62,395 nt of DNA, taken from contig JAUSJX010000123.1 in assembly GCA_030647435.1 (NCBI GenBank), positions 1 to 62,395 of the forward strand. The letters are read 5' to 3'. The translations under genes were made by a program, and so were the position numbers. Positions 1-62,395 of the stretch are shown here, piece after piece. The notes beneath the pieces are model-generated. The model made no database searches, had not been told where the DNA came from, and saw only the letters and a program-made list of their open reading frames with translations. Origin of the DNA: Candidatus Rokuibacteriota bacterium (GTDB lineage: Bacteria > Methylomirabilota > Methylomirabilia > Rokubacteriales > CSP1-6). The number at the start of each line of letters is the position of its first letter. The stretch's first letter is position 1.

Positions 1-318
1 GAATTCCATCACGACGAGCACGTGGCGAAGGCCCAGGGTCTGCCCGGCATCATCCTGTCCGGGCCGCTGATGGCGTCGTACCTCCTGACCGAGGTCGCGC
101 ACTGGGTCGGGCGAAACGCGCGGCTGCTCCGGTTCGCCGACCGGAACGTCGGCTCCACGATGCCCCGGGACATGGCGTACCTCCGCGGTCGCGTCAAGAA
201 GACGTACGTGCAGGACGGCGAGGGCGTGCTCGAAATCGAGTGCTGGATCGAGAACCAGCGGGGCGAGAACACGACGCCGGGGCGCGCGGTGACGGCGGTG
301 CCCCGCCGGACCCCCTGA
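1..318 (+). CDS. MaoC-like acyl dehydratase, C-terminal part (cut by window edge)
   Basis: The frame is open at base 1 and runs to TGA at 316-318, so only the last 105 residues are visible and no start belongs to it. It begins with FHHDEHVAKAQGLPGII, a His/Asp-rich segment typical of MaoC/(R)-hydratase hot-dog proteins, and ends in a strand-rich tail. MaoC proteins add or remove water on 2-enoyl-CoA type thioesters. The next MaoC-like gene starts 8 bases later, and this gene heads a run of four short MaoC-like genes and a luciferase-like oxidoreductase, probably one operon. The CoA ester used cannot be read from the sequence. Confidence 0.8.
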   Translation, partial: EFHHDEHVAKAQGLPGIILSGPLMASYLLTEVAHWVGRNARLLRFADRNVGSTMPRDMAYLRGRVKKTYVQDGEGVLEIECWIENQRGENTTPGRAVTAVPRRTP

Positions 319-326
319 ACGGCGAC

Positions 327-785
327 ATGGAGATGTCGGTCCCGGACATCGAGAAGTTCCTCGCCGGGCTCGTCGGTCCGGTCGGGAAGCCCGACACCAT
401 GGCGGTGGAGCTCGGGGCCGTCCGCAAGATGGCCAAGGCGGTGGAGGACTTCGATCCGATCCACTACGACGCCGCGGCGGCAATCGCGCGCGGCTATCGC
501 GGCGTCGTGGCGCCGTGGCCGCTCCTGTGGCTCTTCTACTTCAACGGCACGGAGCACAGCATCGACTTCCCCTTCGGGAAGGCGACGGTCCACGGCGAGG
601 ACGAGTACGAGTTCCGCGATCCGGTGATCGTGGGCGACGAGATCGCGATGCAGATGGTGATCACCGACGCGCGCCTCAAGCAGGGGCGCTCGGGCCCGCT
701 CGGGGTGGTCGTCGAGGAGCGGCGGTTCACCAACCAGCTCGGCACGCTCTGCGCGGTGCTGCGCACGACCCTCATCCGGCGCTGA
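327..785 (+). CDS. MaoC-like (FAS1-type N-terminal) dehydratase
   Basis: A 152-residue single hot-dog protein. The frame is open further upstream, but ATG 327 follows the preceding stop closely and gives a normal family N-terminus (MEMSVPDIEKF); ATG 333 is an alternative and neither has a strong Shine-Dalgarno. The segment EDFDPIHYD keeps the Asp and His of the hydratase active-site motif, followed by a GVVAPWPLL loop. It may work with a neighbouring MaoC-like protein as a heteromeric hydratase, since two-domain MaoC enzymes are commonly split this way. Role inferred: dehydration or hydration of an acyl-CoA in a degradation route. Confidence 0.82.
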   Translation: MEMSVPDIEKFLAGLVGPVGKPDTMAVELGAVRKMAKAVEDFDPIHYDAAAAIARGYRGVVAPWPLLWLFYFNGTEHSIDFPFGKATVHGEDEYEFRDPVIVGDEIAMQMVITDARLKQGRSGPLGVVVEERRFTNQLGTLCAVLRTTLIRR

Positions 786-872
786 GGATGACGCGGGCGC
801 GCACGCCGGGCCGGCGCGCGCGGCGCGGAGCGTGGCGAGCCGGAAACTTCGCGCTCGAGGAGGAGCAGAGGC

Positions 873-1400
873 ATGGGCGTCAACTACATCACCGATGAGG
901 TGAAGGCCGTGATCGGCGCCGAATCGGAGCCGGTGGAGGCGTACCACGCCGTGGAGCCGAGCGAGGTGCGGCGGTTCCATCACGCCACGATGGACCCGGC
1001 GCGGCGCTACTGGGACGCCGAGTGGGCGAAGCAGAGCCGCTACGGCGGCCTGGTGGCGCCGCCGGCGTTCCCGGCACACGCCTTCCGGCGCCCGCCCGAC
1101 GCGCCGGATCCCCTGGACCAGATGGGCGATCCCGACTTCGACGGCCGCAACCGGCGGATGCGGCCGGGCCTGCCGCCGGTCGAGGTCCCGCTGGTGCGCC
1201 TGCTGAATGGCGGCTACGACTACGAGTTCTTCCGCTACGCGCGCCACGGCGAGCGTCTCTTCGTGAAGAGCCGCTTCAAGGACATCTACCAGCGCGACGG
1301 CAAGTCTGGGACGATGGTGTTCGTGGTGATCGAGGACCTCTACAGCAACGAGCGAGGCGAGCCGCTGCTCAAGACGACGAACACGCTCATCCTGCGCTGA
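873..1400 (+). CDS. MaoC-like N-terminal dehydratase domain protein
   Basis: A 175-residue protein with a clear ribosome site (GAGGAGGAG) upstream of ATG 873. Residues 25-70 (VEPSEVRRFHHATMD, then GGLVAPPAFP) match the FAS1-like N-terminal MaoC dehydratase fold. The catalytic Asp/His pair is not in its usual form, so this is probably the non-catalytic or substrate-binding half of a two-subunit hydratase with the gene starting 12 bases downstream. The conserved tail VVIEDLYSNERGEPL is typical of the family. Substrate unknown. Confidence 0.83.
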   Translation: MGVNYITDEVKAVIGAESEPVEAYHAVEPSEVRRFHHATMDPARRYWDAEWAKQSRYGGLVAPPAFPAHAFRRPPDAPDPLDQMGDPDFDGRNRRMRPGLPPVEVPLVRLLNGGYDYEFFRYARHGERLFVKSRFKDIYQRDGKSGTMVFVVIEDLYSNERGEPLLKTTNTLILR

Positions 1401-1412
1401 AAGGACGAGGCG

Positions 1413-1901
1413 ATGAAGGCACCTGTGTTCGAGGATGTCCTGGTCGGACAGGAGATTCCGGTGGTGGTCAAGGGACCGATGACCACCGCGCACGTCATGC
1501 GGTGGTCGGCGGCCATGGAGAACTGGCACCGCATCCACTACGACTGGCGGTATGCCACGGAGCACGACAAGCTTCCCGACGTGATGGTGAACGGGTCGTG
1601 GAAGCAGCACGTGATGGTCCAGCTCCTCACCGACTGGGTCGGCGAAACCGGCTGGCTGTGGAAGATCAGCTTCCAGTTCCGCGGCATGAATGTGCCCGGC
1701 GACACGCTCACCGCGTGGGGCCGCGTGGTCAAGACGGAGGCCCACGGGCCGTACGGCGTCGTCGATCTCGAGATCGGCCTGAAGAACCAGAAGGGTGACG
1801 AGGGGACGCCCGGCACGGCGAGCGTCGTCCTGCCGCGACGCAACGGGCCAGCGGTGCCGTACCCGTTCGATCCCGGCTCGCTGGGCTTGGCGACGGCCTG
1901 A
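1413..1901 (+). CDS. MaoC-like acyl dehydratase
   Basis: A 162-residue hot-dog protein starting 12 bases after the previous stop. ENWHRIHYD carries the active-site His, with Asn/Glu where canonical (R)-hydratases have Asp; the C-terminal half (ISFQFRGMNVPGDTL) is the usual MaoC strand pair. It is probably the catalytic partner of the upstream gene. The last residues (PYPFDPGSLGLATA) are a Pro-rich tail. The downstream luciferase-like gene begins 91 bases on with its own strong ribosome site. Assignment to the superfamily is firm; the reaction is inferred. Confidence 0.82.
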   Translation: MKAPVFEDVLVGQEIPVVVKGPMTTAHVMRWSAAMENWHRIHYDWRYATEHDKLPDVMVNGSWKQHVMVQLLTDWVGETGWLWKISFQFRGMNVPGDTLTAWGRVVKTEAHGPYGVVDLEIGLKNQKGDEGTPGTASVVLPRRNGPAVPYPFDPGSLGLATA

Positions 1902-1992
1902 GCGCCCGCCAGCCATCGGCTGGCCGGTGAGGCACCCCGGGACGGGTGGGAGCCCACCGGCCAGATCGCGAGAAGGGGAGAGGAGGGGAGCG

Positions 1993-3000
1993 ATGCGATT
2001 CGGGTTGTCACTGCCGGTGCAGCATCCCGTGGGCGACGACATGTCGCAGCGGTTCGCCGAGCTGCTGGAGATGGTGCGGCTGGCGCGGGGGGCGGGGTTC
2101 CATCACGTCAGCGCCAGCCAGCACTACCTGGCGGCGCCGTTCCAGTACATGCAGCCGCTCCCGGTCTTGGCACGCGTGGCGGCCGAGATCGGAGAGATGA
2201 CGCTGGGAACGGGCATCATGCTGCTGGCCCTGCAGCATCCGGTGGATGTGGCGGAGTCCCTCGCCACCCTGGACGTGATCTGCGGCGGGCGGCTGGTGTT
2301 CGGCGTGGGACTCGGATACCGCGACGTCGAGTTCGATGCCTTCGGGATTCCGCGCGGCCGGCGGCTGTCTCGCTTTCTGGAGGTCCTGGACGTGGTGCGG
2401 CGGCTGTGGACCGAGGAGCGTGTGACCTTCCATGGCGAGCATTTTCACCTGGAGGACGTCGGCCTCACCATGAGGCCGCGGCAGAAGCCGCGGCCGCCCA
2501 TCGTGGTGGCGGCCAGCAACGACAAGATGGTCCGGCGCGTCGCCCGTATCGGCGATGCCTGGGCCATTGCCGGCCACGCCACCCTGGCGACGCTGGAGCG
2601 GCAGGTGGCGCTATACCGCGCCGCCCTGGAAGCGGAGGGCAAGCCGTTTCCGCCTCCGCTGTTCAGTCTGGGCAAGGAGCTCTACATCGCGCGCGACATG
2701 GACACGGCCTTGCGCGAAGCCCTGCCGTACCTCGCGACCAAGTACGAAGCCTACGCGCAATGGGGCCAGGACAACGTCTTGCCCGCGGGTGAGACGTTTC
2801 GTCTGCCCATCGAGCAACTGCGGCAGGATCGGTTCATCGTCGGCGATCCCGCATACTGCATCGAACAGATCGCGCGGCATCAGGAGCGCCTGGACATCCA
2901 GCAGATGGGCTTTCGCCTGCACTGGCCCGGCATGCCGCACCAGCGCGTCATGAAGGCCATCGAGCTGCTCGGCGAGCGCGTCCTGCCGCATTTTGCGTGA
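1993..3000 (+). CDS. LLM-class flavin-dependent oxidoreductase (bacterial luciferase-like)
   Basis: A 335-residue TIM-barrel oxidoreductase. The open frame extends upstream, but ATG 1993 directly follows AGGAGGGGAG and starts the family N-terminus MRFGLSLPVQHP. Recognisable blocks are GFHHVSASQHY, the TLGTGIMLLALQHPV substrate/flavin segment, the GRLVFGVGLGYRDVEF glycine loop and RPPIVVAASNDKMV. Members use reduced FMN or F420 to oxidise or monooxygenate small molecules; the cofactor cannot be told here. As last gene of the MaoC run it may oxidise the CoA-linked substrate or its product. No signal peptide or membrane segment. Confidence 0.88.
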   Translation: MRFGLSLPVQHPVGDDMSQRFAELLEMVRLARGAGFHHVSASQHYLAAPFQYMQPLPVLARVAAEIGEMTLGTGIMLLALQHPVDVAESLATLDVICGGRLVFGVGLGYRDVEFDAFGIPRGRRLSRFLEVLDVVRRLWTEERVTFHGEHFHLEDVGLTMRPRQKPRPPIVVAASNDKMVRRVARIGDAWAIAGHATLATLERQVALYRAALEAEGKPFPPPLFSLGKELYIARDMDTALREALPYLATKYEAYAQWGQDNVLPAGETFRLPIEQLRQDRFIVGDPAYCIEQIARHQERLDIQQMGFRLHWPGMPHQRVMKAIELLGERVLPHFA

Positions 3001-3019
3001 GGCCCCACCGGCCGAGGGG

Positions 3020-3465
3020 CTACTGCTTCAGACCCTCCAGCACCTCCAGCGCTAGCTCGTACCTGCCGAGGGGCGGCATGAGGTAGGCGCCCTGCACGCG
3101 GTCCCGCACCGCGAAGAGCATCTCGCGGGCGATCTTCACGCCTTCCTTGCGCGCCGCCTCGCCGCCGGACATCCGGCGCATGCGCTTGCGGATCTCCTCC
3201 GGGATCTGCATGCCGGGGACCTCGTTGTGGAGGAACTCCGCGTTCTTGTAGCTCACGAGCGGGAGCACCCCGACGATGATGGGTAGTCCTAGGTGCTCGA
3301 TGCGCCGTAGGACGGCGTCGAGCAGGTCCTGCTGGAAGACGGGCTACGTCATCACGAGCTCGGCGCCCGCGGCCTTCTTCTTCTCGAGGCGGTGGATCTC
3401 ACGGTCGAGGTCTGCCGGACCAGGCTCGAACCCCGTGGCGAACAAGAACGACGTCTTCCCGCCGG
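3020..3465 (-). pseudogene. metF-like methylenetetrahydrofolate reductase remnant with internal amber codon
   Basis: Read leftward, this frame encodes TSFLFATGFEPGPADL, then the highly conserved MTxPVFQQDLLDAVL segment, then VLPLVSYKNAEFLHNEVPG to the end, i.e. the C-terminal third to half of a MetF-type reductase. The Gln codon of the family's MTQPVF motif is TAG here (3344-3346), so translation would stop or restart at residue 'MLPLVSY'. Upstream of about 3465 homology ends in lower-GC, phage-like sequence, so the N-terminal half is gone. Both the nonsense codon and the lost half argue for a dead gene. Confidence 0.8.
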
Positions 3466-3715
3466 ACGAGGGCCTTTGCACCGGAGGAAGGGACATTACT
3501 TACGCAGGAGTCAATAACTTCTACATCTGACGCGGTTCCCGACCGCCGCCTTCATGCGCTCGACGCGGACTTCGTGTCGTCGTCCGTGAGCGTCATCCTG
3601 ACAGCATCGAGTGCGGCGCGCGCCTGCGGAGGCGCTTTGCCAAGCGTCCCGTTGAGCGCGCGTTCACGGATCCCGTTCAACTCAGTCCGGTGGTGTTCCT
3701 GGCGTGACCGGGCAC
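3466..3715. other. Lower-GC stretch, probably phage remnant, no confident gene
   Basis: This interval is visibly less GC-rich than its surroundings. On the minus strand a frame ending at TGA 3552-3554 reads ELNGIRERALNGTLG and MTLTDDDTKSASSA. It has no clear start or ribosome site and I do not recognise it. Its position just beyond the terminase remnant suggests leftover small phage genes. No RNA gene is visible. Confidence 0.3.
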
Positions 3716-3802
3716 TCAGCGTTCGAGGAGTTCAAGCACGGGGATGCCAGGCGCTGGGTGCGCGCAGTCCATGATCGCGAAGCAGACTCGCTCCTCGTCC
3801 AT
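3716..3802 (-). CDS. Tiny ORF coupled to the terminase remnant
   Basis: An ATG at 3802-3800 overlaps the TGA of the terminase fragment (TGATG). It opens a 28-codon frame, beginning MDEERVCFAIMD and ending LELLER before TGA 3718-3716. Translational coupling of this kind is common in phage packaging modules. I do not recognise the peptide, and it may be the truncated start of a former phage gene. Confidence 0.25.
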   Translation of the reverse strand: MDEERVCFAIMDCAHPAPGIPVLELLER

Positions 3803-4665
3803 CACATCCCTCGCGGATCGTGGTACCGTTCGAGGCCGAACTTCGTTGGTATCGCGATGCTACCGTCTTCGTCGCCCTTGGTCATGAACGCATGGGCCTT
3901 CTCGGCGCTGGTCGGCATCACGACGACTCGCGGCGGGAGGAAACCCCAATGTTTCGGCTTCGAGTTGATCGTCGCCGCGGCGAGCGCCAGAGCATTCGCG
4001 TGATCGTCATGCTGCCCTCGCGGGTGGTTGACACGATCCTTCCCACCGACCTGTGGGCGGCGCTCCAGCATGCGAAGCTCGCGAATGAGCGTCGGGTGAT
4101 CGAGAATCTCAATGTGCGCCTGGGCGAACAAGGGTTCGGCTTCGAGGTACGCTGACGAACGGTCTAACACCACGCTTTCTCCGTTCACCTTCGCGGTGGC
4201 ATCTCGGTACGTGATCTCGTGGCGCGCGAATGCCTCGCGGACCCAGCCCTTCGCGTACCGATCCCCGACGACCTCCTTGATCCGGTAGGTCTTGCATATC
4301 GACGCGATCTCCGCCACGGCGCCCTCGAGGTTGGCGGCGCTGTCGCGCGGCTTGGACCAGCCCTTCATCCGGTCCTGCACGACTTTCGTCGTCGCCCCGT
4401 CGCGCTCGGCGTGAACGATCGCCAACGTGAAGGCGTCAGGACCACCGCCATTCGGATCGACCGCGGCCACGTACGTGACGCCTTCGAGCCACGGAAGCTC
4501 GTGCCGTCTCGGGACCGCGGCGGCCTCGACCCAGGCGCTGGGCAGGAACGCCGCACCGATGGTGGAGGTGAGGAACGGATTCATGGTTATGTCCCGGGAA
4601 CCGGTGGGGTATGGCCCCGGGACGAGCGTGTCAACGGTCACCCAAATGTCCCCACTTGTGGTCAT
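3802..4665 (-). pseudogene. Phage terminase large subunit, C-terminal nuclease half only
   Basis: The 287-residue frame carries the RNase H-like nuclease domain of phage TerL. VAAVDPNGGGPDAFTLAIVH gives the first catalytic Asp, a central VVGDRYAKGWVREAF gives the second acidic position, and HDDHANALALAAA gives the last. The N-terminal ATPase domain (Walker A/B, about 200 residues) is missing. The first 15 or so codons lie in an IS21-type end (4629-4680), so the apparent start is artefactual. With no portal, capsid or integrase nearby, this is a prophage scrap. Confidence 0.75.
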
Positions 4666-4680
4666 CGAAATTTCCCCACC
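4629..4680. mobile_element. Remnant of an IS21-type insertion sequence end
   Basis: Two near-identical blocks, GGTCACCCAAATGTCCCCAC (4636-4655) and GGTCATCGAAATTTCCCCAC (4660-4679), lie 24 bases apart in the same direction, next to TGTCAAC. Spaced repeats of this GGTCA...TTCCCCAC type are the transposase-binding repeats at IS21-family termini. No istA/istB genes are present, so this is a solo end at the edge of the terminase fragment. Family name is from memory of the motif, not from a search. Confidence 0.5.
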
Positions 4681-4700
4681 CTGTGCAAGATCTCATCGCG

Positions 4701-4994
4701 GTGCAGGCCATCCTCGCCCACCTTGCCCGCTCCGGCGCCCCCGACCCGCCCGGCCCGGCCCCGCCCGCCTCGGCTGCGATCGGGTAAACTCCCCGCTCGG
4801 TCAGACCCTCGACGCCTCACTCTCGCCGCCTCTGCGCCCGCGCCTTGACCGCTCGACCGCGGCGGCGCAGCATAGCTGGGGGCAGCGGACGATCGCGATG
4901 CCGACCCTTGCCTTCGCCCCCTCGAGCGGCCGTTGCGGGTGCCCGGTGGCGCGGGGGCGCCGGAGCGGGCAAGGTGGGCGAGGATGGCCTGCAC
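4701..4994. repeat. Long inverted-repeat element, 42-bp perfect arms
   Basis: Left arm 4701-4742 (starting GTGCAGGCCATCCTCGCCCA) and right arm 4953-4994 are exact reverse complements over 42 bases, and similarity continues about 20 bases further out (15 of 20). The 210-base interior is GC-rich and non-coding. Part of it (4860-4902) matches, in inverted orientation, sequence near 11310-11350. The right-arm sequence recurs with a few changes at 11471-11533. This looks like a dispersed non-coding repeat family rather than a transposon with its own gene. Confidence 0.7.
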
Positions 4995-5136
4995 GGCGAG
5001 GGGATCCTGCACGGCTGATCGTCGAGCTGCGCGTGGCGCTCATCGACGGCCGGGAGATCGTGTAGCGCTTCGGCCGACCGCTAGATTTCTACTGCTGCCG
5101 CGTCGTTCGAGACTACGTCACCCACGGAGGTGTCAG

Positions 5137-6759
5137 ATGATGAGGCGAGGAGTCCGACGTCACCGAATGCTGTTCACCATCGCTGCGCTCGCGCTTTTGG
5201 TTGCCTCGGCAGATGTGGGGATGTCCGCCGGGGCCCAGGCGGCGGAAACGCCCCGCGGGGGGGGCATCCTGCTGGCGGTCATCGGCGCCGAGCCGCCGAG
5301 CCTCGACCCCCACCAGGAGGGCACCTTCGCCAATATCCAGCTCGTGGCGCCGTGCTACAGCCTGCTCTTGCAGTTCGACCCGTACGACTTCTCGAAGATC
5401 ATCGGCGACGTGGCCACGGACTGGAAGATCGCGCCTGATGGGCGGACCTACACGTTCAAGATCCGGCAGGGGATCCGGTTCCACGACGGCTCGGTCATGA
5501 CAGCGGCTGACGTCAAGGCCAGCTACGACAAGATCATCTTCCCGCCGGAGGGGGTCCGGAGCACGCGAAAGACCAGTTACTCGGCGGTGGAGCGGATCGA
5601 GGCCCCCGACTCCGGCACCGTGGTGTTCCGGCTCAAGTTCTCGTCCGCCGCCCTCCTCGTCAACCTGGCGTCGCCGTGGAACGTGATCTACCCGAAGCAG
5701 TACCTGGACCAGGACCCGAACTACTTCAAGACGCACGTGGTAGGCTCGGGGCCCTTCAAGTTCAAGAACTACACGCGCGGCTCCACGTTCGAGGGGGAAC
5801 GGAACCCCGACTACTTCATCAAGGGCCGGCCCTATCTCGACGGGTACAAGTTCTTCATCAGCACGGAGACGTCCGTGCGGGCGGCGGCGATTCGTTCCGG
5901 CCGCGCCTACGTCGAGTTCCGCAACATGCCGGGGCCGGAGGTAGAGGCGATCAAGAAGCAGCTCGGCGACAAGGTCGTCGTGCAGGAAACGGGCATGAGC
6001 TCCTCCTGGGGGATCGCGGTCAACCACACGGTGAAGCCCTTCAACGACGTTCGGGTGCGCAAGGCGCTCACACTGGGCATCGATCGGTACACGGCGGGCA
6101 AGGTGCTGTTTCCCATCAACGGACTGAAGTTCGTCGGGGGATCGCTGCGCCCGGGCTCGGAGTTTGCGTTGCCGGAGGCGGAGCTGCAGAAGCTCCCGGG
6201 GTTCGGCAAGGACATCGAGAAGAGCCGGGCGGAGGCGCGGCGGCTCCTGGCCGAGGCCGGCTATCCCAACGGGCTGAAGGTCGTCTTGAAGAATCGCAAC
6301 ATCAGGCTGCCCTTCCAGGACTGGGGGGTGTTCGTGATCCAGGAGTGGCGCAAGATCGGGGTGGAGGCGGAGCATCGCCCGCTCGAGACGGCGGCCTGGT
6401 TCGCGGATGGGCAGAACACGGGGAACTTCGAGCTGATCGTTTCCTCGCCGAGCACGTTCATGGACGATCCCGATGTGTGGCTCAATCGCTACACCACGGG
6501 GGACACCGAGAACTGGGGCCGGTTCTCCGACCCGAGGCTCGACGATCTGTACGCGCGACAGGCGCGCTCGCTCGACCCCGTCGAGCGCAAGAAGCTCGCC
6601 AACGAGATGGAACGGATCGTCCTGGAGAACGTGCACTACCTGCCGGGGTTGTGGTGGACGCGGAACGTGGTGCACTGGGCGAAGGTGAAGAATTACGTCG
6701 CCCCGCCCAATCAATTCTCCAACCAGAAGCTGCAGGACGTGTGGCTCGCGGAGGACTGA
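5137..6759 (+). CDS. ABC transporter substrate-binding protein, SBP_bac_5 (DppA/OppA) family
   Basis: A 540-residue secreted binding protein. ATG 5137 lies 6 bases after ACGGAGG and is followed by a basic N-terminus and a hydrophobic signal peptide (TIAALALLVASADVG) with likely cleavage near AQAAE. Mature-part hallmarks are EPPSLDPHQEGTF, IAPDGRTYTFKIRQGIRFHDG, VVGSGPFKF and RRLLAEAGYPNGL. The family delivers peptides, nickel or small organic molecules to an inner-membrane ABC importer. No permease or ATPase gene lies nearby, so this is an orphan subunit; its ligand is unknown. Genes on both sides are debris. Confidence 0.88.
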   Translation: MMRRGVRRHRMLFTIAALALLVASADVGMSAGAQAAETPRGGGILLAVIGAEPPSLDPHQEGTFANIQLVAPCYSLLLQFDPYDFSKIIGDVATDWKIAPDGRTYTFKIRQGIRFHDGSVMTAADVKASYDKIIFPPEGVRSTRKTSYSAVERIEAPDSGTVVFRLKFSSAALLVNLASPWNVIYPKQYLDQDPNYFKTHVVGSGPFKFKNYTRGSTFEGERNPDYFIKGRPYLDGYKFFISTETSVRAAAIRSGRAYVEFRNMPGPEVEAIKKQLGDKVVVQETGMSSSWGIAVNHTVKPFNDVRVRKALTLGIDRYTAGKVLFPINGLKFVGGSLRPGSEFALPEAELQKLPGFGKDIEKSRAEARRLLAEAGYPNGLKVVLKNRNIRLPFQDWGVFVIQEWRKIGVEAEHRPLETAAWFADGQNTGNFELIVSSPSTFMDDPDVWLNRYTTGDTENWGRFSDPRLDDLYARQARSLDPVERKKLANEMERIVLENVHYLPGLWWTRNVVHWAKVKNYVAPPNQFSNQKLQDVWLAED

Positions 6760-7204
6760 GCGCCATGGAGATGGACGGCCTCGTCGCTGTGACAAGGGGA
6801 AGAGCCAAGGGGAAGAGCTGTGACAAGGAGGGAAGCGCCTGGGCCGCAGGGCGGCATGACTGAGAACGGGCTTTATGTTATCTACGCTCCTGCCTGTGGA
6901 GCTGCAGGAGGTGAGGGAGGCGTCAATGTCGCGGCGGATGTCGTCTGTGAAGTTCCCTTACACAGTTCTTCAAATGATGTTTCCCGGTGAAGCGGACGGG
7001 AGAGGCGACGCAAGCGACGCAGGCGGCAAAGGCGGGGGCCGCTACTAAGATGACGCTCCTCATCGGATTGAAGAGTGAGAGTTCGAGTATTGGCGGCACA
7101 GCTTTGTGCTCGAACTCATAAGGTTTCCTCACTGCACGTGGCAAGTGAACTCGCCCAGAGCGCCGGCATGGGGCGCAACGGTGTAGGGTGATCGAGGCGC
7201 CTCG
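6760..7204. other. Gene-free stretch with duplicated leader and strong hairpin
   Basis: No convincing gene. Near 6785-6835 the phrase GCTGTGACAAGG occurs twice. At 7079-7117 a bulged hairpin forms (GAGTTCGA...GCACA, loop GCTT, TGTGC TCGAACTC). Short frames here (for example one starting near 6926 with MSRRMSSVKFPYTV) may be leftover N-terminal transposase sequence but are too degraded to call. The IS3-type remnant begins at about 7205. Confidence 0.35.
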
Positions 7205-7993
7205 GGTATTTTCTCTGGCTGATGGACCGCGGAGGCTTTGCCTTGTCGGAGTCCACGGTCTACCGGGTGCTGAAGTGCCATGGCCTGATTTGCGAGGTCA
7301 AAGTGGTGGGCTTCCCGGCAGGTCCAGAGTACCGAGTGAAGACGACGCGGCCCAATGAGCAGTGGCAGTCCGAGCCAGCTACTTCTTCGTGGTGGGCTGG
7401 GGGTGGTACTACCTGATCTCGGTGCTCGACGACTATTCCCGGTTCATCCTGGCCTGGAAGCTCAAGGCGGAGCAGACGGCCGAGGCCATCAGCGAGGTGG
7501 TCCAGCAGGCCGTGGAGTGGACGGGCATGCCGGCGGCGCCGGTCGAGTCCCGAGCGCGGTTGCTCACCGACCGGGGCTCAGGCTACCTGGCGGCCGCGTT
7601 TGAGGACTACCTGCGTGCCCGGGGGATCCGGCACATCTACTGCGCCCCCCATCACCCCAGACCAACGGCAAGCTCGAGCGCTTCCACGAGACGCTCAAGG
7701 CGCGGCTCAATCTGCTGGTCTACACGAGCCCTGAGGTCCTCCGGGCCGCGATGGCGGACTTCATCCGCTTCTACAACCACGAGCGGTACCACGAGGGGAT
7801 CGGGAATGTGACGCCGGCCGATGTGTATGACGGCCGGCGGGAGGCGATACTGCGGCGGCGGGCGGCCCAAAAGAGCCGGACCCTGGCCCGGCGTGTTCGC
7901 TACAATCGGGCCGCAGCCACGCAGGGCACCCAGGGTGAGCTGACTGGCGACCTATCGGTTCCGTGCAGCCTCACGGAGTCCCAAAGGCGCTGA
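7205..7993 (+). mobile_element. IS3-family insertion sequence remnant
   Basis: Only the distal two-thirds of the transposase reading frame is left; terminal inverted repeats and the upstream helix-turn-helix half could not be found. The copy ends near the start of the intact acyl-CoA synthetase gene and may have removed whatever lay in front of it. Confidence 0.65.
7205..7993 (+). pseudogene. IS3-family DDE transposase, N-truncated, two frameshifts
   Basis: Stitched across three frames the product reads GGFALSESTVYRVLK, RVKTTRPNEQWQ, ASYFFVVGWGWYYLIS, LDDYSRFILAWKLK, GIRHIYCAPHHP, QTNGKLERFHETLK and YNHERYHEGIGNVTPADVY, a typical rve-domain IS3 transposase. One base is missing near 7371, inside the codon of the first catalytic Asp (family WQTDA). 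A second is missing in the C-run near 7660, between HHP and QTNGK. The second Asp and the Glu region remain recognisable. The upstream DNA-binding half is absent, so the element is inactive. Confidence 0.82.
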
Positions 7994-8076
7994 AGACGGA
8001 CACTTCTCGTGGAGGTCGCCGTGCGGATCCTCGTCACGTACGTCCCGGTGCTCTACACGTGGCTCCCGAGCGTCTT

Positions 8077-10254
8077 TTGAGCGCCCGGGCCCCCGATCTC
8101 CAGCCGCTCCTCGCGCCGCGCTCGATCGCGCTCGTCGGCGCCTCGCGGTCCAATCCCTATGCGAGCCGGCTGCTCTCGAACCTCGCCGGGGGCGGCTTCG
8201 CCGGCGCGATCTACCTCGTGAACCGGCGCGCCGAGTCCATCGACGGCTACCCCGCGTTCCCGAGCGTCGAGGCCCTGCCCGAGCCGGTCGATCTCGCCGC
8301 CGTCGTCGTCCCCCAGCGCGCGGTGCTCGGCGTGCTCGAGGAGTGCGCGAAGCGCGGCGTCCGCGCCACCGTCGTCATCAGCGCCGGCTTCGCGGAGGCC
8401 GGCCACGACGGCCGCCGCGACGAGGAGGAGATCCAGGCCCTCGCCCGCCGGACCGGGCTCCTCGTCTGCGGACCGAACTGTCTCGGGATCGCGAACGCCG
8501 CGGCGCCGGCGATGATGCACGCCTACTCGGGACTCCGCATCCCGCCCGGCCGGATCGCGCTCGTCTCCCAGAGCGGCGCGCTCGCCTTCGCCTCGATCCT
8601 GTCGCCGGCGGCCGACCGGGACATCGGCTTCAGCCACGTCGTGTCGAGTGGCAACGAGGCCGTCCTCGACTCCGTCGATTTCATCCGGGCCTTCGTCCGC
8701 GATCCGGCGCCGCGCGTGATCGCGACCCTCATCGAGGGCCTGAAGCCGGGCCGCGGGCGGCACTTGCTCGAGGCCGCGGAGGAAGCTGCCGACGCGGGCA
8801 AGCCGCTCGTCGTCTGCAAGGTGGGACGCTCGGAGCTCGGAGCCCGCCAGTCCGTCTCTCACACGGGATCGATGACGGGCTCGGATGCCGTGTACGAGGC
8901 GGCGTTCGCGCAGGGTGGCATCATCCGTGTCCCCGATCCGGACGATCTCTTCGAGGTCGGCTCCATGTTCGATCGCTGCCCCGAGCCACGCGGGGAGGGT
9001 CTGGCGATCCTCACGACGTCCGGGGGTCTCGGCGTGTTGCTCGCCGACAAGTGCGGAGCCCACGGCCTCGATCTTCCGCCGCTCTCGCGCGAGATCTCGA
9101 GCGCCCTCGCGGCGAGCGGCCATCTGCTGATCCTCGGCGAGCTCGGCAACCCCGCCGACATCCGCGGTCAGGGCGCCCAGCACCTCCCGGAGATCCTCCG
9201 GCTCTTCATCGCTGACGACCGTTACCACATCCTCACCGTCGCGCTCGGGATGCCGGCCGTCGGCGAGCGCTCGACAGGGATTGCGCGCGACCTGATCAGC
9301 GTCGCCTCGGAGACCGACAAGCCGCTGATCGTGCTGTGGACGGGCACGCGGCGCGATCCCCAGGGCCGCGTCAGTGACGAGGACGGCTTCCGCCTGCTCG
9401 AGCGGAGCCCCATCCCGATCTTCTCGACGCCGGACAAGTACTTCCGCGCCGTGCAGGCGATGGTCGCCTACCATCGCTTTCGCCGGCGCCGCTCTCGCGC
9501 GCGCGCGACGCCCGCTCCTCCCGCGCCCGCCGCCGACGCGGCAGCCGCTCGGGCGTTCCTCGCCGGCAAGCAAGAGACGCTCGACGAGCTGGAGTCGCGC
9601 CGCGTGCTCGGCTTCTACGGCATCTCCGGACCCCGCGAGACGCTCGTCGCCGACGTCGACGCCGCGGTCTCCGCAGCCGCTGCCATCGGGTACCCCGTCG
9701 CGCTGAAGGTCGTCTCGCCCGACGTCCCGCACAAGACGGAGGCGGGAGCCGTGCGCCTCTCCATCGCCGGCGAGGACGCGCTCCGCGCCGCGTGGGCCGA
9801 GACGATGAGGCGCCTCGCCGCCGATCATCCGGCCACTCGCGTCCGCGGCGTCCTCGTCCAGGCCATGGTGACCGGAGCGCGAGAGATGATTGTGGGCGTC
9901 GCCCGCGACCCGCAGTTCGGTCCCGTGGTGACGTGCGGCCTCGGCGGCGTGCTCGTCGAGGTGATGCGCGACGTCAGCCGCCGCGTCGCGCCGCTCGCGA
10001 TCGACGACGCGCGCGACATGCTGGCGTCGCTCAGGGCCGCGCCGGCCCTCGGCGCCTTCCGTGGCCGCGCGCCCGCCGACGTTGAGGCGGTGGCGGACGT
10101 CCTCGTGCGGGTCGCCCGGCTGGCCGTCGACCTGGACGACCGGATCGCCGAGATCGACGTGAACCCCCTCATGGTCCGCGACGCCGGCGAGGGCGCCGTC
10201 GCCGTGGACGCCCTCGTCGTCCTTCGCCCCGAACACCAGGGGGTCATGGCATGA
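8077..10254 (+). CDS. ADP-forming acyl-CoA synthetase (acetate--CoA ligase family, fused alpha-beta)
   Basis: About 725 residues. The open frame extends upstream into the IS3 remnant, but TTG 8077 gives the usual start (MSARAPDLQPLLAPRSIALVGAS). Order: CoA-binding Rossmann domain (SIALVGASRSNPY; VCGPNCLGI), ligase domain with SQSGALAFAS and SVSHTGSMTGSD (phospho-His), then a C-terminal ATP-grasp domain (VALKVVSPDVPHKTEAGAVRL, DVNPLMV). It interconverts acyl-CoA, ADP and phosphate with free acid, CoA and ATP. It overlaps the next gene by 4 bases (ATGA), so it probably supplies or consumes the CoA ester cleaved by that lyase. The start codon is the main uncertainty. Confidence 0.87.
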   Translation: MSARAPDLQPLLAPRSIALVGASRSNPYASRLLSNLAGGGFAGAIYLVNRRAESIDGYPAFPSVEALPEPVDLAAVVVPQRAVLGVLEECAKRGVRATVVISAGFAEAGHDGRRDEEEIQALARRTGLLVCGPNCLGIANAAAPAMMHAYSGLRIPPGRIALVSQSGALAFASILSPAADRDIGFSHVVSSGNEAVLDSVDFIRAFVRDPAPRVIATLIEGLKPGRGRHLLEAAEEAADAGKPLVVCKVGRSELGARQSVSHTGSMTGSDAVYEAAFAQGGIIRVPDPDDLFEVGSMFDRCPEPRGEGLAILTTSGGLGVLLADKCGAHGLDLPPLSREISSALAASGHLLILGELGNPADIRGQGAQHLPEILRLFIADDRYHILTVALGMPAVGERSTGIARDLISVASETDKPLIVLWTGTRRDPQGRVSDEDGFRLLERSPIPIFSTPDKYFRAVQAMVAYHRFRRRRSRARATPAPPAPAADAAAARAFLAGKQETLDELESRRVLGFYGISGPRETLVADVDAAVSAAAAIGYPVALKVVSPDVPHKTEAGAVRLSIAGEDALRAAWAETMRRLAADHPATRVRGVLVQAMVTGAREMIVGVARDPQFGPVVTCGLGGVLVEVMRDVSRRVAPLAIDDARDMLASLRAAPALGAFRGRAPADVEAVADVLVRVARLAVDLDDRIAEIDVNPLMVRDAGEGAVAVDALVVLRPEHQGVMA

Positions 10255-11168
10255 GCTTCCGCGTGCGCCGCTCCTCGCTGATCCTTCCCGTCAACGTCCC
10301 CCGCTTCATCGAGAAGGCGCACACGCGCGGCGCCGACGCGATCGTCCTCGACCTCGAGGACTCCGTCCCGGCGGCGGCGAAGGCGAGTGCCCGGAAGCTC
10401 GTGAAGGACACGCTCCCGCTGGTCGCGCGCGGCGGCGCCGAGGTTGCCGTGCGGGTCAACAACGATCCCGCGCTGCTGTCCGACGACATCGACGCGTCGG
10501 TGTGGCCCGGGCTTGCCGGCCTCTCGATCCCGAAGGTCGAGACCGCTGCGGAGATCGAGCGCCTGGCGGCGCAGGTCGAGCGGCTGGAGCGGGCCCGCGG
10601 CATCCCGGTGGGCCACGTCACGCTGAGCATCGCGATCGAGACGCCGAAGGGACTCCTCGCGTGCGAGAGCATCGCGACGGCGAGCCCGCGGATCGTCACG
10701 ATGGGCGTCGGCCCGGAGGACTACTGCCTGTCTCTCGGCGTCGAGCCCTCCGCCGACGGGATCGAGCTGCTCTACGGAGTCTCGAGGGTCGTCACCGTCT
10801 GCAAGACGGTCGGCATCCAGGCCGTCGGCCTCCTCGGCAGCATCGCCGGCTTCCGGGACCTCGCCGCGTTTGAAGGCGCCGCCACGCGGGCTCGAAGCCT
10901 GGGCTGCGAGGGCGCGGGCTGCATTCACCCGGAGCAGGTCGTCGTCCTCAACCGGGTCTTCTCTCCGGATCCGCAGAAGGTCGAGTACGCCCGCCGCGCG
11001 GTGGAAGCGTTCGAGGAGGGCGTCAAGCGCGGCACCGCCTCGGTGAACCTCGACGGCAAGATGGTCGACGTCCCGGTCTACCGCCGGGCCCAGCTCATCC
11101 TGCAGCGCGCGAACGCGATCGCGGAGCTCGAGCGGACGAAGGCGGAAGCGCTCAAGCGCCTCGGGTGA
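10251..11168 (+). CDS. CoA-ester lyase (HpcH/HpaI, CitE/malyl-CoA lyase-like)
   Basis: A 305-residue TIM-barrel protein whose ATG overlaps the upstream TGA. Signature segments are RSSLILPVNVPRFIEKA, DAIVLDLEDSVP (metal/substrate acids), LSIPKVETAAEIE, SIAIETPKGLLA and VTMGVGPEDYCLSLG. The family cleaves or condenses 3-hydroxyacyl-CoA (malyl-, citramalyl-CoA and similar) with Mg2+. The tight coupling to an acyl-CoA synthetase fits a two-step route in which a hydroxy-acid is activated to its CoA ester and then split. The exact substrate is not readable. The C-terminus has a long helical tail (AELERTKAEALKRLG). Confidence 0.86.
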   Translation: MSFRVRRSSLILPVNVPRFIEKAHTRGADAIVLDLEDSVPAAAKASARKLVKDTLPLVARGGAEVAVRVNNDPALLSDDIDASVWPGLAGLSIPKVETAAEIERLAAQVERLERARGIPVGHVTLSIAIETPKGLLACESIATASPRIVTMGVGPEDYCLSLGVEPSADGIELLYGVSRVVTVCKTVGIQAVGLLGSIAGFRDLAAFEGAATRARSLGCEGAGCIHPEQVVVLNRVFSPDPQKVEYARRAVEAFEEGVKRGTASVNLDGKMVDVPVYRRAQLILQRANAIAELERTKAEALKRLG

Positions 11169-11299
11169 CGCAGGCGCGGCGGGCGGATAGGACGGACACA
11201 CGCGGGTTCCCTCGGCTCCCTCGCCGCGCGATGCGGGTGGGCGACATGCGGCCTCCCCTGCGGGCCCCAGCCTGACACCCGGCATTGCGCGCGTCACCG
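11169..11299. other. Non-coding GC-rich stretch after the lyase gene
   Basis: No gene with family features on either strand; short open frames here are Arg/Pro-rich shadows. It leads into the dispersed repeat that starts at about 11300. No clear terminator with a U-run follows the lyase gene. Confidence 0.4.
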
Positions 11300-11533
11300 G
11301 GGCGACGGCGAGCGTCCGCACCGCGATCGCCCGCTGACCGGGGCCATCCTGCGCCGCCACGGGCTCGCGGTCACGAAGCGGGCGGAGGGGTGCGGCTGCG
11401 GGGCCGTGGGGCGCCGCCGTCGGGTGGCAGGGGCAGCCTCGAGAGAAGGACTTGAGCTACGGGCGACGTGAGGGCGCCGGAGCGGGCCCTGGGGGCGAGG
11501 ATGGCCTGCCCGGCGAGGGGATATTCTGCACGG
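11300..11533. repeat. Second, diverged copy of the 4701-4994 repeat family
   Basis: At 11471-11533 the sequence GGCGCCGGAGCGGGC, then GCGAGGATGGCCTGC, then CGGCGAGGGGAT closely matches the right arm at 4953-5010. About 160 bases upstream, CCGCGATCGCCCGCTGA and GGGGCCATCCTGCGCCGCC match, inverted, the interior of the first copy. No second arm is visible here. The stretch up to the phytanoyl-CoA dioxygenase fragment (11534-11735) holds nothing further apart from a ribosome site near 11722. Confidence 0.6.
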
Positions 11534-11735
11534 TGGCGATGACGCGCAGGCGGCCACCAGCCCACAATCAGGGGGATCGACTTGTCTCACGGTCGAGGAG
11601 TGCCCCGGTCACACTCGAACGGTCGAGTCGTTGACACTGCTGGGCCCGTTCCGGTAGCATCGCCGCATCTCGGCTTCGCGGCTGCCCGCTCGGGCGGCCC
11701 GGGAACGACCACAGCGAGCCCCGGAGGGATTGCTC

Positions 11736-11835
11736 ATGGCGATGACGGCGGTCACGCGGCGGCGGTACCTGACGGACGAGCAGGTCGCGAGCTATCATCA
11801 GGACGGCTACGTCGCCGTCCGGGGCCTCCTTGACG
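11736..11835 (+). pseudogene. Phytanoyl-CoA dioxygenase-like N-terminal fragment
   Basis: ATG 11736 follows CGGAGGGA and opens a frame reading MAMTAVTRRRYLTDEQ, then SYHQDGYVAVRGLLD, the typical opening of PhyH-type 2-oxoglutarate oxygenases (LTxEQxxxYxxDGYVVVRGLL). After GLLD the sequence switches abruptly, within about 11830-11846, to the reverse strand of a TPP-dependent enzyme. The frame continues only as antisense of that gene. The iron-binding HxD...H core (about 220 residues) is absent, so this is a severed 5' end whose expression signals look intact. Confidence 0.65.
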
Positions 11836-12320
11836 GGGCGCCCGGTGATCGCCGTGCGGTAGGCTCGCAGGAACATATCGACCGCGGTATCGGGGCGCGT
11901 GATGAGCACGGCCTTTTTCGAAATCGGCTTGACGATCTGCGTCCACTCCTCGGGCGCGTACCGATATGCCTCTTCGATTCCGCCCCGGTCGAACCAGTGT
12001 GTCGCGCCCGCGCCGGCGAAGACGAGCATCGCGATGGACTCATAGAAGGCGCCGGCGAGGGCCGACACGATGTTCGCGTTGCCCGGCCCGACGCTCGTCG
12101 TCACGATCGGCATCGGGGCCTGGCGCCGGACTCGCCAGTACCCGTCCGCCATCTGCAGCGCGTGGTCTTCGGCTCGGGCCGGGATCCCCTTGATCCGTGT
12201 GTCGTGCACCAATGCATCGAGGAGCGCCCAGTTGCCGTGACCGTTCACGCCGAACACGTACTCCGTGCCCATGCGTTCCAGAAGCTTCGCCAGCGCTAGA
12301 GCGACGGTGATCTGCGCCAT
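11836..12320 (-). pseudogene. TPP-dependent (acetolactate synthase-like) enzyme, N-terminal domain fragment
   Basis: Read leftward from ATG 12320 the frame gives AKLLERMGTEYVFGVNGHGN, ARAEDHALQMADGYWR, TSVGPGNANIVSALAGAF and PISKKAVLITRP, ending at TAITGRPV. This is the Pyr-binding N-terminal domain of the acetolactate synthase/benzoylformate decarboxylase family, including the cofactor-activating Glu region (RAEDHA). About 160 of some 560 residues remain. Past 11836 the frame runs into a different gene on the other strand and becomes nonsense. The start lies 15 bases beyond the stop of the GntR gene, so both were probably co-transcribed. Confidence 0.75.
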
Positions 12321-12335
12321 AATGATTCTCCTTGA

Positions 12336-13157
12336 TCAGTGACCGCGGCCCCAGGACCAGTGTTGTGCTTTGAGCCGCTGGAGGCGCACCGCGAACGCAT
12401 AGCGGTCGGCGCGGTAGTGGCTCTGAACGAGCTGAATCGGCGTGCCGCCCGGCGCGAGGTACAGGCGCTCGGCGAACAGCAGCGGCGAGGCGAACGGGAC
12501 CTCCAGGTGAAGAGCGGTTTCACGATTGGCGAGCACCGCGCGGAGCGTCTGGACCGCTTCGGCGATCTTGATCCCGTGCCGCTCCTCCAGCAGGCGGAGG
12601 AGCGGGTACTTGAGCAAATCGGCCTTGCGGAGCCGCCGGCCGATGTTGACGGGGAGGAAGTTCACGGTCCAGGCGAGCACCCTGCCGTTCACCTCCCGCA
12701 CGCGCCGGACCACGATCAGCGGGGTCTCGGGCGGAAGCGCGAGTCGCTCCAGCACCCTCACCGGCCCCTGACACCGGTCGATCTCGACCGACCTCGCCAC
12801 GACCCGCTCGACCTGATCGTAGAGGTCCTCGAGAGAGCCGACGAGCTTGACCGGTTCAACCGCGTCCTTCGTCATGCTGGACACGAAACTACCCTTGCCG
12901 TGCTGCCGGACTACGAGGCCGGAATCGACGAGCTCACGCAGCGCTTCTCGGACGGTCGCCCGACTGACGCCGTATTTCTGGCAGACCTCGTGCTCCGACG
13001 GGAGGCGGGCGCCCGGCGGAAATGCCCCGGCGCGGATGCTCTCCTCGAGGAGATTGCGGAGTCGGAAGTAGAGCGGCAGCCCGCGCCCGCCAGCCCGGTC
13101 GGTCCGGAACTGAACGGCCGTCTGTGCGTCCGGTTGCACGGATGATTGGTCGTCCAT
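12336..13157 (-). CDS. GntR-family transcriptional regulator (HutC-type, UTRA domain)
   Basis: A 273-residue regulator. ATG 13157 has a GAGGTGG ribosome site 5-6 bases upstream; a GTG three codons earlier is less likely. The N-terminal winged helix has the GntR signature (ARLPSEHEVCQKYGVSRATV, REALRELVDSGLV, KGSFVS). Residues about 110-260 form an effector-binding UTRA domain (VRVLERLALPPETPLIVVRR, then LLKYPLLRLLEERHGI). Such proteins repress until a small carboxylate, sugar phosphate or similar ligand binds. It runs ahead of the TPP-enzyme remnant and is divergent from the UbiX-like gene 300 bases away; either or both could be its target. Confidence 0.87.
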   Translation of the reverse strand: MDDQSSVQPDAQTAVQFRTDRAGGRGLPLYFRLRNLLEESIRAGAFPPGARLPSEHEVCQKYGVSRATVREALRELVDSGLVVRQHGKGSFVSSMTKDAVEPVKLVGSLEDLYDQVERVVARSVEIDRCQGPVRVLERLALPPETPLIVVRRVREVNGRVLAWTVNFLPVNIGRRLRKADLLKYPLLRLLEERHGIKIAEAVQTLRAVLANRETALHLEVPFASPLLFAERLYLAPGGTPIQLVQSHYRADRYAFAVRLQRLKAQHWSWGRGH

Positions 13158-13388
13158 ACAAGCCACCTCGCGGGAGTGTGGCCTAGGCGGGTGGGACGCT
13201 CAATGAGGCATCCGACTCAAATTCGTGATGAAGACGGCGGGTGCGGGCCAGTAGCGGGCCGACAGATTCATGCCCGGACCACACCGATCTGGTCTCCTTG
13301 TGTCGCTTCATTTGCAGCGCTCGAGGGCCGCCAGCAAGCTCGTCGGGCGACCGCCGGCGCAGCTCGGGGCCCAGCCCGACAGCCGGCC
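13158..13388. other. Divergent intergenic region between GntR and UbiX genes
   Basis: About 230 bases with no gene I can support. It should contain the GntR promoter and any operators; I could not identify a convincing palindromic operator by eye. Confidence 0.35.
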
Positions 13389-13418
13389 TTGACACGCCGA
13401 GCGCGGGCGCGCTATGTG
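13389..13418 (+). promoter_or_regulatory. Candidate sigma70-type promoter for the UbiX-like gene
   Basis: A perfect TTGACA (13389-13394) is followed after 18 bases by TATGTG (13413-13418), a weak -10. It lies about 45 bases ahead of the UbiX start, with ribosome site TGGAGGATAG in between. Confidence 0.35.
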
Positions 13419-13464
13419 CTGGTGGGCGGGTGGGAGCGGCCTAGTGTGGCGCTATGGAGGATAG

Positions 13465-14043
13465 ATGAAATTAGTCGTGGGAATGTCCGGGGCCAGCGGC
13501 GCGATTTACGGCATCCGGGTGCTCGAGGTCTTGAACCGGGCGGGAGTCGAGACGCATCTTGTCATGTCGAATTCGGCCAGGCGGACGGTTGCCCTTGAGA
13601 CGGATCACGGCGTGGGCAGCGTTTTGAAGTTGGCGACCCACGTTCACGACGTTGACGACGTGGGAGCCTGCATTTCGAGCGGCTCGTTCAAGCACGACGG
13701 TATGGTGATTGCGCCGTGCTCGATCAAGACTCTTTCGGCAGTGGCAAACTCGTTCAATTCCAATTTGCTGTGCCGCGCGGCGGATGTGACGCTGAAGGAG
13801 CGGCGCAAGCTGGTGCTGATGATTCGTGAGACGCCGCTGCATCTCGGACACTTGCGGCTGACGACACAGATCACCGAGACGGGGGCCGTGCTCGTGCCGC
13901 CCATCCCGGCGTTCTATCACCGGCCCAAGACGCTGGACGACCTGATCAACCAGTTGGTGAACAAGGCGCTGGAACAGTTCGGGATGGATGTCAATCTTCT
14001 CAATCGCTGGACCGGAGCGGACAAGCCGGCGTCGGGGCAGTAA
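13465..14043 (+). CDS. ubiX: UbiX/Pad1-like flavin prenyltransferase
   Basis: A 192-residue flavoprotein with ribosome site GGAGG 6 bases before ATG. Family landmarks are VVGMSGASGAIYGIRVLE (FMN phosphate loop), SGSFKHDGMVIAPCSIKTLS and KERRKLVLMIRETPLHLGHL. UbiX transfers dimethylallyl to FMN to make the prenyl-FMN cofactor of UbiD-type decarboxylases. No UbiD homologue is in the window, so its client is elsewhere or absent. Base usage is visibly less GC-rich than flanking genes, as is the PNPOx-like gene that follows, suggesting the pair arrived together. Function as flavin prenyltransferase is by family; activity is not shown. Confidence 0.88.
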   Translation: MKLVVGMSGASGAIYGIRVLEVLNRAGVETHLVMSNSARRTVALETDHGVGSVLKLATHVHDVDDVGACISSGSFKHDGMVIAPCSIKTLSAVANSFNSNLLCRAADVTLKERRKLVLMIRETPLHLGHLRLTTQITETGAVLVPPIPAFYHRPKTLDDLINQLVNKALEQFGMDVNLLNRWTGADKPASGQ

Positions 14044-14096
14044 GGGACCCGACGTGACAGATCTCGAAGACCCGTCAGGGCTGTGGAAACAACGAC

Positions 14097-14564
14097 TTGG
14101 ATGACGGACTCCGCGCCAACATCATTGGTTATCTGAAAGCGCATCGCGTGATGACGCTGGCGACATCGGCGGGAGATGCGCCGTGGGCGGCAGGGGTGTT
14201 TTATGTCAGCCACGACTTCACGATCTATTTTTTCTCGGACCCGAAGTCACGGCACTGCACCAACGTCAGGCGGAACCCGGCGGCCTCGGCGGCGATACAC
14301 GAGAACTACGCGGACTGGCGCGAGATACGCGGATTGCAGATCGAAGGCAGAGTGGAAGAAGTATCAGTGGTGGAGATACCGGCGATGATGAGCGCGTACG
14401 TGGCGAAGTTCCCGTTTGTAAGAGATCTGTTGACGCCGGAAGGGCTCTTTCGGGTTGGCGGGAAGATGATCGACGCAAGGTTTTACAAGCTCATGCCGTC
14501 ACGCTGTGTTCTGCTCGATAACAGCAAGGGTTTCAGCCACCGCGAGGAGTTTGTCGTGTCATGA
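14097..14564 (+). CDS. Pyridoxamine 5'-phosphate oxidase-like flavin-binding protein
   Basis: A 155-residue split-barrel protein. TTG 14097 is the only usable start near the beginning of the frame and lacks a good ribosome site. MTLATSAGDAPWAAGVFYV, TIYFFSDPKSRHCTNV and the GLQIEGRVEEVS strand match the PNPOx-like/UPF0306 flavin-binding family. These proteins bind FMN or F420 and reduce or sense small molecules; true PNPOx activity is unlikely given the short length. It follows the UbiX-like gene by 53 bases, so a shared transcript is likely. A role handling FMN or prenyl-FMN is speculation from position. Confidence 0.75.
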   Translation: MDDGLRANIIGYLKAHRVMTLATSAGDAPWAAGVFYVSHDFTIYFFSDPKSRHCTNVRRNPAASAAIHENYADWREIRGLQIEGRVEEVSVVEIPAMMSAYVAKFPFVRDLLTPEGLFRVGGKMIDARFYKLMPSRCVLLDNSKGFSHREEFVVS

Positions 14565-14702
14565 CCAGGGCGCGGTGTATCTGCTAACAAAGGGATCGGC
14601 GTGGGCCATGACACCCCTGCGGCGCTCTCTATATCCGCTGCGGGGCCGCCGGGCCGTTTGCACTATTGCCGGGCTGAGACACGTTGAGTAGTTTGGGCGG
14701 TA

Positions 14703-15598
14703 ATGCTTGAGGGGTTCCGTGTCCTCGACCTGACTTGGGTACTGGGTGGCCCGTGCGCGACGCAGCTACTCGCTCAGCTCGGCGCAGATGTTATCAAGGT
14801 CGAGGCGCCCGCCGGCGACATGTCCCGGAAGATCCCCCCTCATTTCGTGGACGGCGAGTCGTCGTTCTTCCTCTCGGTAAACCGCGGCAAGCGCAGCGTG
14901 GCCCTGGATCTCAAGCACGTGGACGGGATGGCGACGCTCCGGGACCTGGTCCGCGTCTCGGATGTGGTGATTTACAACTTCACCCCGAACGTGCCGCGCC
15001 GGCTCGGTATCGACCACGCATCCCTCCTGACGCTGAATCCAAGGATCTGTGTCGGGGAGATGATCGGACTGCACGACGAGGGGGAGTACGCGCCAATCCC
15101 CGCCTTTGACCTGGCGATCCAGGCGCTCGCCGGCGTAATGAGCATTACAGGAGATGCCGACGGGCAACCGGCGCGTGTCGGCTAACAGATCGCGGACCTG
15201 GCCGGGGCCTCTACCTGGCGCTCGGCACGGTGGGCGCCCTGCTTCGCGCGCTGCGCACCGGGAAGGGCCAGTACGTGCAGGTGTCGCTGCTCGATTGCCA
15301 GCTCGCGCTGCTCACCTGGCAGGCGCAAAGCTATCTCGCGTCGGGTAAAGTCCCGGGGCGGCTCGGCTCGCGCCATCCCATGATCGCGCCGAGCGAAACC
15401 TTTCTCGACTCCGAGGGCCGGCACTTCGTCGTCACGACCGCGGAATCGTTCTGGCGGCCGTTCTGCGAGGCGATCGGCCGCAACGACCTCGCCGATGATC
15501 CAAGGTTCGTGACGGCCGCGGCCAGGATCGCGCACGTGGAGGAGCTCGCCGCGCAGCTCCAGACGACGTTCCGGGCCAAGCCGGCGGCCGAGTGGCCA
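14703..15598 (+). pseudogene. CaiB/BaiF CoA-transferase, broken by stop, frameshift and 3' truncation
   Basis: The start is normal: MLEGFRVLDLTWVLGGPCA, GADVIKVEAPAGDMSRK, LDLKHVDGMATLRDLV. At 15183-15185 a TAA stands where family members continue (RVG-Tyr-QIADLAGG), and about 15 bases on a G is missing from a G-run, shifting the frame. Beyond it the protein resumes as LYLALGTVGALLRAL, GQYVQVSLLDCQLALL and EGRHFVVTTAESFW before breaking off near 15598 against a LivM tail. Such enzymes move CoA between organic acids. With two disabling changes and no C-terminus it cannot be functional. Confidence 0.82.
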
Positions 15599-16073
15599 GG
15601 CCGTCGCCTGGGGCGTGCACCTCGGTGCGCTTGGTTTCCGCTTCCGCGCGGTGAGGGAGAACGAGGCGGCGGCGCAAGCGATGGGCATCAACCCGGTTGC
15701 CGTCCGTCTCGCCGCGATGAGCATCACCGGTGCCCTCACGGCGATCGGCGGGACCATCTACGCGCAGTACCTCCTCTTCCTCGACCCGCGGACGTTCTTC
15801 GGCCCAGACGTCACGATCAAGGTCATCCTCTTCACGCTGGTCGGGGGCATGGGCACGGTCTGGGGGCCGGTGGTCGGAACGGCCGTCCTCTATCCGGCGG
15901 GTGAGTGGCTGCGGGGGGCCTTCGGCGGTCAGGTCCCGGGCCTTGACATCCTCTTCTACGGCTCGCTCGTGATCATCTGCTGTCTGACGTTCCCGGCCGG
16001 CATCGTCGGGTCGATCGGACGCCGCCCGGCGCGCGAAGGCGACGGCCCCGCACCAGGCCCACAACCTCGGTAA
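15599..16073 (+). pseudogene. LivM-like branched-chain amino-acid ABC permease, C-terminal fragment
   Basis: Reading GALGFRFRAVRENEAAAQAM (the cytoplasmic loop contacting the ATPase), MSITGALTAIGGTIYAQYL, TLVGGMGTVWGPVVGTAVL and GLVI-type terminal helices, this is the last half of a LivM permease. The first half is missing; upstream sequence is the broken CaiB gene. The frame from GTG 15615 could still be translated as about 150 residues, but without the N-terminal helices it would not form a permease. Its stop codon overlaps the AAGGAGG ribosome site of the next gene. Confidence 0.75.
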
Positions 16074-16082
16074 GGAGGACCT

Positions 16083-17138
16083 ATGAGAGTTGAGACGCTG
16101 CTCCCCATCGGCAAGGTCGATCCCGGCCTGCGCGACGTGTCCATGAGGCTCGACCTGCTCAAGGTCCCCGACATGGCCCGCGAGGTCGAAGCGCTGGGAT
16201 ACGACGGCCTCGTCAGCGGCGAAACCAAGAACGATCCCTACGTCCCGCTCGTGCTCGGCGCGCCGAGCACGGAGCGCATCCGGCTCACCACTGCCGTCGT
16301 CATCGCATTCCCGCGCAGTCCGACGGTCACGGCCCTCACGGCCTGGGATGTCCAGTCGCTCTCGAAGGGCCGCTTCGTCCTGGGGCTCGGCCCCCAGGTG
16401 AAGGGCCACATCGAGCGGCGCTTCGGCATGGCGTGGGCGCCGCCGCTGCCACGCATGCGAGAATACATCCTCGCCGTTCGGGCCGTCTGGAACTGCTGGC
16501 AGAACCGCGTGCCCCTTGACTTCCAGGGCGAGCACTACAAACTCTCGCTCATGGTCCCGCTGTTCGACCCCGGCCCGATCGATTACCCGGATATCCCCAT
16601 CCAGCTCGCCGCCGTCAACACGGGGATGTGCCGGCTGGCCGGAGAGCTATGCCAGGGGTTCCGGCCCCATCCGATCTGCACGCCGAAGTACATCGCTGAG
16701 GTCATGGTCCCGAGCGCGCAGGCGGGCGCGAAGAAGGCGGGACGCGACCTCAAGGGGTTCGACCTGATCCCGAGCCCGCTCATCGCGACGGCAGCCACGC
16801 CCGCGCTCTTGGAGGAGAGGATCCGGGACGTCCGGTCGCGCATCTCCTTCTATGCGTCGACCCGCACCTACCGCGCGGTCTTCGAGCATCACGGCTGGGG
16901 GGCGCTGGTCGACGAGCTCCACGAGTACTCGGTGAAGAAGCGCTGGGAGGAGCTGCCCAAGCGCATCACCGACGAGGTGCTCGACACCATCGCGGTGATC
17001 GGGACCTACGACGAGCTTGCCGCGAAGCTCAGGAAGCGCTACGGAAGCGTCGCGACGGGGATCGAGTTCGGTCTGCCGCTTCGCACCCCGGCTGATCGCG
17101 AAGCGCTGCAGCACATCATCGGTGAGCTCCATCGCTGA
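16083..17138 (+). CDS. LLM-class flavin-dependent oxidoreductase (F420-type subgroup likely)
   Basis: A 351-residue luciferase-like TIM barrel with an ideal AAGGAGG 4 bases before ATG. Blocks: VEALGYDGLVSGETKNDPYV, RIRLTTAVVIAFPRSPTVTA, WDVQSLSKGRFVLGLGPQVKG, and a C-terminal GTYDELAAKLRKRYG. The RSPTVTA and LGLGPQVKGHIERRFG pattern resembles TIGR03617-type F420-dependent members, but the cofactor is an inference. Neighbours are remnants upstream and an aldo/keto reductase downstream in the same direction, about 160 bases away. Probably cytoplasmic; no signal peptide. Confidence 0.86.
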   Translation: MRVETLLPIGKVDPGLRDVSMRLDLLKVPDMAREVEALGYDGLVSGETKNDPYVPLVLGAPSTERIRLTTAVVIAFPRSPTVTALTAWDVQSLSKGRFVLGLGPQVKGHIERRFGMAWAPPLPRMREYILAVRAVWNCWQNRVPLDFQGEHYKLSLMVPLFDPGPIDYPDIPIQLAAVNTGMCRLAGELCQGFRPHPICTPKYIAEVMVPSAQAGAKKAGRDLKGFDLIPSPLIATAATPALLEERIRDVRSRISFYASTRTYRAVFEHHGWGALVDELHEYSVKKRWEELPKRITDEVLDTIAVIGTYDELAAKLRKRYGSVATGIEFGLPLRTPADREALQHIIGELHR

Positions 17139-17297
17139 GTCAGCCCGGGGGGAACTGATCGATAGGCGACACGGCGCCCGTTCGACGTGTATGTTTTGGT
17201 CGTGTCGTCATCTCTCTCGGCTCGATCCAGCTAAGCTGGGGTGCAAATTGACAAAAAGGCGGTCATGTCCCGTTCAGCCGGATACGGAGTGCTAGAC

Positions 17298-18218
17298 GTG
17301 TTCACGACTCGCCGGGAGCTGCTCAAAGCCGGTATCGGATCGGGCGCCGCGCTCCTGCTGTCCTCGGGACGGCTCTGGGCCCAGCCGGGGCCGTTGATCG
17401 AGCGAGCCATTCCGTCGTCGGGCGAGCGCCTGCCGGTGATCGGCATCGGGACGGCGAGGCGATGGGAGAAGGTGACGACGCCCGCCGAGATGGCGCCGCT
17501 CCGAGAAGTTCTGCGCCAGCTCGCTGAGCGGGGGGGCAAGGTGGTCGACACGGCGCCGTCCTATGGCACCGCCGAGGCGGTGGTCGGCGAGCTCGTGGGC
17601 GAGCTGGGCGTCCGCGCGTCGCTCTTCCTCGCCACCAAGGTCGGCGCCACGGGGCGGGAGGCGGGGATCCAGGAGATCGAGGCGTCGTTCCGGCGACTGC
17701 GGACCTCCCGCGTCGATCTCATCGCCGTCCACAACCTGCGCGACACGGCGACACAGCTCCGGACGCTGCGCGAGCTCAAACAGGCGGGCCGCATCCGCTA
17801 CGTGGGGATTACCACCTCGTTTCCGCGGCAGTATCCGGACTTCGAGCGGACGATGCGGGCCGAGACGCTCGACTTCATCCAGGTGGACTACGCGCTCGAC
17901 AGCCGGGAAGCGGCGGCCACGATCCTGCCGCTGGCGGCCGATCGGGGCATGGCGGTGATGATCAACCTGCCGTTCGGGCGGGGCCGGCTCTTCCAGGCGG
18001 TGCAGGGCAAGGCGCTGCCGCCCTGGGTGAGCAGCTTCGACTGCGCGAGCTGGGCCCAGTTCTTCCTCAAGTACATCGTGTCGCACCCGGCGGTCACCTG
18101 CTGCGTGCCGGGGACCGCGAGGGTCGACTACCTCCTCGACAATCTCGGCGCCGCGCAGGGCAGGCTGCCGGACGCGGCGACGCGCCGGCGGATGGAAGAG
18201 TTCATCGGCCGGCTCTGA
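17298..18218 (+). CDS. Aldo/keto reductase with twin-arginine signal
   Basis: GTG 17298 gives MFTTRRELLKAGIGSGAALL, an ideal Tat signal with the Arg pair at residues 5-6; earlier in-frame starts (ATG 17265, GTG 17241) would only lengthen it. The mature part keeps the reductase tetrad: Asp and Tyr in VVDTAPSYGTAE, Lys in LATKVGATG, His in LIAVHNLRD. Around 306 residues. Most family members use NADPH in the cytoplasm, so export of a folded AKR via Tat implies a bound cofactor or another electron donor, as seen in other exported AKRs of soil bacteria. Substrate unknown. Confidence 0.85.
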   Translation: MFTTRRELLKAGIGSGAALLLSSGRLWAQPGPLIERAIPSSGERLPVIGIGTARRWEKVTTPAEMAPLREVLRQLAERGGKVVDTAPSYGTAEAVVGELVGELGVRASLFLATKVGATGREAGIQEIEASFRRLRTSRVDLIAVHNLRDTATQLRTLRELKQAGRIRYVGITTSFPRQYPDFERTMRAETLDFIQVDYALDSREAAATILPLAADRGMAVMINLPFGRGRLFQAVQGKALPPWVSSFDCASWAQFFLKYIVSHPAVTCCVPGTARVDYLLDNLGAAQGRLPDAATRRRMEEFIGRL

Positions 18219-18245
18219 GGCGCCGGCGCGGGCGACCGGGCGCGC

Positions 18246-18395
18246 TCAGGGGCGGAAGCGGTTCCCCACCAGGTTCGGCGCGTCGGTCTTGGCGGCGTGG
18301 CAGGACACGCAGACGTAGCGCGGCCCGGCCGCCCGGCCGCCCACGCGGTCGGGGGCATTGCGGTAGTTGGTGTAGTGGCGGTCCGTGCGATCACG
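18246..18395 (-). pseudogene. NapB-like cytochrome c, C-terminal scrap
   Basis: Leftward, the frame reads RHYTNYRNAPDRVGGRAAG, then YVCVSCHAAKTDAPNLVGN and RFRP-stop. CVSCH is a haem-c motif and the context (CxxCHxxxxDAPxLVxNxF) is the C-terminal haem site of NapB, the small subunit of periplasmic nitrate reductase. Beyond about 18395 the similarity stops; signal peptide and first haem are missing. No napA or other nap gene is present. It is a 45-50 codon leftover. Confidence 0.65.
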
Positions 18396-18523
18396 GCTTG
18401 ATATTAATCCGACTCGGTCTCTCGAGCACTGACGCAGATCAGCAGTGCGAACGTAACAGGGCAGGGGGGAGCGGGATGGCGGAGGCCCCGGGATGTGGAC
18501 TAGGATAGCGCCCGGAGGAGCCC

Positions 18524-20071
18524 ATGAGACCACTGCTCGCCCGTTCACGGATCGCCACGCTGGCCGTCCTGCTGCTCCTCCCGGCCCTCGCCCGGCCCGC
18601 CGCGGCGGCCCCCGAGGGGACGATGACCTGGGGGCTTCACGTCACCCTCGTCACGAAATGGTTGGATCCGGCCGACACCGAGGCGTTCATCAACCAGTTC
18701 ATGGTGCTGTACGCCATCCACGACGCGGTGGTGAAGCCCATGCCGGCCGGAGACAACACGCCGAGCCTGGCGGAGTCCTGGACGGCGTCGAAGGACGGGC
18801 TGACCTACGAGTTCGTCCTGCGCAAGGGCGCAAAGTTTCACAACGGCGACCCGGTGACGGCGGAGGACGTCAAGTTCTCGTTCGATCGGTACCGGGGCGC
18901 CGCGGCCAAGCTCCTCAAGGACCGGGTGAAGGAGATCCAGATCGTCGATCCCGGCCGAGTGCGCTTTCATCTTAAGGAGGCGTGGCCCGACTTCATGACC
19001 TTCTACGGCACGTCCGCCACGGGGGCCGCGTGGATCGTGCCGAAGCGCTACGTCGAGAAGGTGGGCGACGACGGCTTCAAGAAGGCGCCGATCGGTGCGG
19101 GGCCGTACAAGGTGGTGAGCTTCACGCCGGGGGTGGAGCTGATCATGGAGGCGTACGAGGGTTACTGGCGAAAAGTCCCCTCCATCAAGCGGCTCGTGTT
19201 CCGCAGCATGCCGGACGAGACGACCCGCGCCGCGGCCCTCAAGGCGGGCGATGTGGATCTCGTCTATCTCTTGAGCGGGCCGCTGGCCCAGGAGATCAAG
19301 CGGACGCCGGGGCTGCGGCTGGCCGCCTCCATGCCTCCCGGCGTCGTGTTCCTGGACCTGCCCGAGCAGTGGGATCCGAAGTCGCCCTGGCATGACCGGC
19401 GCGTGCGGCTGGCGGCCAGCCACGCTCTCGACCGCGATGCCCTCAACCAGGCGGAGACCCTCGGGCTCTCGCGCACCACCGGCGCCCTCATCCCTCGGAG
19501 CCTGGACTTCGCGCGGGTCTACGAACCGCCCGCCTACAATCCTGCCCAAGCCAAGAAACTGCTGGCCGAGGCGGGCTACCCCAACGGGTTCGACGCCGGC
19601 GACCTGACCCCGTTTCCCCCGTTCTTCTCGCTGGCCGAGGCGATCGGTAACTACCTCCAGGCGGTGGGCATCCGGACGCGCCTGCGCACGATGGAGCGCG
19701 CCGCCTTCCTCACTGCGTGGCGCGAGCACACGATCAAGGGCGTGATCATGGGCCTGGGCGCCCCTGCCGGCAACGCGGCGACACGGATCGAGGTGTACGT
19801 GACCAAGGGCGGCATCTATTCCTCTGGAGTCGTGCCGGAGATCGAAGATCTCTACCAGCGCCAGGCCCGGGAGCTGGATCGGAAGAAGCGCGAGGCCATG
19901 CTCTACCAGATCCAGCAGATCATGCACGACCGCGTGATGCACGTGCCGATCTACGAGCTGGCCTTCCCCTGGGGTATCGGGCCGCGCGTCGAGGAAGCGT
20001 GTGTCAACCACATCAAGGGATTCTCCTACTCGGCGCCCTACGAGGATCTGAAGCTCAAGCCCTCGCGCTAG
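18524..20071 (+). CDS. ABC transporter substrate-binding protein, SBP_bac_5 family
   Basis: A 515-residue secreted protein with a Sec signal peptide (IATLAVLLLLPALARPAAAA). Blocks LAESWTASKDGLTYEFVLR, KGAKFHNGDPVTAEDVKF, KKAPIGAGPYKVVSF and KKLLAEAGYPNGF are characteristic of the DppA/OppA family. ATG 18524 lies just after a GGAG-containing leader. As with the protein at 5137-6759, no permease or ATPase is adjacent. The 3' end overlaps the convergent TauD-like gene by 17 bases. Ligand unknown; peptides, opines or organic acids are possible. Confidence 0.87.
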   Translation: MRPLLARSRIATLAVLLLLPALARPAAAAPEGTMTWGLHVTLVTKWLDPADTEAFINQFMVLYAIHDAVVKPMPAGDNTPSLAESWTASKDGLTYEFVLRKGAKFHNGDPVTAEDVKFSFDRYRGAAAKLLKDRVKEIQIVDPGRVRFHLKEAWPDFMTFYGTSATGAAWIVPKRYVEKVGDDGFKKAPIGAGPYKVVSFTPGVELIMEAYEGYWRKVPSIKRLVFRSMPDETTRAAALKAGDVDLVYLLSGPLAQEIKRTPGLRLAASMPPGVVFLDLPEQWDPKSPWHDRRVRLAASHALDRDALNQAETLGLSRTTGALIPRSLDFARVYEPPAYNPAQAKKLLAEAGYPNGFDAGDLTPFPPFFSLAEAIGNYLQAVGIRTRLRTMERAAFLTAWREHTIKGVIMGLGAPAGNAATRIEVYVTKGGIYSSGVVPEIEDLYQRQARELDRKKREAMLYQIQQIMHDRVMHVPIYELAFPWGIGPRVEEACVNHIKGFSYSAPYEDLKLKPSR

Positions 20072-20951
20072 GAGTGTGGGCGGGCTCGGGGATATCGAGC
20101 GTTGTCACGCGGCGCAGCTCGCGGCGATACTTCGTGTCGTCGAACGGCCGCGCGCGGTGCATCGTGGCGCGGTTGTCCCAGATCACGAGGTCCCCGACGC
20201 GCCAGGAATGGCGGTAGACGAACTCCGGCTGGGTCGCGTGCTCGATCAGGTCCCGCAGGAGGAGCCGCCCCTCCGGGACCGGCCAGTCGATGATCCTCGA
20301 CGCGTGCGAAGCGACGTACAGCGACCTGCGCAGCGAGCGCGGGATCGTCCGGATCAGCGGATGGACAGCGCCCTTCAAGGCCTCCTGCTCGTCCTGGGAG
20401 AACTCGAAGCCGAGCGTCTGGCGCGAGTGGGCGATCGAGTGATGGACCCGCAGGCCATCCAGCCGGGCTTTCATCTGAGCGTCGAGCGCGTCGTAGGCCG
20501 CGCGCATGTCGGCGTACTCCGTATCGGCGGCCACGGGTGGGACGACCTTCGCCGAGAGCATCGAGTACCGTCCCGGCGGATCCTGGAAGGAGGCGTCGGT
20601 GTGCCACAGGCGATTGCCGAGCCCGTACATGCGCCGGCGATTGTCGGACTTCATGACCTCGCCGTTTTCGTCGAGGTTCGAGATGTCGCCGAGCGCCTCA
20701 TTCCCGAAGCGGTTCTTCACGAGGGCGCTGCTCCCCGATTTCGTGTGCAGGAGGCCGTCGAGCCGCTGCGCGAACGCGAGGTGCTCGTCGTCGGCGAACG
20801 GCTGATCGTGGAAGACCAGGACCGCGAATTCGTCCATCCCCGCCCGGATCCGGGCAAGGGTCTCGGGATCGTGGACCTGGCGGAGGTCGACCGGGCCCAC
20901 TTCGGCCACGAAGTGCGGGTGGAGCTTCCGGAAGGTCAGTGCCATGGGCAT
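20055..20951 (-). CDS. TauD/TfdA-family 2-oxoglutarate-dependent dioxygenase
   Basis: A 298-residue Fe(II)/2-oxoglutarate oxygenase. The metal triad is visible: His117 and Asp119 in LWHTDASFQ and the distal His in DNRATMHRARPFD, with Arg residues downstream (YRRELRRVTT) for 2-oxoglutarate. FAVLVFHDQPFADDEH is the usual N-terminal block. The family hydroxylates taurine, aryloxyacetates (2,4-D) or alkyl sulfates, leading to cleavage. ATG 20951 or 20945 could start. It faces the orphan binding protein gene and overlaps its 3' end. Substrate not deducible. Confidence 0.88.
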   Translation of the reverse strand: MPMALTFRKLHPHFVAEVGPVDLRQVHDPETLARIRAGMDEFAVLVFHDQPFADDEHLAFAQRLDGLLHTKSGSSALVKNRFGNEALGDISNLDENGEVMKSDNRRRMYGLGNRLWHTDASFQDPPGRYSMLSAKVVPPVAADTEYADMRAAYDALDAQMKARLDGLRVHHSIAHSRQTLGFEFSQDEQEALKGAVHPLIRTIPRSLRRSLYVASHASRIIDWPVPEGRLLLRDLIEHATQPEFVYRHSWRVGDLVIWDNRATMHRARPFDDTKYRRELRRVTTLDIPEPAHTPSARA

Positions 20952-21026
20952 GAGCCTAGGACGACCCCGGGCGGGGAGTCAGCGTGATCCTGCGTGGGGG
21001 ACCTGTGCCCGGACCGGCCGGGCGCT

Positions 21027-21350
21027 CTAACGTCCAAGGCGCTGCTCGATCTCCTCGATCCGGGACTGGAGCGCAGCCATGTGCTGCTTCAGCTCTGCGA
21101 GGGCGCGCTCGAGGATCTCGCGTCGACCGCGCTTGTCGGCGAGCCCCGCCTCGATCCGGCGCAGGGCCTGCGTGATCGCGTAGTACTCCTGCTCGAGTCG
21201 CTCGAAGCGGTGGTAGATCGCATCGAAGTGCCCGAGCACCTCCTGTCGCAGCTCGGTGAGCCGGAGGTCCACCTCGCCAAACCGGCGGTCGACCTCGGTG
21301 AACTGGCGTCCCAGGAATTCAACGAGTTGCTGGTACTCGACGGAGGTCAT
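21027..21350 (-). CDS. Small coiled-coil protein of unknown function
   Basis: 107 residues, almost entirely helical with heptad-like spacing of hydrophobics and charged residues (FTEVDRRFGEVDLRLTELR, RFERLEQEYYAITQALRRI, LKQHMAALQSRIEEIEQRL). No signal peptide, membrane segment or catalytic motif. Codon use matches the genome. Similar short coiled-coil ORFs are often annotated as hypothetical. It stands alone between the dioxygenase and the small TPR-like gene. Confidence 0.6.
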   Translation of the reverse strand: MTSVEYQQLVEFLGRQFTEVDRRFGEVDLRLTELRQEVLGHFDAIYHRFERLEQEYYAITQALRRIEAGLADKRGRREILERALAELKQHMAALQSRIEEIEQRLGR

Positions 21351-21489
21351 GGTCCCTATCTATCCCAGGTCCAGACCGTGTGCGAGTGTGTCCAGGTGTG
21401 GACAGGCCTAGCCAGTAGCGGACACATCACTTGTCAACAACAGCGTGGTCTTGGGCGCCGGTTTGACCTGATTCCGGCCATCTGGCAGG

Positions 21490-21768
21490 ATGTGCGCGGT
21501 GGTCATGCTTTCCATGAAAACTTCCAAATCCGGTGACGTCCTGGCGAAGGCGCTCGAGTTCCTTGAGTCGGGTGCGTGGCAGCAGGCCCACGAGATCGTC
21601 CAGGCGGAGCGATCGAACCTCGCGGCGTGGCTGCACGGCATCGTGCACACGCTCGAGGGCGATCTCGACAACGCGCGCTACTGGTACCGCCGGGCGGGCC
21701 GCGACTTCGCGGGACGGGATGCCGTCCAGCAGGAGATCGCGGCCGCCCGGCGGAAGGTCACACGGTGA
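21490..21768 (+). CDS. Small conserved TPR-like protein
   Basis: 92 residues at most; ATG 21490, 21505 or 21514 could start. The core ESGAWQQAHEIVQAERSNL, then AWLHGIVHTLEGDLDNARYW, then YRRAGR is a helix-turn-helix solenoid resembling one or two TPR units. Conserved Trp/His pairs are shared with a small family seen across several phyla as hypothetical proteins (recalled, not searched). Its 3' end overlaps the convergent aminotransferase gene by 11 bases. No function can be assigned. Confidence 0.55.
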   Translation: MCAVVMLSMKTSKSGDVLAKALEFLESGAWQQAHEIVQAERSNLAAWLHGIVHTLEGDLDNARYWYRRAGRDFAGRDAVQQEIAAARRKVTR

Positions 21769-22681
21769 CGGGCCGGTAGACCGGCGTGCGCCACTCCGGG
21801 AAGCGCTGGTCGGTGCCGCGCACCACGTTCATGTAGGTGTTGAGCAGGCGCTGGGTGACGGGCCCGAGCTTGCCGTCACCGAGCGGGAAGCGGTCCACGG
21901 ACAGGATGGGCGTGATCTCGTAGCCGCTACCGCAGAAGAAAGCCTCGTCCGCCACGTACAGCTCGGTCCGCGCGATGCCCCGCTCCACGACGTCCATGCC
22001 GAGGGCAGGGCAGAGCGACTCGATCAGCGTTGACCGCGTGATGGACTCCAGGATGTCGCTCGTCACGGGCGGGGTGACGAGCTTGCCCTTGCGGACCATG
22101 AAGAATGTGGCGCCGGTGCCTTCGGCCACCGTGCCGTGCTGGTTGAGGAAGATCGGCGAGTCGTAGCCGTCGGCCTTGGCCTGGAGCGCCGCGAGCCTGC
22201 CGTTCTGGTAGTTGGCGCCGCACTTGAGGCGGATCGGGATGGCGTTGTCGGAGGTGCGCTGCCACGAGCTGACGCAGCATTTGAGGCCGTTGCCGTCGCC
22301 GATGCGGGGCCGGCGCCTCGGGTTGATGTACATCCCGGTAGGCGAGGTCGCCTCGAGCCCCGGGCCGCCGACGTAGGCGACCAGGTGCATGTGGATGTCC
22401 TCGCGGGCCTCGTTGCCGCTCAGCACCTGGCGGACCGCTTCGTAGAGGTCCAGATCCTGGTAGGGGATCGTGAAGCGCATCATCTTCATGGACTCGCGGA
22501 ACCGGGCGAAGTGCTCGGCCAGCCTGAAGGCGTACAGCTCGCCGTCGGCCTCGTTCCAGTACGCCCTGATGCCTTCGAAGACGTTGCTGGCGTAGAAGAC
22601 CGCCGCGCTGTTGACGGGCAGGACCGCCTCCGCCTGGGGGACGAGCTTGCCGTTCATCCAGATCTTGAACTCTGTCTTCAT
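21758..22681 (-). CDS. ilvE: Branched-chain amino-acid aminotransferase (class IV PLP enzyme)
   Basis: A 307-residue fold-type IV aminotransferase. The frame is open upstream, but ATG 22681 lies about 10 bases after ACGGAGGAA and starts the family sequence MKTEFKIWMNGKLVPQ. Other landmarks: FYASNVFEGIRAYWNE, RPRIGDGNGLK, IRLKCGANYQNGRLAALQ (PLP Lys before CGANY), GTVAEGTGATFFMVRKG and DEAFFCGSGYEITPI. It moves amino groups between Leu/Ile/Val and 2-oxoglutarate. A D-amino-acid or 4-amino-4-deoxychorismate role is less likely from the EGIRAY motif. It stands alone, divergent from the MFS gene. Confidence 0.87.
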   Translation of the reverse strand: MKTEFKIWMNGKLVPQAEAVLPVNSAAVFYASNVFEGIRAYWNEADGELYAFRLAEHFARFRESMKMMRFTIPYQDLDLYEAVRQVLSGNEAREDIHMHLVAYVGGPGLEATSPTGMYINPRRRPRIGDGNGLKCCVSSWQRTSDNAIPIRLKCGANYQNGRLAALQAKADGYDSPIFLNQHGTVAEGTGATFFMVRKGKLVTPPVTSDILESITRSTLIESLCPALGMDVVERGIARTELYVADEAFFCGSGYEITPILSVDRFPLGDGKLGPVTQRLLNTYMNVVRGTDQRFPEWRTPVYRPVTV

Positions 22682-22795
22682 CGCGCTCAGTTCCTCCGTA
22701 GTGGGTGCCCTTCGCCGACCGATCCGTTCTGACGAGATTATCAGGAATCGGTGGGTGTTGGGAAGCCGACTGTGAGGTGTGGTAAGAGTCTCAGG

Positions 22796-24073
22796 ATGCG
22801 CCCGACCGTCCGTCGCCGGTTGACCGTGGCCGCGTTGTTCGTGGTCACCTGCGGCATCTCGACCCCGCTCGCCGCCTACGGGGTGTTCCTGCCGGTCCTC
22901 GCGGAGGCCTTCGGGTGGAGCCGCGGCGCGATCTCGACGGCGCTCTCGATCAACCTGGTGCTGGGCGGCCTGGCCGGCCTCGGGATCGGCGCTCTCGCGG
23001 ACCGCCACGGGCCCCGCGTGCTCCTCGCCCCGACGGTGGCCCTGGCCGGCGCGGCCTTCGCCCTCGTCTCGACGGTCGGCGCGCTGTGGCAGCTCTACCT
23101 CTTCGTCGGCGTGCTGGGCGGCGTGGGCATGTCGAGCTTCTACCTGCTCAGCGCGACAACGGTCGCGCGATGGTTCGACGAGCGCCGCGGCTTAGCACTG
23201 GCCCTCGTCCTGGTCGGGTTCAACCTTGGGTACATCTTGGGCGGTCCCCTGGCGGCGTGGCTCATCGCTGAGGTGGGCTGGCGCGTGGCCTACGCGCTCC
23301 TCGGTGGAGGCTCCGGCATGATCACGATGCTCGCGGCGCTCTCCGTCCGCCTGCCTCGCCCGTCGGAAGCGGCGGCGCTTCGCCTGCTGTCGGGACGGCC
23401 GTCGGGACAGCCCTCGGGACAGCCATCGGGACAAGCGGACGCGACGGATGTCGCCCACCGGTCCGGCAGGCCCGCGCACGGTCACGGGTCGGGCGCCACG
23501 CTCCGCGACGCGCTCGCCGACTCGCGCCAGTGGTGCCTGAACGTCGCGTGGCTCCTCCTCGGCGGCCTCGCGTTCATGGTCACCGTCCACATCGTGCCGT
23601 TCGCGCGCGACCAGGGTGTCAGCCTCGCCGACGCCTCGCTCGCGCTCACCGCGTACGGCATCGGCTCCGTGGTCGGGAGGGTCGCCGCGGGCGCCATGTC
23701 CGATCGAATCGGCACCGTCACGACCATGCGGATCGCCTACGCCGTCCAGGCCTTGGCGCTGCTGGCCCTCCTGTGGCTGCCCTCGCGCGAGACGCTGTTC
23801 GGCTCGTTGGCGGCGTTCGGGGCGGGCTTCGCGGCGGCGGACACGATGATCGCGAAGGTCATCCCCGACGTGTTCGGCGTGCGGGCGATCGGCGCCATCA
23901 TGGGCGTGCTGACGCTCGGCTGGCGCTCCGGAGCCGCGCTGGGGCCGGCCGCCGCGGGATTCCTCTACGACCTGAGCGGGTCGTACGCCGTGCCGTTCGG
24001 GGCGGCGCCGGGGGTCGTCCTGGTGAGCTGGGCGCTCTTCGCGGTCGCGACTTCGGGCCGCGCTCGGCGCTGA
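22796..24073 (+). CDS. MFS transporter (monocarboxylate/oxalate-formate type)
   Basis: A 425-residue protein with about 12 predicted membrane helices. ATG 22796 begins MRPTVRRRLTVAALFVV; the frame also opens 15 codons earlier without a ribosome site. GIGALADRHGPRVLL is the MFS A-loop motif between helices 2 and 3, and WFDERRGLALALVLVG is typical of the OFA/monocarboxylate subgroup. The central cytoplasmic loop carries a 12-bp tandem repeat (SGRPSGQPSGQPSGQ). Likely exports or imports a small organic acid. Divergent from the aminotransferase, convergent with the FAH gene. Confidence 0.85.
   Translation: MRPTVRRRLTVAALFVVTCGISTPLAAYGVFLPVLAEAFGWSRGAISTALSINLVLGGLAGLGIGALADRHGPRVLLAPTVALAGAAFALVSTVGALWQLYLFVGVLGGVGMSSFYLLSATTVARWFDERRGLALALVLVGFNLGYILGGPLAAWLIAEVGWRVAYALLGGGSGMITMLAALSVRLPRPSEAAALRLLSGRPSGQPSGQPSGQADATDVAHRSGRPAHGHGSGATLRDALADSRQWCLNVAWLLLGGLAFMVTVHIVPFARDQGVSLADASLALTAYGIGSVVGRVAAGAMSDRIGTVTTMRIAYAVQALALLALLWLPSRETLFGSLAAFGAGFAAADTMIAKVIPDVFGVRAIGAIMGVLTLGWRSGAALGPAAAGFLYDLSGSYAVPFGAAPGVVLVSWALFAVATSGRARR
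23390..23437 (+). repeat. 12-bp tandem repeat inside the MFS gene
   Basis: Four units of TCGGGACRGCCN: TCGGGACGGCCG, TCGGGACAGCCC, TCGGGACAGCCA, TCGGGACAAGCG. They encode Ser-Gly-Arg/Gln-Pro repeats in the loop joining the two six-helix halves. Being a multiple of three, changes in copy number would keep the frame. Confidence 0.85.
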
Positions 24074-24089
24074 GCGGTCCGCTCACGCG

Positions 24090-25022
24090 CTAGCGCGCGG
24101 GCGCGTACTTGCCGGTCAGCTGGGGCGTCGTCCCTTCGAGCTTCTTCTCCTGCCGGTCGAGTCGCGTCTCCCTGGCCCACGTGCGCTTCAGGTCATCGCG
24201 CACGTGCAGGCGCAGCCGGCCCAGCCCGTCCGTCTCCAGATCGATCTGATCCCCGTCCTGGAACGCGCTGAGCCCCCGGTGGTTGGTGCCCGTGGCGAGC
24301 ACGTCACCGGGCTCGAGCGGATGGATGGAGCTGACCCACTCGATGCACCGGGGGATCTTGTGGGCCATGTCGCTGGTGTTGAAGTTCTGCTTGAGCACCG
24401 CGTTGACCCAGAGCCGGATCTGGAGGCTGTGGGGGTCGGGCACCTCGTCGGCGGTGACCAGGTACGGGCCCATCGGGGCGAACGTCTCCCGCGACTTCAT
24501 CTGGTAGAAGGTGTTGCCGGCGGGCAGCAGGCCCCTGGCCGAGCCGTCGATGAAGTTCGTGTACCCGAAGACGTAGTCCATGGCCTCCGAGGCCCGAACG
24601 TTGGACGCCCGCTTGCCGATGATCACCGCCACCTCCGCCTCGCCCTCGAAGATGGTGGCGGGGACGTCGGGCAGCACCATGGTGTCGCCGTCGCCGATCA
24701 CGCTGAGCGGCGACTTGTGGAACGCGTTGGTGGGGGCGGGCTCCGCGCGGGTCCCGTCCTCCATGTAGTTCACCGCCATGCAGACGATGTTGCAGGGCTT
24801 GGGCAGAGGAGGGCGGATCCTGACCTTGTGGAGCGGCACGCTCTCCGCCCGGGCGGCCGCGCCCTCGAGACGCTCCTTGTGCTCGTCGAACCGCGCGATC
24901 AGCGCGCTGATCAGGTCGTGCGGCCCGCTGTGCGGAATGCCCCGGACGGCGTGCGACACGTCGAAGACCGCGTCCCCCTTGAGGACGCCGAGCTTGAAAT
25001 CGTCGAAGAAGAGGAGCTTCAC
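24090..25022 (-). CDS. Fumarylacetoacetate hydrolase (FAH) family protein
   Basis: A 310-residue protein starting at GTG 25022, six bases after the amidohydrolase stop. The C-terminal FAH domain is clear: CNIVCMAVNYMEDG, then the metal-binding acids in ATIFEGEAEVAVIIGKRA, GYTNFIDGSAR, and MAHKIPRCIEWVSSIHPLEPGDVLATGTN. The family hydrolyses, decarboxylates or hydrates beta-diketo and 2-oxo acids with Mg2+. Coupling to an amidohydrolase suggests that it processes the released acid. Convergent with the MFS gene; a short TGAGCG/CGCTCA hairpin lies between. Confidence 0.86.
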   Translation of the reverse strand: MKLLFFDDFKLGVLKGDAVFDVSHAVRGIPHSGPHDLISALIARFDEHKERLEGAAARAESVPLHKVRIRPPLPKPCNIVCMAVNYMEDGTRAEPAPTNAFHKSPLSVIGDGDTMVLPDVPATIFEGEAEVAVIIGKRASNVRASEAMDYVFGYTNFIDGSARGLLPAGNTFYQMKSRETFAPMGPYLVTADEVPDPHSLQIRLWVNAVLKQNFNTSDMAHKIPRCIEWVSSIHPLEPGDVLATGTNHRGLSAFQDGDQIDLETDGLGRLRLHVRDDLKRTWARETRLDRQEKKLEGTTPQLTGKYAPAR

Positions 25023-25028
25023 GCCCGC

Positions 25029-26741
25029 TCAGGCCCTCGCGGCGAGAGGCCCGCGAAGGAGGCGCCCCGGCAGGGCGCCCGTGTGCTTGCCGTCGCGCAG
25101 CAGGACCTCGCCGTTCACCACGGTGGCGGCGATGCCGCGGCAGCGCTGGGTGAGGCGCTTGGCGCCGGCGGGCAGGTCGTTGACCACCTCGGGCATCTCG
25201 GGGCCGATCGTGGCCGGGTCGAAGACGACGAAGTCTGCGGCGAAGCCTTCACGGATCAGGCCCCGGTCCGTCAAGCCCCACTGAGTCGCTGTGTCGAACG
25301 TCAGCATGCGGACCGCCTGCTCGAGCGTCAGCGCCTGCTTCGCGCGCACCCAGTGGCTGAGCAGATGCGTCTGGAGCGAGGCGTCCATGAGCTGCGAGAC
25401 GTGGGCGCCCGAGTCCGAGAAGGTCACGACCGTGCGCGGGTGCTTGATCAGCTCGAGCGCGTGGTCCTGGTTCTCGTTGGCGATGGGCTGGAGGAAGAAG
25501 AGGTCGAGGTCCTTCTCGAGGGCGACGTCGATCATGGCCTCGACCGGGTCGACCCCGCGCTGGCGCGCGACGTCCGCCACGGAGCGGTGCGGTCCCTCGA
25601 CCGTGTCCATGACGAAGATCCAGTCGTAGATGGGCGGCCGCGCCTCCGTCCCGAGAGCTTTGCGGCTGTCGCGCTCGCGCGCGGCCTCGACCAGGCGGCG
25701 GCGCAGCTCCGGATCGCGGAGCCGCTGCTTCTGGTCTTCCAGAGGCAGCGCCCGCAGCTCCTTCCACACGGGCAGGCGGTCGAACGGCAGCTGGGTCTTG
25801 AAGGAGAGGATCGCGGAGAGCCAGCGGCTGTGCACCTGGGCGAACATGCGACCGCCGGCGGCGGCGGTTTCATCGAGCAGCGCGGCGTACGTGCGCCAGA
25901 TATCGGGCGCGTCCTTCCGGCTGAAGAGGCCGAAGGTGACCGGGCGCCCGGTCTCGACCGCCAGCTCGCGCAGCCGGCGCTGATAGTCCTTGAGGCCGGG
26001 GTGGCCCACTTCGCGGTCCACGCTTTCGCCCGCGATCTCGAAGATGCCTGCGTTCATCTCGCCCATCGCGCCGACGAGACGGCGGACCTCGTCCCACGCG
26101 GCGACGCGGCTCGCGACGGGGCGGCGGTCGGGGGTCTCGTGGCTCGCGGAGCGCGACGTCGTGAAGCCGATGGCGCCGGCGGTGAGGGCGCTCCGCAGCT
26201 CCTTCTCCATCGCCTTGAGGTCATCCTCGGTGGCCGGTCGGTCGAAGGCGCGCTCGCCCATCACGTAGGTGCGCAGGGCGGAATGGCCGAGGTACCCGGA
26301 GTAGTTGATGCCCTTGGGCAGGGCCTCGACGGTGTCGAGGAACTCGGCGAACGTGGTCCACGTCCAGTCGATGCCCGCCTCCATCGCCTCCGCGGAGATG
26401 TCCTCGGCGCGCTGGAGGTTGCGGATGACCAGGTTGCGGTCGGCCTTGGCGCAGGGGGCGAGGGTGAAGCCGCAGTTGCCCATGACCACGCTGGTGATCC
26501 CGTGCCAGCAGGAGGAGGTGCCGAGCGGGTCCCAGAAGACCTGGGCGTCCATGTGCGTGTGCCCGTCCACGAAGCCGGGCGACACGACCTGGCCCTCGGC
26601 GTCGATGATCTCGCGCGCCGACTCCCGGATGCGGCCGATGCTGGCGATGCGGCCGCCCTTCACGCCGACGTCGGCGCGGTACCGGGGCAGTCCGGAGCCG
26701 TCCACCACCCAGCCGTTCTTGATTACGAGGTCATAGGACAT
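25029..26741 (-). CDS. Amidohydrolase family protein (N-acyl-D-amino-acid deacylase-like)
   Basis: A 570-residue metal-dependent amidohydrolase. ATG 26741 has GGAGGAGCGG close upstream; the frame extends 27 codons further without reason. Domain order: short N-terminal beta-sandwich (YDLVIKNGWVVDGSGLPRY), barrel with GFVDGHTHMDAQVFWDPLG (HxH metal site), TSVVMGNCGFTLAPCAK, and the late VTFSDSGAHVSQ with metal Asp, then composite sandwich (EGFAADFVVFDPATIG). The GNCGF and SDSGAH motifs place it with D-aminoacylase-like enzymes. Likely cytoplasmic hydrolysis of an N-acyl or cyclic amide. First gene of a two-gene unit with FAH. Confidence 0.86.
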   Translation of the reverse strand: MSYDLVIKNGWVVDGSGLPRYRADVGVKGGRIASIGRIRESAREIIDAEGQVVSPGFVDGHTHMDAQVFWDPLGTSSCWHGITSVVMGNCGFTLAPCAKADRNLVIRNLQRAEDISAEAMEAGIDWTWTTFAEFLDTVEALPKGINYSGYLGHSALRTYVMGERAFDRPATEDDLKAMEKELRSALTAGAIGFTTSRSASHETPDRRPVASRVAAWDEVRRLVGAMGEMNAGIFEIAGESVDREVGHPGLKDYQRRLRELAVETGRPVTFGLFSRKDAPDIWRTYAALLDETAAAGGRMFAQVHSRWLSAILSFKTQLPFDRLPVWKELRALPLEDQKQRLRDPELRRRLVEAARERDSRKALGTEARPPIYDWIFVMDTVEGPHRSVADVARQRGVDPVEAMIDVALEKDLDLFFLQPIANENQDHALELIKHPRTVVTFSDSGAHVSQLMDASLQTHLLSHWVRAKQALTLEQAVRMLTFDTATQWGLTDRGLIREGFAADFVVFDPATIGPEMPEVVNDLPAGAKRLTQRCRGIAATVVNGEVLLRDGKHTGALPGRLLRGPLAARA

Positions 26742-26855
26742 GAACCGCTCCTCCCTGGTCAGGACCTTGGAGACAGGACCTTGGGGCACCGCGCTCGTTA
26801 AAGTTGGCCTATGGTACTCCACGTTCTGGCGTACTCAAGCGGTTAGGAATCAGCT

Positions 26856-26884
26856 TTGACATCGCCCCGGGGCGTGCCTAGACT
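26856..26884 (+). promoter_or_regulatory. Candidate sigma70-type promoter
   Basis: TTGACA (26856-26861), exactly 17 bases, TAGACT (26879-26884). The spacer contains the palindrome GCCCCGGGGC. It would start transcription near 26891, about 20 bases before ATG 26910 of the luciferase-like gene, leaving a short leader with no clear Shine-Dalgarno. One of the best -35/-10 pairs in the window. Confidence 0.6.
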
Positions 26885-26909
26885 CCTTGAGCGCCAATAT
26901 GGACCCAAT

Positions 26910-27935
26910 ATGGATATAGGCGTCTTCGACCATCTCGACCGGCGGGACGTGCCGCTCGCCGAGTTCTACGAGAGCCGGCTGCGCCTGCTCGAGACGTACG
27001 ACGCGGCCGGCTTCTACTCCTACCACTTGGCCGAGCACCACGCGACTCCACTGGGGCTGGCGCCCTCTCCGGGCATCTTCCTCGCGGCCGCCACCCAGCG
27101 CACTCGGCGCATCCGTCTCGGTCCCTGCGTGTACTGCCTGCCGCTCTACGACCCGCTCCGGCTGATCGAAGAAGTCTGCATGCTGGACCAGCTCTCGCGG
27201 GGGCGCTTCGACTTCGGCGTGGGACGCGGGATCGTTCCCTACGAGATGGCGTACTTCAATCTGCACCACCTCGAGACCGAGGAGATCTACCAGGAGGCGC
27301 TCGAGGTCATCCTGCAGGGGCTTCAGAGCGAGGTGCTCGACCACCGCGGGCCGCGCTACACCTACCGGAAGGTGCCCATGGTCCTCCGGCCGTTCCAGCA
27401 GCCGCACCCGCCGCTCTGGTACGGCCTGAGCCACGCTGCCGGCGCGGAGTGGGCGGCGACCAACCGCGTCCACGTCCTCACCAACGGCCCGAGCGAGGTG
27501 TCGGCGCCGCTCTTCGAGCGCTACCGAGAGGTCTGGGAGCGCAAGCACGGCGGCGCAGGCATGCCCAAGCTCGGCATCTCGCGCCACATCGTCGTCGCGC
27601 CCACCGACGCGCAGGCCGAGGCGCTGGTGCGGCCGAGCTACGCCGCGTGGTACGCGAACCTGACCAAGCTCTGGCGCGACTTCGGCTCCGTCCCCATCCG
27701 CTTCGCCCGGGACTTCGACGAGGCGCGCCAGCGTGGCGTCGCCATCGCGGGCACCCCCGCGCGGGTACGCGAGGAGATCGAGCGCCAGGTCGCCGCGAGC
27801 CGCTGCACCTACTTCGTCTGCCGGCTGATGTTCGGCGTGATGAGCGAGACGGAGGCCGCGGCGTCCATCGGCCTCTTCAGCACCGAGGTCATGCCGCATC
27901 TCACCGCGCTATGTCCGCCTGGAGGTGGAGCGTGA
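26910..27935 (+). CDS. LLM-class flavin-dependent monooxygenase (luciferase-like)
   Basis: A 341-residue luciferase-type TIM barrel. ATG 26910 starts MDIGVFDHLDRRDVPL; an in-frame start 18 codons earlier lies inside the promoter. Key blocks: YHLAEHHATPLGLAPSPGIF, RIRLGPCVYCLPLYDPLRL, QLSRGRFDFGVGRGIVPYE and PPLWYGLSHAAGAEWAA. The LAEHHxTPL pattern is typical of FMN-dependent LLM monooxygenases such as alkanal monooxygenase-like proteins. It overlaps the Lin0512 gene (GTGA) and leads a set with VOC, ABM and LigAB-type genes, so aromatic or cyclic substrate oxidation is plausible. Confidence 0.87.
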   Translation: MDIGVFDHLDRRDVPLAEFYESRLRLLETYDAAGFYSYHLAEHHATPLGLAPSPGIFLAAATQRTRRIRLGPCVYCLPLYDPLRLIEEVCMLDQLSRGRFDFGVGRGIVPYEMAYFNLHHLETEEIYQEALEVILQGLQSEVLDHRGPRYTYRKVPMVLRPFQQPHPPLWYGLSHAAGAEWAATNRVHVLTNGPSEVSAPLFERYREVWERKHGGAGMPKLGISRHIVVAPTDAQAEALVRPSYAAWYANLTKLWRDFGSVPIRFARDFDEARQRGVAIAGTPARVREEIERQVAASRCTYFVCRLMFGVMSETEAAASIGLFSTEVMPHLTALCPPGGGA

Positions 27936-28333
27936 CGGCAAAAGCGTCTGTCCTCGAGTTCGGCATGGGCGTGGACGTTCACGGTCGGGACGCCACGAAG
28001 GCCGCCTGCCGCGCGGTATCGGACGCGATCCGGCATTCGAGCCTGCCGCTGCTCCAGGAGGTGCGGGAGCGCGGCGGGAAGATGCTGGTCGACGTCACCG
28101 TTGCGGTTCCCGACCCGGGGTCCGTCAATATCGATATAGTCCGGCGCGAGCTTCCTCACGGCGAGGTGACGGTCCGCGCGGTCAGCGGAGGCTTGAGCGT
28201 GCCCGGCGCGGACACGATCATCGCGTGCGCGGCCATCACCGTCAGCATCGAGTACCCGGAGGCGTCACATGGAGTTCGAGCCGAGACGCTCCCTGCGAGC
28301 CGCAGGCGAGGCGAGCGGCGAGGGGAGGGCTGA
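27932..28333 (+). CDS. Lin0512-family conserved protein
   Basis: 133 residues from GTG 27932, which overlaps the upstream TGA and follows GGAGGTGGA; ATG 27911 is an alternative. The conserved core LEFGMGVDVHGRDATKAACR, then AVSDAIRHSSLPLLQEV and GADTIIACAAITVSIE, matches the Lin0512 family, which has no established function. The last 18 or so residues are a charged tail (ASRRRGERRGEG) encoded by a GCGAGCCGCAGGCGAGGCG repeat-like stretch, beyond the family's usual end. Tight coupling to a luciferase-like enzyme suggests a helper role. Confidence 0.75.
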   Translation: MTAKASVLEFGMGVDVHGRDATKAACRAVSDAIRHSSLPLLQEVRERGGKMLVDVTVAVPDPGSVNIDIVRRELPHGEVTVRAVSGGLSVPGADTIIACAAITVSIEYPEASHGVRAETLPASRRRGERRGEG

Positions 28334-28336
28334 GTT

Positions 28337-28798
28337 ATGACCACCGGCATCGGTCTCAAGCGCTTGCAGCACCTCGTGCTGTGGGTCTCCGACGTCGATC
28401 GGAGCGTTCGGTTCTATCACGACGTCCTGGGCTTCGAGGTGAAGCGGCGGTATCCCAACGCGGCCTTCCTGAGGATTCCCGGCAGCGCCGACGACCACAA
28501 CCTGGGTCTCTTCGAGCAGCCGGGGATCCCGAGACCCGACGAGCACACGGCACGCATGTACCATTCGGCGTGGGAGGTCGGGGAGATCACCGATCTGGTC
28601 CGGGCGCGGCTGGGGCTCGCCGAGGCGGGCGCGCTGGTCGGTTCGTCGGATCACGGCGTGAGCCTGTCGCTGTACGCCAAGGACCCTGACGGCCTCGAGT
28701 TCGAGATCTTCTGGACGGTGCCGGGAGGCACTTCTGTCGGGACCAGGGCGCTGGACCTCGAAGCCGAGGTCGCCCGGTGGACTACGCAGGGCGTCTGA
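28337..28798 (+). CDS. VOC-superfamily protein (extradiol dioxygenase/glyoxalase fold)
   Basis: 153 residues starting 3 bases after the Lin0512 stop. It has the two beta-alpha-beta-beta-beta modules of the vicinal oxygen chelate fold: LQHLVLWVSDVDRSVRFYH (first metal His), FLRIPGSADDHNLGLFEQ, YHSAWEVGEITDL (second His) and DPDGLEFEIFW (metal Glu). These are the ligands expected of a type I extradiol dioxygenase-like or isomerase enzyme. In this operon a ring-cleavage or intermediate-isomerising role is plausible; substrate not known. Confidence 0.83.
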   Translation: MTTGIGLKRLQHLVLWVSDVDRSVRFYHDVLGFEVKRRYPNAAFLRIPGSADDHNLGLFEQPGIPRPDEHTARMYHSAWEVGEITDLVRARLGLAEAGALVGSSDHGVSLSLYAKDPDGLEFEIFWTVPGGTSVGTRALDLEAEVARWTTQGV

Positions 28799-28830
28799 CC
28801 ATACTGTTTGATCATATTGGGGAGGCGAGC

Positions 28831-29145
28831 ATGCTGGCGATCTGGGTGAAGGCGCGCATCAAGCCGGGGGAGCGGCAGCGCTTCCTGAAGGCGATCGAAG
28901 TGGACGCGCTCGGCTCCGAGGGGGACGAGCCCGGGTGTCTCCGCTTCAACGTCCTCCAGGACGTGAAGGACCCGAACGTCTACTACTTCTACGAGGTCTA
29001 CAAAGACGAGGCCGCGCTCGAAGCCCATCGCGCCACGCCGCACTACGCCATCTGGAAGGCCGTCGCCGACACGCTGGACGGGCCGACCGAGCCGACCCGC
29101 TGCCAGACCGTGTTCCCGGCGGCGCGCGCGTACTGGGGCAAGTAA
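28831..29145 (+). CDS. Antibiotic biosynthesis monooxygenase (ABM) family protein
   Basis: A 104-residue ferredoxin-like fold protein. ATG 28831 follows GGGGAGGCGAGC; a longer frame from 28777 overlaps the VOC gene. Typical blocks: IWVKARIKPGERQRFLKAI, EPGCLRFNVLQDVKDPNVYY, YEVYKDEAALEAHRATPHY. ABM proteins act as cofactor-free oxygenases on quinols, or as small isomerase/haem-degrading enzymes, usually as dimers. Position between VOC and LigAB genes fits catabolism of hydroxylated rings. Confidence 0.85.
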   Translation: MLAIWVKARIKPGERQRFLKAIEVDALGSEGDEPGCLRFNVLQDVKDPNVYYFYEVYKDEAALEAHRATPHYAIWKAVADTLDGPTEPTRCQTVFPAARAYWGK

Positions 29146-29150
29146 GAGCG

Positions 29151-29342
29151 ATGGGCAAGGTCGTCTACGCGGCGGCGATGTCGCACGTGCTCTATCCCGA
29201 CTACTACGGCAAGAACGTGGGTCCCCACGGGCGCCGGATGGTCGAGGAGCTGATCGCCGACGACCACCTGAACGTCTTCTCCTTCGACGCGATCCCGGCC
29301 AGTCGCATCGACCTCGCCGCACTCGAGTGGGCGCTCCCATGA
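29151..29342 (+). pseudogene. LigB-type extradiol dioxygenase remnant keeping both termini (63 codons)
   Basis: An intact 63-codon frame with ATG 29151. Its start, MGKVVYAAAMSHVLYPDYY, has the first metal His of class III (LigB) dioxygenases; a few residues on, ADDHLNVFSFDAIPA resembles the second metal His block (GDDHxxxF), normally about 45 residues further into the protein. The end, RIDLAALEWALP, looks like a natural C-terminus. The expected 200 or so residues in between, with the Glu ligand, are missing. Its stop overlaps the LigA start as it would in an intact ligBA-type pair. LigB identity is inferred from motifs. Confidence 0.5.
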
Positions 29343-29554
29343 GCCGTTACGAGGTCAACGTCCTCCTCTACCGCCTCAAGAAGGACCCGGCCTTCCGCGC
29401 CCGCTTCCGCGACGACGCCGCGGGGGCGCTGACCGCCGCCGAGCTAAGTGACGAGGAGCGGGAGGCGTTCGTCCGCTGGCACTCGCGGCGGCTGAACGAG
29501 CTGGGCGGCTCGCTCCACCTGCTGATCTCCATCCCAGGTCTCGGCGGCCACTAA
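29339..29554 (+). CDS. LigA-like alpha subunit of protocatechuate 4,5-dioxygenase type enzymes
   Basis: 71 residues from ATG 29339, overlapping the previous stop (ATGA). RYEVNVLLYRLKKDPAFRA, then TAAELSDEEREAFVRWHSRR, then LNELGGSLHLL matches the small all-helical LigA domain that caps the active site of LigB. It is slightly shorter than classical LigA. With its LigB partner reduced to a remnant, it may now be without function or partner another LigB elsewhere. Confidence 0.72.
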   Translation: MSRYEVNVLLYRLKKDPAFRARFRDDAAGALTAAELSDEEREAFVRWHSRRLNELGGSLHLLISIPGLGGH

Positions 29555-29572
29555 GCGCAGCAGGAATAAAGT

Positions 29573-29610
29573 TGCCCGGTGGACGGCGACGCGAGCCCGT
29601 CCACCGGGCA
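29573..29610 (+). terminator. Candidate transcription terminator hairpin
   Basis: TGCCCGGTGGACGG (29573-29586) and CCGTCCACCGGGCA (29597-29610) form a perfect 14-bp stem with a 10-base loop, 18 bases after the LigA stop. There is no U-run on the plus strand; the AATAAAG just before it would give a short U-rich tail for leftward transcripts. Confidence 0.5.
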
Positions 29611-29977
29611 GATGTGCGGCAGGCCTCCAGCCTGGGCGCGTCCCAGCGAATGGCCGGGACCTTGGTACAGCTTTACGGCTCAGCGGGCATCGCCCGATGA
29701 CCAAACCCTGACGACTCCCACCATGCCCATTCGACGCCGCCATCGTGCTTTCGGTCAATGAGCCGCATGCGCCAATTCACTGAAGCATTCGGCTCCCTGG
29801 CTCGGGAACTGCCGGTCGCGCCGGGCTGAGGCGCGGCTTCCTCAACTGTGGCCTCGGGGCATCATCGCGTTGCCGTTCCGTTCGCCAGGGGCCGAGCAAC
29901 CCCGCGATGTTCCATCGTTCCTTTTGCCGTTGCCGCGGCATCCCGCTTGCATTTCATGCTCGCGGGAGGTGAGGCTC
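29611..29977. other. Gene-free stretch before the small membrane protein
   Basis: No supported gene. A 23-codon frame (29758-29829, MSRMRQFTEAFGSLARE) lacks a ribosome site. Slightly lower GC than flanking genes. I found no riboswitch or tRNA fold. The last part contains the GGGAGGTGAGG ribosome site for ATG 29978. Confidence 0.35.
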
Positions 29978-30337
29978 ATGGACTGGCCGATCGCTTCTCC
30001 AGGGTGGGATGTCCAGGTGGCGTGGGTGGATAGGCCGAGCATGCTTGGATGGGGTGTGTTGATCTGGGCCGGGGTTGCCGCCGCCCTCGCGGTGCTGCTG
30101 CTGCCGATCGCCACCCGGGCCGTGCGCCGTCGGCGCTTCTGGTGCGCCCAGGCTCAGCGGGAGGTGGAGGTGGAGTTCGAAGAGCACGGGCTGATCGGTT
30201 TTCGGCGGGCCGTGGCCGTGCGGAGCTGCAGCGTGTTCGACCCGCCGACGCACGTGTACTGCCGGCGCTCCTGCCTCGATCAAGACGCGAGAGCGCGGCT
30301 GCCGATGGCACTGGCTCGCCCGTGGAGAAGGCCATGA
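29978..30337 (+). CDS. Small single-span membrane protein with four cysteines
   Basis: 119 residues from ATG 29978, with GGGAGGTGAGG just upstream. Residues 22-46 (GWGVLIWAGVAAALAVLLL) form one membrane helix followed by positive residues (RAVRRRRF), so the C-terminal domain is probably cytoplasmic. That domain holds Cys56, Cys84, Cys95 and Cys99 (C-x27-C-x10-C-x3-C), a pattern able to bind zinc or an iron-sulfur centre. I do not recognise the family. Its stop overlaps the start of a winged-helix protein (ATGA), suggesting a working pair. Confidence 0.6.
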   Translation: MDWPIASPGWDVQVAWVDRPSMLGWGVLIWAGVAAALAVLLLPIATRAVRRRRFWCAQAQREVEVEFEEHGLIGFRRAVAVRSCSVFDPPTHVYCRRSCLDQDARARLPMALARPWRRP

Positions 30338-30561
30338 TCGCGCAACGCTTCGACCGCAGACCGGTAGACCAGCTGGACCCCGAGAACTGGTGGGACGACA
30401 GCGACGGCGAGATCCTCGACTGCCTGAGGGAGCACGGCTCCGCGACCGTGAACGAGCTCAGCGAGGAACTGGGCCTCTCCGAGGGGGCGACGACCGCCTT
30501 CCTCGCCATGCTCGCCCGCGAAGGCCGGGTGAGGATCGTCCAGGTCGAGCTGGTGGCCTGA
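30334..30561 (+). CDS. Small winged-helix DNA-binding protein
   Basis: 75 residues, ATG overlapping the upstream TGA. After an acidic/aromatic N-terminus (LDPENWWDDSDGEILDCL) comes a compact winged helix: GSATVNELSEELGLSEG as helix-turn-helix, ATTAFLAMLAREGRV, then the wing strands RIVQVELVA. This resembles the MarR/ArsR-like domains of short transcription factors, too short for a ligand domain. Partnered with a Cys-rich membrane protein, it could be a membrane-linked sensor pair; that is inference. Convergent with the CaiB gene. Confidence 0.62.
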   Translation: MIAQRFDRRPVDQLDPENWWDDSDGEILDCLREHGSATVNELSEELGLSEGATTAFLAMLAREGRVRIVQVELVA

Positions 30562-30599
30562 CGTCCCGCGCCTGACCCGCCGGCGTCTCCGCCGCGCGG

Positions 30600-31820
30600 C
30601 TACGGCGCCTCGACGACGCGGGAGGTGAGCAGGGCCGCGATCCGCTCCTCGTCATAGCCCAGGAGATGCGCGAGCACGTCGCGGGTATGCTGGCCCACGC
30701 GATGCGGGGCGGGGCCCTGCGGGTGGACCGGCTTGCCGTCGAGGTGGTAGGGACTGGCCGTCACGCGCACGTCCCCGCGGGCCGGATGCGACAGCGCCGG
30801 GAAGAACTTGCGCTCGGCCAGCTGCGGCGCCGCGATGACCTCGGCCGGGCGCAGGACCGGCGCGCAGGGCAGCCGCGCCTTGGTGAGCACGTCGATCGCC
30901 GCGTCCACGCTCGCAAAGTCGTCGAGCCACCGGCCGATTACCTCGCGGAGCGCGCGCCAATTCGTCCGCCGCGCATCCGCCGTCGCAAAACGCGCATCGT
31001 TCGCCAGCTCCGGGCGCTCCATCACCTTGAGCAGCCTCGGCCAGAGCTCGGGCCCGCCCACGACCTGGAACGCCAGGTAACGGTGACCGATCTTGTGGAC
31101 CACCATGCCGGGCCGCGGATTGCCGTGCTCCTGGCCGCCGTTGAGAACGGCCCCGAAGGTCACGCTGTCCGAAGCCACGAGGGCCTCGAGCATGGAGACG
31201 TCCAGATGCGCGCCGCGTCCCGTGCGCGCCCGTCGCCAGAGCGCGCCCAGGATGGCGGTGGAAGCATGGGTCGCGGCCAGCATGTCGGCGGCCTGGAGGT
31301 TCGAGGCCCGAGGGTTTGGCTCGTCGCCCTGCTCGAGGTGCATGAGCCCGGACATGGCATTGATGGTGTGCGCGAAGGCCGGGCGGAGCCGCCACGGGCC
31401 CGTCTGCCCGAAGCCTGAGATGGAGCAGTAGACGATGTCGGGCTTCACCAGGCGGACCGCGTCGTAGTCGCAGCCGAGGCGGGCGATCACGCCCGGCGTG
31501 AAGTTCTCGATGAAGACATCGGCGTGGCGGGCGAGGTCGAGCACCACGCGGCGGCCCTCGGCGTGGGACAGGTCCACCGCCACGCTCTCCTTGCCCGCAT
31601 TGACGCGGATGAAGTACGTGCTCTGGTCGTCGCGGCCGGGCTCGAGCTGGTGCGGGTTGTAACGCGTCTCCTCGCCGGGGCCCGGACGCTCGATCTTGAT
31701 GACGCGCGCGCCCATGTCGGCCAGCAGGCGGGTGCAGTACGGGCCCGCGAGGACGCGGGTGAGGTCGAGGATCAGCAGGCCGCTCAGCGGGAGAGAATCG
31801 TCGGGCGCCGCCGTGGACAT
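30600..31820 (-). CDS. CaiB/BaiF-family (class III) CoA-transferase
   Basis: A 406-residue CoA-transferase. ATG 31820 directly follows the SDR stop; an in-frame start 13 codons upstream lies within that gene. Landmarks: LSGLLILDLTRVLAGPYCT, MGARVIKIERPGPGEETR, VNAGKESVAVDLSHAEGR, FIENFTPGVIARLG, YCSISGFGQTGPWRLRPAF, and the catalytic Asp region of SNLQAADMLAATHAS. It moves CoA from one organic acid to another, often succinyl-CoA to an aromatic or branched acid. Last gene of the M20-SDR-CaiB run. Confidence 0.9.
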   Translation of the reverse strand: MSTAAPDDSLPLSGLLILDLTRVLAGPYCTRLLADMGARVIKIERPGPGEETRYNPHQLEPGRDDQSTYFIRVNAGKESVAVDLSHAEGRRVVLDLARHADVFIENFTPGVIARLGCDYDAVRLVKPDIVYCSISGFGQTGPWRLRPAFAHTINAMSGLMHLEQGDEPNPRASNLQAADMLAATHASTAILGALWRRARTGRGAHLDVSMLEALVASDSVTFGAVLNGGQEHGNPRPGMVVHKIGHRYLAFQVVGGPELWPRLLKVMERPELANDARFATADARRTNWRALREVIGRWLDDFASVDAAIDVLTKARLPCAPVLRPAEVIAAPQLAERKFFPALSHPARGDVRVTASPYHLDGKPVHPQGPAPHRVGQHTRDVLAHLLGYDEERIAALLTSRVVEAP

Positions 31821-31821
31821 A

Positions 31822-32664
31822 TCAGGCTCCACCTTCGAGCTTGGCCAGGGGAGAGACACTGGCGAGCCCGGCCAGGGGAGAGACGATGGTCAGGCCGCCG
31901 TCGAGCAGGATGGTCTGGCCGGTGAGGAAGCCCGCGCCGTCGGAGACGATCCAGGCGACGCAGTCGGCGACGTCCTCCGCGGTGCCGGTGCGCCGCACGG
32001 GCGTTCTCGCCGCGAGGGCCGCCATCGCCGCCTCGTAGTCGCGTCCGAGGCCCCTCTCGATGTACCGGCGTGAAGAATCGGTGGTGATCATGCCCGGGTT
32101 AACGCCGTTGACCGTGATGCCCTCGGGCCCGAGCTCGAGCGCTAAGGAGCGCACGAGGCTCTCGACGGCGGCCTTGGCGCCGCCCAGCAGGCCGTGGCCG
32201 GGCATGGCCTGGAAGGAATCGATGCCCGAGATCGCTACGATGCGGCCGGCGCGGCCGCGCATGAGAGGCCGCGCCGCCTGGATTGCGGCAATGAATGAGT
32301 CCACCGAGATCGCGAAGGTGCGGCGGACGTTTTGTTCCTTCTGGTCCATTAACGGGCGGAAGGAAGTGGCCGCGGCGTTGGCGACGAGAATGTCCACGCG
32401 ACCGAAGGTCTCGCCGACGCGCTCGACGACGGGCGGCACGTCTGACGGCCGGCCCAGCTCGAGCGGGAGTGCCAGGCCCTTGACGCCTTCGAGTTGGATC
32501 TGGGCGACCACTTCGGCCGCGAGATCCGCGCTGCGCCTGTAGGTCAGCACGCAGTGGGCGCCGTCGCGCGCCAGGCGGAGCGCGACGGCGCGGCCGATAC
32601 CGCGCGTGCCCCCCGTGACGACGGCCACGCGGCCGTCGAGCGGTCTCGTCGACGCCGGCGCCAT
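31822..32664 (-). CDS. SDR-family oxidoreductase, FabL-like, without the usual catalytic Tyr
   Basis: 280 residues. ATG 32664 overlaps the M20 stop; the start 11 codons earlier lies inside that gene. VAVVTGGTRGIGRAVALRL is the nucleotide loop (Gly-x3-Gly-x-Gly) and NAAATSFRPLMDQ the Asn-Ala motif. The active-site segment is MPGHGLLGGAKAAVESLVR: Lys is present but the expected Tyr position is His or Leu, as in the FabL/FabI-like layout with wider spacing. The C-terminus (SPLAGLASVSPLAKLEGGA) contains a short duplication. Likely reduces an enoyl- or keto-thioester, or has a modified mechanism. Confidence 0.83.
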   Translation of the reverse strand: MAPASTRPLDGRVAVVTGGTRGIGRAVALRLARDGAHCVLTYRRSADLAAEVVAQIQLEGVKGLALPLELGRPSDVPPVVERVGETFGRVDILVANAAATSFRPLMDQKEQNVRRTFAISVDSFIAAIQAARPLMRGRAGRIVAISGIDSFQAMPGHGLLGGAKAAVESLVRSLALELGPEGITVNGVNPGMITTDSSRRYIERGLGRDYEAAMAALAARTPVRRTGTAEDVADCVAWIVSDGAGFLTGQTILLDGGLTIVSPLAGLASVSPLAKLEGGA

Positions 32665-34007
32665 CAGGCCAGGAAGTCTCGGCAGAGCGCTTCCCACATG
32701 GTGGCCGACAGGCGGAGGCTCTCCGTGTCAATGCGTTCGTTGTTGCCGTGGAACATGAGCGGGTAGTCGGTGTAGGGGATGCGCCGGGAGTGCAGGGCGA
32801 AGCCGTAGGACGGCACGCCCTTCCAGCGAAAGAAGCGCGAGTCGGTGGCGCCGCCCGTGAGCCGCGGGATGATCTTGCTGCCGGGCACGAGCGCCTGCGT
32901 CACCCGGGAGAGCGCCTCGCCGAGCGGGGTGTCCAGCGAGGTCGTCGAGCCCTCCTGGCCTCGCGGGGCCTCGATGTCCACGCGCGAGGCGAGATCGCCC
33001 AGCGCCTCCTTCAGCATGGCGTCCACGTCGAGCGGGCTCACGCCGGGAAGCGCGCGGATGTCGATGTCGATCGCGATGCGGTCGGGGATAACGTTGATCT
33101 TGGACCCGCCGTGCACGACATTCGGCGAGAAGGTCGTGTGGGTGCACGCATGGGCCATGCGCGCCAGCCCCAGCGGCTCCAGGTGGCGCACGGCCTCAAG
33201 CACGCGGCCGGGATCGGTCAGCGCCGCCTCGAGCTCTTTCGGCAGCTCGAGCTCGGCCACGTAGCGTCGCCACTCGTCGAGAATCTTCGGCTTGGGCTGG
33301 TAGGCGGCCACCCGGCGCACCACCTCGGCCGCGGTGACGAGCGCATTGTCGGTGCGGAAGGGCATCGAGCCGTGGCCGGGCGTGCCCTTGACCACGAGCC
33401 GCCGCCAGTTGACGCCCTTCTCGCCGACTGTCACCGGCAGCTTGATGCCCGAGGGCGTGGGGATGGGCACGCCGCCGCTCTCGGTGATCACGTAGTCGGC
33501 CTTGACCGCGTCGAACTTCTCGCGGGTCAGGTAGCTGGCGCCGTAGACGCTCCCGGCTTCCTCATCGGCGACGGCGAGGTAGATCAGCGTCCCGCGCGGC
33601 TTGAAGCCGCTCTTGGCCAGCCGCCGCGTGGCCACGGCCATGGTGGACGTGATGTTGAGCATGTCGGTGGCCCCGCGGCCCCAGACGATCCCGTCCACCA
33701 CCTCGGCGCCGAAGGGATCGCGCTCCCAGCCGGATGGGTTGACGGGCACCACGTCGGTGTGACCCATGAGGAGGAGCGTGGGCGCCTTGGGGTCGCTGCC
33801 GATTATTCGGGTCATGAGGCTGACTCTTCCGGGCCCGGCCGCGTGGCGCTCGAAGGAGAGGCCCGAGCCCGCGAAATACGATTCGATCGCGTCGGCGTTG
33901 CGCTCCTCGTGACCCGACTCCGGCGTGCCGTCGTTTACGCAGGCGTTCCTGATGAGGGTGCACAGCAGCTCCGTCGCTTCGGTCTCGACGCTCTTGGGGT
34001 CGGTCAC
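32664..34007 (-). CDS. M20-family metallopeptidase/deacylase
   Basis: A 447-residue protein starting at GTG 34007 with GAGGAGAC upstream. Zinc-site motifs of the M20 family are intact: LLLMGHTDVVPVNPSGWERD, WGRGATDMLN, and the catalytic Glu pair in YLAVADEEAGSVYGA; the dimerisation 'lid' contains VKGTPGHGSMPF and VVHGGSKINVIPD. C-terminal RLTGGATDSRFFRWKGVPS supplies the last metal ligand region. Members cleave N-acyl amino acids, dipeptides or succinyl-diaminopimelate. First gene of an overlapping three-gene unit; a hairpin repeat lies just upstream. Confidence 0.88.
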   Translation of the reverse strand: MTDPKSVETEATELLCTLIRNACVNDGTPESGHEERNADAIESYFAGSGLSFERHAAGPGRVSLMTRIIGSDPKAPTLLLMGHTDVVPVNPSGWERDPFGAEVVDGIVWGRGATDMLNITSTMAVATRRLAKSGFKPRGTLIYLAVADEEAGSVYGASYLTREKFDAVKADYVITESGGVPIPTPSGIKLPVTVGEKGVNWRRLVVKGTPGHGSMPFRTDNALVTAAEVVRRVAAYQPKPKILDEWRRYVAELELPKELEAALTDPGRVLEAVRHLEPLGLARMAHACTHTTFSPNVVHGGSKINVIPDRIAIDIDIRALPGVSPLDVDAMLKEALGDLASRVDIEAPRGQEGSTTSLDTPLGEALSRVTQALVPGSKIIPRLTGGATDSRFFRWKGVPSYGFALHSRRIPYTDYPLMFHGNNERIDTESLRLSATMWEALCRDFLA

Positions 34008-34024
34008 GGGGTCTCCTCGGATCT

Positions 34025-34116
34025 GGGGTCAGGTCTTGAAATACGACATTCTGCTTCTGCAGGTGGTGACTGGCCAAGCGCAATCGCCCGAATGTCGTAT
34101 TTCAAGACCTGACCCC
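34025..34116. repeat. Hairpin repeat, GGGGTCAGGTCTTGAAAT family, copy 1
   Basis: Left arm from 34025 (GGGGTCAGGTCTTGAAATAC, then GACATT) and right arm to 34116 are perfect reverse complements over 26-27 bases, with a 39-40-base centre. Lower-GC than surroundings. The right arm covers the last codons and TGA of the nitronate monooxygenase gene. A second copy lies at 45763-45858. The layout resembles REP/BIME-type elements mobilised by RAYT transposases, but no such transposase is in the window. Confidence 0.85.
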
Positions 34117-35112
34117 GAAGGCCAGGCGCTGAAGCGCGGCCTCGGCCTCGGCGATCATTCGTTCGATCAGCTCGCGCGCGGGCACGATCTCGCTGATGAG
34201 CCCCGCGCTCTGGCCACAGGCGGCGTGGCCGTTCTCGATGTCGCCCTCCTCGCGCGCCCGGATGGCGGCGGGGAAGCCCACGCGCTGCGCCTGGAGCGGA
34301 AAGGGCAGGATCTCGGCCGTGCGCTTCTCCCACTCGCGCGTGAAGTCGTTGCGGATCGCGCGGCAGGGCTTGCCGGTGGCGCCGCGATGGACCACCGTGC
34401 CTTCTTCGTCGATGGCGACGATCTTCTTTTTGTAGTTGTCGTGGCCGTAGGCTTCGTGGGTGGCGATGAAGCGCGTGCCCATCCAGACGCCGACGGCGCC
34501 CAGCGCCAGCGCGGCGGCGAGCCCGCGCCCGTCGGCGACACCGCCGGCCGCCACCACCAGCGTCGGCGCCACCGCGTCCACCACCGCGGGGATCAACACC
34601 ATCCCGCCGATGCGGCCGGTGTGCCCGCCGGCCTCGTGGCCTTGCGCGATGACGGCGTCGACGCCGTTGGCGGCGTGGTCGCGCGCCTGCTTGACGTTGC
34701 CGCAGAGGGCCATGACCTTGATGCCGAGCCGATGGGCCTCGGCCGTGACGGGGCCGGGATTGCCGAGCCCGGCGATGAGCACCGGCACCCGCTCCTCGAG
34801 CGTCACGTCTGTCCACCCTTTGACCTGGTCGGTGAATTGCTCCACCTCGTCACCGGCTATGCTGATGGTCGCGAAGAGGACGTCCACGCCGAAGGGCTTG
34901 TCGGTCAGATCGCGCACGCGGCGGATCTCGTCGCGGAGCAGGGCGGGGGTGCCGTGGGCCGCGGCGATGACGCCAAGCCCGCCGGCTGCGGAGACGGCCG
35001 CCGCCAGGGAGGAGCGGGCGACGAAGGCCATGCCCGCCTGGCAGATGGGATAGCGGATGCCGAGGAGGTCGCAGAGCGGCGTGTGCAGGTTGCTGCGTGT
35101 CTTCGTGGCCAT
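34102..35112 (-). CDS. Nitronate monooxygenase (2-nitropropane dioxygenase family)
   Basis: A 336-residue FMN-dependent TIM barrel: LLGIRYPICQAGMAFVARSS, SAAGGLGVIAAA, AVIAQGHEAGGHTGRIGGM (catalytic His before xxxGGH) and VVAAGGVADGRGLAAALALG, ALGAVGVWMGTRFIATHE. It oxidises alkyl nitronates, or in related proteins reduces enoyl-thioesters. ATG 35112 starts MATKTRSNLHTPL. The final codons (FGVRS-stop) are encoded by the right arm of the hairpin repeat, so the natural C-terminus may have been altered by its insertion. Probably a separate transcript from the M20 unit. Confidence 0.88.
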   Translation of the reverse strand: MATKTRSNLHTPLCDLLGIRYPICQAGMAFVARSSLAAAVSAAGGLGVIAAAHGTPALLRDEIRRVRDLTDKPFGVDVLFATISIAGDEVEQFTDQVKGWTDVTLEERVPVLIAGLGNPGPVTAEAHRLGIKVMALCGNVKQARDHAANGVDAVIAQGHEAGGHTGRIGGMVLIPAVVDAVAPTLVVAAGGVADGRGLAAALALGAVGVWMGTRFIATHEAYGHDNYKKKIVAIDEEGTVVHRGATGKPCRAIRNDFTREWEKRTAEILPFPLQAQRVGFPAAIRAREEGDIENGHAACGQSAGLISEIVPARELIERMIAEAEAALQRLAFGVRS

Positions 35113-35277
35113 GGCGATGTTCCCTCCCGGTTGGCTCGGCGGCCACTATCGCATGCGGTGGTGCCGGTGGCAATCGGGGAGTCGGCGGCGCTCGCGAGCA
35201 CGGGGGCGCCCCGGCTTCAGAACGAGTTCAGGATCATCGTGAACTACGAGATCCCGGGGCTGTAGGAGGCGGACCGC

Positions 35278-35736
35278 TCAGCCCTTCAGGAGCTCCTCCG
35301 CGATGCGCTTGACGTCGCCGGCCTCGACCTGGCCCTTGTGGGTCTTCATGATGTCGCCGACGAGGCGCCCGACCTGCTTGGCGTCGGCGATGCCGAGCGT
35401 AGCAAGCCGCTCCTTGACGAGCGCGCGTACGGCCGCTTCGTCCATCCCCTTCGGCAGGTAGCCCTCGCAGAACTCCTGCTCGAAGCGAAGCTGCGCGGCC
35501 TGCGCGGCGCCACGCTCGCCGACCTTCTCGTATTCCGAGATCGCCTTCTGGAGCTGCTTGCGGTAGGCGCCGATGACGTCGAGGACGAGGGCGTCGTCGA
35601 CCTGGCCGGAGAAGCCCTTGGCGGTGCGTCGCTCCTGGAGCCGGGTCTTGAGCATGCGCACCACATCGGCGGTGCGCGCGTCCCTGCCCTTGATCGCCTG
35701 CGTCAGCCGGTTCGTCAGCTCCTGTTCGAGCGCCAT
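35278..35736 (-). CDS. GatB/YqeY domain-containing protein
   Basis: 152 residues: an all-helical YqeY domain like the tail of GatB (LTNRLTQAIKGRDARTADVV, RMLKTRLQERRTAKGFSG, EQEFCEGYLPKGMDEAAVRA, GRLVGDIMKTHKGQVEAGDV). Length and motifs are normal for the stand-alone form, thought to bind tRNA or aid amidation but not well understood. ATG 35736. A 2-TM protein gene lies just upstream on the same strand, 22 bases away. Confidence 0.88.
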   Translation of the reverse strand: MALEQELTNRLTQAIKGRDARTADVVRMLKTRLQERRTAKGFSGQVDDALVLDVIGAYRKQLQKAISEYEKVGERGAAQAAQLRFEQEFCEGYLPKGMDEAAVRALVKERLATLGIADAKQVGRLVGDIMKTHKGQVEAGDVKRIAEELLKG

Positions 35737-35758
35737 GGGATCCGTCGGGTGCGAAATC

Positions 35759-36064
35759 TCAGGCCGCTGCCGCCATCGCGCCCTTGACGCGGAAGGCGGC
35801 GACGATCGTCACGATGCCGCCGGCGATGACGACGATGCCGAGCGTCGGGACATAGGCGAGCATGCCCACCAGGGGGTGGGTCACCAGGAAGAGACCAAGG
35901 ATGACCCAGGACGCGCCCCAGAGCAGCAGGAGCGTCCAGCCGTGAGACTGCGGGGTGGCGCGGTCGCCAAGGTTCTGTCCTCCTCGTGTGGGGCTCGGGC
36001 GTTGACCGGGCGGGAGTATAGCACGCGGTCGTGTCCTTGACAGGCAGGGGCGCGGGCGGTTCAA
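35759..36064 (-). CDS. Small two-helix membrane protein
   Basis: The C-terminal 60 residues form two hydrophobic helices (WTLLLLWGASWVILGLFLV, VVIAGGIVTIVAAF) linked by THPLVGMLAYVPTLGI, resembling small HdeD/DUF308-like membrane proteins. The N-terminal 35 residues are basic and Pro-rich. The nominal TTG 36064 lies inside the divergent promoter, so the true start is unclear; a GAGGAGGA ribosome site near 35970 has no in-frame start after it, which could mean a small indel. Function unknown. Confidence 0.5.
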   Translation of the reverse strand: MNRPRPCLSRTRPRAILPPGQRPSPTRGGQNLGDRATPQSHGWTLLLLWGASWVILGLFLVTHPLVGMLAYVPTLGIVVIAGGIVTIVAAFRVKGAMAAAA

Positions 36065-36065
36065 T
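36037..36065 (+). promoter_or_regulatory. Candidate sigma70-type promoter for the aldolase gene
   Basis: TTGACA (36037-36042), 17 bases, TTCAAT (36060-36065), giving a start near 36072 and a 35-base leader with AAAGGAG before GTG 36107. On the other strand TATACT (36015-36020 reversed) could serve leftward transcription, so this may be a divergent promoter pair. Confidence 0.55.
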
Positions 36066-36106
36066 AGCGCGGTCGTCTGTGATCCCCCTATTCAAAGGAG
36101 AGTGAC

Positions 36107-36898
36107 GTGCGCGAGAATACGCTCAGGACGATCTGGAAGCGCGGCGAGGCCGCCGTCAACGGATGGCTGTCCATTCCGTCGGGCTTCTCGGCCGAGGTGA
36201 TGGCTCATCAGGGCTTCGACTCGCTGACGGTGGACATGCAGCATGGCGTGGTCGACTACCAGGTCGGCGTGTCCATGCTTCAGGGCATTTCGACGACCGG
36301 GGTGATTCCGCTGGCGCGTGTGCCGTGGAACGACCCGGCCCGCATCATGAAGATCCTGGATGCCGGCGCCTACGGAGTCATCTGCCCGATGGTCAACACG
36401 CGCGAGCAGGCCGAGGCGCTCGTCCAGGCGTGCAAGTACCCGCCGCGCGGCTACCGCAGCTGGGGCCCCGTACGCGCGAGCCTGTACATGGGCGCCGACT
36501 ACGGCGACCGCGCTAACGAGGACGTCATCGTGATGCCCATGATCGAGACGGCGGAGGCGCTCAAGAACTTGGACGACATCCTGAGCGTGGCGGGCGTGGA
36601 CGCGGTCTACGTCGGACCGTCGGACCTGTCGCTGGCGTTCGGATGCAAGCCGCGGCTCGACCAGACGGACGCGCCGGTGGTCGAGGCGCAGCAGGTCATC
36701 GCCAAGGCGTGCAAGAAACACGGCGTCGTCGCGGGCATCCACAACGCGACCGCAGCCTACGCCGTCAAGATGATCGCCGAGGGCTACCAGTTCGTCACGC
36801 TCGCCAGCGACAGCCGCTTCATGGCGGCCAAGGCCGCAGAGGAAATCGGAGTCGTCCGCAAGACAGGAACCGCGGGCGGGAAGCTCCCGGCCTACTAG
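36107..36898 (+). CDS. HpcH/HpaI-family class II aldolase
   Basis: A 263-residue TIM barrel from GTG 36107 with AAAGGAG 6 bases upstream. Family landmarks: FSAEVMAHQGFDSLTVDMQH, IPLARVPWNDPARIMKIL, LDAGAYGVICPMVNTREQ (metal/substrate region), YVGPSDLSLAFG. These enzymes split 2-keto-3-deoxy or 4-hydroxy-2-oxo acids to pyruvate and an aldehyde with a divalent metal. Consistent with catabolism of homoprotocatechuate-like or sugar-acid intermediates. Stands alone with its own promoter. Confidence 0.87.
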   Translation: MRENTLRTIWKRGEAAVNGWLSIPSGFSAEVMAHQGFDSLTVDMQHGVVDYQVGVSMLQGISTTGVIPLARVPWNDPARIMKILDAGAYGVICPMVNTREQAEALVQACKYPPRGYRSWGPVRASLYMGADYGDRANEDVIVMPMIETAEALKNLDDILSVAGVDAVYVGPSDLSLAFGCKPRLDQTDAPVVEAQQVIAKACKKHGVVAGIHNATAAYAVKMIAEGYQFVTLASDSRFMAAKAAEEIGVVRKTGTAGGKLPAY

Positions 36899-36920
36899 CC
36901 CGGATTATGCGTGAAGACAG

Positions 36921-37010
36921 CGCCACCCTCACCCCGACCGTCTCCCTCTCCGGGGGAGAGGGAGACGTTTCGGTCCCCTCGCCCCCGGAGAGGGCAGGGT
37001 GAGGGGGCGG
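36921..37010. repeat. Intergenic hairpin repeat, CCCTCACC/GGTGAGGG type
   Basis: Outer arms CCACCCTCACCCC (from 36923) and GGGTGAGGGGG (to about 37007) enclose an inner perfect hairpin, GTCTCCCTCTCC (36940-36951), loop GGG, GGAGAGGGAGAC (36955-36966). A related, longer structure lies at 42389-42501. It follows the aldolase gene and may act as its terminator, though no U-run is present. Confidence 0.65.
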
Positions 37011-37052
37011 CGAGAACGCGGACCGGGCGTTCGTGAATAACGCAGGCTAGGC

Positions 37053-37670
37053 GTGCGCTTCGATCTGGCGCTGCTCGAGAGGGCGCGCGCGAATCTTGCC
37101 GCTTTCGACCGGCGGGCCGTGGCTGTCGAGGGGCGCAAGGCCGCGGCGGTAGCCGTGGTCCTGCTTCCCGATGACGAGGGGCGCGGCTGCTTCCTGCTGA
37201 CCAAGCGCGCGCCGACACTGCGCGCCCACACGGGGCAGTGGGCGCTGCCGGGCGGCCGGATGGACGCGGGGGAGAGCCCGGAAGGCGCGGCGCTCCGCGA
37301 GCTCGACGAGGAAGTCGGGCTCAAGCTCGGCGCGGGGACGGCGCTCGGGCTCCTCGACGACTACCCGACGCGCTCGGGGTTCGTCATCACGCCTGTTGTC
37401 TTCTGGGCCGATGATCCCGGCGCGCTCGCTCCGAACCCTGCCGAGGTGGCGCGCGTGCACATGGTCCCGCTGGAAGACCTCGACGCTCCCGACGTGCCGC
37501 GCTTCGTCAGCATCCCAGAGAGCGACCGGCCGGTCATCCAGGTGCCCCTCCTCGGCAGTCTCATTCACGCGCCCACGGCGGCCGTCATCTACCAGATGCG
37601 CGAGGTCGTGTCTCACGGCCGACCGACGCGCGTTGACCATCTCGAACAGCCCGTTTGGGCGTGGCGCTGA
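37053..37670 (+). CDS. NUDIX hydrolase (CoA pyrophosphatase-like)
   Basis: 205 residues from GTG 37053. The NUDIX box is complete: G-RMDAG-E-SPEGAAL-RE-L-DEEVG-L, preceded by TGQWALPGG. A KRAPTLRAHTGQ segment just before the box resembles the CoA pyrophosphatase (NudL) subgroup, which trims CoA or acyl-CoA to phosphopantetheine. That fits a genome rich in CoA-ester enzymes, but subgroup assignment is tentative. The next SDR gene starts 11 bases downstream, suggesting co-transcription. Confidence 0.85.
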   Translation: MRFDLALLERARANLAAFDRRAVAVEGRKAAAVAVVLLPDDEGRGCFLLTKRAPTLRAHTGQWALPGGRMDAGESPEGAALRELDEEVGLKLGAGTALGLLDDYPTRSGFVITPVVFWADDPGALAPNPAEVARVHMVPLEDLDAPDVPRFVSIPESDRPVIQVPLLGSLIHAPTAAVIYQMREVVSHGRPTRVDHLEQPVWAWR

Positions 37671-37681
37671 CAGGAGACCGT

Positions 37682-38470
37682 ATGGGAAAGCTTGACGAGA
37701 AGATCGCGATCGTCACCGGCGGCGGCACCGGCATCGGCCGCTCCACCGCGCTCATGCTGGCCGCCGAAGGCGCGCACGTTGTCGTCGCGGGCCGGCGCAA
37801 GCTGCCTCTCGAGGCCGTCGTGGATGAGATCACGAAGGCTCGCGGCCGGGCGGTGGCGCGCGAGGCCGATGTCGCCAAGCCCGCGCAAGGGCGCGCCTTG
37901 GCGGAATGGGTCGTCAAGGAGCTCGGGCATGTGGACATCCTGATCAACAACGCGGGGCATTCCAGCAAGGTGCGCAACGCCCGCTGGGTGGGGCAGGAGG
38001 ACTGGGACGCCGTGATCGCCGTCAACCTGACCGGGGTGTACGCGCTGACGCAGGCCGTGCTGCCGAGCATGATCGCGCGTGGCGGCGGTGCCATCGTCAC
38101 GGTCGGCTCGTACGCGGCGCTCCGGCCGGGGCTCATCGGCGGGGCGCCCTACGGCGCCGCCAAGGCGGGCGTGCTCAACTTCATGGGCCACATCCACACC
38201 GTGCTCCGCGACAAGGGCATCCGCGCGACCACCGTGATGCCCGCCGAGGTGGACACGCCGATCCTGTCGAACCGGCCGCTACCGCCCGACGACGCCGCCC
38301 GCGCCACGATGATGCAGCCGGAAGACGTTGCGGCGGCCATCTTGATGTGTGTGACGCTGCCGGAGCGCACCGTGGTCGAGGAGATCGTGCTGAGCCCGAC
38401 CCGGACACGCGACCAGAGCCGCGACCTGGAAGTCGCGCGCAACCTGGGCGCGCCGCCGGGGGCGAAGTAG
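37682..38470 (+). CDS. SDR-family NAD(P)-dependent oxidoreductase
   Basis: 262 residues from ATG 37682 after ACAGGAGACC; the frame opens 9 codons earlier within the NUDIX gene. Classical SDR features: IAIVTGGGTGIGRSTALML, ILINNAGHSSKVRNA, VTVGSYAALRPGLIGGAPYG with YGAAK as catalytic Tyr/Lys and Ser upstream, and TTVMPAEVDTPIL. Reduces a ketone or oxidises an alcohol, likely in fatty-acid or aromatic side-chain metabolism. Followed within about 20 bases by a hairpin repeat. Confidence 0.88.
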   Translation: MGKLDEKIAIVTGGGTGIGRSTALMLAAEGAHVVVAGRRKLPLEAVVDEITKARGRAVAREADVAKPAQGRALAEWVVKELGHVDILINNAGHSSKVRNARWVGQEDWDAVIAVNLTGVYALTQAVLPSMIARGGGAIVTVGSYAALRPGLIGGAPYGAAKAGVLNFMGHIHTVLRDKGIRATTVMPAEVDTPILSNRPLPPDDAARATMMQPEDVAAAILMCVTLPERTVVEEIVLSPTRTRDQSRDLEVARNLGAPPGAK

Positions 38471-38487
38471 TCTAAAGTTCCTGCTGG

Positions 38488-38616
38488 GCGAGGCCGCTCA
38501 AAAGGGTTCCAGATGCAGGCGGCGACCGACGGCCGCAGGCGAGGCGTACTCTCTGTACGTTGAGCGTGCGGCCGAGGGCGCCAACGAAGCAGATGGGCCC
38601 TTTTCAGCGGCCTCGG
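38488..38616. repeat. Nested hairpin repeat, GGCCGCT[CG]AAAAGGG family, copy 1
   Basis: Outer arms CGAGGCCGCTCAAAAGGG (38489-38506) and CCCTTTTCAGCGGCCTCG (38598-38615) pair with one mismatch. Inside, GGCCGCAGGCGAGGC, GTAC, loop TCTCT, GTAC and TGCGGCC fold into a second stem. The right arm forms the 3' end and TGA of the gamma-carbonic anhydrase gene. A related element lies at 57425-57570. Confidence 0.75.
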
Positions 38617-39116
38617 TAGTCGCGGTGCCAGAGCTCGAGATATTCGACGGCGTTTCGGCGGATGTCTTCGAGCTCCTCTTCGCTCATCTTCCTGACCGGC
38701 TTGGCGGGCACGCCCATCACCAGCCAGCCGGCGGGCACGACCTTGCCCTGCGGGACCACGGCACCCGCGCCCACCTGCGCGCCTTCTTCCACCACGGCCC
38801 CCGTCAGCACGACCGCGCCGATGCCGATCCGGACGTTGTCCATGATGGTGCAGGCGTGGACCACGCAGCGGTGGCCGATGGTGACGTTGGCGCCCACGAT
38901 GCAGGGGAACTCCGGCGTGACGTGGAGCACGGAGTTGTCCTGGACGTTGGAGTTGCGCCCGAGCGTGACGTAGTTGTCCTGGTCGCCGCGGAGGACGGTC
39001 AGCGGCCAGACGCTGGCGCCCTCCTCGATGGTGACGTCGCCGATGACCTGGGCGGAGGGATCGACCCAGGCGCCCGGGTGGACGCGCGGGGTGCGGCCGG
39101 GAACGCTGCGGATCAT
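38604..39116 (-). CDS. Gamma-class carbonic anhydrase family protein
   Basis: 170 residues forming a left-handed beta-helix of hexapeptide repeats (GDVTIEEGASVWPLTVLRGD, GANVTIGHRCVVHACTIMDN, RIGIGAVVLTGAVVEEGAQV), then a C-terminal helix. The three zinc-binding His are present in VLHVTPE, IGHRCV and VVHACT. Members hydrate CO2 or act as trimeric acetyltransferase-like proteins of unknown role (PaaY/YrdA group). The last codons, YRGR-stop, come from the hairpin repeat. Starts 7 bases after the enoyl-CoA hydratase stop, so likely co-transcribed; PaaY-like proteins often sit with CoA catabolism genes. Confidence 0.88.
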   Translation of the reverse strand: MIRSVPGRTPRVHPGAWVDPSAQVIGDVTIEEGASVWPLTVLRGDQDNYVTLGRNSNVQDNSVLHVTPEFPCIVGANVTIGHRCVVHACTIMDNVRIGIGAVVLTGAVVEEGAQVGAGAVVPQGKVVPAGWLVMGVPAKPVRKMSEEELEDIRRNAVEYLELWHRDYRGR

Positions 39117-39123
39117 GGGGCGT

Positions 39124-39918
39124 CTACTTCCCGGTCCAGCGGGGTTTCCGCTTCTCGAGGAAGGCGCTCATGCCCTCGCGGAAGTCGGCGCTCGCGTAGG
39201 TGAGGGAGATCAGATCCTCGCCGCCTTCGAGGCGGCGGCGCTCCTGGATGCGGCGGACGGCCTCCTTGGTGACCTTTAAAGTAATCGGCGCGTAGGAGGC
39301 GACCTCCTCGGCGACGGCCTTCACGCGCGCCTCGAGCCCGGCCGCGGGCACGATCTCGTGGACGAAGCCCGCGGCATGCGCTTCCTCGGCCGTGATGAGC
39401 CGCGCGCGCATGATCATCTCCTTGACCCGCGAGGGACCGAAGAGCTCCACGCAGCGCGAGTAGTTCTCCATCGAGAGGCAGTTGCCGAGCGTGCGCGCGA
39501 TGGGGAAGCCGAAGCTCGACTCCGGCGTGGCGATCCTGATGTCGCAGACGGCGGCGATCGCGAAGCCGCCGCCGACGGCGAAGCCCTCGATCTGCGCGAT
39601 GACGGGCTTGCCCACGCGCTCGAGCCGGCCGGTTCGCCGCTCGCCGTCGCGCTCGTACTGGATCCCGTCCTCCGCGGTCTTGAAGCTCTTGAACTGGCCG
39701 ATGTCGGTGCCGGCCACGAAGGCCTTGCCACCCGCGCCGCGCAGCACGAAGACCCGGATGGAGTCGTCGGCGTCGATCACTTCGCATGTCTGGTAGAGCC
39801 GCTCGTACATGTTCCACGTCAGCGCGTTGCGGGCTTCAGGGCGATTGAAGGTGAGTGTCACCACGGGTCCGTCGCGGGTGACGAGGACTTCGCTCGAGTC
39901 TTGCGCCTGGTTTGCCAC
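39124..39918 (-). CDS. Enoyl-CoA hydratase/isomerase (crotonase) family
   Basis: 264 residues. GTG 39918 is placed 5 bases after GGGGAGGCACAG; the frame continues upstream without a ribosome site. LTFNRPEARNALTWNMYERL, LRGAGGKAFVAGTDIGQFK and IEGFAVGGGFAIAAVCDIRIA supply the CoA-binding and oxyanion-hole segments; FREGMSAFLEKRKPRWTGK is the typical tail. It hydrates or isomerises an enoyl-CoA. First gene of a two-gene unit with the gamma-carbonic anhydrase; divergent from the Gfo/Idh gene. Confidence 0.88.
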   Translation of the reverse strand: MANQAQDSSEVLVTRDGPVVTLTFNRPEARNALTWNMYERLYQTCEVIDADDSIRVFVLRGAGGKAFVAGTDIGQFKSFKTAEDGIQYERDGERRTGRLERVGKPVIAQIEGFAVGGGFAIAAVCDIRIATPESSFGFPIARTLGNCLSMENYSRCVELFGPSRVKEMIMRARLITAEEAHAAGFVHEIVPAAGLEARVKAVAEEVASYAPITLKVTKEAVRRIQERRRLEGGEDLISLTYASADFREGMSAFLEKRKPRWTGK

Positions 39919-40046
39919 GGTCTGTGCCTCCCCGTCGTTCGAGTCGCCGCATGGTAGCACGGCTGAAGGGACGTGACAGGCCCCGCCCCCGCGTGGCCGC
40001 GCCCGGTGCGCTATACTCCGGCGATGCTTCCGCCCCGAGAGGAGAC

Positions 40047-41141
40047 ATGACCGTGGCTCGGCCAGCTCGCACCGTCGGCATCGTCGGGCTCGGCTTCGGC
40101 CGGGCCCACATTCCAGCCTTCCAGGCCCACGGCTGCGAGGTCGTGGCCGTCTGCCAGCGCGACGAGAAGTCCGCCCGCGCCGTCGCGGACCGGTACGGGG
40201 TGCCGCGCGTCTTCGCGCGCTGGCAGGACCTGCTCGCGCAGGCCAGGCCGGAGATCGTCGTCATCGCCACGCCGCCCGTCCTCCACCAAGAGATCGCGCT
40301 TGCGGCATTCGCCGCCGGCTGCCACGTGCTCTGCGAGAAGCCGCTCGCCATGAACGCGTCCGAGTGCCGCTCGATGATCGAGGCGGCCGCGCGGGCCAAG
40401 CGCGTCGGGATGACCGGCTTCAACTGGCGCTACACGGCCGCGATGCAGCGCTTCCACGCCATGGTCGAGGCGGGCGCGCTCGGCCGGCTCTTCCACGCCA
40501 ACCTCCGCTGGATGGGGTCGCGCTGGGCCGACGAATCCGCGCCGGCGACCTGGCGCATGGATCGGGCGCAGGCCGGCCACGGCGCCATGGGCGACATGGG
40601 CGTCCACGTCATCGACATCGTGCGCTGGCACTTCGGCGAGATCGCGGCGGTCAGCGCGCAGACCGGCATCGCCTACCCCTCGAAGACCGTGCCCGGGGTC
40701 GGAAAGGCGACCGACGCGGAGGACTACTGCGACGTGACGGCGCGGCTCGTCTCGGGCGCCCTCGTGGCCTTCACCGCCAGCCGCGCCGCCCGGGCGATGA
40801 ACCAGCAAACCATCGAGGCCTACGGCTCCGAGGGCGCGCTCGAGTATCGCCTCGATCGCGACAAGCCCCGCTGGTGGCGAGGCGAGCTGCGCCACGCGGG
40901 AAAGGAAGGCGGCTTCGTCCCGGTCAAGGCGCCCGCCGGCTTGCCGAAGAGCGCGGGGGAGGGGGACGCGATGGAAGTCGTCGGCAAGACGACCATCGCC
41001 CCGCTCGTGAAGCGCTTCCTCGCCGCCGTCCGCAGGAATCGGACCGAATCGCCGTCCTTCGAGGACGGCATGCGCGCCCAGGTCGTCCTGGACGCCGTGC
41101 TCGAGTCCATTGCGTCGGACGGTCGGATGGTGTCTATTTAG
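40047..41141 (+). CDS. Gfo/Idh/MocA-family oxidoreductase
   Basis: 364 residues from ATG 40047, preceded by GAGAGGAGAC; the frame is open upstream in the divergent region, where CTATACT near 40012 may be a -10 box. [19 protein letters not shown] is the NAD(P) loop, [17 protein letters not shown] carries the EKP catalytic Lys, and [17 protein letters not shown] the C-terminal His. Members oxidise or reduce sugars, inositols or related cyclic alcohols. The acyl-CoA dehydrogenase gene follows after 32 bases. Confidence 0.88.
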
Positions 41142-41173
41142 GCCACACACTCACGACCCTGGAGGGGCTCCCG

Positions 41174-42382
41174 ATGGAATTTGAATACTCGAAGAAGACC
41201 AAGATGTACATGGAGCAGGTGACCGACTTCATGGGCAAGCACGTCTACCCGGCTGAGCCCGTGTTCCACGACCAGCTCAACCAGGGGCCGACGCGCTGGC
41301 AGGTGCCGCCCATCATGGAGGAGCTCAAGGCCAAGGCGCGCGAGCGCGGGCTCTGGAACCTCTTCCTGCCGGAGAGCGAGCGCGGCGCCGGGCTGACCAA
41401 CCTCGAGTACGCCCCGCTCTGCGAGATCATGGGCCGCTCTCCGATCGCGCCCGAGGCCTTCAACTGCTCGGCGCCGGACACCGGCAACATGGAGACCATC
41501 GAGCGCTACGGCTCGCCCGAGCAGAAGAAGCAGTGGCTCCAGCCTTTGCTCGAGGGCAAGATCCGCTCCGCCTTCGCCATGACGGAGCCCAAGGTGGCGT
41601 CGTCGGACGCGACGAACATCGAGTCCTCGATCACGCGCGACGGCGACTCCTACGTCATCAACGGCCACAAGTGGTGGACCTCGGGCATCGGCGACCCGCG
41701 CTGCCAGGTCCTGATCTTCATGGGCAAGACCGACGCCAAGAACTCCGACAAGTACAAGCAGCAGTCCATGATCCTCGTCCCGCGCGATGCCCCCGGCATC
41801 AAGGTCGTCCGGATGCTGACGGTCTTCGGCTACGACGACGCCCCCCACGGCCATGGAGAAGTCCTCTTCGAGAACGTGCGGGTGCCCGCCTCCAACATGC
41901 TGCTGGGCGAGGGCCGGGGCTTCGAGATCGCGCAGGGCCGGCTCGGGCCCGGGCGCATCCACCACTGCATGCGCCAGATCGGCGTCGCGGAGCGGGCGCT
42001 CGAGCTGATGTGCCGCCGCTCGACGAAGCGCATCGCCTTCGGCAAGCCGCTGGCCGACAACGACATCACGCTCGAGCGCATCGCCCAGTCGCGCATCGAC
42101 ATCGACCAGGCGCGGCTGCTCGTGCTTCACGCGGCCTACATGATGGACACGGTCGGGAACAAGGCGGCCCGGCAGGCCATCGCCGAGATCAAGGTCGCGG
42201 TGCCCAACATGACCCTGGCCGTCGTCGAGCGGGCCATGCAGCTCCACGGCGGCGGCGGCGTCAGCCAGGAGTTCCCGCTGGCCTTCATGTGGGCGCACTC
42301 GCGCACGCTCCGCTTCGCCGACGGGCCGGACGAAGTCCATCGGCGCCAGATCGGCCGCCTGGAGCTGCGCAAGCACGCCTAA
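41174..42382 (+). CDS. Acyl-CoA dehydrogenase (ACAD10/11-like)
   Basis: 402 residues from ATG 41174 with GGAGGGGCTCCC upstream. Typical ACAD order: helical N-domain ([19 protein letters not shown]), [20 protein letters not shown] (FAD/substrate strand), [39 protein letters not shown], and [20 protein letters not shown]. The long N-terminal helix and the TEP..ASSDATN motif resemble the ACAD10/11 subgroup, which acts on longer or modified acyl-CoAs. Uses FAD and an electron-transfer flavoprotein. Followed by a strong hairpin. Confidence 0.9.
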
Positions 42383-42388
42383 CCCCGC

Positions 42389-42501
42389 CCCCTCACCCTA
42401 CCCTCTCCCCCGCGACGGGGGAGAGGGAGTCTTCGGAACCCTCTCCCCTCCGAGGGGCCTTCGTGACCCTCTCCCCTCTGGGGAGAGGGTAGGGTGAGGG
42501 G
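42389..42501. repeat. Long intergenic hairpin repeat between convergent genes
   Basis: CCCCTCACCCTACCCTCTCC(CC) at 42389-42410 and its exact 22-base reverse complement at 42480-42501 form the outer stem. The centre holds further GGGGAGAGGG/CCCTCTCCCC segments that can pair in alternative ways. It fills the gap between the acyl-CoA dehydrogenase and EamA genes and may stop transcription from both. Same family as 36921-37010. Confidence 0.8.
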
Positions 42502-42507
42502 CGACTC

Positions 42508-43398
42508 CTAGATCCGCAGCAGAGCCAGCCCCGCCACCGTAACGAGCGTGCCGAGGACGGCGCGCGCGGTCAGCCGCTCTCCGAGGAAGACGAGCCCGAG
42601 CGGGATCGCGAAAAGCGGTGACGTCGAGGACAGCACCGCCGCGACCGCGACGTCGGCGAGCTTCACCCCGGTGACGAAGAGCACCGAGCTTCCGGCGGTC
42701 ACCGCTCCGAGAAACGCCACGCGCAGAAAGACGCCGCGCCCCGCGCGGCCCATCTGAGTCGCCGCGCCCCAGCCCCACGGCGTCGCCAGCAGCACGAGCC
42801 CGGCCAGCGGCAGCCGTACCGCCTGCGCCGTCACCGCGTCCAGCGAGCCCATGGCGGGCTTGAGCAGGAGCAGGGAGACGGCCCACGCGACGGAGGCGGC
42901 TGTCGCCGCGCCCAGGCCGAAGCCGGTGCGCCCGTGGCGAGGGCCGCTGGCCGGGCGCGCGAAGACGATCAGCGCGAGCCCCGACAGCGTGACGAGCGAG
43001 GCCGCCGCGACCGCGAGCGTGATCGGCTCGTCGAGGAAGATCGCCGCCAGGATGGCGCCGATCAACGGGTAGGTCATGGTCACGGTCATGGCGGGCGCCA
43101 GGCCCAGGTAGCGCGCGCTCTCGAAGAACGCGACGTCCCCCACGCCGATCGCGATGATGACGGAGACGGCGAGGAGCGCGAGCGTGCCCGGCGGCACCGC
43201 GACGAGGGTCACGAGCCCGCCTACGGTCAGCACCCACACCAGGAGCAGCGAGCCGCCGATGAGCGAGCGCAGGATGCTGACCGCGACCGACCCCAGCGGC
43301 GGGGAGACGGTGCGGACGAGGAGGCTGATCACCGCCCAGGTGATCGCCGAGCCGAGCGCGCAGAGGGCGCCTACTGCCTGCGGGGAGAGAAAAGTCAC
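42508..43398 (-). CDS. EamA-family (DMT) membrane transporter
   Basis: 296 residues with ten hydrophobic helices in two five-helix EamA repeats: GALCALGSAITWAVISLLVR, YLGLAPAMTVTMTYPLIGAI, FLDEPITLAVAAASLVTLSG in the first; GAATAASVAWAVSLLLLKPA and SSTSPLFAIPLGLVFLGERL in the second. Such proteins export amino acids or other small metabolites. ATG 43398. Divergent from the transketolase-like gene, 44 bases apart, so promoters overlap. Substrate unknown. Confidence 0.87.
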   Translation of the reverse strand: MTFLSPQAVGALCALGSAITWAVISLLVRTVSPPLGSVAVSILRSLIGGSLLLVWVLTVGGLVTLVAVPPGTLALLAVSVIIAIGVGDVAFFESARYLGLAPAMTVTMTYPLIGAILAAIFLDEPITLAVAAASLVTLSGLALIVFARPASGPRHGRTGFGLGAATAASVAWAVSLLLLKPAMGSLDAVTAQAVRLPLAGLVLLATPWGWGAATQMGRAGRGVFLRVAFLGAVTAGSSVLFVTGVKLADVAVAAVLSSTSPLFAIPLGLVFLGERLTARAVLGTLVTVAGLALLRI

Positions 43399-43442
43399 GC
43401 CGAGTCCTTACGATACCAGACGCCACGGAATGAGCTAAGGTT

Positions 43443-45761
43443 ATGGAGCCGATGGCCTCCGCCGATCCGCGCGCCGATCTGGCCGTGCTCGAGAGCATCC
43501 AGCACCGGGTGCTGTGGCTCGCCGCGCTCACCGTCCACCACGCCAACACCCGCCCCAACCCCGACGGCACCAAGATCGGGGGGCATCAACCTTCGTCCTC
43601 ATCGGTGGTCAGCCTCATGACCGCGCTCTACTTCGGCGCGCTCCGCGAGGGCGACCTGGTGGCGTCAAAGGCCCACGCCTCACCCGTGCTCTACGCGATC
43701 GAGTACCTGCGCGGCCGTCTCGCCGCCGACGATCTCCGGAGCCTGCGCGCGCTCGGCGGGCTCCAGGCCTACCCGAGCCGCAGGAAGAACCCCTCCATCA
43801 TCGACCTCTCGACGGGCTCCATGGGGTTGGGAGCGGTGACGGCGACGTTCGCCGCGCTGGCACGGCGATACATCGGCGACCACTGGGACGCGCGCCCGGG
43901 CGGACGCTTCATCGCGATCGTGGGCGACGCCGAGCTCGACGAGGGCAACGTATGGGAGTCGCTCCTCGAAGAGCACGTGGCGGGGCTGGGTAACCTTCTC
44001 TGGATCGTAGACATGAACCGCCAGAGCCTCGATCGCGTCACTCCGGACGGCCGGCGGCGCCAGATCGCCGACTGGTTCGGCGCCGCAGGCTGGCGCGTCA
44101 TCGAGCTGCGATGGGGGCGGCGGCTCCAGGCGCTCTTCGCCAAGCGGGGCGGGGAGCGTCTCCGGGTCCGTCTCGAGACCATGGCGAACGCGGAGTACCA
44201 GGCGCTGCTTCGACGTCCCGCCGGCATGGTGCGCAAGGGGCTCGTCACGGCCCCCGACGGACAAGTGGACGGAGCGCTCGACCGGGTCGTGGGAAATCTC
44301 TCCGACGAAGCGCTCGCCGCCGCCGTCGCCGACGTGGGAGGCCACGATCTCCCGCTGATCCTCGACGCCCTCGACGAGGCTGGGAGCCAGCGGGACAGGC
44401 CCTCCGTCATCCTGGCGCAGACCATCAAGGGCTGGGGGCTGCCGCTGGCGGGCGATCCCATGAACCACGGCGCGCTCCTGACCGCCGCGCAGATGGAGAC
44501 GCTGCGCGAATCGCTTGGAGTGCCCGCGGGGATGGAATGGAGCGCCTTCCCCGAGTCGAGCCCCGAAGCACGGTGGATCCGGGGCCGTCCCGCGCCCTTC
44601 TCCGAGCCGCCGCTCCTGGGTGACGCGCCCGTCATTCCCGAGAGCCTGAACGAAAGTTACCCGCCGCAGTCCTCGAGCCAGGAGGCTTTCGGGCGCGCGC
44701 TCGGCAGGCTCGGCCGCCTGCCCGCGGGCGAGCACATCGTCACGCTTTCCGCCGACGTCGCCGTGACCACCCACCTCGCGGGATGGATCAATCGGAAGGG
44801 TGTGTGGGCGCCCTTAGCAAGGCCCGACTTCTTCGCCGGGACGCCGCAGGCAATGCAGTGGAAGGAGTCCCCCGCGGGACAGCACGTCGAGCTCGGCATC
44901 GCCGAGCACAACCTCTTCCTGGCGCTGGGCGCCTTCGGCCTCTCGCGCGAGCTCTCCGGCGTGCCGCTCCTGCCCATCGGCACGCTCTACGACCCTTTCG
45001 TCACGCGCGGACTCGACGCCCTGTACCACGCGCTCTACGCGGGAGCAAAGTTCATCGTCGTCGCGACGCCCTCGGGCGTGAGCCTCTCGCCCGAGGGCGG
45101 GGCCCACCAGTCCGTGATCACCCCCGGGATCGGCGTCGCGCTGCCCGCCATCGCATACTACGAGCCCGCGTTCGCGCTCGAGGTCGAGTGGATCCTCCTC
45201 GACGCGCTCGAGTCGCTCCTCGATCGCGAGAGGGGCGAGAGCCTCTACCTGCGCCTCTCCACCAAGCCCGTCGTCCAATCACTGGCGCCAGCGCCGAGCC
45301 CGGAGTATCGGCGCGCCGTGCTCAAGGGCGGCTACAGGCTGATCGACGCGCGCGGCGAGGCGGGGTGGGATCCCGAGACCAACGCCGTCCACTTGTTCTC
45401 CGCGGGCGTCATGGTGCCCGAGGCCGTGGAGGCCGCGCGCGCGCTCCGCGCCGAGGGCGTCCTCGCCAGCGTCTTCGTGGTGACGAGCCCGGACAAGCTC
45501 TACCGGGGACTGCGCGACCCGCGCCCGTATCTCGAGGAGCTGGTCACGGCAGAGGAGGAAGGCGTGCCGGTCGTGTCGGTCCTCGACGGCCACTCACACG
45601 GCCTCGCCTTCCTCGGCTCGGCCCTGGGAGTGCCCCAGATGGCCCTCGGCGTGGACCACTTCGGCCAGTCCGGCAGCCGCCGCGACCTCTACGCCCACTA
45701 CGGCATCGACGCGCCCGCCATCACCCGCGCCGCGCTGACGCTACTCGGCCGCCAGCGCTAA
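43443..45761 (+). CDS. Transketolase/pyruvate dehydrogenase E1-like TPP enzyme (single chain)
   Basis: 772 residues. The N-terminal TPP domain has GLQAYPSRRKNPSIIDLSTG, LGAVTATFAALARRYIG and the cofactor motif VGDAELDEGNVWESLLEE; the Pyr domain starts near SQEAFGRALGRLGRLPAG with GIAEHNLFLALGAFGLSREL; a C-terminal transketolase-like domain follows (VHLFSAGVMVPEAVEAARAL). Layout matches homodimeric E1 (AceE-like) and transketolases, but HANTRPNPDGTKIGGHQPS is closer to AceE. It is shorter than AceE (about 885) and no E2/E3 genes are near, so the acyl acceptor is unclear. TAA abuts a hairpin repeat. Confidence 0.83.
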   Translation: MEPMASADPRADLAVLESIQHRVLWLAALTVHHANTRPNPDGTKIGGHQPSSSSVVSLMTALYFGALREGDLVASKAHASPVLYAIEYLRGRLAADDLRSLRALGGLQAYPSRRKNPSIIDLSTGSMGLGAVTATFAALARRYIGDHWDARPGGRFIAIVGDAELDEGNVWESLLEEHVAGLGNLLWIVDMNRQSLDRVTPDGRRRQIADWFGAAGWRVIELRWGRRLQALFAKRGGERLRVRLETMANAEYQALLRRPAGMVRKGLVTAPDGQVDGALDRVVGNLSDEALAAAVADVGGHDLPLILDALDEAGSQRDRPSVILAQTIKGWGLPLAGDPMNHGALLTAAQMETLRESLGVPAGMEWSAFPESSPEARWIRGRPAPFSEPPLLGDAPVIPESLNESYPPQSSSQEAFGRALGRLGRLPAGEHIVTLSADVAVTTHLAGWINRKGVWAPLARPDFFAGTPQAMQWKESPAGQHVELGIAEHNLFLALGAFGLSRELSGVPLLPIGTLYDPFVTRGLDALYHALYAGAKFIVVATPSGVSLSPEGGAHQSVITPGIGVALPAIAYYEPAFALEVEWILLDALESLLDRERGESLYLRLSTKPVVQSLAPAPSPEYRRAVLKGGYRLIDARGEAGWDPETNAVHLFSAGVMVPEAVEAARALRAEGVLASVFVVTSPDKLYRGLRDPRPYLEELVTAEEEGVPVVSVLDGHSHGLAFLGSALGVPQMALGVDHFGQSGSRRDLYAHYGIDAPAITRAALTLLGRQR

Positions 45762-45762
45762 G

Positions 45763-45858
45763 GGGGTCAGGTCTTGAAATCCAACATTTAGACTCGGCAC
45801 AAGATCGCGCGTAGCGGTCGGTTCTGATCGCCAATGTATGATTTCAAGACCTGACCCC
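45763..45858. repeat. Hairpin repeat, GGGGTCAGGTCTTGAAAT family, copy 2
   Basis: Left arm 45763-45788 and right arm 45833-45858 pair at 24 of 26 positions (shared outer GGGGTCAGGTCTTGAAAT). The 44-base centre differs completely from copy 1 at 34025-34116, so only the arms are conserved. It occupies the whole gap between two convergent genes, 1 base from one stop codon and 2 bases from the other. Confidence 0.85.
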
Positions 45859-45860
45859 GA

Positions 45861-47897
45861 TTAGGCGAGGCGGATGTCGAGCCAGCCGAGTGGTGTGACA
45901 GCTGCGCGCTCGTTCTCCCGCAGAACCACGGTGGTCGTAGAGGACTCGAAGATGGCCGGGCCTTTGACCTCGAGCCCGTGCCGCGCTCCCTCGAGGTCGT
46001 AGACGGGCACCTCTAGCCAGCGCCCGATATAGATGCGACGGCTCTTCGGCTGCGCGTCGCCGCTGGCGGCGGCTGGTCGCTCGGCGGGGAGGCTTGGGAG
46101 TAGGCCGACGACGGCGACGCGGGCGTTGACCAGGACCACGTCCTGGCCGGGCATGCTGTAGGTGTAGAGCTCCTCGTGGCGGCGGTGGAAGCGCTCGACG
46201 ACCCGGTCCATGAGGTCTGCGGCGTCCACATTCACGTCCTCGAGCGGGACGGTGATCTCGAAGGTCTGCTCGCCGTAGCGCATGTCCACGGCGTGACGCA
46301 CCCGAACGCGTCCCGCGAAGTCCGCGCCGAGGCGACGACGGCCTTCCGCCTCCATGTCTTTGAAGAGCTTGCGGAGCCGCGCTCCGCCGACCTTCTGCGC
46401 TTCGCCGACGTGGGTCAGCACCAGCTCGTGGCGGAGATCGGTGGCGAGCATGCCCCACGCCGAGAGCACGGCGGCGACCCGCGGTACGACGACGCGAGTG
46501 ATCTCGAGCATCCGCGCGAGTTCAGTGACGTGGAGCCCCGCCGCGCCGCCGAAGGCCAGGAGCGCGAAACGGCGCGGGTCGGCGCCGCGGCGCACCGAGA
46601 CGAGACGAATGCCCTCGGCCATGTTGGTGTTGACGACGCGCTGGATGCCTTCCGCCGCGGCCACGGTTGACGTGCCGAGCCGTTTCGCCACCGCGCCGAC
46701 CGCGCGCTCCGCCGCGTGTGCGTCGAGGCGCGCGCGCCCGCCCAGGAAGTTGGCGGGGTCGAGGAAGCCCATCACCACGTTGGCGTCGGTGACCGTCGCC
46801 GCCGCGCCGCCCCGGCCGTAGCAGGCCGGTCCCGGCACGGCGCCCGCGCTTTCCGGGCCGACGTGGAGGATGCCGCCCGCGTCGACGTAGGCGATCGATC
46901 CGCCGCCCGCGCCCAGCGTGTGGATGTCGATGGCCGGCAGCGCGACCTTGCTCGGCCCGACGGTCTTGTCGCCGCTCAGTTGGGGCTCGCCGTCCCGGAG
47001 GAGCGCGATGTCAGTGGAGGTGCCGCCCATGTCGAAGGTGATGAAGTCTCCGTGACTCAGGAGCCGCGCCGCGTGCCGGCTGCCCGCGATGCCGCCCGCG
47101 GGGCCCGAGAGCACCGCGCCGGCGGCGAGTCGCACGGAATCGGCGATGCCCGCCACGCCGCCGTGCGATTGCATGATCAGCACCTCGCGCGCATAGCCTC
47201 CCGCCTTGAGCCGTTCCGCGAGGCGCCCCAGGTAGGTCGCCAGGGCGGGACCGACATAAGCATTGACCACCGTGGTGCCGAAGCGCTCGTACTCCTTGAT
47301 CTGCGGCAGGACCTCGGATGACAGCGACACGTAGACGTCGGGGAGAAGACGCTCGAGGGCCCGGCGCGTCGCCCGCTCGTGGCTCGCGTTGGCGTAGGAG
47401 TGGAGGTAGCACACCGCGACAGAGTTGACGCCCATCTGCTTGAGCCGCGTGATGGCGGCCTCGAGGGAGCGGCGGTCGAGCGGCGTAGCGACCTTGCCGT
47501 CGAACCGCATGCGCTCCCTCACCCCGAGCCTGCGCCCGCGCGGGGCGAGCGGGATCGGCGGCGGCATGCGCAGGTTGTAGCGGTCGTCCTTGAGCCCCTC
47601 GCGCATCTCGATGATGTCGCGGTGGCCTTCCGTGGTCAGCATGCCGACCTTGGCACCCTTGCGCTCGAGGAGCGCGTTGGTCGCCACCGTCGTCCCGTGG
47701 ACGATGAGATCCGTCGCCGCCAGCAGGGACCGGGCGTCGGTGCCGAGCTCGGCCGCCAGGAGGCCCAGACCGTCCATCACGCCGATCGACGGATCCTCGG
47801 GCGTGGAGGCGGATTTCGCAATGACTACGCGGCCATCCCTATCCACTGCTACGAGATCGGTGAAGGTGCCGCCGACGTCGACGCCTATGCGGTACAT
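45861..47897 (-). CDS. hyuA: Hydantoinase/oxoprolinase family, subunit A
   Basis: 678 residues. YRIGVDVGGTFTDLVAVDRD and FITFDMGGTSTDIALLRDG are the two ATP/actin-fold phosphate loops of HyuA; HGTTVATNALLERKGAKVG, VLSGPAGGIAGSRHAARLL and IDIHTLGAGGGSIAYVDAGG are further family blocks. With HyuB it forms an ATP-dependent amidohydrolase opening N-methylhydantoin or 5-oxoproline, or an acetone/acetophenone carboxylase-like enzyme. ATG 47897 lies one base after the HyuB stop, so the two are coupled. Which ring or ketone is used is not readable. Confidence 0.9.
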   Translation of the reverse strand: MYRIGVDVGGTFTDLVAVDRDGRVVIAKSASTPEDPSIGVMDGLGLLAAELGTDARSLLAATDLIVHGTTVATNALLERKGAKVGMLTTEGHRDIIEMREGLKDDRYNLRMPPPIPLAPRGRRLGVRERMRFDGKVATPLDRRSLEAAITRLKQMGVNSVAVCYLHSYANASHERATRRALERLLPDVYVSLSSEVLPQIKEYERFGTTVVNAYVGPALATYLGRLAERLKAGGYAREVLIMQSHGGVAGIADSVRLAAGAVLSGPAGGIAGSRHAARLLSHGDFITFDMGGTSTDIALLRDGEPQLSGDKTVGPSKVALPAIDIHTLGAGGGSIAYVDAGGILHVGPESAGAVPGPACYGRGGAAATVTDANVVMGFLDPANFLGGRARLDAHAAERAVGAVAKRLGTSTVAAAEGIQRVVNTNMAEGIRLVSVRRGADPRRFALLAFGGAAGLHVTELARMLEITRVVVPRVAAVLSAWGMLATDLRHELVLTHVGEAQKVGGARLRKLFKDMEAEGRRRLGADFAGRVRVRHAVDMRYGEQTFEITVPLEDVNVDAADLMDRVVERFHRRHEELYTYSMPGQDVVLVNARVAVVGLLPSLPAERPAAASGDAQPKSRRIYIGRWLEVPVYDLEGARHGLEVKGPAIFESSTTTVVLRENERAAVTPLGWLDIRLA

Positions 47898-47898
47898 G

Positions 47899-49575
47899 TC
47901 ACCGGCTCCCGCGCTTCCGGCCGCGCGAGCCGGTCTTCCGCCTCACGAAGCCGTTCTCGAGGTCGGAGGCGCGGGCCGCCGGCTCACGGCGCGACGGCTT
48001 GCCCCAGCCGCCGCCGCCAGCGGAGACGATGTCGAAGACGGCGCCGGGCGGGATGGGAATGCCGACCTCCTTGGTCTTGAGGACGCGCCGCATGCCGCCG
48101 GCCAGCATGACGTAGCGGTGGGGCAGGCCGTCCTTGCCGCCGAGGATGCCGTACGAGGGGTGGCGCACGCCGTCGCCGGCCGTGTTGCCCTTGGCGAGCT
48201 CGGTCGTTTCCATCCGCAATGTCAGAACGGATCCCACCCCGCCGCGGAACTGTCCGTCGCCGAAGGAGTCGGGACGGAATTCGTGGCGCTCGAAGAACAG
48301 CGGGAAACGCGCCTCGGCCACCTCGACGCTGCCGAACTTGATGCCGCCTGCCGCCTGGCCTTCGCCGGCGGTCTCCCACCCGTCACCGGCGGAGGAGGCG
48401 CCACCGCCGCCGCGCGCGTGAAAGAGATGCCAGATGAAGGGGCGGTGGGTGCGCGGGTTCTTGCCCGAGATCGCGATGCGGAAGCGCCGCGACCAGCCGG
48501 CCAGGGCGCGATCGGGGCAGGCGCCGGCCAGCGCCTTGATGACTGCTTCCGCCACCTCTTGCGCACAATGATTGGTGGCGAGCGTCACGGGCGCCGGCGG
48601 ATAGGGCCACACGATGGTGCCCTGCTTCGCTTTGATCTCGACCGGACGGAAGGTGCCCTCGTTCTTCGGGATGCGCGGGTCGAGGAGGTAGGCCAGCGCC
48701 ATGTGCACCGCCGAGATCGTGTTCGGGTACGAGGAGTTGACGAAGCCGATCACCTGCGGGTCGCATTGCGTGAGATCCACGATCAGGGAGTCGCCCTTCT
48801 TCGTCACGGTGGCGCGGAGCTTGATGTCCTCGATGCCGTGTCCGTCGTCGTCGAGGATGGAGAGCCCGCGGTAGACGCCGTCCTTCCATCCCCGGATGCA
48901 GGCGCGGCTCTGGCGCTCGGCGCTGTCCAGGACCTCTCCCACCGCCGTGGTCGCGGTCTCGATGCCGTAGTCGTCTACCAGCTTGAGAAGCCTTCTCTCC
49001 CCCACGCGCGCCGAGCCCAGCATGGCGCGAAGGTCGCCCAGAAAGTCGCTCGGGTGGCGAACGTTGAGGGCGACCATCTGCATCACGTCGTCGCGGAGCT
49101 GTCCTGCGTCGTAGAGCTTGAGCGGCGGGATGCGGATGCCTTCCTGCCAGATCTCGGTCGCTCCCGGGTTGTAGGCCCCGTGGGTGGCGCCGCCGATGTC
49201 GCTCTGGTGCGCCCGGTTGATGGACCAGAAGGCGAGGCGCTCGCCGACGAAGACCGGTAGTAGCACGGTCAGGTCCGGCAGATGGTTGCCGCCGTGGTAC
49301 GGATCGTTGAGCAGGTACATGTCGCCGGGGCGTATGCGTCCCGCGAAGTACTCGGCGACCGCCTTGACGGCCCACGGCAGCGCGCCCACGTGGATGGGCA
49401 CGTGCTCGGCCTGGGCGGCGAGGCGGCCTTGGCCGTCGAAGACGGCGGTCGAGAAGTCGCGGCTCGAGTTGAGGATCTGCGAGTACGCGGTGCGGAGCAT
49501 GGCCTCGCCCATCTCCTGGACGATGGACTCGAGGCGGTGCTGGATGACCGAGACGGTGATGCGGTCGAGGGCCAT
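47899..49575 (-). CDS. hyuB: Hydantoinase/oxoprolinase family, subunit B
   Basis: 558 residues: ITVSVIQHRLESIVQEMGEA, LRTAYSQILNSSRDFSTAVF, DMYLLNDPYHGGNHLPDLTV (DPY.GG.H metal/active region), GGVGSVLTLRMETTELAKG and FDIVSAGGGGWGKPSRREP are typical of HyuB. The C-terminus ends in a basic tail (RRKTGSRGRKRGSR). Partner of HyuA. Divergent from the ABC importer operon with 139 bases between, suggesting joint control and that the importer brings in its substrate. Confidence 0.9.
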   Translation of the reverse strand: MALDRITVSVIQHRLESIVQEMGEAMLRTAYSQILNSSRDFSTAVFDGQGRLAAQAEHVPIHVGALPWAVKAVAEYFAGRIRPGDMYLLNDPYHGGNHLPDLTVLLPVFVGERLAFWSINRAHQSDIGGATHGAYNPGATEIWQEGIRIPPLKLYDAGQLRDDVMQMVALNVRHPSDFLGDLRAMLGSARVGERRLLKLVDDYGIETATTAVGEVLDSAERQSRACIRGWKDGVYRGLSILDDDGHGIEDIKLRATVTKKGDSLIVDLTQCDPQVIGFVNSSYPNTISAVHMALAYLLDPRIPKNEGTFRPVEIKAKQGTIVWPYPPAPVTLATNHCAQEVAEAVIKALAGACPDRALAGWSRRFRIAISGKNPRTHRPFIWHLFHARGGGGASSAGDGWETAGEGQAAGGIKFGSVEVAEARFPLFFERHEFRPDSFGDGQFRGGVGSVLTLRMETTELAKGNTAGDGVRHPSYGILGGKDGLPHRYVMLAGGMRRVLKTKEVGIPIPPGAVFDIVSAGGGGWGKPSRREPAARASDLENGFVRRKTGSRGRKRGSR

Positions 49576-49714
49576 GGTGTGCCTCCGGGACGAGCGGGGG
49601 ATCGGGAGTCTTTGCGCGACTGTACATCAGCGAAGCCTCCGCGGTATACTCCGTCGCGCCAGGGCCCCGATACGGGCGCATATGCTTCCCATCGCTCTCA
49701 AAGGAGACAAGTGA

Positions 49715-51130
49715 ATGGGTCAGACCCGCCGGCAGTTCCTCAAGACCACCGCCGTCGCCACGGGCGCCGCCGCCAGCACGCTCAGCTTTCCCATGGTGTC
49801 GCGGGGCCAGACGAAAAAGCTGACCGTCTGGTGGAACCGCGGCTACTACAAGGAAGAAGACGAGGCGATGCTGAAGATCGCCGAGGACTTCCGCAAGGCG
49901 AAGAACGTCGACCTCGACATCTCCTTCACGATCCAGGAGGACCTCCGCAACAAGATCATCAGTGCGTTGACGGCCCGCCGCGGACCCGACGTGGCGTTCT
50001 GTTTCTACAACGACTGGGAGATCATGCCCAAGTACGCTTGGGAAGGCCAGCTCGTCGACACCACCGACACCATCAACGAGCTGAAGCCGCGCTACATCGA
50101 GAAGTTCCTCGAGGCGGCGTACTGCTACGACAACAAGGCCAAGAAGCGCGCGTACTACGGTGTGCCGATCGAAGCCCAGACCATGCACATCCATTACTGG
50201 AAGGAACTCCTGAAGGAGGCCGGCCTGCCGGACGACCCGGCCAAGATCCCCATGAAGTGGGACGAGTACTGGGCGTTCTGGAAGAAGGCGCAGGATAACC
50301 TGCGCAAGAAGGACCCGGCCAAGTACGGCAAGGTCTACGGCATCGGCATGACGGAGTCCTCCACCGCCTCCGACACCATCTACAACTTCGAGATGGCGCT
50401 CCTCTCGTACAACGGGCAGGTGTTCTCGGACGACGGCAAGGTGGTGGCCGACGAGCCGAAGAACAGGGAGGCGATCGCCAAGGCGCTCAAGTTCTTCGGC
50501 GAGCTGTTCCTCTCTGGCTACGTGCCGCCCGACACGCTCAACTGGTCGGACGGCGACAACAACGCCAATTTCCATTCGAAGTCCATCGTCATGACACCGA
50601 ACCCGTCGGTCAGCATCCCGGCGCACCACTACTTCAACGCGCCGGACAACTACTTCAACAAGAGCGCGACCATCGAGTGGCCGGACGGGCCCGACGGCCG
50701 CAAGCCCACGTACATGATCGCGGTCAAGACCGTGATCCTCCCGAAGGACTCGGCCAACAAGAACCCCGACCTCGGCAAGGAGTTCGTCAAGTTCGTGGTC
50801 GATCCGAAGCGCTTCGCCGAGTACGTCAAGGGCGCCAACGGCCGCTGGTTCCCCGCCTTCAAGGATGTCGCCAGCGACCCCTTCTTCTCGCGCGGGCAGG
50901 TGGGCAAGGGCGGCGAGAAAGACCCGCATCTGCCGACCGTGACCAAGATCTACCTCGAGCGGAACACCAAGGTCTTCGAGCACTGGAAGAATCCGGCGAA
51001 CTCGCAGGTCTACGCCGAGAACGTCTGGGGCAAGGCCATGACACGAATCAACGTGGACAAGTGGTCGCCCGAGAAGGCGGCCGACGAAGCCATCGGTCGC
51101 GTCAAGACCATCGTCGCTCAGTGGCGGTAG
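49715..51130 (+). CDS. ABC transporter extracellular solute-binding protein (family 1), Tat-exported
   Basis: 471 residues with a twin-arginine signal (TRRQFLKTTAVATGAAAS, RR at residues 5-6) and AAAGGAGAC before ATG 49715. Mature blocks: KKLTVWWNRGYYKEEDEAML, RRGPDVAFCFYNDWEIMPKY, YYGVPIEAQTMHIHYWKELL and a C-terminal YAENVWGKAMTRI, as in sugar/polyol-type family 1 binding proteins. A TATACT box near 49652 may serve as -10. Tat export of a binding protein is less common and suggests folding before export. Two permease genes follow directly. Confidence 0.88.
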   Translation: MGQTRRQFLKTTAVATGAAASTLSFPMVSRGQTKKLTVWWNRGYYKEEDEAMLKIAEDFRKAKNVDLDISFTIQEDLRNKIISALTARRGPDVAFCFYNDWEIMPKYAWEGQLVDTTDTINELKPRYIEKFLEAAYCYDNKAKKRAYYGVPIEAQTMHIHYWKELLKEAGLPDDPAKIPMKWDEYWAFWKKAQDNLRKKDPAKYGKVYGIGMTESSTASDTIYNFEMALLSYNGQVFSDDGKVVADEPKNREAIAKALKFFGELFLSGYVPPDTLNWSDGDNNANFHSKSIVMTPNPSVSIPAHHYFNAPDNYFNKSATIEWPDGPDGRKPTYMIAVKTVILPKDSANKNPDLGKEFVKFVVDPKRFAEYVKGANGRWFPAFKDVASDPFFSRGQVGKGGEKDPHLPTVTKIYLERNTKVFEHWKNPANSQVYAENVWGKAMTRINVDKWSPEKAADEAIGRVKTIVAQWR

Positions 51131-51990
51131 GCTCGCTCGTAGCTCGATCGACGGCCGCGGCGGCAGGAATCCTGTCGCCGCGGTCGCGCAACCTTCCGGG
51201 GCTGCTCTTCTCGCTGCCCCTGCTGGCGCTCTTCGCCTGCTTCGTCGTCTACCCGCTGTTCTTCGTCGCGACGCGGATCTTCGACCGCTACACGTACGAG
51301 GTCCTCTTCAGCGACCCGGTCTACGTGCAGACCATCGTCAACACCATCGTCTACGTCGGCGTGGCGGTCAACGTGAAGCTGTTCCTGGCGCTCCTGCTGT
51401 CGGCCGTGCTCGACTCGGACGGCAAGGCGACGCGCTTCCTTTCGGCGATCTTCCTCCTGCCGTGGGCGATTCCCGTGCTGCCGGGCATCCTCTCGGTCAG
51501 GTGGATGATGTCGTCCCAATGGGGAATCCTGAACCTCATCAGCGAGGACCTGGGCCTGGGCACGCACCACTGGCTCGCATCGCGCTGGACCGCCATCGGC
51601 GCGATCATCCTCTTCCACATCTGGAAGTACCTGCCGTTCTGGACCATCATCTTCCTCTCGGCCCGCCGCGGCATCCCGCGCCAGCTCTACGAGGCGGCGT
51701 ACATAGACGGCGCGGGGCCGTTTCAGGCCTTCCGCTACATCTCTTTGCCGATGCTGGGCGGGATCTACCTCATCTGCACGCTGCTCTCCATGGTCTTCAC
51801 CATGGGTGACTTCACCAACGTCCAGCTGATGACGGGCGGCGGCCCCGGCGACTCGACCCACGTACTCGCGACGCTGGCGTACCGCTATACCTTCCGCGTG
51901 GGCAAGATCGACTGGGGCATGGGCGTCTTCGCCACCGCGCTGCCGGTGACGCTGCTCTTCATCTTCGTTCTCATCAAGAAGATCCGCTGA
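51121..51990 (+). CDS. ABC transporter permease (MalF/UgpA type)
   Basis: 289 residues from GTG 51121, overlapping the binding-protein stop by 10 bases; no other in-frame start lies before the first helix. Six or so helices (LPGLLFSLPLLALFACFVVY at the start) and the ATPase-contact loop EAAYIDGAGPFQAFRYISLP (EAA motif). Pairs with the next permease. No ATP-binding subunit gene follows; as in many sugar importers, a shared ATPase encoded elsewhere is likely. Confidence 0.87.
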   Translation: MAVGSLVARSTAAAAGILSPRSRNLPGLLFSLPLLALFACFVVYPLFFVATRIFDRYTYEVLFSDPVYVQTIVNTIVYVGVAVNVKLFLALLLSAVLDSDGKATRFLSAIFLLPWAIPVLPGILSVRWMMSSQWGILNLISEDLGLGTHHWLASRWTAIGAIILFHIWKYLPFWTIIFLSARRGIPRQLYEAAYIDGAGPFQAFRYISLPMLGGIYLICTLLSMVFTMGDFTNVQLMTGGGPGDSTHVLATLAYRYTFRVGKIDWGMGVFATALPVTLLFIFVLIKKIR

Positions 51991-51991
51991 G

Positions 51992-52837
51992 ATGACCGGG
52001 CGCGGCGTGTGGGTCAACGTGGCGCGCGGCGCGGTCCTGGCCGTCATCACCGTCTGGACGCTCTTTCCCATCTACTACATCGTCTCGCTCGCCATCACTC
52101 CCTGGACGGACCTGTTCCGGCCCGTCTACTTCGTCACGCATCCGACGCTCGACAACTTCAAGTTCGTGATCTTCCAGGAGAGCCCGTTCGTGAAGTTCTT
52201 CTGGCGCTGGCTCGCCAACAGTCTCTGGGTGTCGGCGGCGACCATGTTCGCCGTGCTGGTGGTGGCCGCCATGGGCAGCTTCGCGCTGGGGCGGATCCGC
52301 TTCGGGCTCGGGCGGTGGGTGTCGGGGATCACGCTCTTCACCTACATCATCCCGGCTTCCTTCCTGTCCATTCCGTTCTTCAAGATCATGGGCGACTACG
52401 ACCTCCTCGACACGTACTGGGCGCTGATCTTCGCCATGACCACCTTCGCGGCCCCGTACGCGCTCTGGGTGCTGTGGGACTACGCCAAGACCATTCCGCA
52501 GGAGATCGACGAGTCGGCGGCCATCGACGGCGCGGGGCTGGTGTCGGTCTTCTTCCGCATCTACCTGCCGCTCATCACGCCGTCGCTCATCGCGATCGGC
52601 ACGTACGCCTTCTTTTACGCCTGGAACGAGTACCTCTACGCGGTGCTCCTGCTCCAGGGCGAGAAGACGATCACGCTGCCCGTGGGCATGGGCAACTTCC
52701 TGACGAGCGACGACGCCCCGTGGAACCTCCTGATGGCGCTCTCCGTCATCTACGCGCTTCCGCCCGTTCTCTTCTACTACGTCTTTCGCCGCTACCTGAC
52801 CCACGGCCTGGTCTCGGGCTCGGTGGCGGGCGTCTGA
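51992..52837 (+). CDS. ABC transporter permease (MalG/UgpE type)
   Basis: 281 residues starting one base after the previous stop. AVITVWTLFPIYYIVSLAIT is the first helix; the EAA loop reads DESAAIDGAGLVSVFFRIYL; ALPPVLFYYVFRRYLTHGL ends it. Together with the MalF-type partner it forms the membrane channel for the Tat-exported binding protein. The MaoC gene starts 13 bases later, suggesting that it belongs to the same transcript. Confidence 0.88.
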   Translation: MTGRGVWVNVARGAVLAVITVWTLFPIYYIVSLAITPWTDLFRPVYFVTHPTLDNFKFVIFQESPFVKFFWRWLANSLWVSAATMFAVLVVAAMGSFALGRIRFGLGRWVSGITLFTYIIPASFLSIPFFKIMGDYDLLDTYWALIFAMTTFAAPYALWVLWDYAKTIPQEIDESAAIDGAGLVSVFFRIYLPLITPSLIAIGTYAFFYAWNEYLYAVLLLQGEKTITLPVGMGNFLTSDDAPWNLLMALSVIYALPPVLFYYVFRRYLTHGLVSGSVAGV

Positions 52838-52850
52838 TCCCGGAGCCACC

Positions 52851-53693
52851 ATGACTTTCGAGAACCTGACCGCCGGCGCCGTCCTTCCGGAGTTCCATGT
52901 GAGCGCGCCTGCGCCGACCGAGCCGCACGAGAACAAGATCCACGAGGACGACCTTGCGCGGCAGTACGGCTTCAAGGGCGGGCTCGTGCCCGGCGTCACC
53001 GTGTACGCATGGATGACGCACCCCGTGGTGGAGGCGTTGGGGGTGGCATGGCTCGAGCGCGGGACCTTCGAGACTCGCTTCGCCAAGCCGATCTACTACG
53101 AGGAGCCCGCCATGATCCGCGCCAAGGTCGCGGCGACGACGGCGGATTCGGTGACGATCGAAGTCGCGGCGCACAATTCAGTGGGCGAGGTGTGCGGGAC
53201 GGCGGCCATGACGCTTGACACGGGAGCGAAGCCGTCACCGCCCCTGGCCTCCGAATTTGCGGTTGCGCCCGTGCCGGCCGAGAGGCCGCGGGTGACCCGG
53301 GCCCATCTCGAGAGCCTGAAGGTCCTCGGCACCCCGGAGCTCGACTTGACCGCCAAGGCCGCGGCCGACTACATGGCCCGCTTCAGTGAGACGCTGACGG
53401 TCTATACCGGAGCCGGGGCGCCGGCTCACCCGGGCATCCACCTGGATCTCTCCAACCGCGCGCTGGACAAGAACGTGCGGATGAGCCCGTGGATCCACGT
53501 GGAGAGCCACGGGCGGCACTGGAGCGCGGCACGCGTCGGTGACCGGCTCGAGATGCGCGGGCGCGTGGAGAGGCTGTTCGAGAAGAAGGGCCACGAGTTC
53601 GTCGAGGCCGACCTCCTGCTGGTCGCGGACGGCTCGCGGCCCGTCGCATCGATCCGCCACACCGCGATCTACCTGCTCCGCAAGACCGCCTGA
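52851..53693 (+). CDS. Double hot-dog MaoC-like dehydratase
   Basis: 280 residues, long enough for two hot-dog domains: N-terminal HENKIHEDDLARQYGFKGGL, VPGVTVYAWM; C-terminal VYTGAGAPAHPGIHLDLSNR with RHWSAARVGDRLEMRGRV. Neither half has the canonical Asp-x4-His exactly, but His residues sit at the expected loops. Such fused proteins hydrate enoyl-CoAs or act as thioesterases. Last gene of the ABC importer operon, which suggests that the imported compound is processed as a CoA ester. Confidence 0.78.
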   Translation: MTFENLTAGAVLPEFHVSAPAPTEPHENKIHEDDLARQYGFKGGLVPGVTVYAWMTHPVVEALGVAWLERGTFETRFAKPIYYEEPAMIRAKVAATTADSVTIEVAAHNSVGEVCGTAAMTLDTGAKPSPPLASEFAVAPVPAERPRVTRAHLESLKVLGTPELDLTAKAAADYMARFSETLTVYTGAGAPAHPGIHLDLSNRALDKNVRMSPWIHVESHGRHWSAARVGDRLEMRGRVERLFEKKGHEFVEADLLLVADGSRPVASIRHTAIYLLRKTA

Positions 53694-53762
53694 CCGCCAA
53701 CCCGCGGCGGCGAATCCCGCCGGACCCTGCCGGCGTCCCACCGCGCGTGGTCCAACCCACCG

Positions 53763-53807
53763 CGGCGGATCCGGGTCAACTCCATCGTGCCCGGCGAGGT
53801 AAGCTGA
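53763..53807 (+). pseudogene. SDR gene scrap
   Basis: The frame reads RRIRVNSIVPGEVS-stop, which matches the conserved 'GIRVNSIVPG' strand of short-chain dehydrogenases just after the active site. Nothing else of an SDR is visible upstream (53694-53762 is GC-rich non-coding) or downstream. A chance match is possible for a segment this short. Confidence 0.35.
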
Positions 53808-53811
53808 AGTG

Positions 53812-54513
53812 ATGGGGACGCGCATCGCGCTCTGCATCATGGCCAAGGCGCCCGAGGCGGGGCGGGTGAAGACGCGGCTCTGCCCGCCGCTGTCCCCGGA
53901 CGACGCCGCGGGGCTCTACCGCTGCTTCCTGCTGGACAAGATCGCCCAGGCGTGGGAGGTGGCGGGGGTAGAGCCGTTTCTCGCCCATGCACCGGCGCAG
54001 GCGGCGGCCGTTTTCGAGGCGCTGGCTCCCGGCTTCACGCTGCTGCCTCAGCGGGGCGCCGATCTCACGGCGCGGCTCACGGCCGTCTTTGACCAGCTCT
54101 TCCGGAGCGGCTGCGATGCCGCCATCGTGATCGACAGCGATACGCCGACGCTGCCGACGGAGCGCCTCGAGCGCGCCGTGGCCGTCATGAGCGGCGGCGG
54201 GCACGACCTCGTGCTCGGGCCCAGCGAGGACGGCGGCTACTACCTAATAGGCCTGCGCCGGCTCCACCCGGAGCTTTTCGAGGGCATGCAGTGGAGCACC
54301 CCGAGCGTGCTGGAGGAGACCCTGCGGCGAGCCCGAGCTCTCGGACTCAGCGCGACCAAGCTTCCCGCGTGGTACGACGTGGACACGGCGGCGGATCTGG
54401 TACGGCTCCAGGCCGACCTCGCGGTTGGGCCTCCCGGCGGGCCGCGCCACACGCGGCGTTTCGTCCTGGAACGGCTCGCGGGGCGAACCGCCGGGGCCGG
54501 TGGGAGCATTTAA
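53812..54513 (+). CDS. TIGR04282-family glycosyltransferase (DUF2064)
   Basis: 233 residues from ATG 53812 (GTG 53809 also possible). IALCIMAKAPEAGRVKTRLC is the nucleotide-sugar loop, AAIVIDSDTPTLPTERLERA the metal-binding DxD-like region, and VLGPSEDGGYYLIGLRRLHP the acceptor block. The family is called rSAM/selenodomain-associated or arsenosugar biosynthesis glycosyltransferase. No radical-SAM partner is adjacent; the role here is unknown. The glycosidase remnant begins directly after its stop. Confidence 0.85.
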   Translation: MGTRIALCIMAKAPEAGRVKTRLCPPLSPDDAAGLYRCFLLDKIAQAWEVAGVEPFLAHAPAQAAAVFEALAPGFTLLPQRGADLTARLTAVFDQLFRSGCDAAIVIDSDTPTLPTERLERAVAVMSGGGHDLVLGPSEDGGYYLIGLRRLHPELFEGMQWSTPSVLEETLRRARALGLSATKLPAWYDVDTAADLVRLQADLAVGPPGGPRHTRRFVLERLAGRTAGAGGSI

Positions 54514-54714
54514 GTGGCCATGATCGCTGAGCAGCAGCGGCTGCTCGAGGCGGAAGCGCGCTCGGCCCACTGGCGGCGCTGGGGCCCGCACTGGTGCGGC
54601 CTGATTCCCTTCCGCGAGTACTTCCACGGCGACAACGGCGCCGGCATCGGCGCCAGCGAGCAGACGGGCTGGACGGGTCTCGTGGCCAAGCTGCTCCAGC
54701 AGAGCGGGGAGTAG
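54514..54714 (+). pseudogene. GH63/MGH1-type glucosidase remnant keeping both termini (66 codons)
   Basis: A 66-codon intact frame (GTG 54514 or ATG 54520). Residues 5-24, [20 protein letters not shown], resemble the N-terminus of bacterial GH63-type glucosidases; residues 31-66, [20 protein letters not shown] followed by WTGLVAKLL, resemble their extreme C-terminus. The roughly 800 residues of catalytic (alpha/alpha)6 barrel are missing, yet the frame is preserved. The product could not be catalytic. Identity rests on recalled family ends and should be confirmed by search. Confidence 0.55.
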
Positions 54715-54728
54715 CCGGCACGGGCGCC

Positions 54729-55709
54729 ATGATCCTCGCCGGCGACGTCGGAGGCACCAAGACCCTGCTCGCCGTTTTCGATCCCGGCGCCGGGATGTCC
54801 ATCGTCCGCGAAGCGACCCTGCCGAGCCGAGAGATCGAGACCCTCGAGAGCGCCGTCGAGGCGTTTCTCCTGGGCGCGCCGCGGCTGAAGGTCGGCGCGG
54901 CCTGCCTGGGCGTTGCGGGCCCCGTCGTGGACGGGCACTGCGTCGCCACGAACCTGCCGTGGGAGATCCACGAGCGCCGCCTCGCGGTGGCGGTGGGCGC
55001 GCCGGCGAGGCTCATCAACGATCTCGAGGCGGCGGCGCACGGCGTCCTCACGCTGCCGCCGGAGAAGTTCCTCGTCCTCCAGTCGGGCACGCCCAACCCT
55101 GGACGCAACATGGCGCTGATCGCCGCCGGAACGGGCCTGGGTCAGGCCCTCATGGTCCCGGACGGGCAGGGGTACCGTGTCGTGCCATCCGAAGGCGGCC
55201 ACGCCGATTTCGCCCCGCGGGACGAGACCCAGGTGGACCTCTATCGCTTCCTCAGGGCCGAGTTCGGCCACGTGAGCTGGGAGCGCGTGCTCTCGGGCCC
55301 GGGCCTCGCCAACATCTACCGGTTCCTCCAGACGCGCGCGGCGCATGCCGCGCCGGACTGGCTGCGCGCGGGGCTTCAGCGAGAGGACGCCGGCGCCGTG
55401 GTGGGCGAGGTGGGACTATCGGGCCGCGATCCAGTCTGCGCCGAGGCCCTCGACCTCTTCGTCTCGATCTACGGCGCCCAGGCGGGCAACCTCGCGCTCG
55501 AGACCCTGGCGTTGGGCGGGCTCGTCGTGGGCGGCGGCATCGCGCCGAAGATCCAGGCCAAGCTTTCCGACGGGCGCTTCACGGCGGCGTTCCGCGACAA
55601 GGGGCGCCTGGACTCCCTGCTCTCCACCGTGCCCGTGCGGGTAGCGCTGGACCCGCGCGCCCCGCTCTGGGGCGCGGCGCGTCTCGCAGCACTCATGGAA
55701 ACGACATGA
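54729..55709 (+). CDS. glk: Glucokinase
   Basis: 326 residues from ATG 54729. LAGDVGGTKTLLAVFDPGAG is the first ATP phosphate loop, ACLGVAGPVVDGHCVATNLP, LINDLEAAAHGVLTLPPEKF (catalytic Asp), IAAGTGLGQALMV and VVPSEGGHADFAPRDETQV are hallmarks of the non-ROK bacterial Glk family. It makes glucose 6-phosphate from glucose and ATP. The open frame extends upstream over the glycosidase remnant. It overlaps the small ORF and is two genes from zwf, so the cluster feeds glucose into the oxidative pentose phosphate route. Confidence 0.9.
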   Translation: MILAGDVGGTKTLLAVFDPGAGMSIVREATLPSREIETLESAVEAFLLGAPRLKVGAACLGVAGPVVDGHCVATNLPWEIHERRLAVAVGAPARLINDLEAAAHGVLTLPPEKFLVLQSGTPNPGRNMALIAAGTGLGQALMVPDGQGYRVVPSEGGHADFAPRDETQVDLYRFLRAEFGHVSWERVLSGPGLANIYRFLQTRAAHAAPDWLRAGLQREDAGAVVGEVGLSGRDPVCAEALDLFVSIYGAQAGNLALETLALGGLVVGGGIAPKIQAKLSDGRFTAAFRDKGRLDSLLSTVPVRVALDPRAPLWGAARLAALMETT

Positions 55710-55891
55710 GCGCCGCCGGGCCTCTGCTTGACACCTTCTCTGCGGCGTCTCTACACTGCCGCGTGCACCCTGAGACCTACCGGAGCGCTGTGGGGTTGAC
55801 CGGCCGCGCGGAGCATGTCGAGATGCCCGCGGAGATGAAGGCCCGGCTGCGGAGCCTCCTCCTGGACGAGCTCCGGGGCGGTCGGTCGTAG
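55706..55891 (+). CDS. Small protein between glk and zwf
   Basis: 61 residues; ATG overlaps the glk TGA and the stop lies 4 bases before zwf, so it is translationally linked to both. TFSAASLHCRVHPETYRSAV and EMPAEMKARLRSLLLDELRG show a short N-terminal part and a C-terminal helix. I do not recognise it. It may be a real small protein, or a remnant like the two-ended ORF upstream of glk. Confidence 0.45.
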   Translation: MSAAGPLLDTFSAASLHCRVHPETYRSAVGLTGRAEHVEMPAEMKARLRSLLLDELRGGRS

Positions 55892-55895
55892 CGCG

Positions 55896-57404
55896 ATGCC
55901 CCAGCCGGCCGGGCTCAGGCCCTCGCCTCCGTGCGCCATCGTCATCTTCGGCGCGGCGGGGGACCTGACCAAGCGCAAGCTCCTGCCCGCGATCTACAAC
56001 CTCAAGGCCTCCGGGCTCCTGCCGCGGCAGCTCGCCGTCGTGGGCATGACGCGGAAGGAAAAGAGCCACGAGCAGTTCCGCGAAGAGCAGTCCAAGGACA
56101 TCCGTGACTTCGCGACGCGCTCGGTGGACGACGCGCTCTGGAAGGAGATCAGGGGCGCGCTCTACCACCAGGCCGGCGAGTTCACCGACCCGGCGACCTA
56201 CAGCAAGCTCGGCGCGCTCCTCAAGGACGTGGCGCGCGACAACGCCACGGGAGGCAACGTCCTCTTCTATCTCGCCACGCCGCCCGACTTCTTCGGCGAG
56301 ATCGTCAAGCGCCTGGGCGAAGCGGGGCTGACCGGACAGGCGGACGACGCCTGGCGGCGCGTGGTGCTCGAGAAGCCCTTCGGCCGCGACCTCGACTCTG
56401 CCCGCGCGCTCAACGCGGAGCTGCGCTCCGTCCTCGAGGAGAGCCAGATCTACCGGATCGACCACTACCTGGGCAAGGAGACCGTGCAGAACATCATGGT
56501 CTTCCGCTTCGCCAATGGGCTCTTCGAGCCAGTCTGGAACCGCCGCTACGTCGACCACGTCCAGATCATGGTCGCCGAGACCGTGGGCGTGGAGGATCGC
56601 GGCAACTACTACGAGAAGGCGGGCGTCCTCCGGGACATGGTCCAGAACCACATGTTCCAGCTCCTGAACCTCGTCGCCATGGAACCGCCGACCTCCTTCC
56701 AGGCCGACGCGGTCCGCGACGAGAAGGTCAAGGTGCTCAAGGCCATCCGCTCCATGAAGCCCGAAGAGGTGCTCAAGCGAACGGTGCGCGGCCAGTACGG
56801 GCCCGGGGTTATCGGCGGCCAGCCCGTTGCCGGCTACCGGAGCGAGCCCAAGGTCGCGCCCGACTCCAGCACCGAGACGTACGCGGCGCTGGCGGTCCAG
56901 GTCGAGAACTGGCGGTGGGCCGGCGTGCCCTTCTACCTGCGCTCGGGCAAGCGGCTCGGACGGCGCGACACCGAGATCATGATCCAGTTCAGGCGGCCGC
57001 CGCTCCTGCTCTTCGACCAGCGTGAGGACCAGGTCGACCCGAATCGGTTGGTGCTCCACATCCAGCCCGAGGAAGGTATCGAGATCCAGATGAAGGCCAA
57101 GCATCCCGGGCCCACCATGGAGCTCAACACCGTCAAGCTCAAGTTCAGCTACAAGGAGTTCGGGGAGACGAGCGCGGCGACGGGGTACGAGCGCCTACTC
57201 TATGACAGCATGGTGGGCGATTCGACGCTCTTCCACCGCGCCGACATGGTCGAGGAGGCCTGGCGGATCGCGACGCCGATCCTCGATGTCTGGGCATCGT
57301 TGACGCCGCGCGACTTCCCGAACTACGCCGCCGGTTCCTGGGGGCCCGTCGCCGCCGACGCCCTGATGGGCCAGGATGGCCGCCACTGGTGGCTACCTAC
57401 GTAG
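55896..57404 (+). CDS. zwf: Glucose-6-phosphate 1-dehydrogenase
   Basis: 502 residues. VIFGAAGDLTKRKLLPAIYN (residues 17-36) is the NADP loop; YRIDHYLGKETVQNIMVFRF carries the substrate-binding RIDHYLGKE block; VEDRGNYYEKAGVLRDMVQN and FYLRSGKRLGRRDTEIMIQF are conserved. Full-length for the family. Catalyses the first step of the oxidative pentose phosphate or Entner-Doudoroff route, producing NADPH. Start ATG 55896 has GGTCGG upstream only; no strong ribosome site, consistent with coupling to the preceding ORF. Confidence 0.92.
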   Translation: MPQPAGLRPSPPCAIVIFGAAGDLTKRKLLPAIYNLKASGLLPRQLAVVGMTRKEKSHEQFREEQSKDIRDFATRSVDDALWKEIRGALYHQAGEFTDPATYSKLGALLKDVARDNATGGNVLFYLATPPDFFGEIVKRLGEAGLTGQADDAWRRVVLEKPFGRDLDSARALNAELRSVLEESQIYRIDHYLGKETVQNIMVFRFANGLFEPVWNRRYVDHVQIMVAETVGVEDRGNYYEKAGVLRDMVQNHMFQLLNLVAMEPPTSFQADAVRDEKVKVLKAIRSMKPEEVLKRTVRGQYGPGVIGGQPVAGYRSEPKVAPDSSTETYAALAVQVENWRWAGVPFYLRSGKRLGRRDTEIMIQFRRPPLLLFDQREDQVDPNRLVLHIQPEEGIEIQMKAKHPGPTMELNTVKLKFSYKEFGETSAATGYERLLYDSMVGDSTLFHRADMVEEAWRIATPILDVWASLTPRDFPNYAAGSWGPVAADALMGQDGRHWWLPT

Positions 57405-57424
57405 TGCCGGGCCGATTGACTTCG

Positions 57425-57570
57425 CCAGTTAGATTCAGCCCTCGCCTCGCGGCGGAGCCGCTCAGCTCGAAGGTCCACGTTCTCGGTCGGCGGCGACCCT
57501 CAACGTACAAACACGTACGCCTCGGGCCGCCGCCTCCCTCGGGCCTCGTCTGACTCGTCACTCGACCCGG
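57425..57570. repeat. Hairpin repeat related to 38488-38616
   Basis: GGCGGCGACCCTCAACGTAC, loop AAACAC, GTACG and CCTCGGGCCGCCGCC form the central stem; CTCAACGTAC...GTACGCCTCG is shared with copy 1. Outer arms are less regular (AGCCCTCGCCTCGCGGCGG and related). It lies between the convergent zwf and M20 genes. Confidence 0.6.
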
Positions 57571-57581
57571 CACCGCGCCTG

Positions 57582-59033
57582 TCAGTTGCCGAGGTCCTGA
57601 AGCAGTCCGGCGGTGGTTCGCACGCCCTGGAAGAGATGGTCCAGCCGCAGGTGCTCGTTGGGGCTGTGCTGGCGGTTGTTGGCGTTCGCGTAGGGGACCA
57701 GGATGGTCGGGAGCTGCAGGATGTCGGTGAAGGCCCAGATGGGCACGCTGCCGCCCATGGTCGGCGTAACGACGGCCTGCTGCCCGCCGTGCGCCTGCTC
57801 GACGGCCGCCACGACCTCCCTGCAGATCGGCAGGTCGGCGGGCGTCCTGGCCGGGTCGTAGCCCCCCTTGTCTGACACGCGCACCGCCCGCCCGCGCAGA
57901 TGATCGGGCAGGGGCGCATCCGCCCCCTCGATGACCTCGAAGCCCTGAGCCCGGATGTGATCGATGACGCGCTTGTACACCGTCTCGATCTTCTGGTTCT
58001 TGACCATGCGGATGTCGATGGCGACCGTCGTCTTGTGCGGGATGATGGTGTTGGCCTCTGCGCCCACGAATCCGCTCTGCAGGCCCCGTATGGTGAGCGT
58101 CGGGTGGAACATGATCTTTTCGAGGTAGTCCTGCGGGAGAGTGACGCCCAGCTCGCGCTCGAGCCCGTGACGATCGAGCGGAAAGCTCGCCATGAGCTCC
58201 CGCTCGGCCTGGGTGGACGGGGCAACGCCGTCCTCGAAGCCTTCGATGAGAGGCGTGCCGTCCGGCGCGGCCATACTCGACAAGAGCCCCGCCAGCCGCC
58301 AGTTGGGATTGGGCGCGGCGAAGTTGCCCGAGTGGAGGTCGCGCCGCGCGGACTCGAGCGTGAGCTCGAACTTGAGCACCCCCCGCGCGCCGAAGCTGAT
58401 GGTCGGCCGTCCGCTGCCATGCTTCGGGCCGTCGGTGACGAGCACGACGTCGGCCGCCAGCAGGTCCTTGTGCTTCTCGGTGAGAGGGCCGAAGAAGGGG
58501 CTGCCGATCTCCTCCTCGCCGTCGAAGATGAACTTGAGATTCACCGTGGGGGGCAGACCGAGCTCGTCCATCAGGGCCAGGGCTTCCAGGTGGCACCAGA
58601 TGGGCCCCTTGTCGTCGGAGGCGCCGCGGGCATACACGCGCCAGTCCGTGAGCGCCTCGGTGGGCACACGGTCGAAGGACACGAACGCCGCGTCGTCGGC
58701 ATCGCCGACCTTGCGGAAGACGGGCTCGAAGGGCGAGGGCTGGAACCACTCCTTGGCGGGAGCGGGCTTGGTGTCGTAGTGGCAGTACACGAGCACGGTG
58801 CGTCTGGCTCCGGGTGCGCGCCGCTCGGCGAACACCGCCGGGCCGCCGCCGGTCTCCAGCACCCGCGCCTCGAGCCCGCGTCTGCGCATGAGAGCGGCCA
58901 ACCATTCGCCGCCCGCCCGCACGCCCTCGGGGTTCTGGCTCACGGTGTTGTGCCTCAGGAATTCGAGGAAGCCTTCCACGATTCCACGACGCTTCGCGAT
59001 CAACCGCAGGTCGAACGCATCCCAGGTGGTCAT
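57582..59033 (-). CDS. M20-family dipeptidase
   Basis: 483 residues. Zinc-site motifs: VLVYCHYDTKPAPAKEWF, VYARGASDDKGPIWCHLEAL, FIFDGEEEIGSPFFGPLTEK, VLVTDGPKHGSGRPTISFGA; C-terminal PTMGGSVPIWAFTDILQLPT and ANNRQHSPNEHLRLDHLFQG with the last His ligand. Subgroup with DUG1/CPG2-like dipeptidases. ATG 59033. Convergent with zwf over a hairpin repeat, divergent from the membrane protein 92 bases away. Confidence 0.88.
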   Translation of the reverse strand: MTTWDAFDLRLIAKRRGIVEGFLEFLRHNTVSQNPEGVRAGGEWLAALMRRRGLEARVLETGGGPAVFAERRAPGARRTVLVYCHYDTKPAPAKEWFQPSPFEPVFRKVGDADDAAFVSFDRVPTEALTDWRVYARGASDDKGPIWCHLEALALMDELGLPPTVNLKFIFDGEEEIGSPFFGPLTEKHKDLLAADVVLVTDGPKHGSGRPTISFGARGVLKFELTLESARRDLHSGNFAAPNPNWRLAGLLSSMAAPDGTPLIEGFEDGVAPSTQAERELMASFPLDRHGLERELGVTLPQDYLEKIMFHPTLTIRGLQSGFVGAEANTIIPHKTTVAIDIRMVKNQKIETVYKRVIDHIRAQGFEVIEGADAPLPDHLRGRAVRVSDKGGYDPARTPADLPICREVVAAVEQAHGGQQAVVTPTMGGSVPIWAFTDILQLPTILVPYANANNRQHSPNEHLRLDHLFQGVRTTAGLLQDLGN

Positions 59034-59124
59034 GCCCGCTACGATAACCCGGGCGGCCCGCGCATGTCTGCCCTCGTTGACGCACCCGGGAGGCGCGTGC
59101 TAGCGTCCGCCGGGGCGTCCCGCC

Positions 59125-59898
59125 ATGCCAGCCGAGATTTTCTTCCTCAAGCTCGTGGTCACCCCGCTGTTGATCGCCGCGGCGACGCTGGTCGCCCGCC
59201 GCTGGGGGCCGGGCGTCGGCGGCTGGCTCGCCGGCTTCCCGCTCACGTCCGCGCCCGTCTCGGTCTTCCTTGCCCTGGAGCAGGGGCCCGAGTTCGCGGC
59301 GGGCGCGGCGGTGGGTACGTTGTTCGGTCTGACGGCACTGGCAGTCTTCTGTCTCGCCTATGGTTGGGCCGCGCGACGCGTGGGATGGGCTGGGAGCGCG
59401 GCGGCCGGCCTGGGCGTGTTCGGCGCCTGCCTGGCCGTGCTCAGCGCGGCCCCGGCGTCGCTTGCCGCCGCCTTCGCTCTCGTCTGCGTCACCCTCGCGC
59501 TGGTCGCCGCCCTATTGCCCGCGACAACAACCGGCGTGAGCGGCGTGAAGCCGGCGGCATGGGACCTCCCGTTCCGCATGGCGGTCGCGACGGCGGTCGT
59601 GCTGCTGCTGACAGCGGCGGCCCGTCACCTCGGTCCGACGATCAGCGGGCTTCTCTCTCCCGTGCCCGTGTTCCTTCTGGTCATGGCGGTCTTCGCCCAG
59701 CGATCCCAGGGCTCCGCGGCATGCGTCCGCGTGCTGCGGGGCGGGGTCATCGGCTCCTTCGCCTTCGCCGTGTTCTTCCTCGTGGTGGGCGTGCTGCTCG
59801 GCCGGGTGGGGATCGGCGTCACGTACGCGCTGGCTTCTCTCGGCGCGCTCGCCGTCAACGGCGCGACCCTGGGGGTGGGCAGGCGGCTTTTCCGGTAG
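59125..59898 (+). CDS. Membrane protein with internal duplication, unknown function
   Basis: 257 residues, about eight helices. Two segments look alike: residues about 10-60 (TLVARRWGPGVGGWLAGFPL) and about 165-205 (TAAARHLGPTISGLLSPVPV), each a helix followed by R-x-x-GP-x-[VI]-[GS]-G-[WL]-L-[AS]-x-[FV]-P. This suggests a gene duplication forming two pseudo-repeats, as in small-multidrug or GlpM-like membrane proteins. No family name recognised. ATG 59125 has a weak upstream GGGGCG. Alone between M20 and LemA genes. Confidence 0.6.
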   Translation: MPAEIFFLKLVVTPLLIAAATLVARRWGPGVGGWLAGFPLTSAPVSVFLALEQGPEFAAGAAVGTLFGLTALAVFCLAYGWAARRVGWAGSAAAGLGVFGACLAVLSAAPASLAAAFALVCVTLALVAALLPATTTGVSGVKPAAWDLPFRMAVATAVVLLLTAAARHLGPTISGLLSPVPVFLLVMAVFAQRSQGSAACVRVLRGGVIGSFAFAVFFLVVGVLLGRVGIGVTYALASLGALAVNGATLGVGRRLFR

Positions 59899-59977
59899 CC
59901 GGTGGGCCGCATTCGGTGGGCTTCTTTCTTGTCTTTGGCTTCGCCTCGCCCCTATGATGGATCGAGGAGGAGCGCCC

Positions 59978-60541
59978 ATGGGCATACCCTTCATGATCTT
60001 CCTGGCCGCGGTCGGGGCGATCGTCGTCTTCGTCATCGTCAGCTACAACCGGCTGGTCTCGCTCACGCAGCGCTCGCAGTCTGCGTGGTCGGACGTGGAC
60101 GTGCAGCTCAAGCGGCGCACCGATCTCGTGCCGAACCTGCTCGACTCGGTCAAGGGCTATGCCTCGCACGAGCGGGGCACGCTCGACGCCGTCGTGAAGG
60201 CCCGCGGCGCGGCCGTGGCGGCCCAGACGCCCGAGTCCCGCGCCCAGGCCGAAGGGCAGCTCAGCCAGGCCCTGCGCGGCCTCTTCGCGCTGGCCGAGTC
60301 CTATCCCGACCTCAAGGCGACGGCCAACTTCCAGGCGCTCCAGGCCTCGCTCGGCGAGATCGAGGAGGCGATCCAGAACGCCCGCCGCTACTTCAACGCC
60401 GTCGTGCGCGACCTCAATACGGCGATCCAGGAATTCCCGTCCAATCTCGTCGCCGGCTTCTTCCAGTTCCGCCCCCACGCGTACTTCGAGCTGGACCGCC
60501 CGGAGGATCGGCAGGTGCCCAAGGTCTCGTTCGGAGGTTAG
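59978..60541 (+). CDS. lemA: LemA family protein
   Basis: 187 residues from ATG 59978 with GAGGAGGAGCGCCC upstream; a start 8 codons earlier is unlikely. One N-terminal helix (PFMIFLAAVGAIVVFVIVSY) then the LemA coiled-coil core: YNRLVSLTQRSQSAWSDVDV, QLKRRTDLVPNLLDSVKGYA, YFNAVVRDLNTAIQEFPSNL. LemA proteins are membrane-anchored with the helical domain outside; function unclear. Its stop lies inside the ribosome-site region of the DUF2207 gene, its usual partner. Confidence 0.88.
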   Translation: MGIPFMIFLAAVGAIVVFVIVSYNRLVSLTQRSQSAWSDVDVQLKRRTDLVPNLLDSVKGYASHERGTLDAVVKARGAAVAAQTPESRAQAEGQLSQALRGLFALAESYPDLKATANFQALQASLGEIEEAIQNARRYFNAVVRDLNTAIQEFPSNLVAGFFQFRPHAYFELDRPEDRQVPKVSFGG

Positions 60542-60545
60542 GCGT

Positions 60546-62258
60546 ATCAGCCGCGCTCTTCTCGCCGCCGCGCTGCTGACGGCGCTGGCCGGCCCGGCAG
60601 GGGCGCAGCAGCGCTCGTTCGCGATCGATCGCTTCGCCGTCACGCTGGAGGTCGGGGCCGACGCCACCCTCCGCGTGCGGGAAGCCATCACCGTCGACTT
60701 CCGCGGCGCCCATCAGGGTTTCTTCCGCACGATCCCCGTGCGCTACGAGCGCCGCGGCCTCGAATTCGCCCTGCGCGTCGACGACATTCACGTCTTCGAC
60801 GAGAACGTGGCCCCGCTCCGGACGGAGGTGTCGCGATTCGGGCGCGCCATCCGCATCAAGGCCTGGGTGCCCGGGGCGGTGGACGCGACCAGGACCGTGA
60901 TCATCACGTATCGCGTGCGGCGCGCGCTCATTGACGTCGACGGTCACGAGGAGCTGTACTGGAACGTCACCGGCACCGAGTGGGACGTGCCGATACGCCA
61001 GGCCGAGGCGATCGTCTCCTCGCCGGCCGCGATCCCGCCGGACCAGCTCCGGTCCGTCGCGTACACGGGGCCGCGCGGCGCGTCGGGCGCCGACTACACC
61101 GAGGAGCGCGCGGACGAGTTCCTCACGTTCAGGACCACGCGGCCCCTTCGCCCGCGCGAAGGACTGACCATCGCCGTCGGCTGGCCTCCCGGCGCCATCC
61201 GCGGGCCGGCCGCGCTGCAGCAGGCGTGGTGGTGGCTCGGCGACAACTGGGCGCTCGGGCTTCCGTTCCTCACGCTTGGCGGCGTGCTCCTCGTGTGGCG
61301 GCGCTACGGCCGCGACCCGGGAGGGGCGGCCACGGTCAAGCCCGAGTACGCGCCACCCGAGGGCATGCTGCCCGCAGCGGGCGGCGCTCTCGCGACGGAG
61401 CGCGCCGAGCCCCGCGATTTCGTCGCCACGCTCGTGGACCTGGCGGTGCGCGGTTACCTGCGCATCGAGGAGGTCGAGCCAGATTTCGGCGAGTCGGACT
61501 TCATCTTCCACCGGCTCAAGCCCATCTCGGGCGACCCGGCGCTCAAGCCCCTCGAGCTCTACGTCCTGGGCCGGCTCTTCGGCGGCGACTGGGGCCTGTC
61601 GACACGGCGGCTCTCCGAGGTCAAGCGCGACTACGACAATGTCTTTCCGCCGGTGCGCGACGAGATCTACCGGATGCTGGTGCGGGAGGGACTCTTCCCG
61701 TCCTCGCCCGAGCACGTGCGGGCCCTGTGGCTGTTCGCCGGGATCGCGATCGTCGGCGCAGCGATGTTCGCCGTGACGGGCTTCGCAGACTGGCTCGGCA
61801 CGGTGCCGCTGTCTCTCGGCATCGGCCTCGGCGTCTCCGGCCTCATCGTGCTCGGGTTCTCACCGCTCATGCCGCGCAAGACCTGGCGCGGCGCCCGGGC
61901 GGTCGTCCGGGTGCGCGGCTTCCGCGAGTTCCTCGAGAGGACGAGTAAGGACGAGCTGCGCCGGCTGCCGCCCGACACCATGCACAAGTGGCTTGCCTGG
62001 GCGATCGCGCTCGGCGTCAGCGAGCGCTGGATACACGGCTTCGATGGGCTGACCGTGAGCGAGCTCGGGTGGTACACGGCCCGAGGCGGCTTCAACCTGG
62101 GCAGCTTCGACCGGAGCCTCAGCCGTTTCTCTTCCGGCACCGAGCGGGCTATCATGACTTCCCGCCGCGGCGGGGACGGCTCTTGGAGCGGGGGTGGGGG
62201 CTTGTCCGGGGGCTCCTCCGGCGGGGGTATGGGCGGGGGCGGCGGCGGCACCTTCTAG
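60546..62258 (+). CDS. DUF2207 membrane protein (LemA partner), probable ATC start
   Basis: 570 residues if started at ATC 60546, which lies 8 bases after GGAGG and yields a classic signal peptide (SRALLAAALLTALAGPAGAQ). No ATG, GTG or TTG occurs in frame before GTG 60675, which would delete the signal and the first strand. The body has the DUF2207 extracellular domain (ITVDFRGAHQGFFRTIPVRY, LYWNVTGTEWDVPIRQAEAI), membrane helices near 175-195 and 350-390, a cytoplasmic domain (RDFVATLVDLAVRGYLRIEE) and a Gly-rich tail (GGMGGGGGGTF). Function unknown; linked to LemA. Confidence 0.82.
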   Translation: MSRALLAAALLTALAGPAGAQQRSFAIDRFAVTLEVGADATLRVREAITVDFRGAHQGFFRTIPVRYERRGLEFALRVDDIHVFDENVAPLRTEVSRFGRAIRIKAWVPGAVDATRTVIITYRVRRALIDVDGHEELYWNVTGTEWDVPIRQAEAIVSSPAAIPPDQLRSVAYTGPRGASGADYTEERADEFLTFRTTRPLRPREGLTIAVGWPPGAIRGPAALQQAWWWLGDNWALGLPFLTLGGVLLVWRRYGRDPGGAATVKPEYAPPEGMLPAAGGALATERAEPRDFVATLVDLAVRGYLRIEEVEPDFGESDFIFHRLKPISGDPALKPLELYVLGRLFGGDWGLSTRRLSEVKRDYDNVFPPVRDEIYRMLVREGLFPSSPEHVRALWLFAGIAIVGAAMFAVTGFADWLGTVPLSLGIGLGVSGLIVLGFSPLMPRKTWRGARAVVRVRGFREFLERTSKDELRRLPPDTMHKWLAWAIALGVSERWIHGFDGLTVSELGWYTARGGFNLGSFDRSLSRFSSGTERAIMTSRRGGDGSWSGGGGLSGGSSGGGMGGGGGGTF

Positions 62259-62395
62259 TACTACTGTGTTAGAAACCATCAGCCGGTCTCTGGCGACCGC
62301 CCACACGAGCGGCACGGGAGGCGTTGCAACAGCGCGCGAGCCAGGAGCTCGTACGCCGTGGCAATCGACGTGGGGACATGGCGTTCAGGCCGCAC
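62259..62395. other. Window end without recognised gene
   Basis: 137 bases, no start or family motif. On the minus strand an open frame (TAYELLARALLQRL, then CRSCGRSPETG) enters from beyond the edge and stops near 62280; it could be the end of a gene lying outside the window. Confidence 0.3.

Follow-up and report, generated by a model that had tools for sequence, protein, structure and literature searches.

A 63-codon open reading frame (ORF) in the analysed DNA is very probably a recently decayed pseudogene remnant of ligB, the gene for the catalytic subunit of a class III LigAB-type ring-cleavage dioxygenase. The analysed DNA (hereafter the window) is a 62,395-nucleotide stretch, contig C123 of a Candidatus Rokuibacteriota genome (hereafter G000) whose assembly comprises 5.79 Mb in 176 contigs and is 98.48% complete. 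This reading is based on (i) short direct repeats at the deletion junctions; (ii) the lack of any other mini form of the gene among the genomes surveyed; (iii) frame-breaking lesions in relatives; (iv) the loss of active-site positions; and (v) a smaller number of LigB genes in G000.

The translation of the ORF at 29151–29342, MGKVVYAAAMSHVLYPDYYGKNVGPHGRRMVEELIADDHLNVFSFDAIPASRIDLAALEWALP followed by a stop codon, has no meaningful match of its own in Pfam or NCBIfam profile searches, and the LigB family profile (PF02900) does not match it at an E-value of 1. Two Pfam matches to the stub, the Tse3 catalytic domain (E = 0.09) and YPEH2ZP (E = 0.16), are at chance level. Its assignment to LigB therefore relies on intact orthologues, for which we used as reference the 281-codon orthologue in the same-genus genome G024 (protein P0002). 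With 91.5 bits, the intact G024 gene exceeds the cut-off of PF02900, and its protein matches PDB entries 8K04 and 1B4U as well as NCBIfam model NF009909 (class III extradiol dioxygenase) with an E-value of 2.2e-26, which falls under the model cut-off. Residues 1–36 of the stub are identical to the first 36 residues of P0002 (100%), residues 37–50 align with P0002 58–71, and residues 52–63 align with P0002 270–281. At the DNA level, the three blocks share 98%, 100% and 90% identity with G024 (the third block taken together with ligA), which is far above chance. The original prediction had described a dioxygenase-like start, a DDH block and an intact end, and these correspond to the three P0002 segments; both ends match intact LigB, although the stub alone has no profile match. 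Compared with the LigB catalytic subunit (PF02900; PDB 1B4U/1BOU), the stub retains the first 36 residues, the DDH block and the last 12 residues, but lacks 218 residues that include the positions of His127, His195 and Glu242. The features of the locus are listed in Table 1.

Table 1. Features of the ligB remnant and its flanking genes, in window coordinates
Feature	Position	Strand	Remarks
ABM-domain gene, directly upstream of the stub	28831..29145	+	PF03992, E 1.5e-19
ligB remnant	29151..29342	+	63 codons + stop; its three blocks lie in the same order as in the intact G024 gene (281 codons)
Block 1, ligB codons 1–36, with His12 equivalent	29151..29258	+	100% amino acid identity to P0002
Junction 1, lone copy of the 9-bp repeat TGATCGCCG	29251..29259	+	G024 ligB nt 101 and 164
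Block 2, ligB codons 58–71 (DDHLNVFSFDAIPA)	29259..29301	+	Carries the histidine equivalent to the second iron ligand
Junction 2, 7-bp repeat copy preceded by two unmatched bases	29302..29310	+	Net 591 bp missing
Block 3, ligB codons 270–281 (RIDLAALEWALP) + stop	29304..29342	+	Colinear with G024 ligB
ligA, intact 71-codon frame	29339..29554	+	PF07746, E 9e-8 (Pfam)
CoA-transferase-like gene, downstream end of locus	30600..31859	-	Common to G023 and G024

The window locus has the arrangement of a LigAB operon, i.e. a ligB whose stop overlaps the start of the ligA behind it. As the original prediction had stated, the stub stop (ending at 29342) overlaps ligA, whose ATG begins at 29339, and the shared sequence is ATGA. 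The ABM gene is present at the stub locus in both G024 and a further same-genus genome, G023; the gene at the downstream end is presumably of the CaiB type. Between ligA and this last gene, a stretch of ∼1 kb (29556–30598) is absent from the locus in G023 and G024; its matches elsewhere in the five same-genus genomes are all short and weak. A further profile match of the LigA protein (29339–29551), to NCBIfam NF038399 (Os1348 family NHLP clan protein), lies just above the cut-off (40.2 versus 40 bits). Further upstream, a small frame (27934–28332) that follows a luciferase-like monooxygenase gene has no Pfam match and, unlike its neighbours, shows a larger nonsynonymous (18.5) than synonymous (4.5) value relative to G024; it may be decaying or non-coding.

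Relative to G024, the stub lacks 63 bp (codons 37–57) at the first junction and a net 591 bp (codons 72–269) at the second, which amounts to 218 of the 281 codons. Both block offsets are multiples of three. The double in-frame internal deletion that had been proposed is confirmed by this comparison and can be placed to within a few bases. The missing parts of ligB are on no G000 contig, and no other part of the genome encodes the missing residues at high identity. At junction 1, the two G024 copies of TGATCGCCG bracket the missing 63 bp, and the DNA from 29251 to 29301 is the same as in G024 at 51 of 51 bases. At junction 2, the repeat is CGCATCG, with one copy kept (29304–29310) and two in G024 (ligB nt 223 and 808). 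The fit here is imperfect: bases 29302–29303 match neither side of the junction in register, and 6 more bases are gone than a simple deletion at the 7-bp repeat predicts.

We compared these junctions with a null that comprises all distinct deletions of at least 20 bp in ligB, among which junction homology of at least 9 bp has a frequency of ∼3e-5 and that of at least 7 bp a frequency of 1.4e-4. The most likely mechanism for both deletions is slippage during replication, or annealing, between short direct repeats. The intact gene offers 34 possible distinct deletions at repeats of at least 7 bp, and the reading frame is kept in 26 of them, so retention of the frame in the stub requires no selection. 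A probable reason for the in-frame outcome is that the repeats of ligB, a GC-rich coding sequence, tend to share codon phase.

The iron site of LigB consists of His12, His61 and Glu242. In an alignment with 1B4U, read by eye, residues H60, H133, H197 and E244 of P0002 lie opposite LigB His61, His127, His195 and Glu242. The stub retains H12 and H60 and has no equivalents of H133, H197 and E244. Thus, both histidines of the two-His-one-Glu iron site are present without the glutamate, and the acid/base histidine positions (P0002 H133 and H197) fall within the missing codons 72–269. A study of DesB gives its iron ligands as His12, His59 and Glu239, with Asn57, and describes its His124 and His192 as essential and equated with LigAB His127 and His195 (PMC3962378). 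Judging from these positions, the stub would not be expected to yield an active extradiol dioxygenase.

The survey of relatives covered 57 genomes of the family and 95 of the class. Full-length ligB (match over at least 278 of the 281 residues) is present in at least 25 of the 57 family genomes. This count leaves out G013 (a partial match to residues 65–225 at a contig end), the broken copies in G000 and G022, and the G023 remnant, which was missed by protein search; a second partial copy in G020 (residues 138–279) and a second full-length copy in G010 (same genome) are likewise uncounted, and matches of no more than ∼44% identity were treated as paralogues. In all 25 intact relatives, ligA adjoins ligB, with the identical 4-base overlap in 24. 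As expected for a deletion pseudogene, there is an intact orthologue in close relatives together with a large internal deletion in the window. For the intact gene, there are 15 named relatives (33 stretches at 15 loci), and every one is a metagenome bin, 14 of Candidatus Rokuibacteriota/Rokubacteria and one of Candidatus Methylomirabilota.

No other 63-codon form of ligB was found in the 57 family genomes or the 95 class genomes. The same 63-residue protein in relatives, which the original prediction had named as evidence against a collapsed gene, does not occur in any other of the 57 family genomes. A search for mini forms in the class set gave matches in 27 genomes, identical to the 27 of the family, and the sole short frame besides the stub is the broken G022 copy (75 codons). 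A literature search on pseudogenes and dioxygenases in Rokubacteria turned up only work on Acidobacteria.

The same-genus set consists of G000 and four relatives (G022, G023, G024 and G025). Two of the four, G023 and G022, carry other ligB lesions. At the same locus, G023 has lost 970 bp (G024 coordinates), out of frame, at the 9-bp repeat CGCGGCGGC: its contig starts within the ABM gene, enters the first ligB codons and jumps into the end of ligA, downstream of which lie the same genes as at the window locus. The G022 copy is more distant (69% identical) and located on another contig; a frameshifting deletion between codons ∼30 and 52 leaves codons 1–30 and those from 52 onward in different frames. 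No ligB orthologue is present in G025 among the matches listed, which include only more distant LigB-domain genes, and both G022 and G025 contain an ABM orthologue in a different arrangement without ligBA. In G024, ligB is intact and is separated from the ABM gene by ∼1.67 kb with another ORF; this insert (contig C46, ∼5622–7291, L079) contains a 348-codon frame and is absent from the window. G000 and G024 are the closest pair (94.4% DNA identity), with G023 more distant from each (91.9 and 92.6%). Independent origins are therefore the simplest account of the deletions in G000 and G023.

The number of LigB-domain genes also differs within this set. A PF02900 search of the G000 contigs does not recover the stub and finds only one gene, on C97. 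LigB-domain matches number six in G024 (two are pieces of one frame), five in G022 (one is the broken copy), four in G025 and two, both in one frame, in G023 (78% complete). LigA matches number one in G000, three in G024, two each in G022 and G025, and one, a fragment, in G023.

The original prediction had also raised an assembly effect or strain variant. In that case, the population would mostly carry intact ligB and the contig would represent a minority deletion allele or a false join. The division of G000 into 176 contigs and the metagenomic origin of all 15 named relatives are compatible with this explanation, and so is the patchy divergence from G024, which is 1 of 151 bases in blocks 1–2, 24 of 213 in ligA and 4–6% in four neighbouring genes, and for which recombination is a possible cause. 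However, G024 shares the flanking genes, and so does G023 within the reach of its contig, and in G023 a different deletion has affected this site. Moreover, a 9-bp or 7-bp repeat falls far below the usual assembler k-mers and is too short to collapse in a usual assembly. With a 9-bp repeat below such k-mers and the missing pieces on no other G000 contig, a pure assembly error is unlikely, and we consider the explanation as a whole, strain variant included, improbable.

Over the 50 codons compared, the stub shows no nonsynonymous and one synonymous change relative to G024, and the dN, dS and dN/dS values of G000 ligA are 0.052, 0.37 and 0.14, respectively. For comparison, dS from G024 is 0.10–0.25 in seven neighbouring genes and 0.05 in the small frame at 27934, and intact ligB is constrained (dN 0.12–0.16 and dS 0.58–1.0 between G024 and nine other genomes). 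Measured from outgroups, LigA dN is slightly larger for G000 than for G024 in seven of eight genomes, which is a hint only because the outgroups are non-independent. Counting against decay, the stub bears no further decay mark, such as a nonsynonymous change, ligA has a low dN/dS, and both losses are in frame. These observations fit a very recent event but also constraint. We infer that the deletion event was recent, which would be a simpler account of the clean remnant than constraint.

Under constraint, the stub would be a retained mini-protein that folds or pairs with LigA, or else a leader translationally coupled to ligA. Such a product could explain the in-frame deletions, the preserved ATGA overlap and the substitution pattern of the stub and ligA, but the phase of the repeats already makes an in-frame outcome expected, and G000 contains just one other LigB-domain gene, with no other LigA found. 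Besides, a single-sequence AlphaFold2 model of the stub, made with no alignment and hence weak evidence, is of low confidence (mean pLDDT 47.9). A LigA-partnering stub kept by selection, as had been suggested, also fares poorly against the survey, in which no other genome has one and two same-genus genomes have frame-breaking lesions. Overall, a functional stub is not supported, with nothing specific in its favour, and we regard a retained mini-protein as highly unlikely. Its most specific form, a selected mini-LigB with two iron-ligand histidines co-translated with LigA, appears very unlikely; if true, the product would perhaps bind metal or hold LigA in a lineage no longer engaged in ring cleavage.

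For the decayed pseudogene, which we prefer, the probable course is that two internal deletions after the split from G024 removed most of ligB and left ligA as an orphan open frame. That the ligA frame is still open may reflect the short time elapsed, or a translational coupling of ligB and ligA that survived the in-frame loss. Bacterial pseudogenes decayed by deletion between short direct repeats are of a known kind. The stub resembles them in its junction repeats, in the differing lesions of sister lineages and in the presence of intact orthologues elsewhere, but differs in that both deletions are in frame, leaving a short frame with native start and stop.

The stub thus reveals no new class of system. 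It is instead a clear small case in which repeat-mediated deletions shrink a gene while its start, stop and frame persist, and annotation may list such a shrunken gene as a small protein. It also indicates that the same ring-cleavage gene has been lost in differing ways inside one genus of Rokubacteria.
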